DNA of 57,643 nt from Dethiosulfovibrio faecalis (lineage in GTDB: Bacteria > Synergistota > Synergistia > Synergistales > Dethiosulfovibrionaceae): positions 1 through 57,643 of the forward strand of contig NZ_JAKGUE010000019.1 of the NCBI RefSeq assembly GCF_021568795.1. Reading direction: 5' to 3'. Positions 1-57,643 of this stretch are shown in pieces (positions within the stretch are counted from its first letter, which is position 1; every line of letters begins with the position of its first letter). A program made the translations under genes and the position numbers. Under the pieces are notes generated by a model. The model was not told the origin of the DNA, searched no databases, and was given only the letters and a program-made list of their open reading frames with translations.

Positions 1-96
1 CACCGCAGGAGATCTACTTCGGAAAGGAAGACCTATAGCAGTCTGACCTAAACTAATCTAGGCTAAAAAATGGTCTTGACAATGGGGTCCACCATA
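1..96 (+). mobile_element. 3' end of an IS3-type insertion sequence (partial)
   Basis: Bases 3-38 encode PQEIYFGKEDL and a stop, which resembles the C-terminus of IS3-family OrfB transposases (usual form TPxEvYFg). After 45 bases the sequence ends in GGGGTCCACCATA (84-96). Its reverse complement begins TATGGTGGACCC, close to TATAGTGGACCC at the other window edge (57545), as expected for the two inverted ends of one IS type. The element extends left of the window. The exact tip (93-96) and subgroup cannot be fixed from this piece. Confidence 0.6.
3..38 (+). CDS. IS3-family transposase OrfB, C-terminal fragment
   Basis: Only the last eleven codons are in the window: PQEIYFGKEDL followed by TAG. 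The motif P-x-E-[IV]-Y-F-G close to the stop is typical of the integrase-core transposases of IS3 elements, which end a few residues after it. The gene is cut by the window edge, so catalytic DDE residues are not visible. An inverted-repeat-like terminus 45 bases downstream supports the assignment. Confidence 0.5.
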   Translation, partial: PQEIYFGKEDL

Positions 97-443
97 CTTG
101 TCCTTGTGTTTATCAAACAATAGCTATGCATGCTCACATTCGAAACATAGGGGATGGGGAAATTAATTGAACCATTCATTATAAGCCCTGCCCTCAATAT
201 TTCTATGCTATCCTTTGCATCTGTATCAGTCTCACAGTTCGTTGTGTATATTTCTGAAAAGACACGCTCAAAGAATACTTCCATATTTTGATAACATGTT
301 TCTAGCTTATGGTGATTGGCCATATATGCCGCATCAAATATCTCAAACCTAAGTTTTCGTCCGGTAATTCCGAACCCTTCATGATGGACTTCTTCTCCCT
401 CTTTAAGGCCGAGAAATTGACAAGGAAAATAGAACTGCGGCAT
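63..443 (-). CDS. Hypothetical protein, C-terminus replaced by IS sequence
   Basis: A 126-residue product of no recognised family. The ATG at 443 sits nine bases after an AAGGAG ribosome site; a TTG at 452 is in frame but too close to that site. The gene is AT-rich compared with the rest of the window, suggesting recent acquisition. The last ten or so codons (MVDPIVKTIF) come from the IS terminus at 84-96, so the native 3' end was probably lost when the IS inserted. The protein is neutral, with several aromatic residues and no obvious signal peptide or membrane segment. No function is proposed. Confidence 0.5.
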   Translation of the reverse strand: MPQFYFPCQFLGLKEGEEVHHEGFGITGRKLRFEIFDAAYMANHHKLETCYQNMEVFFERVFSEIYTTNCETDTDAKDSIEILRAGLIMNGSINFPIPYVSNVSMHSYCLINTRTSMVDPIVKTIF

Positions 444-586
444 TACTTTCAACTCCTTTTTTAATGTTATGAAATTGACCTGCCCCCAATGCGCTTCAAC
501 TAAAATTCGTTACATTTACATAAATCTTCATGGGCCAATGATACCACGGCTTCAGCCCAGTCTTTTGCTCTATCCTATTTCCAGCG

Positions 587-615
587 TTGACTTTAAACGC
601 ACTTCGCTCTATTGT
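587..615 (+). promoter_or_regulatory. Probable sigma-70 promoter of the integrase relic
   Basis: TTGACT at 587-592 and TATTGT at 610-615 are separated by 17 bases. They lie about 20-50 bases before the recombinase start, in an AT-rich gap between divergent genes. The -10 match is only moderate. Confidence 0.4.
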
Positions 616-636
616 GAAAATTAACGAAAGACATTC

Positions 637-1222
637 ATGAGATCACCCCAAGGAAGCCATCCCACTATGGACTTCGTCCACCCCATCAAAGACAAGCACG
701 AGGTTGAGGCTATGAAGAAGGTACTCAAGAACGGCCGTCTGAGGGACTACGCGCTCTTCGACCTCGGCATTAAATCTGCCCTTCGAATCTCTGGCCTCCT
801 CGCCTTAACGGTTAAGAACGTGACCACAGACAAGGGCGCTGTTCGGGGCCATATCACCCTGAAGAAGTCCAAGACCGACCGGGAAGACCAAAGACTTCCC
901 GATTGGACCGTTAACAAGAGAAGCCATCAATGAGCACCTTGATGGATCGTCCATGCTTCTTCCCTATAGGAAGAGTTCCAAGGCTGTCGGAAAAGAACAG
1001 GCCTACCGCATCCTCAACAGTACAGCACGAACAGTAAGGATCAAGAATACCATCGGCACTCACATTCTGCGGAAGACCTTTGCCTATCATGCCTACAAAA
1101 GCGGTCATAACCTGTCCATGATTCAGAATCTCCTCAATCACTCTGCTCCTTCGGTCACACTAAGGTACATCGGCATAACCAAAGAGGAGATGGATAACAT
1201 CTTCCTGACCTTGAACCTCTAA
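637..1222 (+). pseudogene. Tyrosine recombinase/integrase, frameshifted
   Basis: The reading frame starting at 637 (or ATG 667, MDFVHPIKDK) carries the first catalytic arginine in SALRISGLL. It runs out of frame near 891-895. From 893 the sequence continues in frame 2 as DFPIGPLTREAINEHLDG and then to the HILRKTFAYH box (H-x-x-R), the LNHS box and a tyrosine near TLRYIG. These are the C-terminal catalytic residues of phage-type integrases. One extra base in the AAA of CCAAAGAC explains the break. The full product would be about 195 residues, the size of small catalytic-domain-only integrases that lack an arm-binding domain. A real mutation or a sequencing error are both possible; nearby IS and relic genes favour decay. 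Confidence 0.8.
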
Positions 1223-1243
1223 GCGAGGATATTCTGATTCAGT

Positions 1244-1275
1244 GCCCCTGTCTGGTAGCAGGGGCTTTTCCTTTC
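1244..1275 (+). terminator. Intrinsic terminator after the integrase relic
   Basis: GCCCCTG (1244-1250) pairs with CAGGGGC (1259-1265) around an 8-base loop and is followed by TTTTCCTTTC. It begins 22 bases after the recombinase stop. Confidence 0.7.
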
Positions 1276-1437
1276 CCGGATTCCTCTTCTGCCTCTAACC
1301 AATCCAGGACACCCACGAGGGACGCTAAGCAAAGCTGACTGGTACGTATATACGCTCACATTTTGCCGCCAAAAATTTTTGTTATTGCATACCCAACAAG
1401 ATTCTTAATGCATGTTAACCACGTTCCTTTCTCTACA

Positions 1438-1632
1438 TCATACTTCATCTTCCTTGATAGAATACCGCGGGAGCACTTTTATTTCGTTGGGAGCAACAAT
1501 TGCGGCTTTAGTCCTAGCGATAATGAGTGGGAACCTCCGCCCTAGAGATACGCCCAAAATGGCCGCTGTGTTGGCCATCACTCCCGAAGGGAGGTTTTCG
1601 TTCAGCAACAGGACGAGCTTCTTTCCATTCAA
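1438..1632 (-). pseudogene. DUF2000-like fragment
   Basis: A TTG at 1632 follows a GGAGGT ribosome site and opens a 64-codon frame. It reads NGKKLVLLLNENLPSG followed by VMANTAAILGVSLGRR, the N-terminal pattern of DUF2000 proteins (hydrophobic strand, D/N-E-x-L-P-x-G, N-x-A-A helix). DUF2000 proteins are usually about 130-140 residues, so this one is cut to less than half, and the last 25 residues do not resemble the family. It follows the AraC relic by about 40 bases on the same strand, suggesting a former two-gene unit. It is probably non-functional. Confidence 0.45.
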
Positions 1633-1673
1633 GCGGCTACACCTCCATGATCGTCTACGTTGAAAAACCGTAT

Positions 1674-1830
1674 TTACCCGAAAGACATAAAGTAACGTTT
1701 CGGCGTTATTCCCAATATCTTCTTGAAACAGTTGGTTAAATGGCTTTGATCGCTGAATCCGGCGGAACAGGCTACCTCCGCTAGGGGCATACCCCTCTCG
1801 CAGCCTCTCGTCTAAATTACCACCGTCGTA
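1674..1830 (-). pseudogene. AraC-family regulator, C-terminal relic with frameshift
   Basis: Between 1790 and 1674 one minus-strand frame reads MPLAEVACSAGFSDQSHLTN and then CFKKILGITPKRY. This is the second helix-turn-helix of AraC/XylS regulators (GFxDqSHLtrxFKkxxGxtPxxYR). Just upstream, NLDERLREG, the usual preceding helix, is in another frame, so a one-base shift lies in the GGGG run near 1791-1795. No effector domain remains; the sequence gives way to the promoter of the ABC operon. It may once have controlled that neighbour or the DUF2000 gene behind it. Confidence 0.65.
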
Positions 1831-1881
1831 AAGGATTTTCTTGTAGAATCTTGCTGTTTTGCCGATAGACATATTCTCGTA

Positions 1882-1890
1882 TGTTATAAT
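1882..1890 (+). promoter_or_regulatory. Extended -10 promoter of the ABC transporter operon
   Basis: TGTTATAAT at 1882-1890 is a perfect extended -10 element (TGnTATAAT), 23 bases before the start codon at 1914. No good -35 lies at 17 bases, which extended -10 promoters often tolerate. AAAGGAGG at 1901-1908 is the ribosome site. Confidence 0.55.
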
Positions 1891-1913
1891 TTTTATCTCC
1901 AAAGGAGGCCGAG

Positions 1914-2651
1914 ATGCGATATAACGACATCGTCCTGACCGTCCGTTCTTTAAAGAAAAGTTTCGGCCCCGTAGACGCCCTCGTAGAGGGAGATCTGACC
2001 CTCGAGAGGGGAAAGATAACTGCGTTGGTGGGAAACAACGGAGCGGGAAAGACCACTCTGATCAAATGCATAACCGGAGCGCTGCGGCCTGATTACGGCT
2101 ATATATCCCTTAGGGGCGAAGCGACCCCTTCTCTTACCCTGGCCGAAGCTCGTCGTAGGGGGATAGCCACAGTCTATCAGGATTTGGCCCTTGTGGACGT
2201 GTTGGACGTAGCGTCGAACATATGGCTCGGGATGGAACCCTCGAGATGGGGCATCGTCGATCGAAAGGTTATGAGAAGGCGTTCGATCGAGCTGCTTAAA
2301 CGATTCGCCATAGACCTTCCTTCCGTCGCTACCCCCGTCTCCGATCTCTCCGGAGGCCAGAGACAGGCGGTAGCCCTGGCCCGGGCGATCGCCCAGGGAG
2401 GAGATATATTGATACTGGACGAGCCGACGTCTGCCATGGGAATAGTGGAAAGATCCCACATCGTCGATGCCGTGAAGAAGTTACGGAAGGACGGACAGGC
2501 GATACTCTACATAAGCCACGATATGGAACAGGTCCTGGAGACCGCCGACGAAGTTGTTATCATGCGCAACGGAAGAACCATAGCCTGTATTCCCGTCGGC
2601 GAACTCGACCCCCTATCCCTTGCGGGATGGATCTCCGGAGCCATCTCGTGA
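1914..2651 (+). CDS. Sugar-type ABC transporter ATP-binding protein
   Basis: A single nucleotide-binding domain of 245 residues that would energise import with the permease and binding protein encoded next. Visible motifs are Walker A GNNGAGKTT (about residues 41-49), Q-loop VYQDL, signature LSGGQRQ, Walker B ILILDEP and the H-loop histidine in YISHD. It is a half-length ATPase like FrcA, not the duplicated RbsA/MglA form, so it must act as a homodimer. The start follows a strong AAAGGAGG site. The 3' end overlaps the permease gene by 25 bases, implying coupled translation. The substrate is not shown by the ATPase itself; the carbohydrate-uptake class and the methyltransferase genes downstream suggest a small methylated polyol, sugar or related solute. 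Confidence 0.9.
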   Translation: MRYNDIVLTVRSLKKSFGPVDALVEGDLTLERGKITALVGNNGAGKTTLIKCITGALRPDYGYISLRGEATPSLTLAEARRRGIATVYQDLALVDVLDVASNIWLGMEPSRWGIVDRKVMRRRSIELLKRFAIDLPSVATPVSDLSGGQRQAVALARAIAQGGDILILDEPTSAMGIVERSHIVDAVKKLRKDGQAILYISHDMEQVLETADEVVIMRNGRTIACIPVGELDPLSLAGWISGAIS

Positions 2652-3574
2652 AAAGCACTAGACCGCTGCGGTTGGCTGGAGTCATCTCGATCTCCTGTTT
2701 GATCTTCGCCCTGTCGTCGCCTTACTTCATGAACTGGGACAACATCAGGAACGTGCTGGATCAAAGCACTCTCAACATAGTCGTAGGCCTGGGGATGTCC
2801 CTTTTGATCGCATCAGGAGGGATAGACCTCTCGGTAGGCTCCGCAGTGGCGCTGATAGGGGTGATGATAGCCCCCGCGCTGAAAGCAGGGCTACCGACGT
2901 CCACGGTATGCCTGGCCGCCCTGGCGGCGGGGACGATCGCGGGCCTATGGAACGCGGGTATCGTCGTTTTTCTGAGGATCAATCCCTTCATAGCGACCTT
3001 GGCCTCTATGTCTCTGATGTCCGGTCTGGCACTGATAATCACGCAGGGAACGCCGGTTTACGGCTTCCCGCCGTCTTTCACGTTTATAGGCAGAGGCCGG
3101 ATCATAGGCCTCCCTGTGTCGGTTATAGTCTGCACCCTGTTATTTCTGGCTCTGTGGTTCTTCTTCTCGTTCACTCGATTCGGGATATACACCATCGGAC
3201 TGGGCAACAACGAGGAGGCCCTCAGACGATGCGGAATCAGGGTAAAGCGCTGGAAGACCGGCCTATACTGCCTTTGCGGATGCTGCGCCGCCATAGCTGC
3301 CGTGCTTATTACCTCGCGTCTCAACAGCGCGGAACCTCTGGCGGGGGCGATGATGGAGATGGACGCCATAGCCACGGCGGTGCTCGGAGGAACGGCCATA
3401 CAGGGCGGCAAAACCAGCCTGACAGGTACCGTTCTGGCGGGGATTCTGCTGGCGCTGGTAAAGAACGGCCTCACCATGCTCGGAGTCTCGTCCTACTATC
3501 AGGGATTTTCCGTAGGTGCCATCGTCCTCATCTCGGTAGTTCTTTCGGAGCGATCGACGAGGACGAAACAATAG
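2627..3574 (+). CDS. Ribose/galactose-type ABC transporter permease
   Basis: A 315-residue inner-membrane protein of the RbsC/branched-chain permease class (BPD_transp_2). It has about eight to ten hydrophobic segments, the family stretch ASGGIDLSVGS (around residue 62) and, near the C-terminus, ATAVLGGTAIQGGKTSLTGT, the cytoplasmic region that contacts the ATPase. The ATG at 2627 overlaps the ATPase gene by 25 bases. It probably forms a homodimeric channel with the preceding ATPase and receives solute from the binding protein encoded after it. Family level is clear; substrate is unknown. Confidence 0.9.
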   Translation: MDLRSHLVKSTRPLRLAGVISISCLIFALSSPYFMNWDNIRNVLDQSTLNIVVGLGMSLLIASGGIDLSVGSAVALIGVMIAPALKAGLPTSTVCLAALAAGTIAGLWNAGIVVFLRINPFIATLASMSLMSGLALIITQGTPVYGFPPSFTFIGRGRIIGLPVSVIVCTLLFLALWFFFSFTRFGIYTIGLGNNEEALRRCGIRVKRWKTGLYCLCGCCAAIAAVLITSRLNSAEPLAGAMMEMDAIATAVLGGTAIQGGKTSLTGTVLAGILLALVKNGLTMLGVSSYYQGFSVGAIVLISVVLSERSTRTKQ

Positions 3575-3595
3575 ATAGCGGAGGGTGATTTGAAA

Positions 3596-4612
3596 ATGAA
3601 GATAGCGAAGTTCTTATGTGCGGCGACGCTGTGTTGCGCCATGGCGACAACCTCTTTCGCAGGCGAACCGAACCCGATGGTGTCCAAATCGATAGCGACA
3701 ATCGAGGATCAGCTGGGGTCGTTGCCCGACATAACCGGCCAGGAACGCATAGGGGTTCTGGTGATAACCCTGTCCAACCCTTATTGGGTTACCATGAAAG
3801 AACGCTACGGCGAGTGGGCAAAGGAGATGGGGATATCGGTGGAGGTTATGGCGGCTCCGACCGAAAAAGACCTCAAGTCTCAGCTCAACACCCTGGAGGC
3901 CATGGTGGCCAAGAAATACGACGGAATCATAGTTACCCCGATGGACCCGTTCAATCTTATACCGGGCATAGTAAAGGCCGACGAAAAAGGCATCCCGGTC
4001 GTATGTTCCGGCCCCGAGGTAAGCAGAGATGGTTTAAAGCAGGCCGGTGCCGTAATGGACGGATGGATAACCGCCACGTTCAAAGACCAGGGTCGACTCT
4101 GCGCCGAGGACATGGGTAAAAAGCTGCCCTCCGGATCGGAGGTCGCCATAATAGAGGGGATCCCCGGAGCCGGACAGAGCAAAGCCCGGAGAGAGGGAGC
4201 GTCCGAGGGCTTCGAAAAAACCGGACTCAAACTGGTCGCGGTGGAAGCCGGCAATTGGGACAGAAACAGGGCCTACGACATAACGACAAACCTCGTGAAA
4301 GCCCATCCCAAACTCAAGGGAATATATTGCGCCAACGACGTGATGGCTCTTGCCGCGGTGGACGCCCTCGAGGTAGCGGGAATAAAGGACGTGACGGTAT
4401 ACGGAACGGACTTCATCCCTGAGGCGGCAGAGGCAATAAAAAGCGGCAGGTTGGCCGGATCGACCACATTCTCCCAGGCCGCATGGACCAGAGGAGCTCT
4501 CGTCTACACTCTGAAGCTGATCAAGAAGGACGAGGACCTTCCGGAAAAACTGTCCGTTCCGATAACCCTGGTGAACGGAGAGAACATCGGGCAATTCCAG
4601 GGGTGGAAATGA
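3596..4612 (+). CDS. Periplasmic sugar-type substrate-binding protein
   Basis: A Peripla_BP_4 (ribose-binding fold) protein of 338 residues with an N-terminal signal peptide (KIAKFLCAATLCCAMATTSFA, cleavage after AFA-like SFA). The mature part shows the two-lobe pattern: IGVLVITLSNPYW at strand one, YDGIIVTPMDP in lobe one, and YCANDVMALAAVDAL in lobe two. ATG 3596 lies eleven bases after GGAGG; a TTG at 3590 is the alternative and adds two residues. The gene follows the permease by 21 bases. It is the extracytoplasmic receptor of the importer. The NPYW aromatic and the acidic residues later in each lobe are typical of carbohydrate ligands, but the ligand cannot be read from sequence. Confidence 0.9.
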   Translation: MKIAKFLCAATLCCAMATTSFAGEPNPMVSKSIATIEDQLGSLPDITGQERIGVLVITLSNPYWVTMKERYGEWAKEMGISVEVMAAPTEKDLKSQLNTLEAMVAKKYDGIIVTPMDPFNLIPGIVKADEKGIPVVCSGPEVSRDGLKQAGAVMDGWITATFKDQGRLCAEDMGKKLPSGSEVAIIEGIPGAGQSKARREGASEGFEKTGLKLVAVEAGNWDRNRAYDITTNLVKAHPKLKGIYCANDVMALAAVDALEVAGIKDVTVYGTDFIPEAAEAIKSGRLAGSTTFSQAAWTRGALVYTLKLIKKDEDLPEKLSVPITLVNGENIGQFQGWK

Positions 4613-4615
4613 TCG

Positions 4616-5440
4616 ATGGAACTCCGCAAAATAGCTATTCTTTTCTGTGATCAGGACAACCCGTTCTGGTTGGAGACGATACGCATGTACCGGGAATTCC
4701 TCCCGGTACATGGTTTTTATGGAGACTTTCTCTTTCCCGAGGATCCGAGAGACGGTCTATGTCAGGCCGAACTCATGGAAAGACACCTGACGGCGGACTA
4801 CGACGGCATGATAATAAACCCCCTGACGGCGGAAAACCTCCTGCCCCCGCTTGAGTCATCGTCCAGAAAATTTCCCGTCTTCGACGTAGGCCCCAAGTGC
4901 GACCAAGAGATGGTAGCCGGCATATCCGGTTATATACCGTTACAGGCGGCCGACTTCGAGGAACAGGGCCGAATGTGCACGGAGGCCATACTGGGAAACT
5001 GCGACGGTCCTCTGGGCTGCATCGGCGGCCCCATCGACACCAGGCAGAGCAGGATGAGGATCGAGGGGGCCGTAAAGGCGGCAAGGCAAAGAAGCCTAAC
5101 GGTCCTCGACGTGGAATGGAGCGACTTCACCAGAGAGGGCGGCAGAAGGGCGATGAAAAAGCTGATTCCCCTAAAACCCGGAGCCATATTCTGCGCCAAC
5201 GACCTTATGGCTCTGGGGGCCATAGAGACCGCCGCCGAAAAGGGCGTCGAAATTCCCGTAGGCGGCGTAGACCTCATACCGGAGGCCCTTTCCGCCATAG
5301 AGGAGGGAGCTCTGACCGCCTCCGTAGGGCTCGATCCGGCAGAGCTGGTAGATGAAATACTGAAATCGATCGGTTTATTTATGAGAGATAAACTTGTCCC
5401 CACGGGAACTCTTGCGAACAATATATTGAAAACTCGATAG
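4616..5440 (+). CDS. Signal-less binding-protein homologue (possible cytoplasmic sensor)
   Basis: A 274-residue relative of the preceding binding protein. It shares KIAILFCDQDNPFW, ADYDGMIINPL, GCIGGPIDTRQSRMRIEG and IFCANDLMALGAIETAAEKG with it. It starts directly at the first beta strand (MELRKIAILF), with no signal peptide, lipobox or DNA-binding domain. It should therefore stay in the cytoplasm, which is unusual for this family. It starts three bases after the stop of the secreted paralogue, so the two are co-translated. It may be a cytosolic sensor, a carrier that hands substrate to the methyltransferases, or a permease partner; nothing in the sequence decides this. LacI-type regulators share this fold but have an N-terminal helix-turn-helix, which is missing here. 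Confidence 0.8.
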   Translation: MELRKIAILFCDQDNPFWLETIRMYREFLPVHGFYGDFLFPEDPRDGLCQAELMERHLTADYDGMIINPLTAENLLPPLESSSRKFPVFDVGPKCDQEMVAGISGYIPLQAADFEEQGRMCTEAILGNCDGPLGCIGGPIDTRQSRMRIEGAVKAARQRSLTVLDVEWSDFTREGGRRAMKKLIPLKPGAIFCANDLMALGAIETAAEKGVEIPVGGVDLIPEALSAIEEGALTASVGLDPAELVDEILKSIGLFMRDKLVPTGTLANNILKTR

Positions 5441-5456
5441 CATAAATGTTTCGATC

Positions 5457-5485
5457 TTGTCGCGTAAATCCTCCACGTGTATACT
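5457..5485 (+). promoter_or_regulatory. Probable sigma-70 promoter of the corrinoid operon
   Basis: TTGTCG (5457-5462) and TATACT (5480-5485) with exactly 17 bases between, 53 bases before the corrinoid-protein ATG. It suggests the methyltransferase genes have their own promoter in addition to read-through from the transporter genes. Confidence 0.5.
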
Positions 5486-5537
5486 GCCATTGGGCATAAT
5501 TTTTATGCTTAATAGTTACAAGGGGAGGAACTACAAG

Positions 5538-6212
5538 ATGGAGAAAGAAAATATGCTTAAAGAACTGGCCAGATCGGTGGTCGACATGGACGAGGAGACG
5601 TCGGCGGAGCTATCCAAAAGTTACGTCGAAGCGGGGTTCGACGCCTACGACGGCATCTCCTCGGGACTTTCCGTAGGTATGGACGAGGCGGGAAGGCTGT
5701 ACGAAGAGGAGGAGTACTACATACCGGAACTGCTGCTGTGCTCCGACGCCATGTACGCCGGTCTGGACGTGCTTAAGCCCCACCTTCGCAGGGACGATTC
5801 GTCCGAGACCTACAAGGCGGTGGTCGGGGTGGTCGAGGGCGACACCCACGACATAGGGAAGAATCTTTTCAAGGTGATGCTGGAGACCGTAGGATTCGAG
5901 GTCTACGACCTGGGAAGGGACGTTCCCCCCAAGGAGTTCGTCGACAAGGCCATCGAGGTGGGAGCTCATCTGGTAGGGATGTCCACCTTGATGACAACCA
6001 CCATGCCCAACATGCCGATTGTCATAGACCTGCTCAAGGCGGAGGGCATAAGGGATAAGACTATCGTCATGGTAGGAGGAGGCCCTATCTCCAGGAGCTT
6101 CGCCCAGAAGATAGGTGCCGACGGCTACGAGCCGGAGGCATCCGCCGGAGCCAGACTGGCCAGGGAGCTGGTGACGACGAAGCTGGAGACTATGTCCCAT
6201 GCCGCAGTTTAA
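5538..6212 (+). CDS. Corrinoid (cobalamin-binding) methyl-carrier protein
   Basis: A 224-residue MtaC/MtbC/MttC-type protein. An N-terminal helical cap (about residues 1-85; B12-binding_2) precedes a Rossmann-like B12 domain. The latter has GDTHDIGKNL, whose histidine supplies the lower cobalt ligand, and GMSTLMTTTM followed by VMVGGGPIS, the other cobalamin contacts. It shuttles a methyl group from a substrate methyltransferase to a second acceptor enzyme. ATG 5538 follows AGGGGAGGA by seven bases; the in-frame region further upstream lacks a ribosome site and overlaps the promoter. The gene overlaps the next one by 14 bases, indicating tight co-expression with the methyltransferases it serves. 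Confidence 0.93.
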   Translation: MEKENMLKELARSVVDMDEETSAELSKSYVEAGFDAYDGISSGLSVGMDEAGRLYEEEEYYIPELLLCSDAMYAGLDVLKPHLRRDDSSETYKAVVGVVEGDTHDIGKNLFKVMLETVGFEVYDLGRDVPPKEFVDKAIEVGAHLVGMSTLMTTTMPNMPIVIDLLKAEGIRDKTIVMVGGGPISRSFAQKIGADGYEPEASAGARLARELVTTKLETMSHAAV

Positions 6213-7293
6213 GGATTTAATGACCCCGCTGGAACGTGCCAAGGCTATGTCGACGGGACAGCCGGTGGACCGGTTACAGTGCAACCCCAACCTCTCCAAC
6301 GGGATCGCCCGCATATCGGGATGCAGAATATCCGAGTTCAACCACGACCCGAGAGCCCTGGCCGACGCCGTCATCGCCACCCACAGGAGATTCGGAGGCG
6401 ACGGAGCCAAGGTATTCACCGACCTCTTCACCGTCGCCGAGGCGATGGGAGCCAAGATCAAGTTCCCCGACGACGACACGGCGGACCTACTGGAGCCCGC
6501 CATAGACGACGTCTCCAGGATAGACGAGCTGGAGCCAATAGATCCGGAGAAGGCCTGTAGAATCCCGGTCCACCTGAAAGCGATGGAGATGGTGGTGGAC
6601 GAGATAAGCTCCGAGGTCCCCTGCACCGCCTTGGTGGTCGGCCCCTTCACCACCGCCTTCTTTCTGATAGGCGTAGAGAAAATGACGAGGCTGATGGTGC
6701 GAGATCCCCAGTCGGTGGACAGGCTATGTCAGGTCTCGTTGGAAAGCACACTGCGCTACGTGGACGCCGCCGCCTCCAGGGGCATGGGCATATCCATAGC
6801 AGAGCCCCTCTCATCCTGCACCGTCGTCAGCCCCAAACACTTCAGGCGCTACGCCGCCCCGGCGGTAGGAAAACTGCTGAACCACATCAAGGACAAGGGC
6901 ATGGGCACATCGATGCACATCTGCGGCAAGACCGACGGAATCTGGGAGGATCTGGCCGACATGGGTCTGAACGCCCTCAGCATAGACAACGTGGTTCCCC
7001 TGCCGGATTGCGTATCCAAGGTGGGAGACAGGATGAAGATAATGGGCAAGGTGGACCCCTCGTCGGTTATGTTCGCCGGAACCAGGGAAGAGGTTCGAAA
7101 GGCCTGCCTGTCCGACATCCGAGACGCCTATCGATCGCCCAAGGGATTCGCCCTAATGTCCGGATGCGGTCTTCCGGTGGAGACGCCGATAAGGAATATC
7201 GACGCCATGATGGACGCAACCAGGGAGCTCGGATGGCCCATAACCGAGGAAAAGCAGGAGAAGGCTCTGGCGATCGACAGGTATGACGACTGA
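6199..7293 (+). CDS. URO-D-fold methyltransferase 1 (MtaA/CmuA type)
   Basis: A 364-residue uroporphyrinogen-decarboxylase-superfamily protein. In MtaA, MtbA and CmuA this fold is a zinc methyltransferase acting on a corrinoid protein. The zinc motif is present: H240-x-C242 in SMHICGKT and C323 in SGCGLP. Catalytic URO-D porphyrin residues are not expected in this branch. It starts inside the corrinoid gene (14-base overlap) and overlaps the next gene by 11 bases. It may be either the substrate-demethylating enzyme or the enzyme that passes methyl from corrinoid to a thiol or folate; the sequence alone does not say which. No MttB, MtaB or MtrH-like partner is in the window, so one of the three URO-D proteins probably has the substrate-side role. 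Confidence 0.88.
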   Translation: MPQFKDLMTPLERAKAMSTGQPVDRLQCNPNLSNGIARISGCRISEFNHDPRALADAVIATHRRFGGDGAKVFTDLFTVAEAMGAKIKFPDDDTADLLEPAIDDVSRIDELEPIDPEKACRIPVHLKAMEMVVDEISSEVPCTALVVGPFTTAFFLIGVEKMTRLMVRDPQSVDRLCQVSLESTLRYVDAAASRGMGISIAEPLSSCTVVSPKHFRRYAAPAVGKLLNHIKDKGMGTSMHICGKTDGIWEDLADMGLNALSIDNVVPLPDCVSKVGDRMKIMGKVDPSSVMFAGTREEVRKACLSDIRDAYRSPKGFALMSGCGLPVETPIRNIDAMMDATRELGWPITEEKQEKALAIDRYDD

Positions 7294-8314
7294 GATGACG
7301 GAGCTGAAAAGGCTGATCGACGCTCTGAAGAGGGAGCCGGTGGACCGCCCTCCCTGCATATGTCCGGGCGGGATGATGAACATGATCGTAGAGGACGTTA
7401 TGGACCTGACGAACAGGACCTGGCCCGAGGCCCATATCGACGGAGAGGCCATGGCCGAGCTGGCGGCGGGACAGCCGGAAAACGGGGGGTTCGAGAACTA
7501 CGGGGTTCCATTCTGCATGACCGTAGAGGCCGAAGCCATGGGAGCGCCCGTATCGATGGGAGACAGGATCCACGAACCAAGGGTCACCGGATACGTCATG
7601 TCGAACTCCGGCGACATGGGCAGCCTGAAGGAGATGGACCTATCCTCCGGCCGTACGGCCCAGGTATGTCGGGCGATTTCCCTCCTGAAAAAAAGAAACG
7701 GCGACATACCGGTAATAGCCAACCTAACCGGTCCGATAAGCCTCGCCACATCGCTCGTGGATCCCTCGCTTTTCTATAAGGATATGAAAAAGAGCCCGGA
7801 GAAAGTCCAGATTCTGATGGATTTCGTGGTGGAACAGCTCGTTCGATTCGGGATGGCCCAGATCGAGGCGGGAGCGGACGTCCTCACCATATCGGACCCA
7901 AGCGGAACGGGAGAGATCCTAGGACCTAAGGCATTCGAAAGATGGGCGATCCCCGCCCTCAACGGCATACTGGACCGACTATCCCCCTCCGTGAAGGGCA
8001 CCATAGTACATATATGCGGACGTCTAGGCGGGGTGGCCCATCTTCTGGACGACATAAGGAGCGACTGCATCAGTTTCGATTCCATAACCTCCGCCAAAGA
8101 ATTGGCCCTCAGGTTGAGCACTAAATCCCTTATGGGAAACGTGAGCACCCTTGCCATAGAGACTGCCTCTCCCGAACATCTGAAACGGATGGCGAAGGTG
8201 TGCATGGACCATGGAATCGACATACTGTCCCCCGCCTGCGGCATCGGGGCGGGAACGGCTCTGAGCCAGGTACGGACTCTGGTGGATAGCGCAAAGGAAA
8301 GGAAGTCTTCATGA
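7283..8314 (+). CDS. URO-D-fold methyltransferase 2
   Basis: A 343-residue second member of the URO-D methyltransferase family with an intact zinc motif: H243-x-C245 in IVHICGRLGG and C319 in SPACGIGAG. The N-terminal PVDRPPCICPGGMMN and the central GPISLATSLVDPSLFYKD are shared features of MtaA-like enzymes. It overlaps methyltransferase 1 by 11 bases and the corrinoid activator by four (ATGA), so it is translated as part of the same unit. Presence of two complete zinc enzymes fits a methyl-donor-side and acceptor-side pair on one corrinoid protein. The assignment of sides is inference. Confidence 0.88.
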   Translation: MTTEMTELKRLIDALKREPVDRPPCICPGGMMNMIVEDVMDLTNRTWPEAHIDGEAMAELAAGQPENGGFENYGVPFCMTVEAEAMGAPVSMGDRIHEPRVTGYVMSNSGDMGSLKEMDLSSGRTAQVCRAISLLKKRNGDIPVIANLTGPISLATSLVDPSLFYKDMKKSPEKVQILMDFVVEQLVRFGMAQIEAGADVLTISDPSGTGEILGPKAFERWAIPALNGILDRLSPSVKGTIVHICGRLGGVAHLLDDIRSDCISFDSITSAKELALRLSTKSLMGNVSTLAIETASPEHLKRMAKVCMDHGIDILSPACGIGAGTALSQVRTLVDSAKERKSS

Positions 8315-10080
8315 CGTCGAGAATTACCATCGATGGAGGCAAGGTCCTGGAGTTCTCTCCGGGGCCTACCCTGTTGGAGATATTGCGAGAAGGCGGAGTC
8401 AAGACAGAGGCTCCCTGCGGAGGCAAGGGAATCTGCGGAAAATGCCGGGTCACCCTGAAAGGAGACGGAGGCCCCGTGACGGACGAGGAGAGGGCCTTTC
8501 TCTCGTCGGAGGACATCGCAGAGGGAGTCCGACTGTCCTGCCTGTGCCGCCCGGTCGGCGACGTCGCTGTGTCCCTGTCCGATCAGGAGGAAAAGGGTTC
8601 GGCCATCCTCACGGACGGGAACCGCCCGGATTTCCGGATATGCCCCGCCATAGGCGCCGTACCTATCTCGATACCGAGACCGGAGATAAGAGACGGAATG
8701 TCCCTTCTGGACCATCTCGAATCGGTCGCAGGGCCGCTTAAACCGGACGCGTCTCTGGTCAGGAGGATTCCCCAGGCGTTCAGATCGAAGGAAGTAACCG
8801 CGGTCTTCCACAAAGACAGCCTGATAGACCTGATACCGGAGAGAGACCCCGAGCTTTACGGACTGGCGGTGGATGTAGGTACCACGACGGTGGTCGTATC
8901 GTTGATATCCTTGAAGACCGGGGAGACCGTCGGATCCGCCAGCGAGATAAACCCCCAGAAGGACTTCGGCCTGGACGTGATCTCCCGAATAGAGAGATGC
9001 GAGACCTTTCCTACCGGTCTGGAGGACCTCCATGACGCCATAATCTCTTGCCTGGACCGCCTCGTGGACAAAGTCTGTTTCGATAAAGGGACCTCCAGGA
9101 AAAGAATATACGAGATGGCGATCGGCAGCAACGCCACCATGACCTCTCTGCTGCTGGGGGTCCATCCCTGGTCATTGGGCAGGGCTCCTTTCAGCCCTGT
9201 TCTTCGAAGGGGGATGACCGTACCCTCGGTAGACCTTGGGGTAGAACTGGCTCCGGGAGCCAGGGCCTACGTCCTGCCCGGAGTTTCGGCCTACATTGGT
9301 TCCGATATAGTGGCGGGAATGGTGGCTACCGAGCTGATGGAAGACCGGGGCATCAGGCTCTTCATAGACATAGGCACGAACGGTGAGATCGTCCTGTCCG
9401 ACCGAGGCAGGCTCAGCGCCTGTTCTTGCGCCGCCGGGCCCGCTCTGGAAGGGATGAACATAAGCTGCGGCATGAGGGCATCGGACGGAGCGGTGGAGTC
9501 GGTTCGCCTGAACGAATCCTTCGCCGAGCTGGGAGTCATAGGCGGAGGAACGCCCAGAGGGCTATGCGGCAGCGCCATACTGGACGTGTTATCCGAGGTG
9601 GTCCGTCTCGAGATGGTGGGCAAGACGGGGAGACTGAAACCGGGGCCCATGATCGCAGAGGAAAACGGGAAAAGGGCGTTGGTCCTGAGAGAGAGGGATC
9701 CTAGGCTCACCGTGACCCAGGGCGACCTGAGACAGGTTCAGCTGGCTAGAGGAGCCATTCTCTCCGGATTCATATCCCTTCTGGAGGCCAACGACCTGAC
9801 CATGGCCGACATAGATCAGGTACTGGTGGCTGGACAGTTCGGACGTCATCTGAGCGTCGACAGCCTGACGGGGTCGGGGCTCATTCCGATGGAGCTAAAG
9901 GACCGAATAACCTATTGCGGCAACACCTCCGGAGCCGGAGCCGCCATGTGCCTGCTTTCCAGGAAAGCCAGAGACGACGCAGAGATGCTTTCCGACATGG
10001 TGGACTACGTCGAGCTGTCCGTGTTGGAGAGTTACGACCGCCTCTTCTCCAGATGTCTCCAGTTCGAGGTGTCGAGATGA
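8311..10080 (+). CDS. RamA/RACo-type corrinoid activation protein
   Basis: A 589-residue ATP-dependent reductive activator that returns inactive Co(II) corrinoid to Co(I). The N-terminus is a plant-type [2Fe-2S] ferredoxin domain with C36, C42, C45 (CGGKGICGKC) and C77 or C79. The rest is the DUF4445 ASKHA-like ATPase region, starting at YGLAVDVGTTTVVVSL (phosphate-1 loop) and including LFIDIGTNGEIVL and VLVAGQFGRHL. This architecture matches RACo of acetogens and the activators found in aromatic O-demethylase clusters, rather than the [4Fe-4S] RamA of methanogens. It lies between the methyltransferase genes with ATGA overlaps on both sides. Its presence makes a redox-sensitive methyl-transfer cycle very likely. 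Confidence 0.92.
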   Translation: MTSRITIDGGKVLEFSPGPTLLEILREGGVKTEAPCGGKGICGKCRVTLKGDGGPVTDEERAFLSSEDIAEGVRLSCLCRPVGDVAVSLSDQEEKGSAILTDGNRPDFRICPAIGAVPISIPRPEIRDGMSLLDHLESVAGPLKPDASLVRRIPQAFRSKEVTAVFHKDSLIDLIPERDPELYGLAVDVGTTTVVVSLISLKTGETVGSASEINPQKDFGLDVISRIERCETFPTGLEDLHDAIISCLDRLVDKVCFDKGTSRKRIYEMAIGSNATMTSLLLGVHPWSLGRAPFSPVLRRGMTVPSVDLGVELAPGARAYVLPGVSAYIGSDIVAGMVATELMEDRGIRLFIDIGTNGEIVLSDRGRLSACSCAAGPALEGMNISCGMRASDGAVESVRLNESFAELGVIGGGTPRGLCGSAILDVLSEVVRLEMVGKTGRLKPGPMIAEENGKRALVLRERDPRLTVTQGDLRQVQLARGAILSGFISLLEANDLTMADIDQVLVAGQFGRHLSVDSLTGSGLIPMELKDRITYCGNTSGAGAAMCLLSRKARDDAEMLSDMVDYVELSVLESYDRLFSRCLQFEVSR

Positions 10081-10916
10081 AGGGCTGCCCTGTGTCGAAG
10101 AACGGTGCCATGCCGGACGCCATAGGCGCTCGTTATCCCTTCCCCCAGGTACACCGCGACGGGGAGCTCATGGCCCAGGTGGCGGAGGAACTGATGCGGG
10201 AAGAAGGGGACGTCTACTGTTCCGTGCCTTTCTGTTCCACCGTGGAGGCCGAGGCCTTCGGGGCGCAGGTCAGGATGGGGGACCACAGGACCACCCCCCT
10301 CGTACCCAAGTGTCCATGGGACGACCCCGACATGATCCCGAAGGAGATCCCGTCGCCTGACTCCGGCAGGATGGGTGAGGTCATGAAGGCGGTGTCCATT
10401 CTGAGGGGAAAGGGATTCCCCGTAATATTGAAGGTCTCCGGGCCCTTCTCCACCCTGATGGGGCTGCTGGATCCAAAGGCCCTGTTCCGAACCGCCAGAA
10501 AAGACCCCGGCAGAATAGAGACCGTTCTGGAGAGGATCTCGGCCTACTCTCTCGCCTGTGCAAAGGAGGCGGCGAGACGGGATGTCTCGATAATCTCCCT
10601 GGCGGAGCCCTCCGCCACCCCCGACCTTCTAGGCCCGAAACGGTTCGAAAAGCTGGTCTCCCCCGCTCTGACCAGGCTGTTGAGGGATATGGACCGATTG
10701 GACGGACCGTGGAGCGGGTTTCTGTGCGGACGGCTCTCGTCGTCCATGGAGGATATAGGGGCCATATCGGGAGATACCGTGGAGATGGGATCGGGAAGAT
10801 ACGGAGATCACCTCGAGACCCTCAGAGCTCGGGGGATCCGGTGGTTCGGAGGGGGCTGCGTGGCCCAGACTCCCGCCGACGCCTGTAGGATACGGACCAT
10901 AGACGTGACGGACTAA
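10077..10916 (+). CDS. URO-D-fold protein 3 with altered zinc motif
   Basis: A 279-residue, shortened relative of the two other methyltransferases, starting with ATG in an ATGA overlap with the activator gene. Compared with them it lacks about 60 residues, mainly at the N-terminus. The H-x-C zinc motif has become F215-L-C217 (GFLCGRLSS), while the distal cysteine C261 (GGGCVAQTP) remains. FCSTVEAEAFGAQVRMGD near residue 52 parallels FCMTVEAEAMGAPVSMGD of methyltransferase 2, so the two are closest kin. Loss of the histidine suggests either a different metal site or a non-catalytic role such as a subunit or corrinoid chaperone. The frame has no internal damage, which argues for a retained function. 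Confidence 0.8.
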   Translation: MKGCPVSKNGAMPDAIGARYPFPQVHRDGELMAQVAEELMREEGDVYCSVPFCSTVEAEAFGAQVRMGDHRTTPLVPKCPWDDPDMIPKEIPSPDSGRMGEVMKAVSILRGKGFPVILKVSGPFSTLMGLLDPKALFRTARKDPGRIETVLERISAYSLACAKEAARRDVSIISLAEPSATPDLLGPKRFEKLVSPALTRLLRDMDRLDGPWSGFLCGRLSSSMEDIGAISGDTVEMGSGRYGDHLETLRARGIRWFGGGCVAQTPADACRIRTIDVTD

Positions 10917-10928
10917 AAAAATCTCCGG

Positions 10929-10986
10929 GGCGCACCTAACGGCATTTCTGTTTTATACTTTAAGGACGTTAAACGGGAGGTGCGTC
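10929..10986 (+). promoter_or_regulatory. Inverted repeat that can mask the TauE ribosome site
   Basis: GGCGCACCT (10929-10937) can pair with AGGTGCGTC (10978-10986), nine pairs with one G-T. The right arm overlaps the GGGAGG ribosome site (10975-10980). If the transcript starts upstream of the left arm, translation of the next gene could be controlled by this pairing. A TATACT -10-like sequence lies in the loop, so a transcript starting there would escape the structure. Confidence 0.35.
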
Positions 10987-10988
10987 CT

Positions 10989-11738
10989 TTGCATTTAGAC
11001 AGCTTTCAGATATTGGCGCTCGCCCTGTCGGGACTGATAGCGGGGCTTTCCAAGTCGGCTCTGCCCGGGACGGCCATCCTCATGGTCCCGCTCATGGCAT
11101 CGGCCTTCCCGGCCAAACTGTCGGTCGGGCTGTCTCTGCCCATTCTGATAGCGGCGGATATCGTCTCCGCCCCGAGCTACAGGTTCGAGGCCGCCAAGGA
11201 AAGGAGACTGATCCTCACCCTTCTGGCGGGGGCGGTTGTAGGAATCGGCCTGGGATGCCTTTTGATGGAGAGGATAGATGGGGAGCTGTTTCGATCCGTC
11301 ATAGGCTGGGTGGTTCTGTCCATGCTGGGGCTGAGGATTCTGTCGTCACGGCGGAAAAAGGAGGGATCCACCTCCGGGGGGATGAGCCCGTCTCTAAGGT
11401 TTATTTTCGGGCTCGCCGCCGGAACGGCGACGGCCCTGGCCAACGTGGCGGGACCGATCATATCGCTCCACATGATAATGTCCGGTTTGCCTAAACGACG
11501 TTTCATCGCCGCAAGCGTCTGGTTCTTTTTAGTGGCCAACGTCCTGAAAGTCCCGTTCTACTGGTCCATAGGGATCGTAAACCCGAACACCCTTAAGGCT
11601 GATCTTATCGCCGCGCCTTTCGTCACCCTAGGGGTCTGGTCGGGTCTGAGATTGGTGGGAAGGATCAATCAGAATCTCTTCATAACGGTCGTGACTACGC
11701 TGACCTTCGTCGCTGCGATACGCCTCATACTGAGCTGA
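10989..11738 (+). CDS. TauE/SafE-family sulfite/sulfonate permease-like protein
   Basis: A 249-residue inner-membrane protein with about seven to eight hydrophobic segments and the two family halves, each with a short conserved turn: LSGLIAGLSKSALPG at the N-terminus and GLAAGTATALANVAGP in the middle. TauE/SafE proteins move sulfite, sulfonates or sulfoacetate, usually outward. I prefer TTG 10989 because it lies eight bases after GGGAGG; the in-frame GTG at 10980 overlaps that site. The gene stands alone after the methyltransferase operon with 72 bases between them. Substrate is unknown; YeeE/YedE genes elsewhere in the window show that sulfur compounds are handled by this organism. Confidence 0.85.
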   Translation: MHLDSFQILALALSGLIAGLSKSALPGTAILMVPLMASAFPAKLSVGLSLPILIAADIVSAPSYRFEAAKERRLILTLLAGAVVGIGLGCLLMERIDGELFRSVIGWVVLSMLGLRILSSRRKKEGSTSGGMSPSLRFIFGLAAGTATALANVAGPIISLHMIMSGLPKRRFIAASVWFFLVANVLKVPFYWSIGIVNPNTLKADLIAAPFVTLGVWSGLRLVGRINQNLFITVVTTLTFVAAIRLILS

Positions 11739-11745
11739 AGCGACT

Positions 11746-13272
11746 TCAGCGCATTTCGACTCTGTTTCTGCCGTTTCCCTTTGCTTCGTAGAGGGCTTCG
11801 TCCGCCCTGGCCACGAACTCGTTTACCGGCTCACCGATCCTATACTGGGTAACCCCGAAGCTGGAGGTTACCCTTACATCCTCGTCAAATACGTTGCACT
11901 CCACGGCACTCCTCATCCTCTCGGCGTACTCCAGGGCGCCTTTGACGTCGGTCTCCGGCAGGACCACCAAAAACTCCTCCCCGCCCCACCTTCCGACAGA
12001 GTCGCCTGCACGGGTGCAGTCCTTCATCAGAGCCGCGATGGAGCTCAACACAGTATCCCCCACCTCATGTCCGAAGTTGTCGTTGACGCTTTTAAAGTGG
12101 TCGATATCCACCATGACGACGGAGAGGGACGCACTGTAACGGCTTGATCTCTCCGTCTCGGACAGAAGAATCTGGTCCATCTTCCTGCGGTTCCAGAGTC
12201 CCGTGAGGGAATCCCTGTTGGCCAGGTACTCCAATTTGGTGCTGTAGGACTGGATGTTTTTCATCTTGTCCTTCAGCACCAGTATCATGTCCTTCAGCGC
12301 CTCGCATATGTAGGAAATCTCGTCGGACACCCCCGAGGAGATTTTTGACACCGCGTCCAGCAGTCCATCCAGGTCGGTCTTTCTCTCCGAATAATCCACC
12401 AAGGCATCTACCATTCTGGTATAGGGCTCGAATCGCCTTCTAAGGAAGTACAGAAGGAAAAAGACGGTTCCTCCCGTGACGGCCAAAAAGGCGAATATCA
12501 GGCTGTTCTGAAGCCGCAGCAGCTCCCTGTATTCGGAGCTGGGCAAAAAGTCGAGGGAGAAGAAGCCCCCTCCGACCTCTACGATACGGCGGGCCTCCAA
12601 GGAGGTGCTAACTTCACGGGATAGATCGGAATCCATCTCGTCGGAGAAGGTCAGTTTCATGTTACCCTGCGGGAGCAGCGCTTCCAGAAATGAGGAGGTT
12701 ATGGTTTTGGACACGATCAGATAGCCTACCGGGACGTCGTCGTACTTGAGCACGGGACGACAGGCTACGAAGCTATCCTTGCCGTCCACCGGAGCTATCC
12801 CTAAGAAAACGCCCTTATTCCCTGCCTCCTCGAAGTAGATCTCGGAGGAAAGCGAATCGGCAAATCTGAATTCATCGGGAGCCCTGGCGATGACGACCCC
12901 GTCCAGGTCGGTGAAGACCACGGAACCTACGGTCTTAGTGAAAGCCTTGCCCCAATCGGACAACACCTCGTTGTCCAATCTCTCGATGGACTCCACGATA
13001 TCTCTGGGACGAGACAGATTGGTGGATAATTCCATAAGGTGATCGAGCTCATAGGTCAGATTCCTGCGCACTATGGCAGTATATCTGTCATGATCGGCTA
13101 TCCTGGATTCTCTATAGTCATCTATCGCCAACTCCAGCAAAACGCCGTAGATCAGGCTTAAGACGGCGAAAGAGGCCATGACGATGGTCAAGATGCCGTT
13201 CCTCAGAGAGGATCTGCTCCTAGAGATCAAGGTTCGCCACCCCATGGACGTCGTTAGTGAAAAAGAAAGCAT
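11746..13272 (-). CDS. Membrane diguanylate cyclase 1 (extracytoplasmic sensor, GGDEF)
   Basis: A 508-residue c-di-GMP synthase. Membrane segments flank a periplasmic dCache-like sensor (about residues 28-265: ILTIVMASFAVLSLIYGVLL at the start, SLIFAFLAVTGGTVFFLLYF at the end). A HAMP-like linker leads to a C-terminal GGDEF domain with active-site GGEEF preceded five residues earlier by RAGD, the allosteric inhibition site. The enzyme is thus expected to be active and product-inhibited. It is a close paralogue of the next gene upstream on the same strand (120 bases apart), with aligned N-termini, sensor and catalytic domain. The start codon is uncertain because no clear ribosome site precedes ATG 13272. 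Confidence 0.92.
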   Translation of the reverse strand: MLSFSLTTSMGWRTLISRSRSSLRNGILTIVMASFAVLSLIYGVLLELAIDDYRESRIADHDRYTAIVRRNLTYELDHLMELSTNLSRPRDIVESIERLDNEVLSDWGKAFTKTVGSVVFTDLDGVVIARAPDEFRFADSLSSEIYFEEAGNKGVFLGIAPVDGKDSFVACRPVLKYDDVPVGYLIVSKTITSSFLEALLPQGNMKLTFSDEMDSDLSREVSTSLEARRIVEVGGGFFSLDFLPSSEYRELLRLQNSLIFAFLAVTGGTVFFLLYFLRRRFEPYTRMVDALVDYSERKTDLDGLLDAVSKISSGVSDEISYICEALKDMILVLKDKMKNIQSYSTKLEYLANRDSLTGLWNRRKMDQILLSETERSSRYSASLSVVMVDIDHFKSVNDNFGHEVGDTVLSSIAALMKDCTRAGDSVGRWGGEEFLVVLPETDVKGALEYAERMRSAVECNVFDEDVRVTSSFGVTQYRIGEPVNEFVARADEALYEAKGNGRNRVEMR

Positions 13273-13393
13273 CTATTGTCTTCACGTCCATGCCCCCTTT
13301 AGATTTAGAGGATAAACTTTTCCATCATTCTAACACCAGGAAGGGTTTCAGTGGAAAATAACCGTAATCAGCCTGATCGATAAATACGGCGGA

Positions 13394-14917
13394 TCAACGA
13401 GCCTCTACTCTGTCTCTTCCCTTTCTTTTAGCATCATAAAGGGCATCGTCCGCTCTGGCCACAAACTCGTTGATCGGCTCACCCGGACGATACAGAGTTA
13501 CTCCGAAGCTTGAGGTTATTTTCATTCCGTCTCTAAAGGTATGGTTCTCCATCGTCGACCTCATCTTATCGGCATATTCCCATGCCCTCTGAGAGTCGAG
13601 TCCGGGAAGAACGACCAAAAACTCCTCTCCGCCCCATCTTCCCGCCGAATCACACTTTCGAAGACAGCCTTTCATCAGTGTGGAGATGTAGTTCAGGACG
13701 GCATCTCCCATTTCGTGACCGTAAGTGTCGTTTACCTCCTTAAAATAATCCACGTCCAGCATAACCACCGACAGAGGCGTGCCGTTAACCCTGGCGTTTT
13801 CCGTCTCGGCCATCAAGACCTGATCCATCTTTCTACGGTTCCAAAGCCCCGTTAAAGAGTCGCAATTCGCCAGATTTTCGAGCTGTCCGCTGTAGCTTTG
13901 GATATCGTCTACCCTGTTCTTCAAAACCTTTATCATATCGGTCAAGGCTTCAGCTATGTGCCTGATCTCCTCTACTCCGTTGGAAACGGCACCGGAGGTC
14001 ACGTCGAGAAGACCGTCCAGATCGATCCGTTTATCCGAATAATCGACCAATCCCTGCACTAACTTTGAATAAGGCTCAAATCGTCTACGAAGAAAAAAGA
14101 TCAACGAAGACATCGTAGAGATCGTAACTATCGTGAAAGTTATGATCAGATTCCTTTGAAGCTTTAGAAGCTCCCTTTCGCTATCGTCAGAGAGAAAATA
14201 GAGGTCAAACACACCATCGTCGACGATTATAGATCGATATCTTCCAGAAGGAGAGAGCTCCCTCCGTCTTTCAGAAAAGCCCCGTCTTCCTTGAAAAGTC
14301 AGAGTCATATGCCCGACCGGTAAAAGGCTCTCCAGAAGGGAAGGGGTTATCGTTTGAGATACCGCCACAAAACCCACGACTAAATCGTCGTATTTACGTA
14401 TGGGACTACAGGACAGAAAGCTGTCTCGTCCGTCCACTGTCGTTATTCCGGAGTATGACCCTTTTTTTAGGACCTCGTCGAAAAACGGCTCAGAGCTCAC
14501 GGAATCTCCGAAACGATATTCATCGGGAGCCCTGGCTATGACGACCCCGTCTATATCGATAAAGAATACGGAGCTAACTGTCTTGCAGAATGCCTTTCCC
14601 CAGTCGGAGAGAAATTCGTTGTTCATCGAGGTCACGGCTTTTGAAACATCCTTAGGGAGAGATAGGTTTGTGCTCAATATAACGAGGTTATCCAAAGTAG
14701 CCTGAAGTCTATCGGTCGCCGTATCGAAAATTCGACCCCGCTCATTCGCCCTCGCCGTTTGATAGTCGTCCACGACTTGCTTCAACATGACCCCGTACAT
14801 CAGGCTCAAAAAACCGAAGGAAATCATCACGATTACCAGCACATCCCTTTTTAAGGATCGCCTTTTAACCTTCAAAGTCCAGAACCTCTCGGGCCTTATC
14901 GTAAACGGAATCGTCAA
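13394..14917 (-). CDS. Membrane diguanylate cyclase 2 (extracytoplasmic sensor, GGDEF)
   Basis: A 507-residue paralogue of diguanylate cyclase 1 with the same layout: two membrane segments, a dCache-like periplasmic sensor, a linker and a GGDEF domain with GGEEF and an RKCD inhibition site. Similarity runs end to end (for example VVIARAPDE in the sensor and SLTGLWNRRKMDQ in the catalytic domain), so the pair arose by tandem duplication. Its ATG at 14917 lies inside the preceding PhnD-like gene (53-base overlap); a TTG at 14875 with GAGAGG eight bases before it would reduce the overlap to 11 bases. Alignment of WTL with the paralogue mildly favours the longer start. Co-translation suggests the binding protein feeds signal to this enzyme. 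Confidence 0.92.
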   Translation of the reverse strand: MTIPFTIRPERFWTLKVKRRSLKRDVLVIVMISFGFLSLMYGVMLKQVVDDYQTARANERGRIFDTATDRLQATLDNLVILSTNLSLPKDVSKAVTSMNNEFLSDWGKAFCKTVSSVFFIDIDGVVIARAPDEYRFGDSVSSEPFFDEVLKKGSYSGITTVDGRDSFLSCSPIRKYDDLVVGFVAVSQTITPSLLESLLPVGHMTLTFQGRRGFSERRRELSPSGRYRSIIVDDGVFDLYFLSDDSERELLKLQRNLIITFTIVTISTMSSLIFFLRRRFEPYSKLVQGLVDYSDKRIDLDGLLDVTSGAVSNGVEEIRHIAEALTDMIKVLKNRVDDIQSYSGQLENLANCDSLTGLWNRRKMDQVLMAETENARVNGTPLSVVMLDVDYFKEVNDTYGHEMGDAVLNYISTLMKGCLRKCDSAGRWGGEEFLVVLPGLDSQRAWEYADKMRSTMENHTFRDGMKITSSFGVTLYRPGEPINEFVARADDALYDAKRKGRDRVEAR

Positions 14918-15746
14918 GAACGCAGAAACCCTCTACATACCAACCGAAAAGCGCCTCCATCTCGATACGGAAATCCGAATTCGACGATAATCGAAGCAGG
15001 GCCCTTACATATTCCTCCACCTTAGTCTCAGGCACCCTGTCCGAGGCTACCATTAAATCCAAAGGGATGGGATCCGACACTGCCAGCACGGAAAACATAT
15101 CGCCGTACATCTCCACCGCCTTAGAGTACATGCCGTCCGAGATAGCTCCACCGTCTACGGATCCGGCCAACAGGGCTTTCACGACCCTATCGTGACGGCT
15201 CAGATAATATACTTTCTTAAAAAAATCGTCGGGGACGATTCCCATCTTGTCCAAAGTATATCGGGGATAGACGTATCCCGAGCTGGAACTCCTGTCCACG
15301 AAGGCGAAACTTCCGTCCTTCAGATCCTGAACGGAAGAAAAACCTCGATTCCTCAAGGATACGATGTAGGAATAGTAGTAGCCTTCAGCGATATTCTTCG
15401 CATCCGTCCTCTTCATAAGTGTTACCATATACCTGACACCGGGCATCTTGCTTTTAAGCTCGACATAATTTACGGTGTTGATGAAGGCAAAGTCGAGGGA
15501 TCCCTCCAGCATTCGGCTCAGGAGCTCACCGTAGTCTCTCGTCACTACTATCGATATATCGTCGTCTCCTACGCGGTTCATGCAATCCGCAAGATAGCCC
15601 ATGGCTTTTTCTATTTTTGCAGGATCCGACCCTGGGAAGACACCGAAACGATAATGGGCTCCGAAGGCCGGAGAAAGTATGGAAGAAATAAAGACGAAAA
15701 CAAACGACATCGCCGCAATCGCGACCTTTCCCTTGGTAAGGCTCAT
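14865..15746 (-). CDS. PhnD-like periplasmic binding protein (sensor partner)
   Basis: A 293-residue exported protein of the phosphate/phosphite/phosphonate-binding (PhnD, Phosphonate-bd) family. The signal peptide runs to SPAFGA (about residue 30), then HYRFGVFPGSDPAKIEKAMGYL, DFAFINTVNYVEL and the SSSSGYVYPRYTL loop, which in PhnD binds the ligand phosphate. No ABC permease or ATPase is nearby; instead the gene overlaps a membrane diguanylate cyclase by 53 bases. PhnD-like proteins paired with signalling proteins usually act as ligand sensors rather than transport receptors, and I infer the same here. AGGAGGAG precedes ATG 15746. Confidence 0.85.
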   Translation of the reverse strand: MSLTKGKVAIAAMSFVFVFISSILSPAFGAHYRFGVFPGSDPAKIEKAMGYLADCMNRVGDDDISIVVTRDYGELLSRMLEGSLDFAFINTVNYVELKSKMPGVRYMVTLMKRTDAKNIAEGYYYSYIVSLRNRGFSSVQDLKDGSFAFVDRSSSSGYVYPRYTLDKMGIVPDDFFKKVYYLSRHDRVVKALLAGSVDGGAISDGMYSKAVEMYGDMFSVLAVSDPIPLDLMVASDRVPETKVEEYVRALLRLSSNSDFRIEMEALFGWYVEGFCVLDDSVYDKAREVLDFEG

Positions 15747-15821
15747 GTTCTCTCCTCCTTAAACCAATACATTCTAGCACCTGGAAAAGAGAAAAACGCG
15801 GAACGGATACCCTATATAGAG

Positions 15822-15876
15822 GACTCCAGTAAGGGAGTCTCTAAAAACGCTAGCCCTCGAACCTGAGTTTTTAGAG
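15822..15876 (+). promoter_or_regulatory. Two hairpins in the lysR leader
   Basis: GACTCC (15822-15827) pairs with GGAGTC (15834-15839), and CTCTAAAAAC (15839-15848) pairs with GTTTTTAGAG (15867-15876). Both lie between divergent genes, just after a TATATA box and before the lysR ribosome site. They could be operators or leader structures. Confidence 0.3.
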
Positions 15877-15907
15877 GTAGACACAGGCAAATTCAGGAGG
15901 CACGAAG

Positions 15908-16792
15908 ATGGACGAAAAGGACTGGCTTCTTATAGAGTCGCTATGGAAGGAGAGAAACATCACCCAGGCGGCGAAGAGACTGTATATGTCTCAACCCGCC
16001 GTGACCAGGAGAATACAGCATATGGAGAGGGAGTTCGGCTGTCGCATCCTGATCAGAAGAGGCAGGGGGGTGGATCTGACCCCTCAGGGAGAGAGATTGG
16101 TGGACTACGCCAGAAAGTCACTGAAAGATCTGAGAGACCTCAAGGACTCCTTGGACGGCGACGACTACGGAGTCAGAGGGACGCTCCGCATAGGATGCGC
16201 CAATATCTTCGCCAAATACAGGCTTCCGGATCTGCTGAAGTCCTTCTGCGGCAAGTACCCCGACGTGGAGGTAAAGGTTCGAACCGGCCACAGCCAGAGG
16301 GTTTACGACATGCTGTTGTCCGACGAGGCTCAACTGGTAATCGCCAGGGGAGATTTCAAGTGGCCGGAGCTCAGCTATCCAATGGACGACGACGGCCTCT
16401 ATTACGTCGTAAGCTCCGAACCGCTGGACATGGACAGACTGCCGGAAATGCCGAGAATCCACAACCGCACCGACGGACCGCTGGAGACCGACATAAGAAA
16501 CTGGTGGCAGAGTCTCTACTCCGTCCCTCCCACCGTTTCCATGGAGGTGGACACCGTCGATATATGCCTACAGATGGTCAGGAAAGGGCTGGGATATGCG
16601 ATACTTTCCGCTCTCTGCCTGGAGGAGGCGACGGAACTCCACGGAGAGAGGCTGGTGTTCCCCGACGGAAATCCGCTCCGGAGAGACACCAGATTGTATT
16701 GCCGAAAGAACGCCGTAGGGCTCAAGGCCCTGGCGGCCTTCGTGGAATTCGTCAAAGGCGAGGTAACGTTTAAACGCCACCTCGCCCGGTAG
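15908..16792 (+). CDS. LysR-family transcriptional regulator
   Basis: A 294-residue LysR regulator. An N-terminal winged helix-turn-helix (KERNITQAAKRLYMSQPAVTRRIQHME, about residues 14-40) is followed by a linker helix and a LysR_substrate effector domain beginning GTLRIGCANIFAKYRLPDLL. The ATG follows AGGAGG by seven bases. Its 3' end lies four bases from the end of the aconitase-family gene on the opposite strand, so the two converge. The divergent neighbour is the PhnD-like gene across a 160-base gap with hairpins. LysR proteins often regulate an adjacent divergent gene, but here either neighbour is possible. The effector is unknown. Confidence 0.92.
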   Translation: MDEKDWLLIESLWKERNITQAAKRLYMSQPAVTRRIQHMEREFGCRILIRRGRGVDLTPQGERLVDYARKSLKDLRDLKDSLDGDDYGVRGTLRIGCANIFAKYRLPDLLKSFCGKYPDVEVKVRTGHSQRVYDMLLSDEAQLVIARGDFKWPELSYPMDDDGLYYVVSSEPLDMDRLPEMPRIHNRTDGPLETDIRNWWQSLYSVPPTVSMEVDTVDICLQMVRKGLGYAILSALCLEEATELHGERLVFPDGNPLRRDTRLYCRKNAVGLKALAAFVEFVKGEVTFKRHLAR

Positions 16793-16796
16793 GCTA

Positions 16797-19121
16797 CTAT
16801 CTATCCGAACAGTCTCTGTAGTAGTTCATCAGACATCCGGACAGGATTATATCCCTGTCCTCCTTCTCCAAAGCCGTCAGTTTTAAAATCACGGGCACTC
16901 TGTCGTGATCCCCTAGGAGAAACGCCTGAATCTCGGTAGCACCCTCTTTCATGGCCTTTCGTATTCCCGGCACGTAAAGCCAGTCCTCCGCACGGAATTT
17001 GCCCTGTTCCTCAGGCTCGACCACGTAGGGGACCATGCCCCAGTTTATGAGGTTGCTGCGATACCGTTTGGTGGCGTACTCCACCGCCACGTTGGCCTGA
17101 CCTCCCAGCATCTTCTGGGACGAAGCCGCCTGTTCCCTGGCGGAACCGTCGCCGGGCTTAACCGCGAAAACCGCCGACCCGATACCGATCCTTCCGACAT
17201 CGACATGCTCTCCCACCAGAGATAGTATCTCGGCAAGATCGTCGGACAGGGAAGTTCCGTCAGAGACAGACTTTTTGCGGCAATCCTCCAGGGCCTGAGC
17301 CACCTTGGCCCGGCCTACGAAACGGGGCTCCTTTCTGGATAGGGTGAACTCGGCCAGCTTCATCGGGTTGGAACGAAGCGACGACGTCTCGCCGGACGGT
17401 ATCAGCTCGTCGGTTGTCGTGACGGGATCGTCTATAACGGCAGCCATCAAAAGCAGCTGATCCTCTGGAAGAGGCGATATCTCCGGCCAGGGTTTGATGT
17501 TGGGACCGTAGACCAATTCTTCCTCGGGGTGGGGCCTGCCCACGCCGCGATATACCCTTTTGTCGTAGACCTCGCCGTCGAAACGATAGGGAACTGGAGT
17601 CAACCTGTCGGCAAACGCCGTTCCGGGGGTCAGGACTCCGCCGTTTGCCGCCGTGGCGGCTATGGATCGGGCATCCATCAGGGCGACGGCGGAGAGCTGC
17701 CCATCTCCGGGTTTGGATCCCTCACGGTTAGGGAAGTTTCTGGTCGTGTGACGAACGCTGAAGCCTCTGTGACATGGCGTATCTCCCGCTCCGAAACAGG
17801 GTCCGCAAAAGGCTGTCTTCACTATGGCACCGGCGGCCATGAGCTTTCCGATGGAACCGTTCGCCACCAGCTCCATGTTTACCGGCTGGCTGGCCGGGTA
17901 GACGCTCAGAGAGAACTTACCGGCCCCGGTGTCGGCCCCGTCCAGTATCTGAGAGGCGGCGACGACGTTCTCGAAGGTTCCTCCGGAGCACCCCGCGATG
18001 ATCCCCTGATCCACGGTGAAACGACCGTCCACAAGCTTATCCACGAGCCCCAACCTCAGCGAGCTGTTCTCCATCACCCTGGCGGTCTCCGTCTCGACGG
18101 CCTCTATCATATCCACGGGGTTCTCGACGAACTCTCTTATGGTGACGGCGTTGCTCGGGTGATAAGGCAGGGCTATCATCGGTTCCACCTTGTCCAGATC
18201 CACCACCACGGCTCCGTCGTAGAGGGCCACGTCGTCCGGATCGATCCTTTTATAGGCTTCGGGACGACCATGGAGGCAGTAGAACTCCTTTATGGCCTCG
18301 TCGGTACGCCAGATGGAGCTCCAACAGGCGGTCTCGGTGGTCATGACGTCGATACCCAGCCTAAAATCGACGCTCAGAGAACCGATGCCGGGCCCGACGA
18401 ACTCCATGGCCTTGTTCTTTACGAAGCCGTTCTCGAAGACCGCTCCTATGATGGCAAGGGCGACGTCCTGAGGTCCCACTCCCGGCCTGGGAGCGCCTTT
18501 CAGATATATACACACCACGCCTGGCCGGGCCATGTCGTAGGTCCGACCTAAAAGCTGCTTGACAAGCTCCGGCCCGCCTTCGCCTACGGCTAGAGTCCCG
18601 AGGGCTCCGTAACGGGTGTGGCTGTCGGTCCCTAGGATCATGGCCCCGCTCTCGGCCATCATCTCCCTCATGTACTGATGGATCACCGCCACGTGGGCCG
18701 GGACGTACTCGCCTCCGAACTTTCTGCAAGCGGAGAGGCCGAAAACGTGATCGTCCTCGTTGATGGTCCCCCCCACGGCGCACAGGCTGTTGTGGCAGTT
18801 GGTAAGAACGTAGGGAACGGGAAACTCGGTCAGTCCGCAGGCTATGGCGGTCTGAACCACCCCCACGTAGGTGATGTCGTGAGAGGTCAGCTTGTCGAAG
18901 CGAAGCCGCAGACCGCCCTTTCCACCGCTAGTGTCGTGAGAATCGATGATGCCGTAAGACATGGTCCCGACTCCCGGCACGGTAGGCAGAGCTTTCGCAT
19001 CAGGCGTCAGCCCCGCCTTCGACATGAGGCCCTCCATCTCTGCCTTCCCGACCTTTTCCGACCTCTCGCAAAGCACATCGCCGTTGAAAAGATATACCGG
19101 CCTATCCACCAGGGAAATCAA
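16797..19121 (-). CDS. Aconitase-family hydratase (YbhJ-like)
   Basis: A 774-residue iron-sulfur hydro-lyase-like protein. It has the aconitase order: large catalytic region, then a C-terminal swivel domain (from about residue 600, ending in RSNLINWGMVPYVV). Cluster-ligand cysteines are visible in IIAGCSGGTFENV and in AFCGPCFGAGD; ILGTDSHTRYGALG and TNCHNSL carry conserved substrate residues. The overall pattern fits the divergent YbhJ branch better than housekeeping AcnA/AcnB or LeuC, whose substrate is not established. TTG 19121 is chosen because GGAAGGAG lies about ten bases upstream. It could act on citrate or on another tricarboxylic or hydroxy acid. It is convergent with the LysR gene. 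Confidence 0.82.
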   Translation of the reverse strand: MISLVDRPVYLFNGDVLCERSEKVGKAEMEGLMSKAGLTPDAKALPTVPGVGTMSYGIIDSHDTSGGKGGLRLRFDKLTSHDITYVGVVQTAIACGLTEFPVPYVLTNCHNSLCAVGGTINEDDHVFGLSACRKFGGEYVPAHVAVIHQYMREMMAESGAMILGTDSHTRYGALGTLAVGEGGPELVKQLLGRTYDMARPGVVCIYLKGAPRPGVGPQDVALAIIGAVFENGFVKNKAMEFVGPGIGSLSVDFRLGIDVMTTETACWSSIWRTDEAIKEFYCLHGRPEAYKRIDPDDVALYDGAVVVDLDKVEPMIALPYHPSNAVTIREFVENPVDMIEAVETETARVMENSSLRLGLVDKLVDGRFTVDQGIIAGCSGGTFENVVAASQILDGADTGAGKFSLSVYPASQPVNMELVANGSIGKLMAAGAIVKTAFCGPCFGAGDTPCHRGFSVRHTTRNFPNREGSKPGDGQLSAVALMDARSIAATAANGGVLTPGTAFADRLTPVPYRFDGEVYDKRVYRGVGRPHPEEELVYGPNIKPWPEISPLPEDQLLLMAAVIDDPVTTTDELIPSGETSSLRSNPMKLAEFTLSRKEPRFVGRAKVAQALEDCRKKSVSDGTSLSDDLAEILSLVGEHVDVGRIGIGSAVFAVKPGDGSAREQAASSQKMLGGQANVAVEYATKRYRSNLINWGMVPYVVEPEEQGKFRAEDWLYVPGIRKAMKEGATEIQAFLLGDHDRVPVILKLTALEKEDRDIILSGCLMNYYRDCSDR

Positions 19122-19230
19122 AATGCTCCAGCTCCTTCCGGGAATTGTCTGTCTTCCTAATTTCAGTATATCCCCTGCAAGCCATCACATCTAATGCCGT
19201 ATTCTCATGCCGATCGATGCAAAAAAGTTA

Positions 19231-21234
19231 TTACTCCGTCCGAGCCAGGGCTTTTTTATCCCGGGCCTCTATGCTGTATTTGCCGAGCTCCGACCTCATA
19301 GCCTGGGAGAGCTCTCCCAGAACTTCGGAGAGATCTACCAACTTTTCGACTCCACCGGCGAGGACCTTGATGTCCTCCTCCACCGAGGCGGCGTCCTCTC
19401 TGTTTCGGGAGATCCCGACGGTAAGCTTGTCAACCGAGAGGGCTATCTCCCTGGTTCCGGCCGACTGCTCCTCGGTGGTGGCTGCGACGTTACGGATCTG
19501 GGCGGATATTTCCTCGACGGCGGAGAGCACCGAGGTTATATTCCGCCTCATCTTATCGCTCTCTTCTATGCCGCCTCCTGCCACCTCTTTGCCTCCCTCT
19601 GCCTCCTCCACTGCGTTGACCGTTTTCTCCTTCATCTCCGATGCCAAATCGCCGATCTCCGACGCGGCAAGGTTGCTTTCCTCCGCGAGCTTTCTAACCT
19701 CTTCCGCCACGACGGCGAATCCCCTTCCTGCATCTCCGGCTCTGGCGGCCTCTATGGCCGCGTTAAGGGCCAGCAGGTTGGTCTGATCCGCTATCCCCGA
19801 GATCCTGCCGACTATATCGCCGATCTTCTCCGCCGTACCTCTGAGATCGGACACGGAGGCGGAGATGCCCTCGAAGGACGACGCCATCTCCCCTATCCTG
19901 TCGGCGGCGGAGGATATGGCCCGTTCAGCCGAGAGAGCCTCCTCCTTGAGCCCCGATGCCTTCTCCGACACCTCCTGGGACGCCCTGGCTGTTTCCTGGA
20001 TTCCCGAGACTATCTCCTCCATGCCGGCGTTGACGCCCTCTATGGCCCTGGCGCTTTCCCCTGCCTCCTCGGTCATCCTGGCGGACTTCTCACCGAGAGT
20101 CCTGGAGATCTCCTCGTTTTTCCCCGCCGTATCTCCGAGGGAAGCCGATCCATCGTCCAGACGAACTCCGTATTCCTTGAGCTTGGAGAAAAACTCCCTT
20201 AGACCGGAGATCATGTCGTCTATGGCGTTCGAGACCTGAGAGATCTCGTCTGCTCCATCTCTGTGAGCCCTTACCGTTAGATCTCCCTCGCCGGCCCTTA
20301 CCGAGACGTCTCTAAGCCTCTCCATCGGACCGAGTATCCCCCGATTCATCAGGAAAACGAAGACGAGAAGAATGGTGATAAGCAGAAGCCCCACCATCAC
20401 CGATCTCAGGGCCATGGCACCAAGAGGCCTAAGCAGGACTTCTTCCGAGACGGTGAAGATCAGACGCCATCCGGTGGACAAAGGCATATGGAAGGCTATC
20501 AGCCTGTCGTCGCCGTCTTTCAAAAAGGCGACCCCTCCATCGTCGGACCGAGAGGAGGAAAGACTCTCGAACATATTGACCTCGTCCGCATCTTCTCCGT
20601 CCGGGTGAACCAGGGGAACTCCGTCCCCATCCACCAGATATCCGGTTCCGGCGCTGCCTATCTTCTGCCCTAGCACCATGGAGACCAAAGCGGAGACGTC
20701 CACATCGGCGCCTACCACTCCGACCAGATCCCCCTCCGAGTCGTACGCCGGACAGGCCACGGTGATGACCCTCTTTCCCGACTTAACGTCCTCGAACGGA
20801 GAGGTAAAGATCGTTCCCCCCGTCTCGACTGCTCTCCTATACCAGGGTTCTTCGGTAGGATCGAAGCCGGAAGGAGGCATCCAGCCGGTGCCGTCGGAAA
20901 AACGGCTATTGGGAAAACCGACGTATATATCCAGATAACCGTCCTCCAGGTTGTTCTCCGTCAAGGTCTCCATGTAGCCTATGAGGATCCCCTCGGTGGT
21001 CCCGTAGTCCTCCCACAGATAGGCCACGTTGGAGGCGATGTTCCTCACCATCTGACCTCGACTCTGCATCCAGTTCTCTATGGAGATCCGACCGAAGGTG
21101 GATTCTTTCCTCCCCGATTCTATAAGCTGATCCATCAATATCCGCCTGGCTCCCCAAAAAGACAGCCCCCCCATCACGACCACTGCCAAGAGCACTCCAA
21201 CCGCGAGAGTGTAGAGACGTCCTCGAACGGTCAT
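19231..21234 (-). CDS. Methyl-accepting chemotaxis protein with dCache sensor
   Basis: A 667-residue chemoreceptor. TM1 at about residues 8-30, a periplasmic dCache_1 domain (with [28 protein letters not shown] and [16 protein letters not shown]), TM2 near 285-305, HAMP, then a long cytoplasmic hairpin. Its tip shows [20 protein letters not shown], where CheA and CheW bind. No CheR-docking pentapeptide is seen at the C-terminus (ends KKALARTE). The dCache motifs resemble amino-acid sensors, but the ligand is not certain. Many tandem Glu/Ala-rich segments mark likely methylation sites. It is monocistronic, with a start at ATG 21234 after GGGGGG. Confidence 0.95.
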
Positions 21235-21363
21235 AAGCCATCCCCCCCAATGAATTTTAAAAATTTCGCCTTATAAGTATACCCTCAAAAGAAAGAATTC
21301 CAAGGCAAAAAATAAACAAAGAAAATTCTTTAGATTATTATGATCCGCCGATCCTACGATATA

Positions 21364-21407
21364 AAAAGTCCCCGGTCCTCTCCAAAAGGAGACGACCGGG
21401 GACTTTT
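21364..21407 (-). terminator. Strong bidirectional terminator
   Basis: AAAAGTCCCCGGTC (21364-21377) pairs perfectly with GACCGGGGACTTTT (21394-21407), with further pairing TCTCC/GGAGA inside. It lies after the DUF819 gene on the minus strand and isolates it from the chemoreceptor gene. Confidence 0.85.
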
Positions 21408-21430
21408 ATAGATCGAGATGTCGTTGTTTT

Positions 21431-22591
21431 CTACAGTATGGACAAAATCTTTCCTACAATAAGTCCACCGCCTGTTCCTACCACGTAGCCCATCATGGCC
21501 ATGAGGACTCCGATCGGGACAAGGGCGTCGCTGTAGGCAGCGGCCAATATCGGAGCGGAGGCCACCCCTCCGATGTTGGCCAGACTCGCCACACCGCAGG
21601 TGAACAGGTCGAGCTTGAAGAGCTTGGCTATTATCGCCAAGGTTATGGCATGAATGCCGAGTATGACGAATCCGGCGAGTATATACATGGGGGCCTCGGT
21701 GAGCTCGGCAAAGTTGGCCCTGGATGCGATGAGACCGACGATCATGTAAAGCATGGTGTTGGCCATCTGAGAAGCACCGGGAAGACCGTACATGGGGGTC
21801 ATGGCGCAGAGCACGCCTATCACCGTAGCCAGAAGCACCGTCCAGGTGGTACCGGACATGAAGGCCGATTTCGGAAGGAAACCGGAAGCCCAGTGACAGA
21901 CGGCGGATACGGCCAAAGCGGCGCCGAGGAGAAAGATCATGTCGCTGAAGGTGGTCTCCTTGCGCAGACTTTCGTGATGCTTGGAGAGCTCGGCTCCCAC
22001 CTGATCGATGGCGCTAGTGTCAGATTTGGTCCACTTGTTGAACTTCATAGCGTAGGGGACCATGCCCAGAAGGACCATGACCCAGATCGAGTAGTCGATG
22101 GAGTCGATAAGAAGCGTGTAGCCCATATCGGCGTCGGCTATGCTCAAGGCTCCCTGGATGGCCACCATGTTGCCGGTACCACCCATCCAGCTTCCGCAGA
22201 GGGCGGCAAAGGCTCTCCAGCTATCGGCGGGCAGGTTGCTCTTGAAAAGCAGATACATGACGACGAAACCGAAAGCTATGCTTGTGGAGGCGGCGAAAAA
22301 GCCTAGCAACATCTTCGGCCCCAGTTTCATGATCTTCCTCAAATCGCAACGAAGGAGCATGAGGAAGATCATCGCAGGAAGCAGATTGCCCTTTACTCCC
22401 TTGTAAACCGCGTTGACGCTGTCCGTCTTGCTCCAAAAACCGAAGGTGGAGAAAAGCATACACACGAAATAGATAAGGACGACCGCAGGAACGTACTCGA
22501 AAAATTTCCCCTTCGAATGCCGCTCCGCCAAAACCACTAGCCCCGCAAAAAACAGGATAAAAGCCAGATAAGAAAAACCGTTGGTGATCAC
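21431..22591 (-). CDS. DUF819-family membrane protein
   Basis: A 386-residue protein with about ten to eleven hydrophobic segments and typical DUF819 stretches: GNLLPAMIFLMLLRCDLRKI, CGSWMGGTGNMVAIQ and the glycine-rich C-terminal GYVVGTGGGLIVGKIL. The family is thought to be a permease, but its substrate is not established. Here it is 42 bases downstream of a dipeptide epimerase and probably co-transcribed with it, suggesting transport of small (murein-derived or dietary) peptides or amino acids. GTG 22591 is the start, behind GAGGAGGG. A terminator follows. Confidence 0.88.
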   Translation of the reverse strand: MITNGFSYLAFILFFAGLVVLAERHSKGKFFEYVPAVVLIYFVCMLFSTFGFWSKTDSVNAVYKGVKGNLLPAMIFLMLLRCDLRKIMKLGPKMLLGFFAASTSIAFGFVVMYLLFKSNLPADSWRAFAALCGSWMGGTGNMVAIQGALSIADADMGYTLLIDSIDYSIWVMVLLGMVPYAMKFNKWTKSDTSAIDQVGAELSKHHESLRKETTFSDMIFLLGAALAVSAVCHWASGFLPKSAFMSGTTWTVLLATVIGVLCAMTPMYGLPGASQMANTMLYMIVGLIASRANFAELTEAPMYILAGFVILGIHAITLAIIAKLFKLDLFTCGVASLANIGGVASAPILAAAYSDALVPIGVLMAMMGYVVGTGGGLIVGKILSIL

Positions 22592-22633
22592 GTAATTCCC
22601 TCCTCTTAGATTAAAATAGGGCCTAGGCCCGTA

Positions 22634-23722
22634 TCAATGCCACTTTATTTCGTCGAAGGACATCACTCCCAGACCGGGAGCGTCGGACACCCTGATATCC
22701 GGTCCCTTGAAGTCCGCCCCACCCACTATGGGATCGGAGGCACAGAGCAGAGGACCGTCTATGTCTATCCTCGTTATCGCCCCATAAGCCGCCGCCAGAT
22801 GCACCGCCGCGGAGGCGCATATTTTCCCCTCCAGCATGCTTCCCAGCATGACCTGGGCCCCGAATATCTCCGATACAGCCACTATCCGCCTGGCCTCGGC
22901 TATTCCACCGCACTTCATAAGCTTTATGTTGACCATGTCCGCCGCCTTGCGACGGAAGATCTCCAGGGCGTCCGAGGCGCTCCATATGCTCTCGTCGGCC
23001 ACGACGGGGATGGACGTATGGGCAGTGACGTAGGCCATCCCGTCCAGGTCTTTGGCTTTAACCGGCTGTTCCACCAGTTCCAGACCGAAACCGGCTTTCT
23101 CCATCCGATCGAGAATATTCACCGCCTCGGTCGGGGTCCAACCCTGGTTGGCGTCTATCCTTATTTCAACGTCCTGTCCGATTGCCTCTCTTATTGCCTT
23201 GAGGCGGTCGAAGTCCTTGGAAGACTCCTTCCCGACCTTTATCTTGATCACCTTGTAGCCGCTCTCCACGGCGTTCAAGGCATCCTGGGCCATCTCGTCC
23301 GGCTCGTTTACGCTAACCGTGACGTCGGTCTCGATCGATTCTCTACTACCTCCGAAAAGCCTGTAGAGAGGGGAACCGATCGACTGGGCCCAAAGATCGT
23401 GAAGGGCAATGTCGAGGGCTGCCTTGGCGCTGGTGTTGCCTACCATGCAGCTCTGAAGAACCTTTAAGTTCCCCTCAAGGTCCTCTCCGTCGCGCCCCAG
23501 CAAAGTCGGCCTTATATGGTCGTCGATGGCTCCAAGGATGGCTCCTGTCGTGTCGCCCGTTATGGCTCCCGTCGGGGGGGCCTCGCCGTAACCGACGACA
23601 CCCGAATCGGTCTCTACCGCTACTATGACGTCTCTGACCGCATCGACGGACCTTACCGCCGTCTTAAAAGGTTTTTTGAGGGGGACCGATATGGTCCCTG
23701 TTTTAACTCCGGTTATCCTCAC
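22634..23722 (-). CDS. Dipeptide epimerase (L-Ala-D/L-Glu epimerase-like, enolase superfamily)
   Basis: A 362-residue enolase-superfamily enzyme of the muconate-lactonising/epimerase branch. An N-terminal capping domain precedes the barrel, with a KIKVGK lysine motif (K-x-K, about residue 160), metal ligands in RIDANQGW, LVEQPV and VVADESIW, and a second catalytic lysine in VNIKLMKCGG. These fit dipeptide epimerases such as YkfB/YcjG. It would epimerise the second residue of dipeptides such as L-Ala-D-Glu from peptidoglycan, making them digestible. GTG 23722 follows GGAGGAG. The DUF819 permease is immediately downstream. Exact dipeptide specificity needs biochemical data. Confidence 0.88.
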   Translation of the reverse strand: MRITGVKTGTISVPLKKPFKTAVRSVDAVRDVIVAVETDSGVVGYGEAPPTGAITGDTTGAILGAIDDHIRPTLLGRDGEDLEGNLKVLQSCMVGNTSAKAALDIALHDLWAQSIGSPLYRLFGGSRESIETDVTVSVNEPDEMAQDALNAVESGYKVIKIKVGKESSKDFDRLKAIREAIGQDVEIRIDANQGWTPTEAVNILDRMEKAGFGLELVEQPVKAKDLDGMAYVTAHTSIPVVADESIWSASDALEIFRRKAADMVNIKLMKCGGIAEARRIVAVSEIFGAQVMLGSMLEGKICASAAVHLAAAYGAITRIDIDGPLLCASDPIVGGADFKGPDIRVSDAPGLGVMSFDEIKWH

Positions 23723-23756
23723 CTGATCATCTCCTCCGATCTCGTTTAAAACAAAA

Positions 23757-23792
23757 AGCGGACACGGACCTCGCTAGAGGTCTATGTCCGCT
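23757..23792 (-). terminator. Terminator/leader hairpin between DUF3870 and the epimerase
   Basis: On the minus strand AGCGGAC...GACCTC pairs with GAGGTC...GTCCGCT around a short loop and is followed by TTTTTGTTTT. It follows the DUF3870 gene by about 75 bases and lies 35 bases before the epimerase start, so it is either the DUF3870 terminator or an attenuator for the epimerase-DUF819 pair. Confidence 0.65.
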
Positions 23793-23867
23793 GGATTTCG
23801 CCTTCCTCGCTGACCGGGAACACCGATCAGGCCGACAGGCAAAGCAGCTATTTAGTTGTCTTTCGCT

Positions 23868-24161
23868 TTACCTGAACGCGGCTACGAATTTCTTCACCGC
23901 ATCCCTGTAGGCCACGGCTATGGCCTTCTGAGATGACCCCAGATATCTTTTCCTCACCGCCTCGAGAAGCCCCTCGTCCACGGCCGCCAGAGATCTGCCT
24001 AGGAACAGGTCTCTCAAAAACCTGTTGGTCAAGGACAGGGTAAAGGAGGCCTCCATGTCGAGTATCTCCCCCGTATCGAGATCGGCGATGAAGGTGATGA
24101 AGAAATGAGAGTAAGTATGGGTAATCGGGTTATCGCTGGCGCTCCTAGCGTTGCCTATCAC
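23868..24161 (-). CDS. DUF3870-family protein, N-terminus uncertain
   Basis: A 97-residue frame with the whole DUF3870 signature: IGNARSASDNPITHTYSHFF, TGEILDMEASFTLSLTN, FLRDLFLGRSL and RRYLGSSQKAIAVAYRDAV. The function of the family is unknown. Family members begin some ten residues earlier, and codons for CDYPVC do precede the GTG at 24161, but that extension holds no ATG, GTG or TTG. An ATG at 24199 in another frame (MGVATWG) would join perfectly if one G were added to the GGGG run near 24180. So either the GTG 24161 start is used without a clear ribosome site, or a one-base frameshift (mutation or sequencing error) is present. Confidence 0.75.
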   Translation of the reverse strand: MIGNARSASDNPITHTYSHFFITFIADLDTGEILDMEASFTLSLTNRFLRDLFLGRSLAAVDEGLLEAVRKRYLGSSQKAIAVAYRDAVKKFVAAFR

Positions 24162-24294
24162 GCATACCGGATAATCGCACCCCAGGTCGCCACCCCCATT
24201 CGTCGGATTATTATAACTCCTTCAGCTCATTATCTCAAGACCTTTCCGCGAATTCCGAGAAGCTACGACATATCCCATAGATAGTTTAGGAAGA

Positions 24295-24321
24295 TTGACA
24301 AATGCCCTCGGGGGGTATAAC
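24295..24321 (+). promoter_or_regulatory. Possible promoter of the ferredoxin-TDT operon
   Basis: A consensus TTGACA at 24295-24300 and TATAAC at 24316-24321, separated by 15 bases (short). The gap also holds GGGGGG. It is 35 bases before the ferredoxin start. Confidence 0.45.
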
Positions 24322-24355
24322 CTGAGCCGTGCATTCAACGGAAAGGATGATAAAA

Positions 24356-24751
24356 ATGCCATGGATCGATCGAAACCGCTGCACCGGATGCGGTCTCTGT
24401 GTAGATAACTGTCCCGCGGAAGCCATCTCTATAGCTGAAAACCTGGCAGTTCTAGATATGGAAAACTGCATCCGTTGCGGAAGCTGTCATGAAGTATGCC
24501 CCACCGAAAGCATTCGCCATGACAGCGAGCTGACCGACGGAGAGGTAGAAGCAAACCTACAGGAGGCGATACAGCACGCACAGTCCTGTGCCGACCTGAA
24601 GGGGAACACCCTGGAAAGCTTGGCCAGCTTGGAACGACATATCAAACACTATAAGAGGCAGAAACTGGTGGCGGAAAAGACCCTCGAACGCCTCCAACAT
24701 GTATTGGCCTATCAAAACGAGGAATACAGGGAGAAGACAGCAAGTGAATAG
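24356..24751 (+). CDS. 2x[4Fe-4S] ferredoxin with C-terminal helical tail
   Basis: A 131-residue cytoplasmic iron-sulfur protein. Two clusters are encoded by C9-x2-C12-x2-C15-x3-C19 and C38-x2-C41-x2-C44-x3-C48, the clostridial ferredoxin pattern. Unlike a simple ferredoxin (about 55-60 residues) it carries a 75-residue charged helical extension, probably a coiled coil (ERHIKHYKRQKLVAEKTLER). ATG 24356 is nine bases after AAAGGA; ATG 24347 is in frame but overlaps that site. Its stop overlaps the GTG start of a TDT-family permease, so both are made together. The tail could dock the ferredoxin on a partner; the redox partner is unknown. Confidence 0.88.
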   Translation: MPWIDRNRCTGCGLCVDNCPAEAISIAENLAVLDMENCIRCGSCHEVCPTESIRHDSELTDGEVEANLQEAIQHAQSCADLKGNTLESLASLERHIKHYKRQKLVAEKTLERLQHVLAYQNEEYREKTASE

Positions 24752-25706
24752 TATTCTTAAAGCACGAATCCGCAACTTCCCAGTCTCGTTCTTTGCCGTT
24801 TCCATGGGACTGACTGGCTGTCTCATCGCACTTCAGAAGGTCGGCCCCATACTGGGGCTACCTCTTGTCGTGGCTAAGATCCTGCTTGACGTGGCTTTAG
24901 TCGTTTTCTCTATCATCGCTATAGCTTACTCAAGCAAGATAGCGATCAATTTCTCGGCCTTCCGAGCGGACCTAAACCATCCGGTCAGGATGCACTTTCT
25001 GCCTACTTTTTCGGTGAGTCTTCTGCTTCTTGCCATAGCTACCATGGAGCCTATGCCGATACTTTCACGTTATTTCTGGACGATCGGCACTGTAGCACAC
25101 CTTGTATTGACGCTCTACACGTTGACGATCTGGCTTCAACACAGCCATTTCAAGATACATCACGCCAACCCGTCCTGGTTCATACCGATCCTGGGAAATC
25201 TGGTCGTTCCTGTGGCGGGCGCCGCACACGCTCCGGTCTTCGTGAATTGGTTTTTCCTCTGTGTCGGGCTTTTTTTCTGGGTGCTGCTCTTCGCCGTACT
25301 GCTGAATCGATTGATCTTTCACGAACCAATCCAGGACAAGTTGGTGCCAACTTTTTCCATATTAATGGCACCTCCGGCGATCGGATTTATCTCTTACGTA
25401 AAACTCACAGGGGAGATCGATCTTTTCGCCATGGGACTCTACTCGTTGGCTCTATTTCTGTTTCTAGTCGTCTGCGCACAATGGCAGCTCTTTCGGAAAA
25501 TCCGCTTTTACCTATCTTGGTGGGCCTACTCATTTCCCTTGGCGGCCCTGGATCTGGCCACCGTGCTACTCTTTCACAAGACAGGAAATCCGGCGTTGAA
25601 GACCTTCGGTTTGGCTCTTTTTTTTGGGTTGGTACTTCTGGTAGTTTTCTTGACGGCGCTTACGGCGAAGGACATGACGAAGGGGCAAATCTGCATAGAG
25701 GAATAA
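24744..25706 (+). CDS. TDT/SLAC1-family permease (TehA-like)
   Basis: A 320-residue protein with ten predicted membrane helices of the tellurite-resistance/dicarboxylate transporter (TDT) family. FPVSFFAVSMGLTG at the N-terminus is the first conserved helix, and HHANPSWFIPILGNLVVPVAG the central one. Members include TehA, SLAC1 anion channels, sulfite exporter SSU1 and malate permease Mae1. GTG 24744 is chosen because it overlaps the ferredoxin stop and follows GGGAGA by nine bases; an upstream in-frame ATG (24699) lies deep in the ferredoxin gene without a ribosome site. Anion export (sulfite, sulfide-type or organic acid) is the most likely role. A terminator follows at 25730. Confidence 0.85.
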   Translation: MNSILKARIRNFPVSFFAVSMGLTGCLIALQKVGPILGLPLVVAKILLDVALVVFSIIAIAYSSKIAINFSAFRADLNHPVRMHFLPTFSVSLLLLAIATMEPMPILSRYFWTIGTVAHLVLTLYTLTIWLQHSHFKIHHANPSWFIPILGNLVVPVAGAAHAPVFVNWFFLCVGLFFWVLLFAVLLNRLIFHEPIQDKLVPTFSILMAPPAIGFISYVKLTGEIDLFAMGLYSLALFLFLVVCAQWQLFRKIRFYLSWWAYSFPLAALDLATVLLFHKTGNPALKTFGLALFFGLVLLVVFLTALTAKDMTKGQICIEE

Positions 25707-25729
25707 CCGAACAAAGACTTGGAACGACG

Positions 25730-25759
25730 GAGGGAGCAGAGCCTAGGCTCTGCTCCCTC
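25730..25759 (+). terminator. Bidirectional terminator between convergent operons
   Basis: GAGGGAGCAGAGCC (25730-25743) pairs perfectly with GGCTCTGCTCCCTC (25746-25759). It lies between the TDT permease (+) and the TRAP permease (-) stops and can serve both. Confidence 0.85.
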
Positions 25760-25768
25760 TTGTCACTG

Positions 25769-27679
25769 TTAGGCCGTCTCTTTTCTCAACGCCCTATTTC
25801 TCATCCAATGCTGGAGGAAGAGGAAAGCGAAAAAGGCGAGACTCATCAGACGAACCGTCTTAAGAGGGTTGACCAAAGCTATACCGTTGGCGGCGAAAAG
25901 AACCCTCTCCCACAGGGGCATGTGGGCCCTCAACATCCCTATTAGCCCGGCGGAGAGAGAGAAGACTCCCACCACGGCACAGAGGATGGTCGGAAGGAAC
26001 CTGCCCCAGGTGAAGTCGACGAAGAGCAGCACCGGGTTGTAGACGAACAGGAAGGGCAGAAGCAACCCCGACATCGCCAGACCGAAACCGACCACCGCCA
26101 CCTTCGTAGGAGCCGCCTTGGCCAGTCCGGCGGCGGTATAGCTGGTGAGAGCCACAGGAGGAACAACAGCCGACATCGTCCCGTAGTAGAAGGCAAAGAA
26201 GTGAGCCGCCAGAGCGGGAACCCCCATCTGCTGCAGGGCCGGAGCCGCGATTGTGGCGGTTATGATATAACAGGCAGAGGCGGGAAGCCCCATGCCCAGG
26301 ACGATGGCCGCTAACATGCACAGTATCAAGGCCGCCCAGAGCTTGCCTCCGGCGAACATTATTATGTTCATAGCTATGACCTGTCCCACGCCGGTCATGC
26401 CGACGGCTCCGACTATGAAACCTACTATCCCGCAGGCTATTCCGACAGGAGCGGCGCTTCTGGCCCCTCCGTCCAGTGCCCCTATAAAATCCTTGACACC
26501 CATTCGGGTGGATTTACGGCAGGAAGAAAGGACTATTATAGCGATCAACCCCAGAAAAGCGGAGAACAGCGGGGTGTAACCGGCGACCAGGAAATAGACT
26601 ATCAGGACGAGAGGTATGGTCATGTGCCCCTTGTCCAACATAGTGGTCTTCATGGAGGGGATTTCCTCCTTGGGCAACCCCTCCAGGCCGTTGCTCTTGG
26701 CCCTGAGATCGACCATGGTCAAGATGGCGCCGTAGTAGAGCAAAGCGGGGAAGACGCCGGCCAACATTATCTTGACGTAGGGAATCCCCAGGAAGGTGCT
26801 CATTATGAAGGCGGAGGCACCCATGATCGGAGGCATTAAAATTCCTCCGGTACTGGCGGCAGCCTCCACCGCTCCGGCGAAGAAGGGCTTATATCCTACC
26901 TTCTTCATTAGAGGTATGGTGAAGGCTCCAGTAGTAGCAACGTTCGCCTGAGAACTGCCGGAGATACTGCCCATAAGTGCTGACGCTATGACCGCGACCT
27001 TGGCAGGACCGCCCCTGTAGCGCCCCGCCAGGGCCAGGGCGAAGTCGTTGAAGAACTCGCTGGTCTTGGTGGCCGCCAGAAAGGATCCGAACAGTATGAA
27101 CATGAACACGTAGGACGACGAGACCATGAGGGTGACGCCGTATATCCCCTGGTCGGTGAGAGCCATACGGGTTATTATCCTGCTCCAGTCGAAACCTCTG
27201 TGGGCGAAAAGACCAGGGAAATACGGACCGAATTTGGTGTAGACCAGGAAGAAAACGCACAACACCGTCAGAGGCAAGCCGACCGCCCGGCGAGACGCCT
27301 CTACCAGAAGACACATGGTCATGACCGAAATTATGAGGTCCAGCTGGGTGACCTCCAGCTTGGTGGCCAAAAGACGGTCATAACACATGACCACGTAAAG
27401 ACCGCCCAGCAAAGCGAGCCCGGTAAACAGCCAGTCAAGGGCGGTAGGCTGATCTCGTCTGGACCTGGCTGTTCCGGGGAAATAGAGGAACACCAATGCC
27501 ATCATAGTGGCGAGGTGGATGGCGTTCATCTTTATGGTTATCATCAGACCTACGCTGTTCATCCAGCAGTGTATAAGAGACGTGAAAACCGCCAGTGCGA
27601 CGGCGAAGGTCCTGACATGACCGGAGAAATCCCTGTTGGGGATATGCTCCCCGGGCTTGAAGACACTCAGAATATTCAA
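25769..27679 (-). CDS. TRAP transporter fused permease (DctQM, TAXI type)
   Basis: A 636-residue membrane protein joining the 4-helix small subunit and 12-helix large subunit of a tripartite (TRAP) transporter. Landmarks are SISGSSQANVATTGAFTIPLMKK in the large-subunit domain, GGILMPPIMGASAFIM, and MGLPASACYIITATIAAPAL. TRAP systems use a sodium gradient rather than ATP to import organic acids or amino acids such as glutamate. The gene follows the TAXI binding-protein gene, with a terminator-like hairpin between them. TTG 27679 is the start, behind GGAGGGAG. The C-terminal extension (from about residue 580) has a further hydrophobic segment typical of TAXI fusions. Confidence 0.93.
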   Translation of the reverse strand: MNILSVFKPGEHIPNRDFSGHVRTFAVALAVFTSLIHCWMNSVGLMITIKMNAIHLATMMALVFLYFPGTARSRRDQPTALDWLFTGLALLGGLYVVMCYDRLLATKLEVTQLDLIISVMTMCLLVEASRRAVGLPLTVLCVFFLVYTKFGPYFPGLFAHRGFDWSRIITRMALTDQGIYGVTLMVSSSYVFMFILFGSFLAATKTSEFFNDFALALAGRYRGGPAKVAVIASALMGSISGSSQANVATTGAFTIPLMKKVGYKPFFAGAVEAAASTGGILMPPIMGASAFIMSTFLGIPYVKIMLAGVFPALLYYGAILTMVDLRAKSNGLEGLPKEEIPSMKTTMLDKGHMTIPLVLIVYFLVAGYTPLFSAFLGLIAIIVLSSCRKSTRMGVKDFIGALDGGARSAAPVGIACGIVGFIVGAVGMTGVGQVIAMNIIMFAGGKLWAALILCMLAAIVLGMGLPASACYIITATIAAPALQQMGVPALAAHFFAFYYGTMSAVVPPVALTSYTAAGLAKAAPTKVAVVGFGLAMSGLLLPFLFVYNPVLLFVDFTWGRFLPTILCAVVGVFSLSAGLIGMLRAHMPLWERVLFAANGIALVNPLKTVRLMSLAFFAFLFLQHWMRNRALRKETA

Positions 27680-27707
27680 CTAAACCACTCCCTCCAAAAT
27701 CCAAAAA

Positions 27708-27735
27708 TGCGGTGCTGGCGTGAGCCGGCACCGCA
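27708..27735 (-). terminator. Intercistronic terminator/attenuator in the TRAP operon
   Basis: TGCGGTGCTGGC (27708-27719) pairs with GCCGGCACCGCA (27724-27735), one G-T pair, GTGA loop. Read on the minus strand it is followed by TTTTTGGATTTT. It lies between the abundant binding protein and the permease genes and probably lowers permease expression. Confidence 0.75.
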
Positions 27736-27755
27736 CGGTGTTGTCTACGTGGGAC

Positions 27756-28760
27756 CTATTTCGCCTCGGGCGGAAGAAGGGATCCGGGAATCTCGAAGCC
27801 CTGTTCCTTGAAGAACTTGACGGCACCGGGATGAAGAGGAGCGCCGTAGAGTCCAGCCATGGGGTGGTCGTAGTCGACCTTGGTGAAGGCGGCGTGAGCC
27901 TGCTTCATAGCCTCGCGATCGTTGTAGATGACCTTAAGGGTCTCGTAGACGATCTCGTCGCTGACCTTTTCGCTGACTATAAGGGCGGACTTGACTCCGA
28001 CCAGGTTCAGAGGCTTGGTCTGCTTGGGATACACGTCGGCGGGGATGACCACCCTGGCGTAATAGGGGGCCTCCAGTTGAAGCTCGTCAAGCTCGTCGTC
28101 GGAGAACTCCAGCATCCCCACTGGAACCCGTCCGGCGTAGAGCTCGGACACGGCGGAAACGGGATATCCCGTCTCGGCGTTGAAAGCGTCGAGTCTGCCG
28201 TTCTGAAGAGCCTGAGCGGCCTCACTGTAGCCGATGTACTCGGGCTGGATGTCCTCGAAGGTCAATCCCGCCACGGCTCTCAACACCAGTTTACTGGTGA
28301 ACTCGGTCCCGGAGGCGGGAGGTCCTACCGCCATCCTCTTGCCCTTGAGGTCTCCCCAGGTCTCGATCCCCGCCTCTTTGCGGACAACGATCTGGGTGAC
28401 GTCGGGCCAGAGCCCCATAACGTAGCGAAGGGACGGGATCTGTTTTCCCTCGTAGGTACCTACGCCCTTGTAGGCGAAGCCGGTGAGGTTGGACATGGCT
28501 ATCGCCATCTCCGCCTCGTCGTTCTTGAGCATCTTGAGGTTCTCGATGGTACCGCCGGAACTCTGAGCCGAGGCCTTGACTCCCTTGGACATCATCTCCT
28601 TGTTCATGCTGTTGGCGATTATGGTCCCTACCGGATAGTAGGTGCCGCCGGTGGAACCGGTGACGATCGTCACGAACTCGACGGCCTGAGCCGTTCCCGC
28701 TACGGCGGCGGACAACGCAAAGACGGCCAGCACCGCTGCAATGATTCCCTTTCTCATCAT
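27756..28760 (-). CDS. TAXI-family TRAP substrate-binding protein
   Basis: A 334-residue exported receptor with a signal peptide (MMRKGIIAAVLAVFALSAAV ending at AQA). The mature start VEFVTIVTGSTGGTYYPVG is the TAXI-family glycine-rich ligand loop, followed by SAQSSGGTIENLKML. TAXI proteins bind organic anions such as glutamate or alpha-keto acids and deliver them to a fused DctQM permease, which is the next gene. ATG 28760 (or 28757) is chosen because it follows AAGGAGG. The longer in-frame extension would run through the promoter at 28809-28838 and destroy the signal peptide. Confidence 0.93.
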   Translation of the reverse strand: MMRKGIIAAVLAVFALSAAVAGTAQAVEFVTIVTGSTGGTYYPVGTIIANSMNKEMMSKGVKASAQSSGGTIENLKMLKNDEAEMAIAMSNLTGFAYKGVGTYEGKQIPSLRYVMGLWPDVTQIVVRKEAGIETWGDLKGKRMAVGPPASGTEFTSKLVLRAVAGLTFEDIQPEYIGYSEAAQALQNGRLDAFNAETGYPVSAVSELYAGRVPVGMLEFSDDELDELQLEAPYYARVVIPADVYPKQTKPLNLVGVKSALIVSEKVSDEIVYETLKVIYNDREAMKQAHAAFTKVDYDHPMAGLYGAPLHPGAVKFFKEQGFEIPGSLLPPEAK

Positions 28761-28808
28761 GAAACCCCTCCTTGAAGTTGATCTCACAGGGTGAAACACC
28801 CTGTTTTT

Positions 28809-28838
28809 ATGATACATTCCCGTCGTATGGGATGTCAA
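28809..28838 (-). promoter_or_regulatory. Sigma-70 promoter of the TAXI-TRAP operon
   Basis: On the minus strand TTGACA (28838-28833) and TATCAT (28814-28809) with 18 bases between. A hairpin with CAGGGTG/CACCCTG arms lies in the leader at 28788-28804, between promoter and ribosome site. Confidence 0.65.
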
Positions 28839-28875
28839 CCATTATAAAGAATACCAAGGTCTTCCGATAAAAAAC

Positions 28876-28902
28876 GAAGGTGGGCCACAAGGGCCCACCT
28901 TC
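28876..28902 (-). terminator. Terminator of the coiled-coil protein gene
   Basis: GAAGGTGGGCC (28876-28886) pairs with GGCCCACCTTC (28892-28902). On the minus strand it is followed by GTTTTTTAT, 32 bases after the coiled-coil gene stop. Confidence 0.85.
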
Positions 28903-28933
28903 ACGATGGTCTGTCTTTCGGGAAAAAAACCGA

Positions 28934-30721
28934 TTACTCCGTCTTGGCCTCTTCGGTCGTCTTGTCCTCCGAGGATACAGCCTCTTCGACGGCGGGCTTC
29001 TCCACGTCGGAGGAGACAGCTTCGGACTTCACCTCTTCCAGCTCGGCACGGGCCTGGGCAACCTCTTTCTCCATGACCACGAGCTTCTGCTCGAGAGCCT
29101 TCTGCCTCTCCTCGTGGGCCTTGATGCTGTGCACCGCCTCCACGAGCTCTGCCTGCTTGGCCTCCACGGCCTGCTTGAGAGCCTCGATCTCGTCACCGGC
29201 CTTTACGGAGAGCTCGTCGGCGTTCTTGAGCTTTCCTGCGAAGGCGTCTATCTTGGCCTTGGAATCGGCGATAAGCTTGTCCTTCTCGGCGACCGCCTTT
29301 TCGAGCTGCTCCTTCATCTTGGCGGAAGCGCCCTTCATCTCCTCAAGGGTCTTTCTGGCGCCCTCCAGAAGACCGGACTTCTCGGAAAGCTCCTTGGCCT
29401 TGATCACCGCCTGGTTCTTTACCTTGGTCAGCTCTTCCTTGACAGATGAGATAACACCGTCTTTTTCCTCGAGAGACTTCTCAAGTCCGGCGACCTTGGC
29501 CTCCAGGTCCTTGACCTGCTGCTCTTTCTCGGCCAGGGAAGCGCGGAAACGATCGAGCTCGGCGGTCTTCTCCGTGAGGACCTTCTTGGTCTTCTCGATC
29601 TCCTCCCTCAGAGAACCCTGGGTCTTGGAGATCTCTAGCTTAAGGTCAGAGGCCGCCTTCTGGCTTACCGCAAGGTCGGCTTTCGTCTGAGACAGGTCGA
29701 GAGACTGATCCTTGTACTTTCTCTCCATCTCGGCGAGTTTGGCCTCCATCTCGAGCAGCTCTTTTCTAGCCATCCTGAGATCGGAGGTAAGGGCGGCGTT
29801 GTCCTTTTCCTTCTTCACAAGGTCGACTCGGGCCTTCTCGAGGGAGTCCCTGGTTATGGCCAAGGTGTCCCTGGTGATGGAGAGACTGTCCTGGGTAAGC
29901 TGGAGAGTGCTCTTGACCGGACCGACCGGCTCGGCGTCGCCCTGAGAGACCGCCGCAGTCACGACGGGGATCTTGGGCAAAGCCACGGAACCGCCCTCGG
30001 TAAGGAGAGCCTCGTACACCCTGAGATCCCTGGCGTACTTGCGAATCTCGCTCTTCTTGTCCGCGATGGATTTACGCAGATATTCCTCGTGTCTGGCCAG
30101 AAGGAAACGGTCGTCGCTGACCTTGCCCTCCAGCTGGGCCATATCATTTTCGAAGCCGGAGACGACTCCCTGGATTCCCTCTATAGCCGATCCGGCGCCC
30201 TTGAGGGCCTCGTCCATCGCGGCGATCTTGTCGGTCATGGAGGACTTCATGGCCTCCACGTCCTTCTTGAGGGCCTCTATCTCGGCAGACTGCTTTGAGA
30301 TATCGCCGGACACCGAGCCTATACGGCTATCCATCAACGTCCAGACCACGTTGAAAAGAATCAAAAGGACAAGACCTACTACAGCGTATTTTTTCCAATG
30401 TTTTTTGAAATCAGGCATACCATTCTCTCCAGTTCCGTCGTCCTTGGAGTTGCCGGAGCAACATCCCTTCCCTTCGCCATCGTCACCGCCATTCAGCCAT
30501 TTGAGGCCGCTGAACCAGTTAGTGATGGAGGCAAGCGGAGACTCCTCCCCCTGGGAGACCTCCTCGCCGCTCTCCTGCGAGGTGGGGACGCTATCCTGCT
30601 CCTCCCAAACGGACTCCTGAAAAGAGTCGCTGGACATGCCCTTAGAAGCTTTCTTTTCCTGTGCCCCTTCTTGCTGAGTTCCCTTCTTCCCGTCAAGACC
30701 GTCGTTTTTGTCCTTTTTCAA
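28934..30721 (-). CDS. Membrane-anchored long coiled-coil protein of unknown function
   Basis: A 595-residue protein of no recognised enzymatic family. Residues 1-105 are polar, acidic and probably disordered, with a cysteine pair (GKGCCSGN). A single membrane segment follows (YAVVGLVLLILFNVVWTL, about 111-128). The remaining 460 residues are almost continuously charged heptad sequence rich in E, K, A and L, with a short break around PVVTAAVSQGDAEPVGP. The C-terminus is very acidic (EEAKTE). Either end could be outside; with no signal peptide the N-terminus is probably cytoplasmic and the coiled coil periplasmic. TTG 30721 follows GGAGGAGAG. It stands alone with its own terminator. A role in envelope structure or spatial organisation is possible but not shown. 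Confidence 0.8.
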   Translation of the reverse strand: MKKDKNDGLDGKKGTQQEGAQEKKASKGMSSDSFQESVWEEQDSVPTSQESGEEVSQGEESPLASITNWFSGLKWLNGGDDGEGKGCCSGNSKDDGTGENGMPDFKKHWKKYAVVGLVLLILFNVVWTLMDSRIGSVSGDISKQSAEIEALKKDVEAMKSSMTDKIAAMDEALKGAGSAIEGIQGVVSGFENDMAQLEGKVSDDRFLLARHEEYLRKSIADKKSEIRKYARDLRVYEALLTEGGSVALPKIPVVTAAVSQGDAEPVGPVKSTLQLTQDSLSITRDTLAITRDSLEKARVDLVKKEKDNAALTSDLRMARKELLEMEAKLAEMERKYKDQSLDLSQTKADLAVSQKAASDLKLEISKTQGSLREEIEKTKKVLTEKTAELDRFRASLAEKEQQVKDLEAKVAGLEKSLEEKDGVISSVKEELTKVKNQAVIKAKELSEKSGLLEGARKTLEEMKGASAKMKEQLEKAVAEKDKLIADSKAKIDAFAGKLKNADELSVKAGDEIEALKQAVEAKQAELVEAVHSIKAHEERQKALEQKLVVMEKEVAQARAELEEVKSEAVSSDVEKPAVEEAVSSEDKTTEEAKTE

Positions 30722-30817
30722 CGAGAACTCTCCTCCTTCCGTCCTCTGCTACAGATGATTGTCTAAAACGTCCCGTACAGCTTACCACTATACGCTTTAT
30801 TTTACCATTTCGAACCT

Positions 30818-30870
30818 TACCACCTCCGGGCTAAGAAGAAATTTTCCAAAAACGGCGAGAGGAGGTGGTA
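30818..30870 (+). promoter_or_regulatory. Perfect 10-bp inverted repeat between divergent genes
   Basis: TACCACCTCC (30818-30827) and GGAGGTGGTA (30861-30870) are exact inverse complements 33 bases apart, in the gap between the coiled-coil gene (-) and an HD-GYP gene (+). They may be an operator or a leader hairpin. Confidence 0.4.
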
Positions 30871-30898
30871 TTATCGGGATGTAGGGAGGTGTCTAGAT

Positions 30899-33085
30899 AT
30901 GGCGTCTATGAGAAAAGAAATCCGAAAAAAAGCTCTCAGAGGATGCGTCCCGGCGATTGCGATATTGGCGGTTCTCGCCGTCTTTATGTTTTCCAGACTG
31001 ACGGGGCACCTGATGAAGGAGAGGGAAAATCTCATCTCCCAGTCGATCTCAGGTTACTCCGACCTGGCCTACCAGACATACGCCTTCATCGAAGCCCATT
31101 GGGGCATGCACCTTTCGGCCTTGATCCGTTCCGTCTCGGACGAACTGGACTCCGGGGACTACGGCGATCTACGACTGAGGGACATCCTGAGGGAGAAGAT
31201 CTCGGAAGACCCATATCTGTTCCCCTACGGAGCCGATATAAAGGCCTGGATTCTGCACAAAGAAAACACCGTAGCCTCTACAGAAAAGGGCAACTCGTCC
31301 CCTCGCATGTCATCTCGATTCTCGTCCAGGCTGCGTCTTCTGGACAAAGGCGAGACCCTGATGGACCCGCTGCACCTCACGATAGCCACCTCTATGGGGG
31401 ACGGTATATATCTGATCATAGAGACGGAGGAGGCGGCCATAGGGGGAGTCTCAGATCTGAGAAGCATCGTCCGGGGATTAACCATTCTGCCCTCGGTGGA
31501 GGAGGTCCACCTGATCGACCCAGACGACCCTTCCCTTATACAGGGGACCGGCACGAAGACGGCATGGGGCCAAAAGGCCGTGGTTCAAAGGCTCTTGGTG
31601 GACGACAGGGGAAGCTCCGAAAAATCCTTGAGCCCCAACCTGGTGCTGTCCATCCTTCTGAACTTCAGACCGATATTCGCACTGGTCGGAATCATGATCT
31701 TCTCGATAATAGCGTCTATGGCTCTCATAGTATGGGCGGCTTTCTCAGCGGCTGGCAGGGCCTCGGACGGTATATCGAGAGCCATCGTCGCCATGACGAA
31801 AAGGATCGACAACTTCGCTGCCACGAAAAAACAGGAACAGACGGAACCGGTGAACACCGATATAGATGAGATCGAAAGTCTGTCGGACAGCTTCGATCAT
31901 ATGTCTCGGGAGGTATCCAAGTCCATAAGCGACCAAAATTACACGAGAGGGAAGATAGACGAACTCTACTCCTCCCAGAGAGCCCTGAGCGAGACCCTGG
32001 ACAGGATCATATCTCTAGGGACGGAGCTGACCGAAAGCGCCCTGAAGGACGACGAGTCCTTTCTGTCCCATCTTTTCAGAAGCGCCATGTCTCTGATACC
32101 GGAGGCAAACGCCGGCTGCATATCGGTGATAGAGAACGACCGTTGGAGGTTCGTCGACGCGGTGGGGCACGACCTGGAAGGTCTCAACAGGCTCAAACTG
32201 CAGAGCCGCTACGTGTCGACGGAGGACAGGCCTATCGTGGTGAACCGTCCCTCGGACAGACTTATCGGAATTCCCAAGGAGATAGCCGACGAGATGAGGC
32301 GATTGACCCTACCGGCGACGAGCTCCTGCCGTTATACCATCCGTTGCGACGGAGAGGTGGTGGGACACCTGACCCTGGACATATGTGGAAAGACCGACGC
32401 GAAGTTCCCCGAGTCGACAGCTCAGACACTTGAGTCCTTGGGACACATAGCCGGAATGTTCTTTTCCATGAGGAGGGTGTACAAGGCCAACCAAGACCTT
32501 CTGGAACAGGTCATCATGGTTTTGGCCGAATTTATGGACGACTACGACTCCTGCACGAGGGACCACTCGAAATCCGTGGCGAACCTGTGCAGAAGGACCG
32601 CCGAGGCCATAGGCCTTTCCAAGGAGGAGATCACCAGGCTTTACTGGGCCGGACTGCTACACGACATCGGCAAACTCGCAATCCCCAGAGAGATAATAAT
32701 GAAACCGGGACCTCTCTCGGAGGAGGAATACTCTATAGTGAAGAGACACTCCGAGGCGGGAGCCTCCGCCGTAACCAAGTCGAAGACCCTCTCCGACATG
32801 GCGGAGCCCATAAGATATCACCACGAGAGGTGGGACGGCAAGGGATACCCCGAGGGACTGAGAGGAGCCAACATCCCCCTTTTGGCCAGGATAATCTCGG
32901 TCTGCGACGTTTACGACTCGATAACCGACGACAGACCCTACAGAAAAAGGCTCACCCCCGAGGAGGCAAGCCTCGAGATGGAGAGGAGCGCCGGAACCCA
33001 GCTGGATCCGGGGCTCGTCTCCACCTTTCTCGAAAAGGTCGCTCCCTATCTGGACGACCAGGAGGCGCCCCATCCTCTGGGATAG
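30899..33085 (+). CDS. Membrane HD-GYP phosphodiesterase with periplasmic sensor
   Basis: A 728-residue c-di-GMP phosphodiesterase. TM1 at about residues 15-35, a periplasmic region to about 255, TM2 (FALVGIMIFSIIASMALIVW), a HAMP-like stretch, a GAF-like region (about 370-530), then HD-GYP. Active-site motifs are H588-D589 in HDIGKL and HHERWDGKGYPEGL, all intact. ATG 30899 follows GGGAGGTG. Its 3' end overlaps the convergent GH3 gene by 40 bases. Together with the other two HD-GYP proteins and two GGDEF enzymes it makes this window rich in c-di-GMP turnover. The signal sensed is unknown. Confidence 0.92.
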   Translation: MASMRKEIRKKALRGCVPAIAILAVLAVFMFSRLTGHLMKERENLISQSISGYSDLAYQTYAFIEAHWGMHLSALIRSVSDELDSGDYGDLRLRDILREKISEDPYLFPYGADIKAWILHKENTVASTEKGNSSPRMSSRFSSRLRLLDKGETLMDPLHLTIATSMGDGIYLIIETEEAAIGGVSDLRSIVRGLTILPSVEEVHLIDPDDPSLIQGTGTKTAWGQKAVVQRLLVDDRGSSEKSLSPNLVLSILLNFRPIFALVGIMIFSIIASMALIVWAAFSAAGRASDGISRAIVAMTKRIDNFAATKKQEQTEPVNTDIDEIESLSDSFDHMSREVSKSISDQNYTRGKIDELYSSQRALSETLDRIISLGTELTESALKDDESFLSHLFRSAMSLIPEANAGCISVIENDRWRFVDAVGHDLEGLNRLKLQSRYVSTEDRPIVVNRPSDRLIGIPKEIADEMRRLTLPATSSCRYTIRCDGEVVGHLTLDICGKTDAKFPESTAQTLESLGHIAGMFFSMRRVYKANQDLLEQVIMVLAEFMDDYDSCTRDHSKSVANLCRRTAEAIGLSKEEITRLYWAGLLHDIGKLAIPREIIMKPGPLSEEEYSIVKRHSEAGASAVTKSKTLSDMAEPIRYHHERWDGKGYPEGLRGANIPLLARIISVCDVYDSITDDRPYRKRLTPEEASLEMERSAGTQLDPGLVSTFLEKVAPYLDDQEAPHPLG

Positions 33086-34668
33086 AGGCCGGGCAACTCC
33101 ACCGGCAACCGTCCGGAAGGACGGATCTCCCCTAAAAGTATAGCGGCCAGAGCCTTCAACGTAGGTGGGGTATCTCCGTAACAGGCCAGGGCCGTCTTTG
33201 CCTCGGGCAACACCGTGAGGTCGTAGGGAGTCTTCATCGAAAGGGAAACGCAGTCGGGCCTCTCCTCGAGGATCTCCCTCAGAAACGAAGCGGAAGCTTC
33301 GTCCCTGACGAGGTCGTAACAGCCCATCAACACTGGGCCCCTTATCTCATCCGCCTCGACTTCTGGAAGTATCCGACCTCCAAACTTAACGATCCGACCG
33401 GACACACCCAGGTCGGACAGCCGTTTCAGAAGGATCTCCGCCGCAACGGCCTTCTTCTCCGGCCATATCAACGTGACATGGTCTCCCTTCCTCAGGGGAG
33501 GGGGGCCATCCGACCTGATAAGAGTCACGCTCCTGGAGGCTATCTCCTCCGCCAGGGCGGAGCCGTCCACCCAATCGGGACGATCCTCCCCGGAGGATAG
33601 CCCCATATCGTCTTTCCAGCGCAGGATCCTCTCCACCGCATCGTCCAATCTGGCCTTATCCAGCTCGCCGGAATGGACCGCCTCTACGATCCTGTCTCGA
33701 ACCTCCCTATGCCCTTCGGGAGGGAAGGCGGGATCCGCCCCCAGAAGGACGAAATCCACACCGGCCCTCAGAGCCATCACCACAGCATCGGGAACTCCCC
33801 ATCCGTTGGAGATAGCCCTCATTCCCATGGAATCAGACAGCACCACTCCCTCAAAGCCCAACTCTTCTCGAAGAAGCGATATCGCCTCGAAAGACAGTGT
33901 CGCCGGAAGCTCTCCGGTCAGGGAGGGAACCACTATGTGGGCGGTCATGACGGCAGGAATTCCGGCCTCGACGGCGTTTCGAAAAGGTGGAAGCTCGAGA
34001 GCCCTCATCGAGTCGAGCGAACGATCCAGAACCGGAAGCCCCAGATGGGAGTCGATATCGACGTCTCCGTGCCCGGGGAAATGCTTGGCGCTGCATCCCA
34101 TTTGGGCCCTCGAGAAACCCTTTATCATAGAGGCTCCCATTGAGGAGACCACGGCGACATCGTCGCCGAAGGAACGTAACCCTATTATGGGGTTAGAGGG
34201 GTTGCTGTTTACATCCACGACGGGAGCGTAGTCCAGGTCGATCCCCAGGCTCTTGAGCTGCCGCCCCATGATAAAACCCTGTCTTTCCGCCAGATCGTGA
34301 TCGCCGGTAGCCCCGAGAGCCATGTTCCCCGGGAAGTCCGCACCGTGTCCCCTTATCCTGGCGACCGTTCCTCCTTCCTGATCCACTGCGACCATCAAGG
34401 GAACGTCCAAGCGGATAGTCTCCCTGATGCAGGACAGGAGAGATCTGACCTGCGAAAGGGATTCGACGTTTTTCCCATACAGAATGAGACCTCCGGGCTT
34501 AATCTCCTCCAATCGTGATCTGGTCTCCCCGTCGAGGGAGGTTCCCGAAAAGGAAAGGGCCAGAACCTGCCCCGCCTTCTCCTCCAGGGTCATGGCAAAG
34601 ACAGGAGAGGACGCCAGCAAGGCCAAGGCCCCCAACGCCGCGACGATTCGCCGAAACGTCATCGTCAC
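33046..34668 (-). CDS. Glycoside hydrolase family 3 (NagZ-like beta-N-acetylhexosaminidase)
   Basis: A 540-residue exported glycosidase. A signal peptide (FRRIVAALGALALLASSPVFA) precedes the GH3 barrel. KHFPGHGDVDIDSHLGLP (about residues 195-212) is the NagZ active-site loop with its Asp-His acid/base pair, and D279 in LSDSMGMRAI is the expected nucleophile. A C-terminal GH3_C-like domain follows, as in Gram-positive NagZ but not in the short E. coli enzyme. It would remove N-acetylglucosamine from muropeptides, here outside the cytoplasm. The GTG at 34668 overlaps the stop of the YeeE-like gene in GTGA, so translation is coupled. Why a wall-recycling enzyme is coupled to sulfur transport is unclear. 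Confidence 0.9.
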   Translation of the reverse strand: MTMTFRRIVAALGALALLASSPVFAMTLEEKAGQVLALSFSGTSLDGETRSRLEEIKPGGLILYGKNVESLSQVRSLLSCIRETIRLDVPLMVAVDQEGGTVARIRGHGADFPGNMALGATGDHDLAERQGFIMGRQLKSLGIDLDYAPVVDVNSNPSNPIIGLRSFGDDVAVVSSMGASMIKGFSRAQMGCSAKHFPGHGDVDIDSHLGLPVLDRSLDSMRALELPPFRNAVEAGIPAVMTAHIVVPSLTGELPATLSFEAISLLREELGFEGVVLSDSMGMRAISNGWGVPDAVVMALRAGVDFVLLGADPAFPPEGHREVRDRIVEAVHSGELDKARLDDAVERILRWKDDMGLSSGEDRPDWVDGSALAEEIASRSVTLIRSDGPPPLRKGDHVTLIWPEKKAVAAEILLKRLSDLGVSGRIVKFGGRILPEVEADEIRGPVLMGCYDLVRDEASASFLREILEERPDCVSLSMKTPYDLTVLPEAKTALACYGDTPPTLKALAAILLGEIRPSGRLPVELPGLYPRGWGASWSSR

Positions 34669-35192
34669 AGGTCGTTCCTCTCGAACAGGAAAAACAGACC
34701 TGCCGCCACAGCCGCAAGCCCGATTATCCATATCCACGGGCCGGTACCTGTGAATCCCGGCATCGTTACCTTGCCTATGTTTCCCCAGGAAAAGAGGGAC
34801 AACTTGGTGAAAGGATAGAGCTCGGCGAAAAGAACCGCTCCGAAGACCATGCCTATCATACCGACCAACGCGTCGACTTTCCCCTCGCCGAGAGCTCCTA
34901 CCGCCGTGCCGGGACAGTAACCAAGAAAAGCCCAGCCTATGCCGAACACTACCCCGCCGACTAGGTTTGTCCCCAGTACGGTTGATTTTATCGACAGGGA
35001 CACCAGCCCCATGCCGAGAAGAGCGTATATACAGACGGACCCCACCACTATGGCGGACAGCATAAATTTGACGATGGTCATGTCCTCCAGCAGGAGAGCC
35101 CCCAGCTGCCGGTCGTATCTGAGCACCTCCGACCGCTGCATCAGGACACCGAAGACCGCTCCGGTCACCAGCGCCATTATCGACACGAACAT
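34665..35192 (-). CDS. YeeE/YedE-family sulfur transporter, second half
   Basis: A 175-residue protein with four to five hydrophobic helices, including GGVVFGIGWAFLGYCPGTAVGALGEGK. This is the conserved cysteine loop of YeeE/YedE (Sulf_transp), which passes thiosulfate or a related sulfur anion through a line of cysteines. The start ATG 35192 follows GGAAGGAG; the in-frame extension upstream runs into the neighbour and is spurious. It is five bases from the sister gene, and the two together make up one full-length YeeE. It overlaps the GH3 gene by four bases downstream. Thiosulfate uptake would suit an organism that reduces sulfur compounds. Confidence 0.85.
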   Translation of the reverse strand: MFVSIMALVTGAVFGVLMQRSEVLRYDRQLGALLLEDMTIVKFMLSAIVVGSVCIYALLGMGLVSLSIKSTVLGTNLVGGVVFGIGWAFLGYCPGTAVGALGEGKVDALVGMIGMVFGAVLFAELYPFTKLSLFSWGNIGKVTMPGFTGTGPWIWIIGLAAVAAGLFFLFERNDL

Positions 35193-35197
35193 GCGTC

Positions 35198-35719
35198 TCA
35201 GCTCCTTCCGTATATTATCCGAGCCATGGCGACACCGCCTACGAAGAACGCCGCCAACGATACGAAACCGCTCATGGAGAGCTGCATCATCCCGCTGAGG
35301 CCGTGCCCCGAGGGGCAGCCGCCTGCCATTCTGGCCCCGAAAGCCACCAGGATCCCTCCGAGAAAAGCGGTACAGAGCCTGGGCCATGTTCTGGCCCCGA
35401 AACGCTCTCTCCAGAGCTCGGGGACGGCATCTACGAAGAAGGTTCCGTTGACCGTGGAGGAAAGCAGAGACCCTATGAAGATCCCCACGAGAAAAAACAA
35501 CTGCCAGTCCACCGCGAAGGGATATTTAGCGAAATAATCCAAAGACGCGCCGTGCTCGGGGGAAATCATATTTACTAAAGCCGCTCCGCCCCTGGCGAAG
35601 GTAGTGGAAGCCCCGAAGAACTTTCCCGTCGCCACTACGGACAAGGCCACCAGACCTCCGGTGATAGCTCCGGCCAGATAGGGGTTAAGGGGACGCTGCC
35701 CCTTCTCGAATGAATACAC
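35198..35719 (-). CDS. YeeE/YedE-family sulfur transporter, first half
   Basis: A 173-residue membrane protein with about four to five helices and the other family cysteine loop, FGARMAGGCPSGHGLSGMMQ. It pairs with the next gene as a split YeeE/YedE transporter. GTG 35719 lies seven bases after GGAAGGAGG. The 45 bases upstream separate it from the HD-GYP gene on the same strand, so it may be read through from there or from an unrecognised promoter. The cysteine positions match thiosulfate-transporting YeeE; selenium-related YedE proteins have the same fold, so the cargo is not proven. Confidence 0.87.
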   Translation of the reverse strand: MYSFEKGQRPLNPYLAGAITGGLVALSVVATGKFFGASTTFARGGAALVNMISPEHGASLDYFAKYPFAVDWQLFFLVGIFIGSLLSSTVNGTFFVDAVPELWRERFGARTWPRLCTAFLGGILVAFGARMAGGCPSGHGLSGMMQLSMSGFVSLAAFFVGGVAMARIIYGRS

Positions 35720-35764
35720 AAAAAGACCTCCTTCCGTTATAACCGTCGTTTTTTAGACGTTGAT

Positions 35765-37876
35765 CTAGGACGACCTCATGGACCCACTGAACTCCTCGTT
35801 TGAAAAAGCCCCGTAGATCCTCTCGAAAAAGCCATCGTTCTCCCTGAAGATATCCAGTACCTCCGGATCGAAATGCCCGGGCATGACCCTGCCGTCTCCC
35901 TCCAACATTATCCTCCGGGCCTTCTCGTGGGAAAAGGGAGGCTTGTAGCATCTCTCCCCTCTGAGCGCATCGTAAACATCGCAAAGGGCCACTATCCTCC
36001 CCTCTATGGGGATATCCGTTCCGACCAACCCACGGGGATATCCGGTTCCGTCCCATCTCTCATGATGGCAGAGACAGATGTTTCTAGCCATATCGAGCCA
36101 CGAGGAATCGCCAATAACCTCCGCACCGAAGATCGTGTGTTTTTTTATCTCCTCGAACTCCGAATCCGATAAAGATCCAGGCTTTACCAGTATCTCCTTG
36201 GGGACCCTCAGCTTGCCTATGTCGTGAAGCTGGGCGTATATCCTTATATCCTCCACGAACCCCTCCGAAAATCCCAGCTGTCTGGCAAAGAAGGCGGCGA
36301 ACTCCCCAACCCTGGCTATGTGCTCCCCGGTCTCTTCGTGATATATCTCCGTGAAGGCCTGCATCCTGAGGGCAAAGTAGTGAAAGGACGATCTGACCTC
36401 TATGAGCAGCTCGTTGGCGTGGAGAAGCCCTCCCAGGGTAAGACCGAACCTCCTCAGCACCTCCACCACCTTCTCGTTCCCGTAGCTCGATATTCCCTCC
36501 ATGACAACGTAACCCTGGACCCTTCCCATGAAGGATACCGGCATGGAAAGGCGGCCCTCCTCGAAGAAGGGGTCCTCCCTAAGGTATGCCAAATCGGTAG
36601 AAAGCAACGGAGAACGGCGCTCTCCCGATTCCCCCCATATGTAGGGGGACGATCTATTGAAGGCGACGAAAGCCACGTAACCGCAGCGGAAGGTTCTACG
36701 CAGGTTGGAGGCTATCGACTCGGCAACCCCTTGAAGGGTCTTACCGTCCGAGGCCCCCTCGGCAAGGCTCATTATGTTCTCCAGCTGGGCCATGACGAGC
36801 TCCAGTTCGTCGTTGGTCTGTTTGAGGCTTTCCTCCATGGCGGTGGTCTCCTCCAGAAGGGCCATAAGGGATTCTTCCTTGTCGCCGATGGTCCCTATGA
36901 GCCGCTGAAAGGCGTCTCCCAGACGAGCCTCCTCCTCGAAATGATGGTCCAGAGCACCCATCTGTCCCTCGAAATCCACCAGATACTCGGCAAGGGTGAA
37001 GGAGGATTGGCAGGATCCGATCCTGTCGGAGGCACCGGCCAGAAAGTCGACCCACCTCCCGAAGGATCGGCTGATCCTATCGTGTCCTATCCAAAAGACC
37101 AGAAACATCGCCGAACCTCCCAAAAAAATCAGAGCAGCTACGACGACGGCCTGGGAAAGGGCGCTCTCTATAAGGACCTTTTGTGGGTAGAAGGCGACCA
37201 GGAAAAGGGCTCCCACCAACCGCCTGGAGAAGGCATTCACCTTCCCCATGGATAGGACGACCTCCTGATATCTGTCCCTCAACAAGACCTTAGGGAGCAC
37301 CATGCCGACGGAGGCGAGTTCGGTTTTTCCCCAGTTATGGATGACCCTGCCGTCGGCACCGGCCAGGGCCATTACGCTTCTGCCTTTGGATCTTAACCTC
37401 ACGGACTCCAGCAATATAGACGTATTAACATCGCACAGAAGCCACCCGTCCGGAAGGGGCACGGACAACATGAACCCAGGGGAATCCATGTCTCCGAAAA
37501 GAACCGACGGAACCCACTCGCCAGAAAGAAACTTAGGGGAGACTGACATGCCGCCCTGGACGTAGGGAAGATTGCTCCAACGGACCGTACCGTTCCTGTC
37601 GCAGAACAGAAGCCCTCTGAGCTCCGGGGAGGACATCATAAAATCCTCCACCCCCTTGGTCATGCCGGAGACTCCCCAGTAACGCATCGTGTTCCTGTAG
37701 GTAGACAGCTTATCATCCAGAAACTGGGAGAGGTAGTTGAACCGGCTCATTATCGAATCCTCGTAGATCTCTTGAAAGGAGTTCAACTGAAACCAGAAGG
37801 CGGTGGCTCCGCCGATCAGGGCGAGCCCCACCATTATGGCGCCTAGGAGGCGTCCGTAGCTTCTCAACGATCTCAA
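35765..37876 (-). CDS. Membrane sensor HD-GYP phosphodiesterase
   Basis: A 703-residue c-di-GMP phosphodiesterase. TM1 at about residues 10-27 (LLGAIMVGLALIGGATAFWF), a periplasmic Cache-like sensor to about residue 230, TM2 (VVVAALIFLGGSAMFLVF), a helical linker, a GAF-like region around 380-500, then HD-GYP with H551-D552 (HDIGKL) and HHERWDGTGYPRGL. I choose TTG 37876, which overlaps the stop of the preceding binding-protein gene (TTGA) and follows AGAGGTGA; longer versions are out of register with any ribosome site. The tight coupling to a periplasmic binding protein suggests that protein is its ligand sensor. Confidence 0.9.
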   Translation of the reverse strand: MRSLRSYGRLLGAIMVGLALIGGATAFWFQLNSFQEIYEDSIMSRFNYLSQFLDDKLSTYRNTMRYWGVSGMTKGVEDFMMSSPELRGLLFCDRNGTVRWSNLPYVQGGMSVSPKFLSGEWVPSVLFGDMDSPGFMLSVPLPDGWLLCDVNTSILLESVRLRSKGRSVMALAGADGRVIHNWGKTELASVGMVLPKVLLRDRYQEVVLSMGKVNAFSRRLVGALFLVAFYPQKVLIESALSQAVVVAALIFLGGSAMFLVFWIGHDRISRSFGRWVDFLAGASDRIGSCQSSFTLAEYLVDFEGQMGALDHHFEEEARLGDAFQRLIGTIGDKEESLMALLEETTAMEESLKQTNDELELVMAQLENIMSLAEGASDGKTLQGVAESIASNLRRTFRCGYVAFVAFNRSSPYIWGESGERRSPLLSTDLAYLREDPFFEEGRLSMPVSFMGRVQGYVVMEGISSYGNEKVVEVLRRFGLTLGGLLHANELLIEVRSSFHYFALRMQAFTEIYHEETGEHIARVGEFAAFFARQLGFSEGFVEDIRIYAQLHDIGKLRVPKEILVKPGSLSDSEFEEIKKHTIFGAEVIGDSSWLDMARNICLCHHERWDGTGYPRGLVGTDIPIEGRIVALCDVYDALRGERCYKPPFSHEKARRIMLEGDGRVMPGHFDPEVLDIFRENDGFFERIYGAFSNEEFSGSMRSS

Positions 37877-38940
37877 GGCAGGATCACCTCTTCCACCGAA
37901 CCGTCGTTGAAGCGGTAGACCCTGATCTCCGACTCCACGTCGCCATAGCGGTTCAGCTTGAGGGTCCACCCGGGCCCCTCCACCGTCCTGGGGCGGGAGA
38001 GCATGACACGAAGTTCTTCGCCCCTGGCCCTAGGATCCTCATCCAGGACGGAGGCAAGATAAGTCATGGCGGCGACGGTGTAGCGGGAGAAGACACCCAT
38101 ATCCACCTCTCTTTCGTTCAACAGGAATCGAACGAAATCGTCCTCCGGTATCGATGTCGGATCGTAGGCCGATGAAAAATAGAAATCCGCCCCGGCGATA
38201 TCGAAAAAGTAATGAAAATCGGAGACCTGGCTCCATCGTGAGAGGAATATGGGCACAGGAGGATAGTGAAGCAGGACATCCTGCAATATCCAGTAACTCC
38301 TGGATGGCTCGGCTATTATGACCACCCCGTCCCCGGACAGATAGTCTCCTGCCACCTCGGGATAAACGATCAAGCCGGATGGGACCGAATCGGATAGCCT
38401 CTTCATATCTCCCACGAGATTGTTCACGTAGGCATCGTTGTAGGGAGACCTGTAGACGATAGGTTCTTCCACGCCTAAGAAGGACATCAGCATGGCCATG
38501 GCCTTTCCTTCCTCGTCGGTATCCGTTACCACACGAAAAAACCAATCGTCCCTTCCCGACATAACTGAAGACGAGGCTGCGGGAGAGACCACGGGGATCT
38601 CGAACCTCTCCGCCGCCTCTGCCGCAGCGGCCGCCTCCCAAGAAAGCGGGAACCCCACCACCACGGCGGCTCCTCTTCGAGACAGATCCGCCATCGCTTC
38701 GGCGACGTCGTCGCCGAAGGTCGCGACCTCGACCTGAAGGCGGTAGGCTCGGTCCTTCGAGGAGTTATGCCAGAGAACGTAGCTCCTTACGACCGAGAGC
38801 ATCACCCCTTCCGGGGCGGAAAAAGCGACCTTCTCGTTGACCGCCACGCCTATAATCACCACGGGGGTCGAGAATTTATAGAACAAAAGTCCGAAGATCG
38901 CGACAACCCCTACGATCGACATCCAAAGGCCCTTTTTCAC
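37873..38940 (-). CDS. Leu/Ile/Val-type periplasmic binding protein (membrane-anchored sensor partner)
   Basis: A 355-residue Peripla_BP_6-like protein with an N-terminal hydrophobic segment (LWMSIVGVVAIFGLLFYKFS) that could be an uncleaved anchor. The binding fold follows: VVIIGVAVNEKVAFS, a hydrophobic strand at AAVVVGFPLSWEA, VVSPAASSSVM and GDGVVIIAEPSRSY. No ABC transport genes lie beside it. GTG 38940 follows AGGAGGAGG. It overlaps the HD-GYP gene by four bases. By analogy with the PhnD-like/diguanylate cyclase pair in this window it is probably a ligand receptor for c-di-GMP signalling rather than for uptake. Ligand unknown, perhaps an amino acid or amide. Confidence 0.82.
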   Translation of the reverse strand: MKKGLWMSIVGVVAIFGLLFYKFSTPVVIIGVAVNEKVAFSAPEGVMLSVVRSYVLWHNSSKDRAYRLQVEVATFGDDVAEAMADLSRRGAAVVVGFPLSWEAAAAAEAAERFEIPVVSPAASSSVMSGRDDWFFRVVTDTDEEGKAMAMLMSFLGVEEPIVYRSPYNDAYVNNLVGDMKRLSDSVPSGLIVYPEVAGDYLSGDGVVIIAEPSRSYWILQDVLLHYPPVPIFLSRWSQVSDFHYFFDIAGADFYFSSAYDPTSIPEDDFVRFLLNEREVDMGVFSRYTVAAMTYLASVLDEDPRARGEELRVMLSRPRTVEGPGWTLKLNRYGDVESEIRVYRFNDGSVEEVILP

Positions 38941-39057
38941 GATACACCTCCTCCTCGACCGAAACAGATCGGAATAGGCAATTTCACGGGAGCCAGTGAA
39001 AACGACATAGCATATAATGGCGAGGAAAAACACACTCTACATAAGGAGGATACCACA

Positions 39058-40950
39058 TTGAAAGCATCTATCGCCATGGCTCTGGCTTCCACGGCAGCCA
39101 TACTTATGACCTCCCCTCTATGGGCCGATGGACGACCGCCCAAAATTCCGATGGAGGACTTCTTCAGGCTTCCCACCAAAACGGCCTACCGCCTCTCTCC
39201 CGACGGGAAACGCTACTCCTTTCTCCAGCCCTGGAAGAACAGGCTCAATATACACGTCGCCCCGGTCGGAGGCGAGGCAAAGCGGATAACTTCCTCCACC
39301 GAGAGGGATATACGGGCCTACACCTGGGTAAACGACGACATGCTGGTCTACCTTCAGGACAAGGGGGGCGACGAAAACTACCACGTCTACTCCCTGTCTA
39401 CGGACGGAACGGACGTCAGAGACCTGACTCCCTTCGAAGGGGTCAGGGCGGGCCTTCTGGACGATCTGGAGGACGACGATACCCACGTCCTGATAGAGAT
39501 GAACCGCAGGGACCCCAGGTTCTTCGACGTCTACAAGGTAAATATCTTATCCGGCGAGATGGAGATGGTCGCCGAAAACCCCGGCACGGTAGGAGGGTGG
39601 ATGACAGACCACAGGGGAAGAATCCGCATAGCCTACGCCATGGAGGGGCTGAAGCGGACCATCCTCTACAGAGACGACGAGGAAGATCCCTTCCGTCCCA
39701 TATTCTCCACCGACTTCACCGACTCGGTCATTCCGGCGGGATTCACCGGAGACGACGAAAAACTCTACGTCATGTCCAACCTGGATAGAAACACCACCGC
39801 CCTCTACCTATTCGACCCGAAAAGCGGGAACTTCGAGGACATGATCTACCAGAGAGACGACGTGGACCTCTCGGGAATAATCTGGTCCAGGGCCAGAAAG
39901 AAGCTGCTTGGAGTTTCCTACTACACCGACAAAAGGCAGCGCCACTTCTTCGACGAGGAGACGGAGAGACTCTTCGACAGACTGAAGAAGCGCTTTCCAG
40001 ACTACTCGGTGGGGATCTCCAGCATGAGCAAAGACGAGAGAAAAACGATAATAGCCGTGGCAAGCGACAGAATGCCAGGAAAACTCTACTATCACGACCT
40101 GGACAAACCGGAAGAGTTCGAGCTTGTGGCAGACCTGTACCCATGGATAGACGAAAAACAGATGGCTCCGATGAAACCGATCAGCTACGAGACCGAGGAC
40201 GGCCTCACCATACAGGGCTACCTCACCCTGCCGGTGGGACTGCCGGAGAAGGGGCTTCCCGTAGTGGTCAACCCCCACGGCGGACCGGAGGTCCGGGACA
40301 CCTGGGGTTACAACCCGGAGGTGCAGTTTCTGGCTAACCGAGGGGTGGCGGTGCTCCAAGTAAACTACCGGGTATCTACCGGATACGGCAAGAAGTTCTG
40401 GATGGCGGGCTTCAAACAGTGGGGAAGAAAGCAGCAGGACGACATAACCGCCGGAGTAAACTGGCTCATAGATCGAGGGATCGCCGATCCCGACAGGATA
40501 GCCATATACGGCGCCTCTTACGGAGGATACGCCACCCTAATGGGGCTGATACGGAACCCCGACCTGTACCGTTGCGGCATAGACTACGTCGGAGTCGCCA
40601 ACCTATTCACCCTTCTGGAATCCATACCTCCCTACTGGGAACTCGCCAGACAGAAGATGTACGAGACAATAGGGCATCCGGAAAAGGACGCAGAGCTATT
40701 CAAAGAGATATCCCCGGTCTTCCACGCCGACGAAATAAAGGCCCCCCTGTTCATAGCTCAAGGAGCCAACGATCCCAGGGTGAAGAAGGCCGAGTCGGAC
40801 CAGATGGTGGAGGCGATGAAGAAAAGGGGCGTCACGGTACAGTACATGGTGAAGGGCGACGAGGGACACGGCTTTCACAACCAGGAAAACCGCTTCGACT
40901 TCTATCGGGCCATGGAAAAATTCCTGACGGAACACCTCGAGCTGGAGTAA
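39058..40950 (+). CDS. S9-family prolyl oligopeptidase-like peptidase, exported
   Basis: A 630-residue serine peptidase. A signal peptide (ASIAMALASTAAILMTSPLWA) is followed by a seven-bladed beta-propeller (about residues 40-350: repeated S-x-D-G and similar turns) and an alpha/beta-hydrolase domain. The catalytic triad is visible: S487 in GASYGGY, D572 in GANDPRV and H604 in GDEGHGF. It would cleave short peptides in the periplasm or outside, fitting a peptide-fermenting organism. TTG 39058 follows AAGGAGG by eight bases. The in-frame extension upstream overlaps the divergent gene and lacks a signal peptide, so it is not used. A TATAAT at 39013 may be its -10 element. Confidence 0.93.
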   Translation: MKASIAMALASTAAILMTSPLWADGRPPKIPMEDFFRLPTKTAYRLSPDGKRYSFLQPWKNRLNIHVAPVGGEAKRITSSTERDIRAYTWVNDDMLVYLQDKGGDENYHVYSLSTDGTDVRDLTPFEGVRAGLLDDLEDDDTHVLIEMNRRDPRFFDVYKVNILSGEMEMVAENPGTVGGWMTDHRGRIRIAYAMEGLKRTILYRDDEEDPFRPIFSTDFTDSVIPAGFTGDDEKLYVMSNLDRNTTALYLFDPKSGNFEDMIYQRDDVDLSGIIWSRARKKLLGVSYYTDKRQRHFFDEETERLFDRLKKRFPDYSVGISSMSKDERKTIIAVASDRMPGKLYYHDLDKPEEFELVADLYPWIDEKQMAPMKPISYETEDGLTIQGYLTLPVGLPEKGLPVVVNPHGGPEVRDTWGYNPEVQFLANRGVAVLQVNYRVSTGYGKKFWMAGFKQWGRKQQDDITAGVNWLIDRGIADPDRIAIYGASYGGYATLMGLIRNPDLYRCGIDYVGVANLFTLLESIPPYWELARQKMYETIGHPEKDAELFKEISPVFHADEIKAPLFIAQGANDPRVKKAESDQMVEAMKKRGVTVQYMVKGDEGHGFHNQENRFDFYRAMEKFLTEHLELE

Positions 40951-40990
40951 AAAGACCGACAAGATAGAACCTCTAAAAACTCACATCCGA

Positions 40991-41190
40991 GTCCCCTCGG
41001 CGAGGAGTCCGACGGGGCCCGTTTGAGCCCGTATTTTCGACCTGCCGTCGTGTAGAATGGATGGGGCGACAGGACGTCGCCCCAAGCCGAGGGGGCACAG
41101 GACGTGCCCTCCGAGGCGGTCCGTTCGGAACAGGCAGGTCGAAAATACGCTCGGGCGAGACAGGGCCCCGTCGGGCTCCTCGCCGAGGAC
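40991..41190. repeat. Fold-back element: 56-base imperfect inverted repeat enclosing two AGGAC-loop hairpins
   Basis: Left arm 40991-41046 and right arm 41133-41190 are inverse complements with few mismatches: 17 identical bases at the inner end (GGCAGGTCGAAAATACG) and 25 of 26 at the outer end (around GGCCCCGTCGG, CTCCTCGCCGAGG). Between them lie two hairpins with the same pentaloop AGGAC: GGGGCGAC-AGGAC-GTCGCCCC at 41063-41083 and an imperfect GGGGCAC-AGGAC-GTGCCC at about 41091-41111. The whole can form one long stem with a branched head. It holds no credible coding frame and ends 45 bases before the symporter operon. It could be a structured RNA, a MITE-like element or a leader. Confidence 0.7.
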
Positions 41191-41234
41191 TTGTGATAAA
41201 GTGACGGGACTACCGAAGAGGAGGAAAACTGCCC

Positions 41235-41351
41235 ATGTTCTTCGCTCAGACACTGTCCCGTCGCCCCTATCTACTGGTATGGGGGGCCTTCGCGGTCCTC
41301 GCCGCTCTGCCCTGGATCTACCTCTACTGCCGCAGGAGGAACGGAAGATGA
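41235..41351 (+). CDS. 38-residue single-span membrane peptide before the symporter
   Basis: An ATG at 41235, with GAGGAGGA eight to ten bases upstream, opens a 38-codon frame. The product has a short basic start (MFFAQTLSRRP), one membrane helix (YLLVWGAFAVLAALPWIYLY) and a basic end (CRRRNGR), so it should lie with its C-terminus inside. Its stop TGA overlaps the ATG of the symporter (ATGA). The arrangement is that of a small transporter subunit or a translation-coupling peptide. Small partner proteins precede some sodium:solute symporter genes, but I do not recognise this one. Confidence 0.6.
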   Translation: MFFAQTLSRRPYLLVWGAFAVLAALPWIYLYCRRRNGR

Positions 41352-42739
41352 CCCTGCAATCCCTTCTGTACCGGCTGGTGGCCTTCGGAGGCTACGGGAT
41401 GGCCCTCATCCTGCTGGCCGGTCGAGCCTTCCAGTGGAACGAGACGAGACGATCCTTCTACCTGGGGGGCAGAGGAATCGCCCTCTGGCCCTCGGTAGGC
41501 ACCTTCGGAGCCACCTGGATGAGCGCGGCGTCGCTGTTGGGCTACACGGTGCTGCTGTATCAGGAGGGATACGCCGCCTTCACAGGATCGGTCATAGGGT
41601 GGATGCTGGGACTTCCCCTGCTCCCTCTGGCGGTGATAAGGCTGAGAAAGAGCCGGGCCCTGTCCCTTCCCCAGTGGCTGGAGGAACGTTACTCGGACGA
41701 CAGGCTCCGATCCCTGTCGGCCCTCTGCCTTCTGGTGGTCTACACGGTCTACCTGATAATACAGTTCAGGGCCTTCGGAGCCATCGTCGGCTCCATGCTG
41801 GACATAGAGGGCTTCATGGCCTCCATCCTGGTCTACCTCTTCGTGCTCTACACCACCTTCGGAGGCCTTCCGTCGGTGGTAAGAAGCGACGGCCTCAACC
41901 TCATGGTAATAGTGGCCTCCGTCACCGTGGCGGCCTGGAGCATAACATCTCAGACCGGAGGCTTTCCCTCCATACACGAGAGGCTGCTGGACCTAAGGCC
42001 GGAGCTGCTCCAGCCCTGGCCGAAAGAGGGGATATTGGCCTCCATGGCGATGGCCCTGGGCTGGGGGCTGGGGGTGGCGGCCAACCCTCAGTACTGCATA
42101 AGGATAATATCCTGCAAAGACAGATGGACCGCCTGGCTGACCCTGGCGATAACTTCTTTAACCGTATCCTGGATCTACATCTGCCTCACCGCCCTGGGGC
42201 TGGGGACCAAGACCCTTCATCCCTTCGTAACCGGAGGATCTCAGGAGATACTGTTCTCTCGTCTCATGGAGGCAGGCCTTTCGCCTCTTCCTCTGGCCCT
42301 GTTGATGGTGGGAGTCCTCGCCGCAGCCGTCAGCACCGCCAACTCCCAGCTGCTGCTGGCCGCCTGCTCCTTTTGTTACGACCTTCAGGGAGAGGGTCGC
42401 ATACCGTCCAAAGACCCCCTGGAGGAGGACGGCTTTCTCTTCAAGAACAGGATCGCGGTGGCGATAATAGCCACAGTGACGCTGTTTCTCAGCTACATGC
42501 CCCTTCCCGGCATACTCCAGCTCGGTCGCTACAGCTGGAGTATGGTTGCACTGTGCTTTCTGCTTCCCCTGTACCTTCCCAGGACGAAGGGCAGAGGAGG
42601 GCTGTTCGGAGCCATGTCCACCGCCCTGATCGTCTACAACCTCCTGGTATGGTTTTCCGGCATGTCCCCCGAGACGGCGATGCTTCCGTCCCTTTTGATA
42701 GAGGGGATCCTATGGTGGATCCTGGGAGCCAGACGATGA
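41348..42739 (+). CDS. Sodium:solute symporter (SSS) family protein
   Basis: A 463-residue membrane protein with about twelve to thirteen helices. SSS hallmarks are FYLGGRGIALWPSVGTFGATWMSAAS near the N-terminus, GGLPSVVRSDGLNLMVIV, and the conserved VGVLAAAVSTANSQLLLAA. The sequence is nearest PutP/PanF-type symporters, which import proline, pantothenate or similar small acids with sodium. ATG 41348 overlaps the small membrane peptide by four bases and the kinase gene downstream overlaps it by four. Because it is coupled to a sensor kinase, it may act as co-sensor or as supplier of the signal molecule. An amino acid or 5-oxoproline are reasonable guesses, not shown. Confidence 0.9.
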   Translation: MTLQSLLYRLVAFGGYGMALILLAGRAFQWNETRRSFYLGGRGIALWPSVGTFGATWMSAASLLGYTVLLYQEGYAAFTGSVIGWMLGLPLLPLAVIRLRKSRALSLPQWLEERYSDDRLRSLSALCLLVVYTVYLIIQFRAFGAIVGSMLDIEGFMASILVYLFVLYTTFGGLPSVVRSDGLNLMVIVASVTVAAWSITSQTGGFPSIHERLLDLRPELLQPWPKEGILASMAMALGWGLGVAANPQYCIRIISCKDRWTAWLTLAITSLTVSWIYICLTALGLGTKTLHPFVTGGSQEILFSRLMEAGLSPLPLALLMVGVLAAAVSTANSQLLLAACSFCYDLQGEGRIPSKDPLEEDGFLFKNRIAVAIIATVTLFLSYMPLPGILQLGRYSWSMVALCFLLPLYLPRTKGRGGLFGAMSTALIVYNLLVWFSGMSPETAMLPSLLIEGILWWILGARR

Positions 42740-43989
42740 TAGGCCCAGATCTGGAGACCAGGGTAAAGGCGGTCGTAACTGGCCTGACCTTCTGCCTCAC
42801 GGTCATCCTGATAGCCATGTCCCTCTCGATAGACTTTCACGAAACCTACATGTCCGAACAGGGAAAGATAGACGAGCTATCCGGTCGATCGAGCGATCTG
42901 ACGTCTCGACAGGTCATGGAGATCATAGACAGAGAGGGAGAGGCCTGGCGGATAACCTCCGAGGGAGACGGCACCTCCGTGACGACCTCCGACGGAGCGA
43001 GCTGGAAGGTGAGCCTGAACGGAAAACACGTTCTGACCGCCATACTGCACAGACGACGCCATCTTCTGGTGGCGGGGATGATATGCCTGCTCCTCTCGGC
43101 GGAGATGGCCGTCTTTCTGGCCTACTGGCTGACGAGGCCCCTCAAGAGGCTTGCCTGGGGATGTGCCAAGGTCGGCAGAGGAGACCTATCGGATCTTCCC
43201 GTCGAGAGATCCGGCTCCTACGAACTGGAGATACTTCAGGACGCGTTCAACGCAATGGTCAGAGGTCTGAGGGAAAGGCAGAGCCTGGAGCGTCGGATCT
43301 CCAGGATGGAGAGGCTGGCCGCCCTGGGACAGGTCGTGGCCGGGGTATCCCACGAGATAAAGAACCCCCTGGCGGCCATGAGAATTCATCTGGACCTGTT
43401 GAGCGGCGCAAGAAGCGGAGAGACGGAGGACGAGGAATCCCTACAGGTCCTCAGCTCGGAGCTGGACCGACTCAACCGTGTGGTGACCCAGCTACTATCC
43501 TTCGCCAGACCTACCCCGACCGTGCCGGGCCCGATAGAACCGAGGGAGCTTTTCCGCTGGTGTCACAGTATGGTGAGGGTCCGACTCTCCCGAAAATCGA
43601 TCGGCTGGCATGAAGCGGTCGACAACGGCACCGAGCTTTGGGGAGACAGAGGGCAGATGCAGCAGCTGCTGTTGAACCTTGTCTTGAACGGCATAGAGGC
43701 CATGGACGAAGAGGGAGATCTGTACGTTTCATGCCGTAGATCCGGCAAAGGTACCTCTATGTCCGTCGAGGACACCGGCGGCGGCGTGCCGGACCGTGTG
43801 GCGGATAGGATCTTCGACCCCTTCGTGACTTCGAAACCGGACGGCACCGGGCTCGGCCTATCGGTCGTCTACAGGATAGTGGAGGACCATCGAGGGACAA
43901 TGGACCTGGAGACATCCCCCGATGGCACCAGACTGGACCTCTGGTTTCCCGGTCCGACCGATAAGGACAACGAGGAGGATGAAATATGA
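42736..43989 (+). CDS. Sensor histidine kinase (NtrB-type) of the sigma-54 system
   Basis: A 417-residue membrane kinase. TM1 about residues 13-32, a small periplasmic domain of about 80 residues, TM2 about 115-133 (LLVAGMICLLLSAEMAVFLAYW), HAMP, HisKA with H206 in VSHEIKNPLAAM, and HATPase_c with NLVLNGIEAM (N box), VEDTGGGVPD (G1) and GTGLGLSVVYRIVE (G2). The HEIKNPL form of the H box is typical of kinases paired with NtrC-family regulators. ATGA overlaps link it to the symporter before and the activator after. The ligand may be sensed by its short periplasmic domain, or through the symporter. Confidence 0.93.
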   Translation: MIGPDLETRVKAVVTGLTFCLTVILIAMSLSIDFHETYMSEQGKIDELSGRSSDLTSRQVMEIIDREGEAWRITSEGDGTSVTTSDGASWKVSLNGKHVLTAILHRRRHLLVAGMICLLLSAEMAVFLAYWLTRPLKRLAWGCAKVGRGDLSDLPVERSGSYELEILQDAFNAMVRGLRERQSLERRISRMERLAALGQVVAGVSHEIKNPLAAMRIHLDLLSGARSGETEDEESLQVLSSELDRLNRVVTQLLSFARPTPTVPGPIEPRELFRWCHSMVRVRLSRKSIGWHEAVDNGTELWGDRGQMQQLLLNLVLNGIEAMDEEGDLYVSCRRSGKGTSMSVEDTGGGVPDRVADRIFDPFVTSKPDGTGLGLSVVYRIVEDHRGTMDLETSPDGTRLDLWFPGPTDKDNEEDEI

Positions 43990-45341
43990 AAGTCTGGATA
44001 ATAGAGGACGAAAGAGCCCTGGCCCAGGGACTCAAGACCGCCTTCGAGAGAAAGGGCTACGAGTCCCGCACGGCATCGGGGCTCAAGGGGCTGAACTCCA
44101 TGATGGAGCAGGAATCCCCGGAGATAGTCTTCCTCGACGTCAGGCTCGACGACGGGGACGGCCTCAAGGGACTTCCCCACATACTTCAGGCGTCTCCGGA
44201 GGCCAAGGTGATAGTTATGACAGCCTTCGGCGACTCTGCCCTGGTGGTACGGGCCATAAGGGAGGGAGCTTTCAACTATCTGGACAAGCCCTTCCCCCTG
44301 GAGGCCGCCATGAACATGGCCCAAAGGGCGTCGGAGGCCATAGCCCTTGCCAGGAGGGTCTCCCGAATGGAGACGTCCAGGGCGGTCTCCCTGATAGGCT
44401 CGTCCCGGGCGGTTCAAGAGATCGGCGGTTTCGTCGAAAAAGTCTCGAGACACGAAGACGTCAACGTCCTGATAAGGGGAGAAAGCGGCACGGGGAAGGA
44501 GGTCGTGGCCAGGATGATCCACGGCGCCTCGGGAAGCTCCGGCGAGTTCGTCGCCATAAACTGCGCCGCCATACCGGAAAGCCTTCTGGAGGCGGAGCTG
44601 TTCGGGTCGAGAAAAGGAGCCTACACCGGGGCTTCCGCCGACAAGAGAGGGCTGGTGGAGCTGGCCGACGGAGGCACCCTCTTTCTGGACGAAATAGGAG
44701 ACATGCCGACCTCTCTCCAGAGCAAGATGCTCCGCTTTCTGGACTCCCGGTCCCTCAGGCCTCTGGGATCCTCCAGGGAAATCCAGGTATCCCTGAGGGT
44801 GGTGTGCGCCACCTGCGCAGACCTGGAGGACAGGATATCCTCCGGAGCCTTCAGAAAGGACCTGTACTACAGGATAGCCATGTTACCGATAGAGCTCCCC
44901 CCTCTTAGAGAAAGAGGCCGAGACGCTCTGGAGCTCCTGGAACACTTCATCGTCCTGTACAGCGACAGGCTCGGGCGGGCGCCTCTGATCCCCTCCTCCG
45001 ACGTGGAGGAAGTCTTCCTGTCCTACAGATGGCCGGGAAACGTCAGGGAGCTCAAGAACCTGGTGGAGCGGCTTTTCATACTAAAAGACCAGAGGGACCG
45101 CACCATATCTCTGAAGGACCTTCCCCAAGAGATGCTGGACGCCATGCCCACCGACAGGGAGGCCGAATCGAGGCACGAGACCGACGGCAGGCCCCTTCAA
45201 CGACAGCTGGACGACGTGGAGAAAGAGCTTCTGACCCAGGCGCTGTCCGACTCGGGGGGCAACAGGACCAGGGCGGCCTCCTCTCTGGGACTGTCCCGAT
45301 ACGCCCTTTTGAGACGACTTCAGAAACATGGCCTGGACTGA
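43986..45341 (+). CDS. NtrC-family sigma-54 activator (response regulator)
   Basis: A 451-residue bacterial enhancer-binding protein. A receiver domain with phospho-acceptor D51 (VFLDVRL) is followed by the AAA+ domain: Walker A GESGTGKE (about 165-172), the sigma-54 contact loop GAYTGA (211-216; Y replaces the usual F), Walker B GTLFLDEIGDMP and an arginine finger region near RKDLYYRIAMLPIELPPLRER. A Fis-type helix-turn-helix ends the protein (GGNRTRAASSLGLSRYALLRRLQ). Tyrosine at this loop position occurs naturally in active members. It should be phosphorylated by the kinase encoded just before and act on the sigma-54 encoded just after (14-base overlap). Confidence 0.95.
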   Translation: MKVWIIEDERALAQGLKTAFERKGYESRTASGLKGLNSMMEQESPEIVFLDVRLDDGDGLKGLPHILQASPEAKVIVMTAFGDSALVVRAIREGAFNYLDKPFPLEAAMNMAQRASEAIALARRVSRMETSRAVSLIGSSRAVQEIGGFVEKVSRHEDVNVLIRGESGTGKEVVARMIHGASGSSGEFVAINCAAIPESLLEAELFGSRKGAYTGASADKRGLVELADGGTLFLDEIGDMPTSLQSKMLRFLDSRSLRPLGSSREIQVSLRVVCATCADLEDRISSGAFRKDLYYRIAMLPIELPPLRERGRDALELLEHFIVLYSDRLGRAPLIPSSDVEEVFLSYRWPGNVRELKNLVERLFILKDQRDRTISLKDLPQEMLDAMPTDREAESRHETDGRPLQRQLDDVEKELLTQALSDSGGNRTRAASSLGLSRYALLRRLQKHGLD

Positions 45342-46503
45342 CGACTCTCCGAGGCTGACCCAGCAGTTAAGGACCGAGCTGCTTCACCTGCCCGTCCTCA
45401 TCCAAAACCTCAGGCTCCTGACCATGCCGGTACAGGAGCTGGTGGACACGGCCATAGGCGAACTGACCGACAACCCCCTCTACGAGGTGAGCCCTCCCCG
45501 ATCGTGGCGGGAGTCGGGCATACTGGACGACCTCTCGGAAGAACCGTCCCTGGAGGAAGACCTTATCCGTCAGATGGCCCAGTGTCGTCCCCTTCGGGAG
45601 GAAAGGGACTCTCTGCCGTATGAACTGGTCCGCTACCTGGATCGCAGAGGCTATCTGACCGACGACCAGGAGGCCATTGCCGACCAGCTGGATCTGACCG
45701 CAGAGAGATTCGACCTCCTGCTGGAGAGAGTCAGGAATATAGTGGAACCCCCTGGGCTGTTCGCAAGAGATCTGATCCATTGCCTGTCGCTGCAGCTGAT
45801 CAGATCGGGAAAAGGAGAGTCGGACGGAGCGAAGATCCTTGAGATGGCGGTGGACCTGCTGGGAAAGGGAGACCCCAAGGATGCGATGGAGAGACTCGGA
45901 TGGAACCGAAGCAGATTCGACCGAGCCATGGAGGAATTATCGCACCTCGACCCAGCCCCGGGCCGCCGCACGACGGCACAGGCAGTGATCCCCGAGCTGG
46001 TACTCTATCCCGACCAGGACAGACCTGCGGTCGTCCTGGCCGAAAACCTTCCCAGGATATACATGACCCCTCTGACCTGGGAGGACGACAGAGTGGCATC
46101 CATGAAGGATAGAGGACTTCACATAATCCGGTCCATAGCCAGGAGGAACGCGTCCAAACTCTCCCTGGCCATAGAGGTGGCGAAAAGACAGAGAGGCTAC
46201 CTCATGTCCCGGGAGCAGGCCCCCTCTCCTCTGACCATGACGGAGATGGCCGACAGACTGGACAGATCGGTCTCGACGGTGCAGAGAATCGCCTCCACCA
46301 CCTGGGCTGTGACCCCGGTGGGAACCCTGCCTCTGGACCGTCTCTTCAGCCGTCCTCTGAGATCCCGTCCGGACATGTCGGTGGCACAGCTGAGGTCGAG
46401 GATAGAGGAGGCGAATAGAGAAGGAATGTCCGACTTGGAGCTGTCTCGAACCCTGGGAATACCGAGAAGGACGATAACATGGCATAGACAGAGACAAAGA
46501 TAG
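45328..46503 (+). CDS. rpoN: RNA polymerase sigma-54 factor, divergent
   Basis: A 391-residue RpoN, shorter than the usual 430-480. Region I is present (LTQQLRTELLHLPVLIQNLRLLTMP...LVDTAIGELTDNPLYEV). The core-binding region has EPPGLFARDLIHCLSLQL, and the helix-turn-helix region reads MTEMADRLDRSVSTVQRIAS. The C-terminal RpoN box, normally ARRTVAKYRE, is PRRTITWHRQ (residues 379-388), and the protein ends three residues later. The key double arginine and threonine remain, but the K-Y-R part that reads the -24 element is W-H-R. ATG 45328 lies inside the activator gene. The acidic linker between regions I and III is short. Promoter preference could be slightly altered. Confidence 0.9.
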   Translation: MAWTDDSPRLTQQLRTELLHLPVLIQNLRLLTMPVQELVDTAIGELTDNPLYEVSPPRSWRESGILDDLSEEPSLEEDLIRQMAQCRPLREERDSLPYELVRYLDRRGYLTDDQEAIADQLDLTAERFDLLLERVRNIVEPPGLFARDLIHCLSLQLIRSGKGESDGAKILEMAVDLLGKGDPKDAMERLGWNRSRFDRAMEELSHLDPAPGRRTTAQAVIPELVLYPDQDRPAVVLAENLPRIYMTPLTWEDDRVASMKDRGLHIIRSIARRNASKLSLAIEVAKRQRGYLMSREQAPSPLTMTEMADRLDRSVSTVQRIASTTWAVTPVGTLPLDRLFSRPLRSRPDMSVAQLRSRIEEANREGMSDLELSRTLGIPRRTITWHRQRQR

Positions 46504-46522
46504 GACGGACCGGAACGGACGC

Positions 46523-46573
46523 TTTACAAACCCTCCCTTTGATGTATGATCAAAGTACAAGATTTAATCATAC
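46523..46573 (+). promoter_or_regulatory. Promoter and dyad before the hybrid kinase gene
   Basis: TTTACA (46523-46528) and TATGAT (46545-46550), 16 bases apart. GTATGAT (46544-46550) is inversely repeated as ATCATAC (46567-46573), so a dyad begins exactly on the -10 element and could hold a repressor or autoregulator. Confidence 0.45.
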
Positions 46574-46594
46574 GGAAGGATCACGGAGGGTGCC

Positions 46595-49500
46595 ATGAAA
46601 AAAGCTCTCATGCTGTATCTGGCGTTGTGTCTCGCGTCAATTTTGAGTTTTACCTGCCCCTCTCCAGGTCAGACAAGGGGAGATCCCTACCTGGAGGGCA
46701 AAAGAGTGCTGATGATAAGCTCCTACCATCCGGGTTTCACCACATTCTTCCCCCAGGTAGAGGGAGTCAAGTCCGTGTTGGACCCGGAAGGGATCGCCCT
46801 GGACGTCGAATTCATGGATACAAAAAGGTTCGAGGACGAGGGGAACCTGGCGAGATTCCGCTCTCTCATCGAGGCAAAACTGGAGCGGCTTCCCCGGTAT
46901 GACGCGGTCCTTACCGCGGACGACGCCGCTTTGAGGTTCGTCCTGGAGCACGGGAAAGACCTCTTTCCGGAGATCCCCGTGGTGTTCTGCGGGGTCAACG
47001 ACATCGACCTGGCCTTGAAGCAAAACTCAGACCCCATGGTCACAGGGGTCGTCGAGGACGTCTCCATGAGGGGTACGCTGGAACTGACCAAACTCCTACA
47101 GCCGGAGGTCAAGGAGATCGTGGCCATATCGGACGGAACGGTATCGGGAATCGCGGACGCCAGGAAATTCCGCCCCATAGGCTTCGCCCTGGAAGGGGTG
47201 GAGTTCTCCCTTATCTCCCTCAAGGACCTGTCCTGGAAAGAGGCCCGCGAAAGGCTGAGGTCCTTCGACGACGAGACTGCCGTCCTGCTCCTGTCGGCTT
47301 ACCTCGACTCCGAAGGGATCTCCAAATCCTTCGAGGAGGGCCTTGAATACCTCACGGACGGACTTAATATCCCCGTTTACCACCTCTGGGCCCACGGCAT
47401 AGGGAAGGGCCTTCTGGGCGGACGGATAATCTCCCAGAAACAACAGGGCCGAAACGCCGCCAAGATGGTCGTCCAGATACTTAAGGGGACCTCTCCGAAG
47501 GATATACCGGTACTCACGGAGAGCCCGAACAGCTACCTATTCGACCACGCCCAGCTCGAACGTTTCGACATCCCATCCTACAGGCTGCCTGAAGACTCCA
47601 TCGTCATCGGAAAACCCGTTCCGTTTTATGAATGCGAGCCCATCGTGTTCTGGGCTATTCTAGGATTTGCCGGTCTACTAACCCCTATCTCGCTTCTAAC
47701 CACCTATCTGTTTCTAAAAGGCAAAAAGGACTCACTAGCTCTGAGGGAAAGCGAAAAACGATACAGATCACTCATAAAGAACGCCTCGGAGGGAATACTG
47801 GTGACGGCCCTGCCGGACAGAGAGATACTGTACGCTAACCCTGCCATGACCGAGATGTTGGGCTACCCCTACATGGGAATAAGGGGCAAAAACGAATCGG
47901 AGATCCACCCCGACCGCTCAACCGGAGTCGACCCTCACGGCAAGCCCGGCAAAGCAGAGATCGACTTCATGAGATCCGACGGATCGGTATTCGTCGCCGA
48001 GGAAAACTGGACCAAGATAGCCATCGACGGCAAACCCGCCCTTCTGGGATTCGTGACGGACATCACGGATAGACGCAGGATTGACGAGGAGCTTAGAAAA
48101 CACAGAGACGAACTGGAACGGACGGTAAAGGAGAGGACGACGGAACTCGAGCAGGCCAAGGTGGACGCGCTGTCTCTAGCCGCCAGAGCTCAGGAAGAGA
48201 ACATAAAGGCCAACGAGACCCTGGAGAAACTGGCCAGATCGGAAAAGATGCTCATAGACGCCAAGGACGCCGCCGACGAGGCCAACAGGGCCAAGAGCGA
48301 CTTTCTGGCTACCATGAGTCACGAGATAAGGACCCCTCTCAACGCCATCATAGGCCTCAGTCAACTCCTGTTAAGGGAGGACATCTCGGAGAGACACCGA
48401 GACAGGATAGCCAAGATAGACTCGTCCGGCAAGACTCTGCTGGCCATAATAGACGATATATTGGACTTCTCTAAGATAGAGGCGGGCAAGCTCGAGATAG
48501 AGAGGATTCCCTTCTCCCTGGAGAGAACCGTCTCCGAGACGGTGGAGGCTTTCTCAGTGGAGGCGGAGGGAAAACGGGTGGAATTACACCTGGAGATCTC
48601 TCCGGACCTCCCGTCGTCCGTCCTGGGAGATCCCTTCAGGATAAGACAGATACTGAACAACCTCATAAGCAATGCCATCAAGTTCACCGAAGAGGGAGAC
48701 ATTATCGTATCCCTAAAGAAGGGCAGCCGATATGAGGACGAGATGGAGCTGATATTCTCCGTCTCCGACACAGGGATCGGCATGACGGACGAACAGCTGG
48801 ATCGAATTTTCGACCCGTTCATACAGGCCGACAGCTCTACCACCAGGAAATACAGGGGAACGGGCCTCGGCCTCTCCATATCCCATAAATTATGCGAGCT
48901 CATGGGAGGGAAGATAAGAGCAGAGAGCCGTCTCGGAGAGGGCAGCGCTTTCACATTCTCCGTCACGGTAGGCATTACGGACGGAGAGAACGGAACGATA
49001 TACAGGCCTCAGGATAAAACCCGGTCGGCGTTGACGGACCTTAGGATACTCGTCGTGGACGACAACCCCATAGCGAGAAAGATCCTCCGGGAAATGCTAA
49101 AGTCCATGACCTTCGACGTTGAGACGGTCTCCTCCGGAGAGGACGCTATAGCCAGACTTAAAGCCTCCGAAGAGGAGGACATCTCCTTCGACGTAGTAAT
49201 AATGGACTGGAAGATGCCCCGGATGGACGGAATAGAGACGGCCATAAAAATATCGGAATCCGGGTTGAACAAATCTCCGAAGCTTCTCATGGTGACAGGT
49301 CATCGTAGAGCCGAGATAGTGGAAAAGGCCAGATCGTATGGGTTCATCGACGTCCTGTCCAAGCCCGTCCAGCCCTCCTCCCTGTTGGACTCCATAATGG
49401 AGTCCATATCGAAAGGGCACCCCGACAGAACCTACGGCAACGATGAAGGACCGGCGGACTTTTCCGAGGAAAAACTCCGGGGAGCCAAGATTCTCCTGGT

Positions 49501-50521
49501 GGAGGACAACGATCTGAACCTGGAGGTCGCCGCCGGAATTCTTCAACAGGCGGGAGCGATGGTAATATCCGCTAAGAACGGACTAAAAGCGATTGAGATC
49601 TTCTCGAAAGACCACTTAGACCTGATACTCATGGACGTTCAGATGCCGGAGATGGACGGTTTCGAGACAACGGAGAGGATCAGAGAAAAAGAAAGCGAGG
49701 AGACGGAACGGAAGAGAACCCCCATAGTGGCCATGACAGCCCATGCCATGTCGGGAGACAGAGAGATATGTATAGAGGCAGGCATGGACGACTACGTCAC
49801 CAAGCCTATAGACCGGGATATCCTGATAGACACGTCCTGTCGGTGGATATTCGGAAAATCTTCTAAGGGGAAGGACTCTCCCAACGCCCCTGCCGACAAG
49901 GAGATCCCGGAGAAACTCCGGATAAAGGGAATAGACCCAGGGATGGGGATATACCGAACGGGATCGGACCTAGAGGGCTACGTTCGGTTCCTCCGAAAGT
50001 TCGTGGAGCAATTCCACGACACCGCCTCCGACGTAGCGAAAGCCATCGACGCCGCCGATTACGACAAGGCCACCTGGGAACTTCACTCCCTAAAGGGGAC
50101 CGCCGGCAACCTGGGGCTGATAGAGCTCCAAGAGATATCGGAACTGCTGGAGTCGGCGATCCGAAAGGACAGGGAAAACGTACCGCCCATACTTGAGGCT
50201 TTCGAAGGGGTACATCGAAGAACTCTAGAGGATCTTCAGAAGGCGATACCCCCTGAAACGGACGAAAGGAAAAAGAAGAGCGACCACAACGCCTCGACCA
50301 ACGGAGCGTTGATGCTAGAGGAGCTGAAATCGCTGCTCGACAGGAGACAGCCTCAACCGGCCCTCTCCATACTGGAGGAAACCGTCTGGCCCGAAGAGAT
50401 AAAAGAGGAGATCGAAAGGATATCGAGTTCCGTAAAGAGATATCGTTTCGAGGAGGCCATCCCCATGGTGGAAAGGCTGAGCGAAAAGCTCAAGGCCCCC
50501 TCTGAAGGAGGGCTCCCATGA
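46595..50521 (+). CDS. Hybrid histidine kinase with ABC-binding-protein-type sensor
   Basis: A 1308-residue signalling protein. In order: signal sequence (1-25), an extracytoplasmic ABC_sub_bind-type (PF04392-like) sensor (about 35-320; VLMISSYHPGF, YDAVLTADDAALRFV, IPVVFCGVNDID), a membrane helix (about 347-372), PAS (about 385-500), a coiled coil, HisKA with H576 in MSHEIRTPLNAI, HATPase_c (GTGLGLSISHKLCELMGGKI), receiver 1 with D871 (MDWKMP), receiver 2 with D1014 (MDVQMP), and an HPt domain with H1164 (LHSLKGTAGNLGL). All phosphotransfer residues are intact. ATG 46595 follows GGAGGG. It is co-translated with the HD-GYP response regulator downstream. Confidence 0.94.
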   Translation: MKKALMLYLALCLASILSFTCPSPGQTRGDPYLEGKRVLMISSYHPGFTTFFPQVEGVKSVLDPEGIALDVEFMDTKRFEDEGNLARFRSLIEAKLERLPRYDAVLTADDAALRFVLEHGKDLFPEIPVVFCGVNDIDLALKQNSDPMVTGVVEDVSMRGTLELTKLLQPEVKEIVAISDGTVSGIADARKFRPIGFALEGVEFSLISLKDLSWKEARERLRSFDDETAVLLLSAYLDSEGISKSFEEGLEYLTDGLNIPVYHLWAHGIGKGLLGGRIISQKQQGRNAAKMVVQILKGTSPKDIPVLTESPNSYLFDHAQLERFDIPSYRLPEDSIVIGKPVPFYECEPIVFWAILGFAGLLTPISLLTTYLFLKGKKDSLALRESEKRYRSLIKNASEGILVTALPDREILYANPAMTEMLGYPYMGIRGKNESEIHPDRSTGVDPHGKPGKAEIDFMRSDGSVFVAEENWTKIAIDGKPALLGFVTDITDRRRIDEELRKHRDELERTVKERTTELEQAKVDALSLAARAQEENIKANETLEKLARSEKMLIDAKDAADEANRAKSDFLATMSHEIRTPLNAIIGLSQLLLREDISERHRDRIAKIDSSGKTLLAIIDDILDFSKIEAGKLEIERIPFSLERTVSETVEAFSVEAEGKRVELHLEISPDLPSSVLGDPFRIRQILNNLISNAIKFTEEGDIIVSLKKGSRYEDEMELIFSVSDTGIGMTDEQLDRIFDPFIQADSSTTRKYRGTGLGLSISHKLCELMGGKIRAESRLGEGSAFTFSVTVGITDGENGTIYRPQDKTRSALTDLRILVVDDNPIARKILREMLKSMTFDVETVSSGEDAIARLKASEEEDISFDVVIMDWKMPRMDGIETAIKISESGLNKSPKLLMVTGHRRAEIVEKARSYGFIDVLSKPVQPSSLLDSIMESISKGHPDRTYGNDEGPADFSEEKLRGAKILLVEDNDLNLEVAAGILQQAGAMVISAKNGLKAIEIFSKDHLDLILMDVQMPEMDGFETTERIREKESEETERKRTPIVAMTAHAMSGDREICIEAGMDDYVTKPIDRDILIDTSCRWIFGKSSKGKDSPNAPADKEIPEKLRIKGIDPGMGIYRTGSDLEGYVRFLRKFVEQFHDTASDVAKAIDAADYDKATWELHSLKGTAGNLGLIELQEISELLESAIRKDRENVPPILEAFEGVHRRTLEDLQKAIPPETDERKKKSDHNASTNGALMLEELKSLLDRRQPQPALSILEETVWPEEIKEEIERISSSVKRYRFEEAIPMVERLSEKLKAPSEGGLP

Positions 50522-51573
50522 TCGACGACAGAAAGACCCTTTTGGTGGTCGACGACAGGGAGATCAACATAGACATACTGCTCTCCTTCCTGTCCGATGA
50601 ATACCAGATAAGCGTCGCCATGGACGGAGAGACTGCGCTGAGTCTGGCCCGTGAGGTCCATCCCGACCTGATTCTGCTGGATGTCATGCTTCCCGACCTG
50701 GACGGTTTCGAGGTATGCAGACGACTCAAGGCCGACGGAAGGACCGATCGAATACCGGTGATCTTCGTGACCGCCCTCAACCAGGAGATGGACGAAGCCC
50801 GGGGCTTGGAACTGGGCGCGGTGGACTACATAACCAGGCCCTTCAGCCCTCCTCTCGTGATGGCCAGGATAAGAAACCATCTGGAACTGGAGAGACACAG
50901 AAACAACCTGGAAAGGCTGGTCAGGGAGAGGACAAAGGACCTTCAGATAGCTCAGCTTGCCTCGGTCCACTGTATGGCGACTCTGGCCGAGGCGAGAGAC
51001 AGCGACACAGGAGCCCATATACAGAGAACTAGAAAATACGTCCTGCTTCTGGGCAACGACCTTGTGAAAACGAACAGGATAGATAGACGGATCACGAAAA
51101 GAGAGGTCGACCTAATGGCCCAGGCGTCTCCCCTACACGACGTAGGTAAGATCGGCCTACCGGACAGAATCCTGTTGAAACCGGGCAAACTGACCCCCAA
51201 GGAGTTCGACGAGATGAAACTACATACCATATACGGGGGAGACATCCTGCGAAACGTCGAGAGGGAAATGGGCTCCGTGCCCTTTCTGGTGATGGCCAGG
51301 GAAATAGCGGAAAATCACCACGAAAAATGGGATGGATCGGGCTATCCCAGAGGTCTGTCCGGACCGCAGATCCCGCTATCGGCGAGGATAATGGCCGTCG
51401 CCGACGTGTACGACGCACTGAGAAGCGTTCGCCCCTATAAGGAAGCTTTTTCACACTGCAAGGCTGTATGCATAATGACAGAGGAATCGGAGGGACATTT
51501 CGACCCCGTCCTGATAGAGAGATTTTTCGAGCTGCAAGATCAGTTCGACAGGATCTCCAGACAGACGAAATAG
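50518..51573 (+). CDS. Response regulator with HD-GYP c-di-GMP phosphodiesterase output
   Basis: A 351-residue RpfG-type protein. The receiver domain has D55 in LLDVMLPDLDG, the usual acidic pair in VVDDRE and a lysine-to-arginine change at the switch (ITRPFSPP, where TKPF is usual). The HD-GYP domain carries H207-D208 in HDVGKIGLPD and HHEKWDGSGYPRGLSG, intact. ATG 50518 overlaps the hybrid kinase stop (ATGA), so phosphate from the kinase HPt domain is expected to reach this receiver and change c-di-GMP breakdown. The kinase-regulator pair thus links a periplasmic ligand to c-di-GMP. Confidence 0.94.
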   Translation: MIDDRKTLLVVDDREINIDILLSFLSDEYQISVAMDGETALSLAREVHPDLILLDVMLPDLDGFEVCRRLKADGRTDRIPVIFVTALNQEMDEARGLELGAVDYITRPFSPPLVMARIRNHLELERHRNNLERLVRERTKDLQIAQLASVHCMATLAEARDSDTGAHIQRTRKYVLLLGNDLVKTNRIDRRITKREVDLMAQASPLHDVGKIGLPDRILLKPGKLTPKEFDEMKLHTIYGGDILRNVEREMGSVPFLVMAREIAENHHEKWDGSGYPRGLSGPQIPLSARIMAVADVYDALRSVRPYKEAFSHCKAVCIMTEESEGHFDPVLIERFFELQDQFDRISRQTK

Positions 51574-51593
51574 CTTCACCCCCCCAGCCATAG

Positions 51594-51635
51594 ACCGACC
51601 GTGCGAAAAACGCACGGTCGGTGCGCTTTTCGCAC
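51594..51635 (+). promoter_or_regulatory. Two GTGCG-N5-CGCAC palindromes (candidate enhancer sites)
   Basis: GTGCGAAAAACGCAC (51601-51615) and GTGCGCTTTTCGCAC (51621-51635) are 15-base palindromes of one pattern, 20 bases centre to centre (two helical turns). The first sits in a longer palindrome (51594-51622, ACCGACCGTGCG arm) that could also form a terminator-like hairpin after the HD-GYP regulator gene, but no T-run follows. Centres are about 115 and 135 bases before the -12 GC of the sigma-54 promoter, a typical enhancer distance. Confidence 0.6.
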
Positions 51636-51729
51636 CCACTCGAACCGAACGGATCTCGGGCACACAGAGCAGAAGACGGAAAAACGCTGGAATAGCCACA
51701 TTTTTTCATCTTGAGAAAAAAGTAGCATC

Positions 51730-51745
51730 TGGCAACTTTTTTGCT
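51730..51745 (+). promoter_or_regulatory. Sigma-54 (-24/-12) promoter of the NRAMP-pxp operon
   Basis: TGGCAACTTTTTTGCT matches the consensus TGGCACG-N4-TTGCW with GG and GC at the exact required spacing (GG 51731-51732, GC 51743-51744). It is preceded by paired palindromes and followed, about 47 bases later, by the ATG of the first gene with GGAGGT. No comparable sigma-70 promoter is seen in this gap. Confidence 0.7.
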
Positions 51746-51791
51746 TTTATCTTTTACAGAGAGCCATTATCTTTATATCGGAGGTGCTTTT

Positions 51792-53015
51792 ATGTCCACG
51801 GAAAAGATCACTTTAGGAGACGAAAAGGCGAAACAGGGCAGCACTTTAAGCGTACTGATGGGGGCGGCCTTCCTCATGGCGACTTCCGCCATAGGCCCGG
51901 GATTCCTGACCCAGACGGCGGTGTTCACGGAGAAGATGCAGCTGGCCTTCGCATTCGCCATTCTGGCGTCGGTGCTGATCGACATAGTGGTCCAGATGAA
52001 CATCTGGAGGATACTGGCCGTATCGGGAATGAGGGCCCAGGACGTGGCGAACAAGGTGCTGCCCGGTCTGGGATACTTCATCGCCTTCGCCGTAGCCCTG
52101 GGCGGTCTGGTGTTCAACATAGGCAACGTAGGAGGGGCGGCCATGGGAGTCAACGTCCTGACCGGCCTTCCCATACCGGTCGGAGCCAGTATCAGCGCCC
52201 TCATAGCCATATTCATCTTCCTCCGCAAGGAGATGGGCAACGCCATGGACAAGTTCACCCAGATCTTGGGCTTCGTCATGATCGCCATGGTGCTGTTCAT
52301 GGTCTTCAGGACTCATCCTCCCGTAGGAGCCACTCTTAAAGAGGCCGTGCTACCCTCCCATATCGACTGGATGATCGTCCTCACCCTTGTCGGAGGAACC
52401 GTCGGAGGATACATCTCCTTCGCCGGAGCCCACAGGATAATAGACGCCGGCCTCACCGGCGAGGAGAACATCGGGGCCATAAGCAAGGGCTCCATCAACG
52501 CCGTCGCCATAACCGGCATCATGAGGTTCCTCCTCTTCCTGGCGATCCTGGGAGTCGTCATGATGGGGCACCCCCTCGACCCGACCAATCCCCCTGCGTC
52601 GGCATTCCAGATCGGAGCGGGAGATCTGGGCTACAAGATCTTCGGAATAATCCTCTGGGCCGCCGGGATCACCTCTGTCATAGGGGCCTCCTACACGTCC
52701 ATATCCTTCCTTAGGACCCTTTTCAAATCGGTAGGCGATCACTACAGGGCCTGGATGATAGGGTTCATAGTGTTCTCCACCGCCATACTCGCTACGATAG
52801 GCAAACCGGTGGCTCTGTTGATCTTCGCCGGATCGATCAACGGTCTCATACTGCCTCTGGCCCTGATATCGGTGCTTCTTGCGGCGCATAGAAAGGACAT
52901 CGTAGGAACCTACAGACACCCCATGTGGATGTCCCTCATAGGCTACATCATGGCGGCCTTCACCATGTGGATGGGGGTCAAATCCCTCAGCAAGATCATG
53001 GCGCTGTTCTCCTGA
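51792..53015 (+). CDS. NRAMP-family permease (YcsG-like)
   Basis: A 407-residue membrane protein with eleven or so helices, related to NRAMP metal transporters. GPGFLTQTAVFTEKMQLAFAF corresponds to helix 1, whose metal-site DPGN motif is not conserved. YcsG-type proteins of this kind usually lie next to 5-oxoprolinase genes, as in Bacillus subtilis, and are more likely importers of 5-oxoproline or a related compound, or of a metal for the enzyme. ATG 51792 follows GGAGGTG. It leads the pxp operon and is downstream of a sigma-54 promoter. The upstream in-frame extension contains promoter sequence and is not used. Confidence 0.85.
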   Translation: MSTEKITLGDEKAKQGSTLSVLMGAAFLMATSAIGPGFLTQTAVFTEKMQLAFAFAILASVLIDIVVQMNIWRILAVSGMRAQDVANKVLPGLGYFIAFAVALGGLVFNIGNVGGAAMGVNVLTGLPIPVGASISALIAIFIFLRKEMGNAMDKFTQILGFVMIAMVLFMVFRTHPPVGATLKEAVLPSHIDWMIVLTLVGGTVGGYISFAGAHRIIDAGLTGEENIGAISKGSINAVAITGIMRFLLFLAILGVVMMGHPLDPTNPPASAFQIGAGDLGYKIFGIILWAAGITSVIGASYTSISFLRTLFKSVGDHYRAWMIGFIVFSTAILATIGKPVALLIFAGSINGLILPLALISVLLAAHRKDIVGTYRHPMWMSLIGYIMAAFTMWMGVKSLSKIMALFS

Positions 53016-53047
53016 TAGGACGCAATCGACCGTAGGACTATAATGAA

Positions 53048-53072
53048 GCCGGGAGCCGACGACGCTCCCGGC
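53048..53072 (+). promoter_or_regulatory. Intercistronic hairpin between permease and pxpB
   Basis: GCCGGGAGC (53048-53056) pairs perfectly with GCTCCCGGC (53064-53072). There is no T-run, so it is more likely an mRNA processing or stability element than a terminator. TATAAT at 53039-53044 just before it might be a weak internal -10. Confidence 0.45.
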
Positions 53073-53096
53073 CACGTCGATTAGGAGGAGACGCCG

Positions 53097-53840
53097 ATGA
53101 AAGAGACAGAACCAAGGATACGACCGGCCGGAGATTCCTGCCTGGTCGTCGATTTCGGAAACGCCATAGCTCTGGAGATAAACGCCAAGGTGCAGGCCCT
53201 CAGATCCAGTCTGGAGGCCCGTCCCGTTCCCGGCATCATGGAGCTCATGCCGACATATCGATCTCTGGCCGTCTACTTCGACCCAGTGGAGACGGACCTG
53301 GAGAGGCTCCGAGCGGTTATCTCGGCCGGGATCGGATCGATAGACGAGCAAGTAGAGATAGGATCCAAAGAGGCCGTCATTCCGGTATGCTACGGCGGCG
53401 AATACGGACCGGATCTCGAATCGGTGGCGATACACCACGGGATATCCGAGGAAGAGGTCATACGCCGTCACTGCTCCAACAGCTGCTACTGCTACATGCT
53501 GGGCTTCACCCCCGGATTCTCCTATCTGGGAGGCATGGACGAATCCATAGCCACCCCCAGGCTGGAGACCCCCAGAGAGCTGATACCGGCGGGCAGCGTC
53601 GGCATAGCGGGCAAACAGACCGGGATCTACCCCATAGACAGCCCCGGAGGCTGGCAGCTCATAGGGCGCACTCCCCTGGTGATGTACGACCCGACCAGAG
53701 AGCCCGCCACCCTTCTCGACGCAGGGCTCTGGATTCGATTCCGCCCGGTCGGAGAGGACGAATATCTGGACATCAGGGAAAAGGCGGTTAAAAACGCCTA
53801 CGAGCTGGAGATAGTCGAGAAGGGAGATGGGACACTATGA
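53097..53840 (+). CDS. pxpB: 5-oxoprolinase subunit B (KipI-type)
   Basis: A 247-residue subunit of the ATP-dependent PxpABC 5-oxoprolinase, which opens 5-oxo-L-proline to L-glutamate. The AHS1/KipI domain shows the conserved CYCYMLGFTPGFSYLGG (about residues 128-144) and GIYPIDSPGGWQLIGRTP. Many homologues are annotated allophanate hydrolase subunit 1 or KipI. ATG 53097 follows AGGAGGAG; the gene overlaps pxpC by four bases. With PxpC it is thought to perform the phosphorylation step. The location beside pxpC, pxpA, DUF1445 and an NRAMP permease makes the call firm. Confidence 0.93.
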   Translation: MKETEPRIRPAGDSCLVVDFGNAIALEINAKVQALRSSLEARPVPGIMELMPTYRSLAVYFDPVETDLERLRAVISAGIGSIDEQVEIGSKEAVIPVCYGGEYGPDLESVAIHHGISEEEVIRRHCSNSCYCYMLGFTPGFSYLGGMDESIATPRLETPRELIPAGSVGIAGKQTGIYPIDSPGGWQLIGRTPLVMYDPTREPATLLDAGLWIRFRPVGEDEYLDIREKAVKNAYELEIVEKGDGTL

Positions 53841-54901
53841 AGCTGCTCGTCCGATCTCCGGGCATATTGACCACCGTGCAGGACCTGGGCAGATGGGGAC
53901 ATCAGGCCATAGGCATGCCAGTAGCTGGAGCGATGGACCCAATGGCGCTTCGCAGAGGAAACATCATGGTCCACAACGACCCCGGGGCTGCCGCCCTGGA
54001 GATAACCGTCGTGGGCCCGAAGCTGGCGGTTCAGGGAAGTGGAATCGTGGCCCTCGCCGGGGGAGACCTGGGCATGACGGTCAACGGAACCGACGTACAA
54101 CCCTGGACGACCCATGCGGTTGAGGACGGCGACGTTATCTCATTCTCCGGCATGAAAGACGGCCTGTGCAGAGGCTATCTATGCGTCTCCGGAGGAATAG
54201 ACGTACCGCCTCTCATGGGAAGCCGCTCCACCTACCTGAGGGGGAAGATAGGCGGCCTTCAGGGCAGAGCCCTCAAGGCGGGAGACGAGCTGGATACAGG
54301 GTCCCCCTACATCTTGAGAGAGAGATGCGTCGGCTTCGTGTGTCCCGAGGATCTCAGGCCGGACTACTCTCCCTCCCGACCGATGGACGTGGTTCCCGGC
54401 CCTCAGGACGACCTCTTCACCGACGAGGGAATAAAGACCTTCCTATCCGAGGAATACGTCGTCTCCGCCGCGGCGGACCGAATGGGCTACCGCATGGAGG
54501 GACCGACCATAGAACACGTCGACGGAGCGGACATAGTCTCCGACGCCATATGTCTCGGGGCGGTTCAGGTTCCGGGACACGGTCAACCGATCGTGATGAT
54601 GGCGGACAGACAGACCACCGGGGGCTACACGAAGATAGCGGTCCTCACAGCCAACTCGGTGGCAAGACTTGCCCAGAGGCTCCCGGGACAACCGGTACGC
54701 TTCTCCGCCATGAGCCAGGATCAGGCCATAATCGAGGCCAGGGAGGAAAGAGGTCGACTGGAGTCCCTCAGACTGGCCCTCGAAAGCTGGATAGCCGATC
54801 CGACGAAAGACGAAAAGGAACGGGTCGAACCGGCAACGGAGGGACAATGTCGCATCACCGTCGACGGCGAAACCTACGAGGTCCAATGGGAGAAAATCTA
54901 G
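53837..54901 (+). CDS. pxpC: 5-oxoprolinase subunit C (KipA-type)
   Basis: A 354-residue AHS2/KipA-family protein, partner of PxpB. Family stretches are LTTVQDLGRWGHQAIGMPVAGAMD near the N-terminus, YLCVSGGIDVPPLMGSRSTYLRG in the middle, and MMADRQTTGGYTKIAVL toward the end. It starts in an ATGA overlap with pxpB and is followed after 16 bases by pxpA. Together PxpB and PxpC phosphorylate 5-oxoproline and PxpA completes hydrolysis. Annotators often call it biotin-dependent carboxyltransferase or allophanate hydrolase subunit 2, which is not supported by this gene neighbourhood. Confidence 0.93.
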   Translation: MKLLVRSPGILTTVQDLGRWGHQAIGMPVAGAMDPMALRRGNIMVHNDPGAAALEITVVGPKLAVQGSGIVALAGGDLGMTVNGTDVQPWTTHAVEDGDVISFSGMKDGLCRGYLCVSGGIDVPPLMGSRSTYLRGKIGGLQGRALKAGDELDTGSPYILRERCVGFVCPEDLRPDYSPSRPMDVVPGPQDDLFTDEGIKTFLSEEYVVSAAADRMGYRMEGPTIEHVDGADIVSDAICLGAVQVPGHGQPIVMMADRQTTGGYTKIAVLTANSVARLAQRLPGQPVRFSAMSQDQAIIEAREERGRLESLRLALESWIADPTKDEKERVEPATEGQCRITVDGETYEVQWEKI

Positions 54902-54917
54902 AGGAGGCATGACGTAG

Positions 54918-55691
54918 ATGTACAAGATAGATCTGAACAGCGATCTGGGCGAGAGTTTCGGCGCCTACACCATGGGAAAGGACGGCCAGGTCCTGGAAAG
55001 CGTCTCCTCCGCCAACGTGGCCTGCGGCTTTCACGCAGGAGACCCGTCGGTCATGGTCGAGACCGTGAAGATGGCCTCGTCCAGAGGCGTCGCCATAGGG
55101 GCCCATCCGGGCTATCCCGACCTGGTCGGGTTCGGACGGAGAAACCTGAAGTGCACCCCCGACCAGGTCTACGCCGACTGCCTCTACCAGATAGGGGCCA
55201 TTTCCGCGGCCTGCAGGGCTACGGGAACCTCGCTACAGCACGTCAAACCCCACGGAGCCATGTACAACACCGCGGCCAAGGATCTAGAGATGGCCAGGGC
55301 CATAGCCTGCGCCGTGAAGGACGGAGGGGATAACCTGATTCTCATGGGGCTGTCGGGATCGCTGTTCCAGAAGGCGGCGGAGGAAACAAGCGTTCCCTTC
55401 GCTTCGGAGGCCTTCGCCGATCGAGCCTACATGGCCGACGGGACCCTCGTCCCCAGGAGCATGGAGGGAGCGGTCATACACGACTCCGACGAGGCGGCGT
55501 CCAGGGTGGTCAGGATGATAAAAGAGGGCATCGTCACGACCCTGTCCGGAGAGGATATAGAGCTTAGCCCCCACTCGATCTGTCTGCACGGCGACACCGC
55601 CGAGGCGGTGGAGATGTCCAGAGAACTCAGAAAGACGCTGGAGGCGGAGGGAATAGAGATAGCCAATCTCAGGGAGGTGCTGAAACTATGA
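54918..55691 (+). CDS. pxpA: 5-oxoprolinase subunit A (LamB/YcsF)
   Basis: A 257-residue LamB/YcsF-family protein with family motifs [11 protein letters not shown] at the N-terminus, [27 protein letters not shown] and [10 protein letters not shown]. These carry the conserved histidines and aspartates. It is the hydrolytic part of 5-oxoprolinase. ATG 54918 follows GAGGAGG with ordinary spacing; it overlaps the DUF1445 gene by four bases at its 3' end. In a peptide fermenter the operon would recover glutamate from pyroglutamate, which forms spontaneously from glutamine and glutamyl peptides. Confidence 0.95.
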
Positions 55692-56485
55692 AAGCCACGG
55701 ACTACGGCGGATCTACGCCTCAAGAGGTCAGGGAAATAATCAGAAGAGGGGAATGGACCAAGCCCACCCCGGGGATGTGCAAGGGAAGGGTTCAAGCCAA
55801 TCTGATAGTCCTCCCCAAGGACTGGGCCTACGACTTCCTCGTCTTCGCCCAGAGAAACCCGACCCCCTGCCCCATACTGGACATCACCGAACCGGGCGAC
55901 ACCGAGGCCAGGATAATGGCCCCCGGCTCGGACATATCCAAGGATATTCCGAGATACGTGGTCTGGGAAAACGGCGTCAATATCGACGAGCCCACCGACG
56001 TCAGCTCCTACTGGCGGGACGACCTGGTCGGCTTCCTTCTGGGCTGTTCCTTCTCCTTCGAGAGCGCCCTAATGGAGGCGGATATTCCGATAAGGCACAT
56101 CGAGGAAAACCGCAACGTCCCCATGTACATCACCTCCATGAAGTGCCGTCCGGCCGGTAGGCTGTCGGGGCCTATGGTGGTCAGCATGAGACCCATCCCG
56201 GCGAGACAGGTTCCCAAGGCGGTTCTGTGCACAGGACGCTTCCCGGAAGTACACGGAGCCCCGGTTCACGTAGGAGACCCTGAGGCGATAGGGATAAAGG
56301 ACATCTCCAAGCCCGACTTCGGCGACTCGGTCACGATCCGTCCCGGCGAGGTCCCGGTATTCTGGGGATGCGGAGTGACGCCCCAGGCGGCGCTGATGGC
56401 CAGCAAACCTCCCTTCGCGATAACCCACGCTCCGGGACACATGATGATACTGGACCCCAAGGACGCCGATCTGGCGGTGTTCTGA
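55688..56485 (+). CDS. DUF1445 putative hydro-lyase (YcsI-like)
   Basis: A 265-residue protein of the DUF1445/YcsI family, which often accompanies 5-oxoprolinase genes. Typical stretches are [15 protein letters not shown] at the N-terminus, [16 protein letters not shown], and the C-terminal [20 protein letters not shown]-type region with [10 protein letters not shown] related domain occurs in vertebrate D-glutamate cyclase proteins, so a role in interconverting glutamate and 5-oxoproline, perhaps of the D form, is possible, but not shown. It starts in an ATGA overlap with pxpA and ends the operon; a terminator hairpin follows at 56497. Confidence 0.9.
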
Positions 56486-56496
56486 TCTCTTGAAAA

Positions 56497-56522
56497 GAGG
56501 GACCTCGCAAGCGAGGTCCCTC
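56497..56522 (+). terminator. Terminator between the pxp operon and the Sel1-repeat gene
   Basis: GAGGGACCTCGC (56497-56508) pairs perfectly with GCGAGGTCCCTC (56511-56522). It sits between convergent stops. The minus-strand side has a short TTTTC tail, so it may serve the Sel1 gene best. Confidence 0.75.
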
Positions 56523-56536
56523 AGCATTTATCTAAT

Positions 56537-57616
56537 TCATTGATTTGCTTGACGCATCGCTTCTTGGACCTGTTCGTCCGAAATCGATCTAAAGCTCAAG
56601 AGCCCCTTGCCCAACATACCGTCCATGGCTTCGCGGCTACTCTCTATACACCTACCATCACCGTTTTTACTGGCCAGATAAAACCACCTATAGGCCTGCA
56701 CAACGTTTTTATCTACCCATTTTCCGTCTCTGTAGCATTCCCCCAGGTTATATTGTCCCCAGGCATTTCCGTTTTTAGCTGATCTACGATACCAGTAGAA
56801 GGCCATATAATAATCTTTCTTTAATCCGAGACCATTTTCACAGCATATACCAAGGATATTTTGTGCCCTACTATCTTCTTGATAAGCGGCCTTGCGAAAC
56901 CAACTGACAGCCCTTTCGTAATCTTTTTCTACCCCGAAACCGTTATAATAACAGTATCCCAGGTTACATTGTCCCGTGGCATATCCGTTTTCAGCCGCTT
57001 TGCGGTACCACATCACAGCCTCTCTTGGATCTTTTGTCACACCGTAGCCGTATTCGTAGCACATTCCCAGCCAAGCATCTGCCCTACTGTGTCCTTGATC
57101 GGCGGCCTTGCGGAACCAACGGACAGCCTTTTCATAGTCTTTTTCTGCCCCGAAGCCGCAATAATAACAGTATCCCAGGTTACATTGTCCCGTGGCATAT
57201 CCGTTTTCAGCCGCTTTGCGGTACCACATCACAGCCTCTCTTGGATCTTTTGTCACACCGTCGCCGTATTCGTAGCACAATCCCAGCAAAATTTCTGCCC
57301 TACTATCTTTTTGATCAGCGGCCTTGCGGAACCAACGGACAGCCTTTTCGTAATCTTTTTCTACCCCGAAACCGCTATAGTAACACTTTCCTAAAGAGAA
57401 TTGTCCTTCGTTACAGTTACCTTTTGCCGATTCACTGTACCATTTGACAGCTTTTTCCTCGTCTTTTGCTGTGCCATAACCCATCTGGTAACATTTTCCA
57501 GTTTTATATTGAGCAGTAAGCTCGCCTTTTTCCGCTGAAGTCTCTATAGTGGACCCGGAAAAATGGACCACCGAGTAAGTTGCTAGGTTAAGGTCAAGAA
57601 CAGGCTGCTGTATCAT
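56537..57616 (-). CDS. Sel1-like repeat protein, 5' end disrupted by IS
   Basis: A 359-residue frame made of nine or so Sel1/TPR-like repeats of 36 residues (pattern GxGxxKDxxxAxxWYRKAAxxGxxxAxxxLGxCYxxG). Such solenoids mediate protein contacts. Two adjacent repeats (72 residues, 216 bases) are duplicated almost exactly. The first 25 or so codons (from the start MIQQPVLDL to about STIE) coincide with the IS terminus that begins at 57545. The native N-terminus and any signal peptide are therefore probably lost, and the ATG at 57616 is supplied by the IS without a clear ribosome site. The frame is otherwise open. It may be a remnant. Confidence 0.75.
   Translation of the reverse strand: MIQQPVLDLNLATYSVVHFSGSTIETSAEKGELTAQYKTGKCYQMGYGTAKDEEKAVKWYSESAKGNCNEGQFSLGKCYYSGFGVEKDYEKAVRWFRKAADQKDSRAEILLGLCYEYGDGVTKDPREAVMWYRKAAENGYATGQCNLGYCYYCGFGAEKDYEKAVRWFRKAADQGHSRADAWLGMCYEYGYGVTKDPREAVMWYRKAAENGYATGQCNLGYCYYNGFGVEKDYERAVSWFRKAAYQEDSRAQNILGICCENGLGLKKDYYMAFYWYRRSAKNGNAWGQYNLGECYRDGKWVDKNVVQAYRWFYLASKNGDGRCIESSREAMDGMLGKGLLSFRSISDEQVQEAMRQANQ
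56730..57400. repeat. 216-base tandem repeat inside the Sel1 gene
   Basis: A stretch starting CCCAGGTTACATTGTCCCG at 56958 recurs at 57174, an offset of exactly 216 bases (two 36-residue repeats), and stays identical for roughly 85 bases. Surrounding units are weaker copies. This is recent duplication that keeps the reading frame; unit number may vary between strains. Confidence 0.75.
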
Positions 57617-57643
57617 AGGTCTCAGAAAGAGGGGGACATAATG
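57545..57643 (+). mobile_element. 5' end of an IS3-type insertion sequence (partial)
   Basis: TATAGTGGACCCGGAAAAATG begins at 57545, resembling left ends of IS3-family elements and, inverted, the terminus at bases 84-96. About 95 bases later AGAGGGGG is followed by an ATG at 57641, the likely first codon of OrfA, where the window ends. Orientation is the same as that of the left-edge IS. Confidence 0.55.

Follow-up and report, generated by a model that had tools for sequence, protein, structure and literature searches.

A Predicted Sigma-54 Switch Dedicated to the Uptake and Use of 5-Oxoproline in Dethiosulfovibrio and Other Synergistota

Gene Content of the Locus

The window, the whole stretch of DNA analyzed here, is 57,643 nucleotides long and represents contig 19 of the 2.67-Mb, 43-contig, 99.7% complete genome of Dethiosulfovibrio faecalis. 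All genes of the window described below are on the forward (+) strand. The regulatory half of the cluster starts with a sodium:solute symporter gene (41342-42739; PF00474), which adjoins the kinase gene in relatives. It is followed by the genes for a sensor histidine kinase (42736-43989), in which HAMP, HisKA, and HATPase domains were recognized by domain search, an NtrC-type activator (43986-45341) with a receiver, an AAA+ domain with a GAYTGA loop, and a Fis-type HTH (PF00072, PF00158, and PF02954), and a divergent sigma-54 (45328-46503). The core-binding, DNA-binding, and activator-interaction regions of this sigma-54 were recognized with Pfam, and its RpoN box reads IPRRTITWHR.

Downstream are a hybrid histidine kinase gene (46595-50521), which the neighbourhood comparison places downstream of sigma-54 and ahead of the promoter in some members of the genus, and the gene for a response regulator with an HD domain (50518-51573), the upstream neighbour of the promoter as indicated by domain search and neighbourhood comparison. 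Together (46595-51573; L166), they separate sigma-54 from its promoter in some genomes of the genus. This insert is absent from genome G001, and only fragments, with a broken HD-domain regulator, are left in G004. The hybrid kinase is probably dispensable for the switch proposed below.

The operon downstream of the promoter begins with a gene for an NRAMP-type transporter similar to YcsG/PxpT (51792-53015; Pfam Nramp). The 5-oxoprolinase subunit genes follow: pxpB (53097-53840; TIGR00370 above the cut-off), a gene of the pxpC family (53837-54901; TIGR00724 above the cut-off and the PxpC equivalog model below it), and pxpA (54918-55691; NF003814 above the cut-off). The last gene (55688-56485) encodes a protein of the putative hydro-lyase/D-glutamate cyclase family, with NF003969 and PF07286 above the cut-offs. 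The combination of PxpA, PxpB, PxpC, and an NRAMP-type transporter characterizes this as a pxpABC operon, with PxpC recognized by the broader model only.

Several minor features were recognized around these genes. Between the transporter gene and pxpB (about 53045-53080), there is a strong hairpin, GCCGGGAGC...GCTCCCGGC, that has no T tract. A dispersed element with the inverted repeats GGGGGCACAGGACGTGCCC and GGGGCGACAGGACGTCGCCCC is found upstream of the symporter gene (about 41050-41180), and the same element adjoins the decayed HD gene in G004 (L166), upstream of the transporter gene; it is perhaps a mobile repeat. The one Rfam match was weak (16 bits against a gathering threshold of 50) and was disregarded.

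Distribution of the Module in the Phylum

Sigma-54 was found in 43 of 188 genomes of the phylum. A module consisting of the symporter, kinase, NtrC-type activator, sigma-54, palindrome/promoter region, transporter, pxpB, pxpC, pxpA, and hydro-lyase was recognized in 34 genomes. Among the exceptions is G037, in which the symporter, kinase, activator, and transporter are missing locally. Contig ends interrupt the modules of G005 and G135, and there is no hydro-lyase within the stretch compared for G185.

In G033 and G185 (L216 and L228), reading of the loci revealed that a three-gene TRAP transporter takes the NRAMP position, preceded by the same palindrome and promoter. Bordetella is described as having TRAP systems for 5-oxoproline (PMC13274462), so that the replacement is in keeping with a transporter of unchanged substrate. 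In the neighbouring genus g3, four genomes have the transporter and no sigma-54. Two of them were examined; both have pxp genes, and neither the palindrome nor a -24/-12 element was seen upstream of the transporter gene in these two genomes.

The Sigma-54 Promoter

The 16-base sequence TGGCAACTTTTTTGCT at 51730-51745 on the forward strand shows the GG-N10-GC spacing standard for sigma-54. Direct reading confirmed the exact -24/-12 spacing of TGGCA-N6-TTGCT claimed in an earlier sequence-only reading, and the GG-N10-GC in TGGCA/TTGC context is that of a sigma-54-dependent promoter. Transcription is predicted to start near 51756. The genome contains 10 exact TGGCAN6TTGCW sites, nine of which are located inside open frames of at least 247 codons; the site at 51730 is the exception.

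Conservation of this site was observed both in the genus and in the phylum. Intergenic DNA shows little conservation when the two branches of the genus are compared, and the parts kept in both are the promoter GGCAACTTT(T/C)TTGCTT, the ribosome-binding region, and the core of the upstream palindrome, CCGTGCG-N5-CGCACGG. Among 33 aligned promoters from 15 genera, GCA and TTGC are invariant (33/33), and 17 are identical over the 14 bases GGCAACTTTTTTGC. The -24 dinucleotide is GG in 26 and AG in seven of the 33, and these seven AG sites speak for a reading in which the -24/-12 match is coincidental and the operon uses a sigma-70 promoter. Such near-perfect conservation of both elements over 15 genera argues against a coincidence, as does the sigma-54 gene, which adjoins the promoter or is close to it in nearly all loci. 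No sigma-70-like site was found between the palindromes and the transporter gene. The coincidence is therefore considered extremely improbable, and the sigma-54 promoter of the 5-oxoproline operon is very probably real.

Palindromes Upstream of the Promoter

Two copies of GTGCG-N5-CGCAC, which has no strand, precede the promoter: P1, GTGCGAAAAACGCAC (51601-51615), and P2, GTGCGCTTTTCGCAC (51621-51635), the first and second proposed activator (enhancer) sites. Both are exact and their centres are 20 bp apart, in agreement with the two palindromes two helical turns apart described from the sequence alone. Their position before the -24 element also stood, while the claimed distance of 115-135 bases was slightly too large; P1 spans 129 to 115 bp and P2 109 to 95 bp before the element.

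Within the window, two palindrome matches with one mismatch allowed are unremarkable (34 of 100 shuffles). In the whole 2.67-Mb genome, the exact palindrome occurs twice, at P1 and P2, and the reversed control pattern does not occur. Five relatives in the genus (G001, G003, G004, G005, and G006) likewise have the exact palindrome only before the same operon. In G002, another genome of the genus, the exact palindrome is absent, and so are sigma-54, the activator, the transporter, and the operon. Across the phylum, the exact palindrome is present in 23 of 33 loci and 11 of 15 genera, with 0.0065 loci expected from shuffles. Its distance to the -24 element varies between 79 and 176 bp, which fits an enhancer.

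The six operon-bearing genomes of the genus have 2, 2, 2, 1, 1, and 1 copies; P2 is restricted to one branch, represented by G000 (the genome of the window), G001, and G003. Since a single exact copy is found in half of the genus and in most relatives, paired sites are not essential. As a point against the enhancer reading, the exact palindrome is absent from 10 of the 33 loci, which belong to genera g4, g6, g9, and g56 and include one locus of g35. Degenerate copies are seen in g9 and g56, 18 bp apart where there are two, and none in g4 and g6.

P1 is part of a perfect inverted repeat of 29 bases (51594-51622). Genus-wide (L163 and L165-L168), it sits in perfect inverted repeats of 29-41 bases with a stem of 12-18 bp, whose outer arms differ between species and remain complementary; a terminator, a cruciform, or extended protein contacts might be the cause. 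A protein site alone is insufficient to explain these covarying arms, and they count against the enhancer reading. Together with the position shortly after a stop codon and a run of six T after the palindrome in G032, the compensatory changes would suit an RNA hairpin, a terminator or 3' stabilizer of the upstream gene, unconnected to the promoter. In the window, however, no T tract meeting the terminator rule follows P1 and no terminator was predicted. Outside the genus, the arms shrink to 5-8 bp, yet the core GTGCG/CGCAC does not change, an identity that a terminator would not need. The palindrome also persists when the preceding gene differs (G001 versus G000). In six genomes (G000, G003, G004, G006, G136, and G137), intervening genes put 1.2-5.2 kb between the end of the sigma-54 gene and the transporter promoter, and the palindrome stays beside the promoter; it is thus not merely a terminator. 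The terminator-only reading, which the sequence-only reading had named as one that would undermine its proposal, is rejected on the fixed core letters, the missing T tract, and the linkage to the promoter, and a hairpin unconnected to the promoter is judged improbable. A double role of the palindrome as a site and a hairpin is possible in some genomes.

The Activator

The genome of the window encodes one full sigma-54 activator (43986-45341) and one sigma-54 (45328-46503), as the sequence-only reading had recognized within the window, and each is the sole protein of its kind. Their genes lie 5-8 kb upstream of the promoter and palindromes. The receiver, the AAA+ domain with a GAFTGA-type loop, and the Fis-type HTH identify the activator as an NtrC-family bEBP. 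It is not NtrC proper, with 373 bits for the ntrC equivalog TIGR01818 against a cut-off of 558.6. The loop is GAYTGA or GAFTGA in 29 of 31 activators and GSFTGA in G004 and G006 (L163 and L166). In a search of named genomes, a weak test of occurrence elsewhere with near records left out, the activator retrieved only distant homologues of other phyla, none of them near sigma-54, NRAMP, or pxp genes.

Exactly one activator (E below 1e-25) is found in 23 of the 34 module genomes. In a few genomes there is an additional sigma-54 or an additional AAA+ member of the family, which counts against the switch proposed below. A PF00158 protein of about 466 aa (L171 and L172) was considered as a second activator in G001 and G004 and rejected; it lacks the GAFTGA loop, no terminal Fis-type HTH was seen by reading, and it is probably not a true activator.

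The recognition helix of the activator is conserved as SR-[FY]-[SA]-L-[LI]-R-R. Four genomes of g4 and g6 have LLRK instead of LLRR/LIRR, and the same four loci have no palindrome. This suggests that the recognition helix and the palindrome change together, and the K-for-R change probably represents one evolutionary event.

The first gene of the operon is NRAMP-type, and its Bacillus subtilis relative is under the control of MntR, TnrA, KipR, and AhrC (PMC10448178). The palindromes might accordingly be bound by another regulator, such as a repressor or metal sensor, with sigma-54 acting independently at the promoter. Against such a regulator stand the joint absence of palindrome, sigma-54, and activator from G002, the recurrence of the palindrome where TRAP genes replace NRAMP (G033 and G185), and the joint conservation of activator helix and palindrome. 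A position 79-176 bp upstream suits an enhancer rather than a repressor, and among the genes of the window, which the comparison sought, no further conserved regulator was found in the module. Only a slim chance is given to another regulator. GTGCG-N5-CGCAC is supported by these sequence comparisons as the upstream sites of the NtrC-type activator.

The Divergent Sigma-54

In the sigma-54 of the window, PF04963 and PF04552 are above the cut-offs, and PF00309 reaches its cut-off in the genome search but misses it when the protein is scanned alone. The canonical RpoN box (A/S)RRTVAKYR is not found in the module sigma-54s. Their box is of the type PxRTVx(W/Y)H, in which I, L, or A may replace V, in 31 of 33 proteins, and the two exceptions have PVRTVAHH and SPRTVAWH. 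Other sigma-54s of the phylum have the canonical box, RRTV(A/T)KYR. A tree built from the 33 module proteins and seven non-module sigma-54s of the phylum has the former as one side of a single branch with a support of 100/100. Both kinds are present in G127 and G136.

Sigma-54 is the fastest-changing protein of the module. Its median identity to the protein of the window is 34.5%; the kinase, the other least conserved member, is at 40%, the activator at 56%, and the transporter at 72%. Relaxed constraint on a sigma factor serving one promoter may be inferred from these values. The sigma-54 of the window appears to be dedicated, with one activator in the genome and, as far as can be read from it, one promoter. 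It is rather likely that the module proteins represent a sigma-54 subfamily of their own, distinguished by an altered RpoN box, and a private factor inside the cluster it serves, with about one promoter per genome, one activator, and a unique palindrome across much of the phylum.

Proposed Mechanism and Comparison with Known Systems

In the proposed model, the kinase (42736-43989) would phosphorylate the neighbouring activator (43986-45341), whose dimers would occupy the GTGCG-N5-CGCAC sites, located about 100-130 bp before the promoter. Looping would then bring the bound activator to the holoenzyme of the divergent sigma-54 (45328-46503), where it would drive formation of the open complex, and the promoter at 51730-51745 would transcribe the NRAMP-pxpB-pxpC-pxpA-hydro-lyase operon. 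Binding, phosphorylation, and looping are established behaviour of NtrC-family activators and are predicted here on that basis. What the sequence itself shows is the elements, that they are unique and conserved, and how they are linked. Sigma-54 control of the pxp operon, as put forward in the sequence-only reading, gains support from the genome-unique palindrome, the conservation in the genus and the phylum, the co-loss in G002, and the one-to-one linkage of activator and sigma-54. As a whole, a switch with its own sigma-54 for taking up and using 5-oxoproline is considered highly likely. The signal of the kinase has an even chance of being outside 5-oxoproline or a related amino acid; this is ranked above general nitrogen or glutamate shortage, which seems rather unlikely. 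The responsiveness to nitrogen or amino acids that the sequence-only reading predicted is a guess.

The control proposed here resembles that by NtrC, AtoC, ZraR, and CbrB in the receiver-AAA+-Fis HTH activator with a GAYTGA loop, the kinase partner, the tandem palindromes, and the -24/-12 promoter. It differs in that the activator is below the NCBIfam equivalog cut-offs for NtrC, AtoC, and others, and in that sigma-54 is encoded in the cluster and seemingly private to it. Sigma-54 is usually shared among many activators and promoters. CbrA is a sodium:solute symporter fused to a kinase, and the symporter and the kinase are encoded by neighbouring genes in nearly every module here. Tandem palindromes aiding hexamer formation are described as frequent (PMC6296734). 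CbrB of Pseudomonas is a sigma-54 activator controlling amino-acid use and binds non-palindromic subsites (PMC6296734); it controls dozens of genes, unlike the one palindrome and one operon here. Sigma-54 with a single activator is known from Lactobacillus plantarum and Chlamydia trachomatis (PMC3162934), where the target is another one, whereas here sigma-54 is inside the cluster of its target and forms a separate clade.

The pxp operons of Corynebacterium glutamicum and B. subtilis have the same transporter-5-oxoprolinase gene set, but the regulators given in the available text are of other repressor and activator kinds, the GntR protein PxpR (PMC13274462) and TnrA/KipR/MntR/AhrC (PMC10448178), and this text does not mention sigma-54. 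The substrate of the NRAMP-type protein is debated, as 5-oxoproline (PMC13274462) versus manganese (PMC10448178). The control of 5-oxoproline metabolism was still called unstudied in 2026 (PMC13274462). No published sigma-54 control of pxp genes was found in the open-licence literature, and an earlier report is possible; the available parts of sigma-54 regulon surveys and Clostridioides difficile studies do not mention pxp genes.

With sensor, activator, sigma factor, enhancer, promoter, and target in one cluster, the switch would be unusually self-contained. It would give 5-oxoproline metabolism a positive, signal-driven switch, would offer a compact orthogonal sigma-54 system, and raises the question of what evolution makes of a sigma factor that has a single promoter to serve.

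The operon of symporter, kinase, activator, and sigma-54 might also regulate itself; no conserved palindrome was found for it, and -24/-12-like sites (GGCAGCATATTTGCA) are seen in genus g36 only. In g36 (L213, L231, L239, and L240), GGCAGCATATTTGCA is conserved about 325 bp before the symporter gene and is a possible second sigma-54 promoter.
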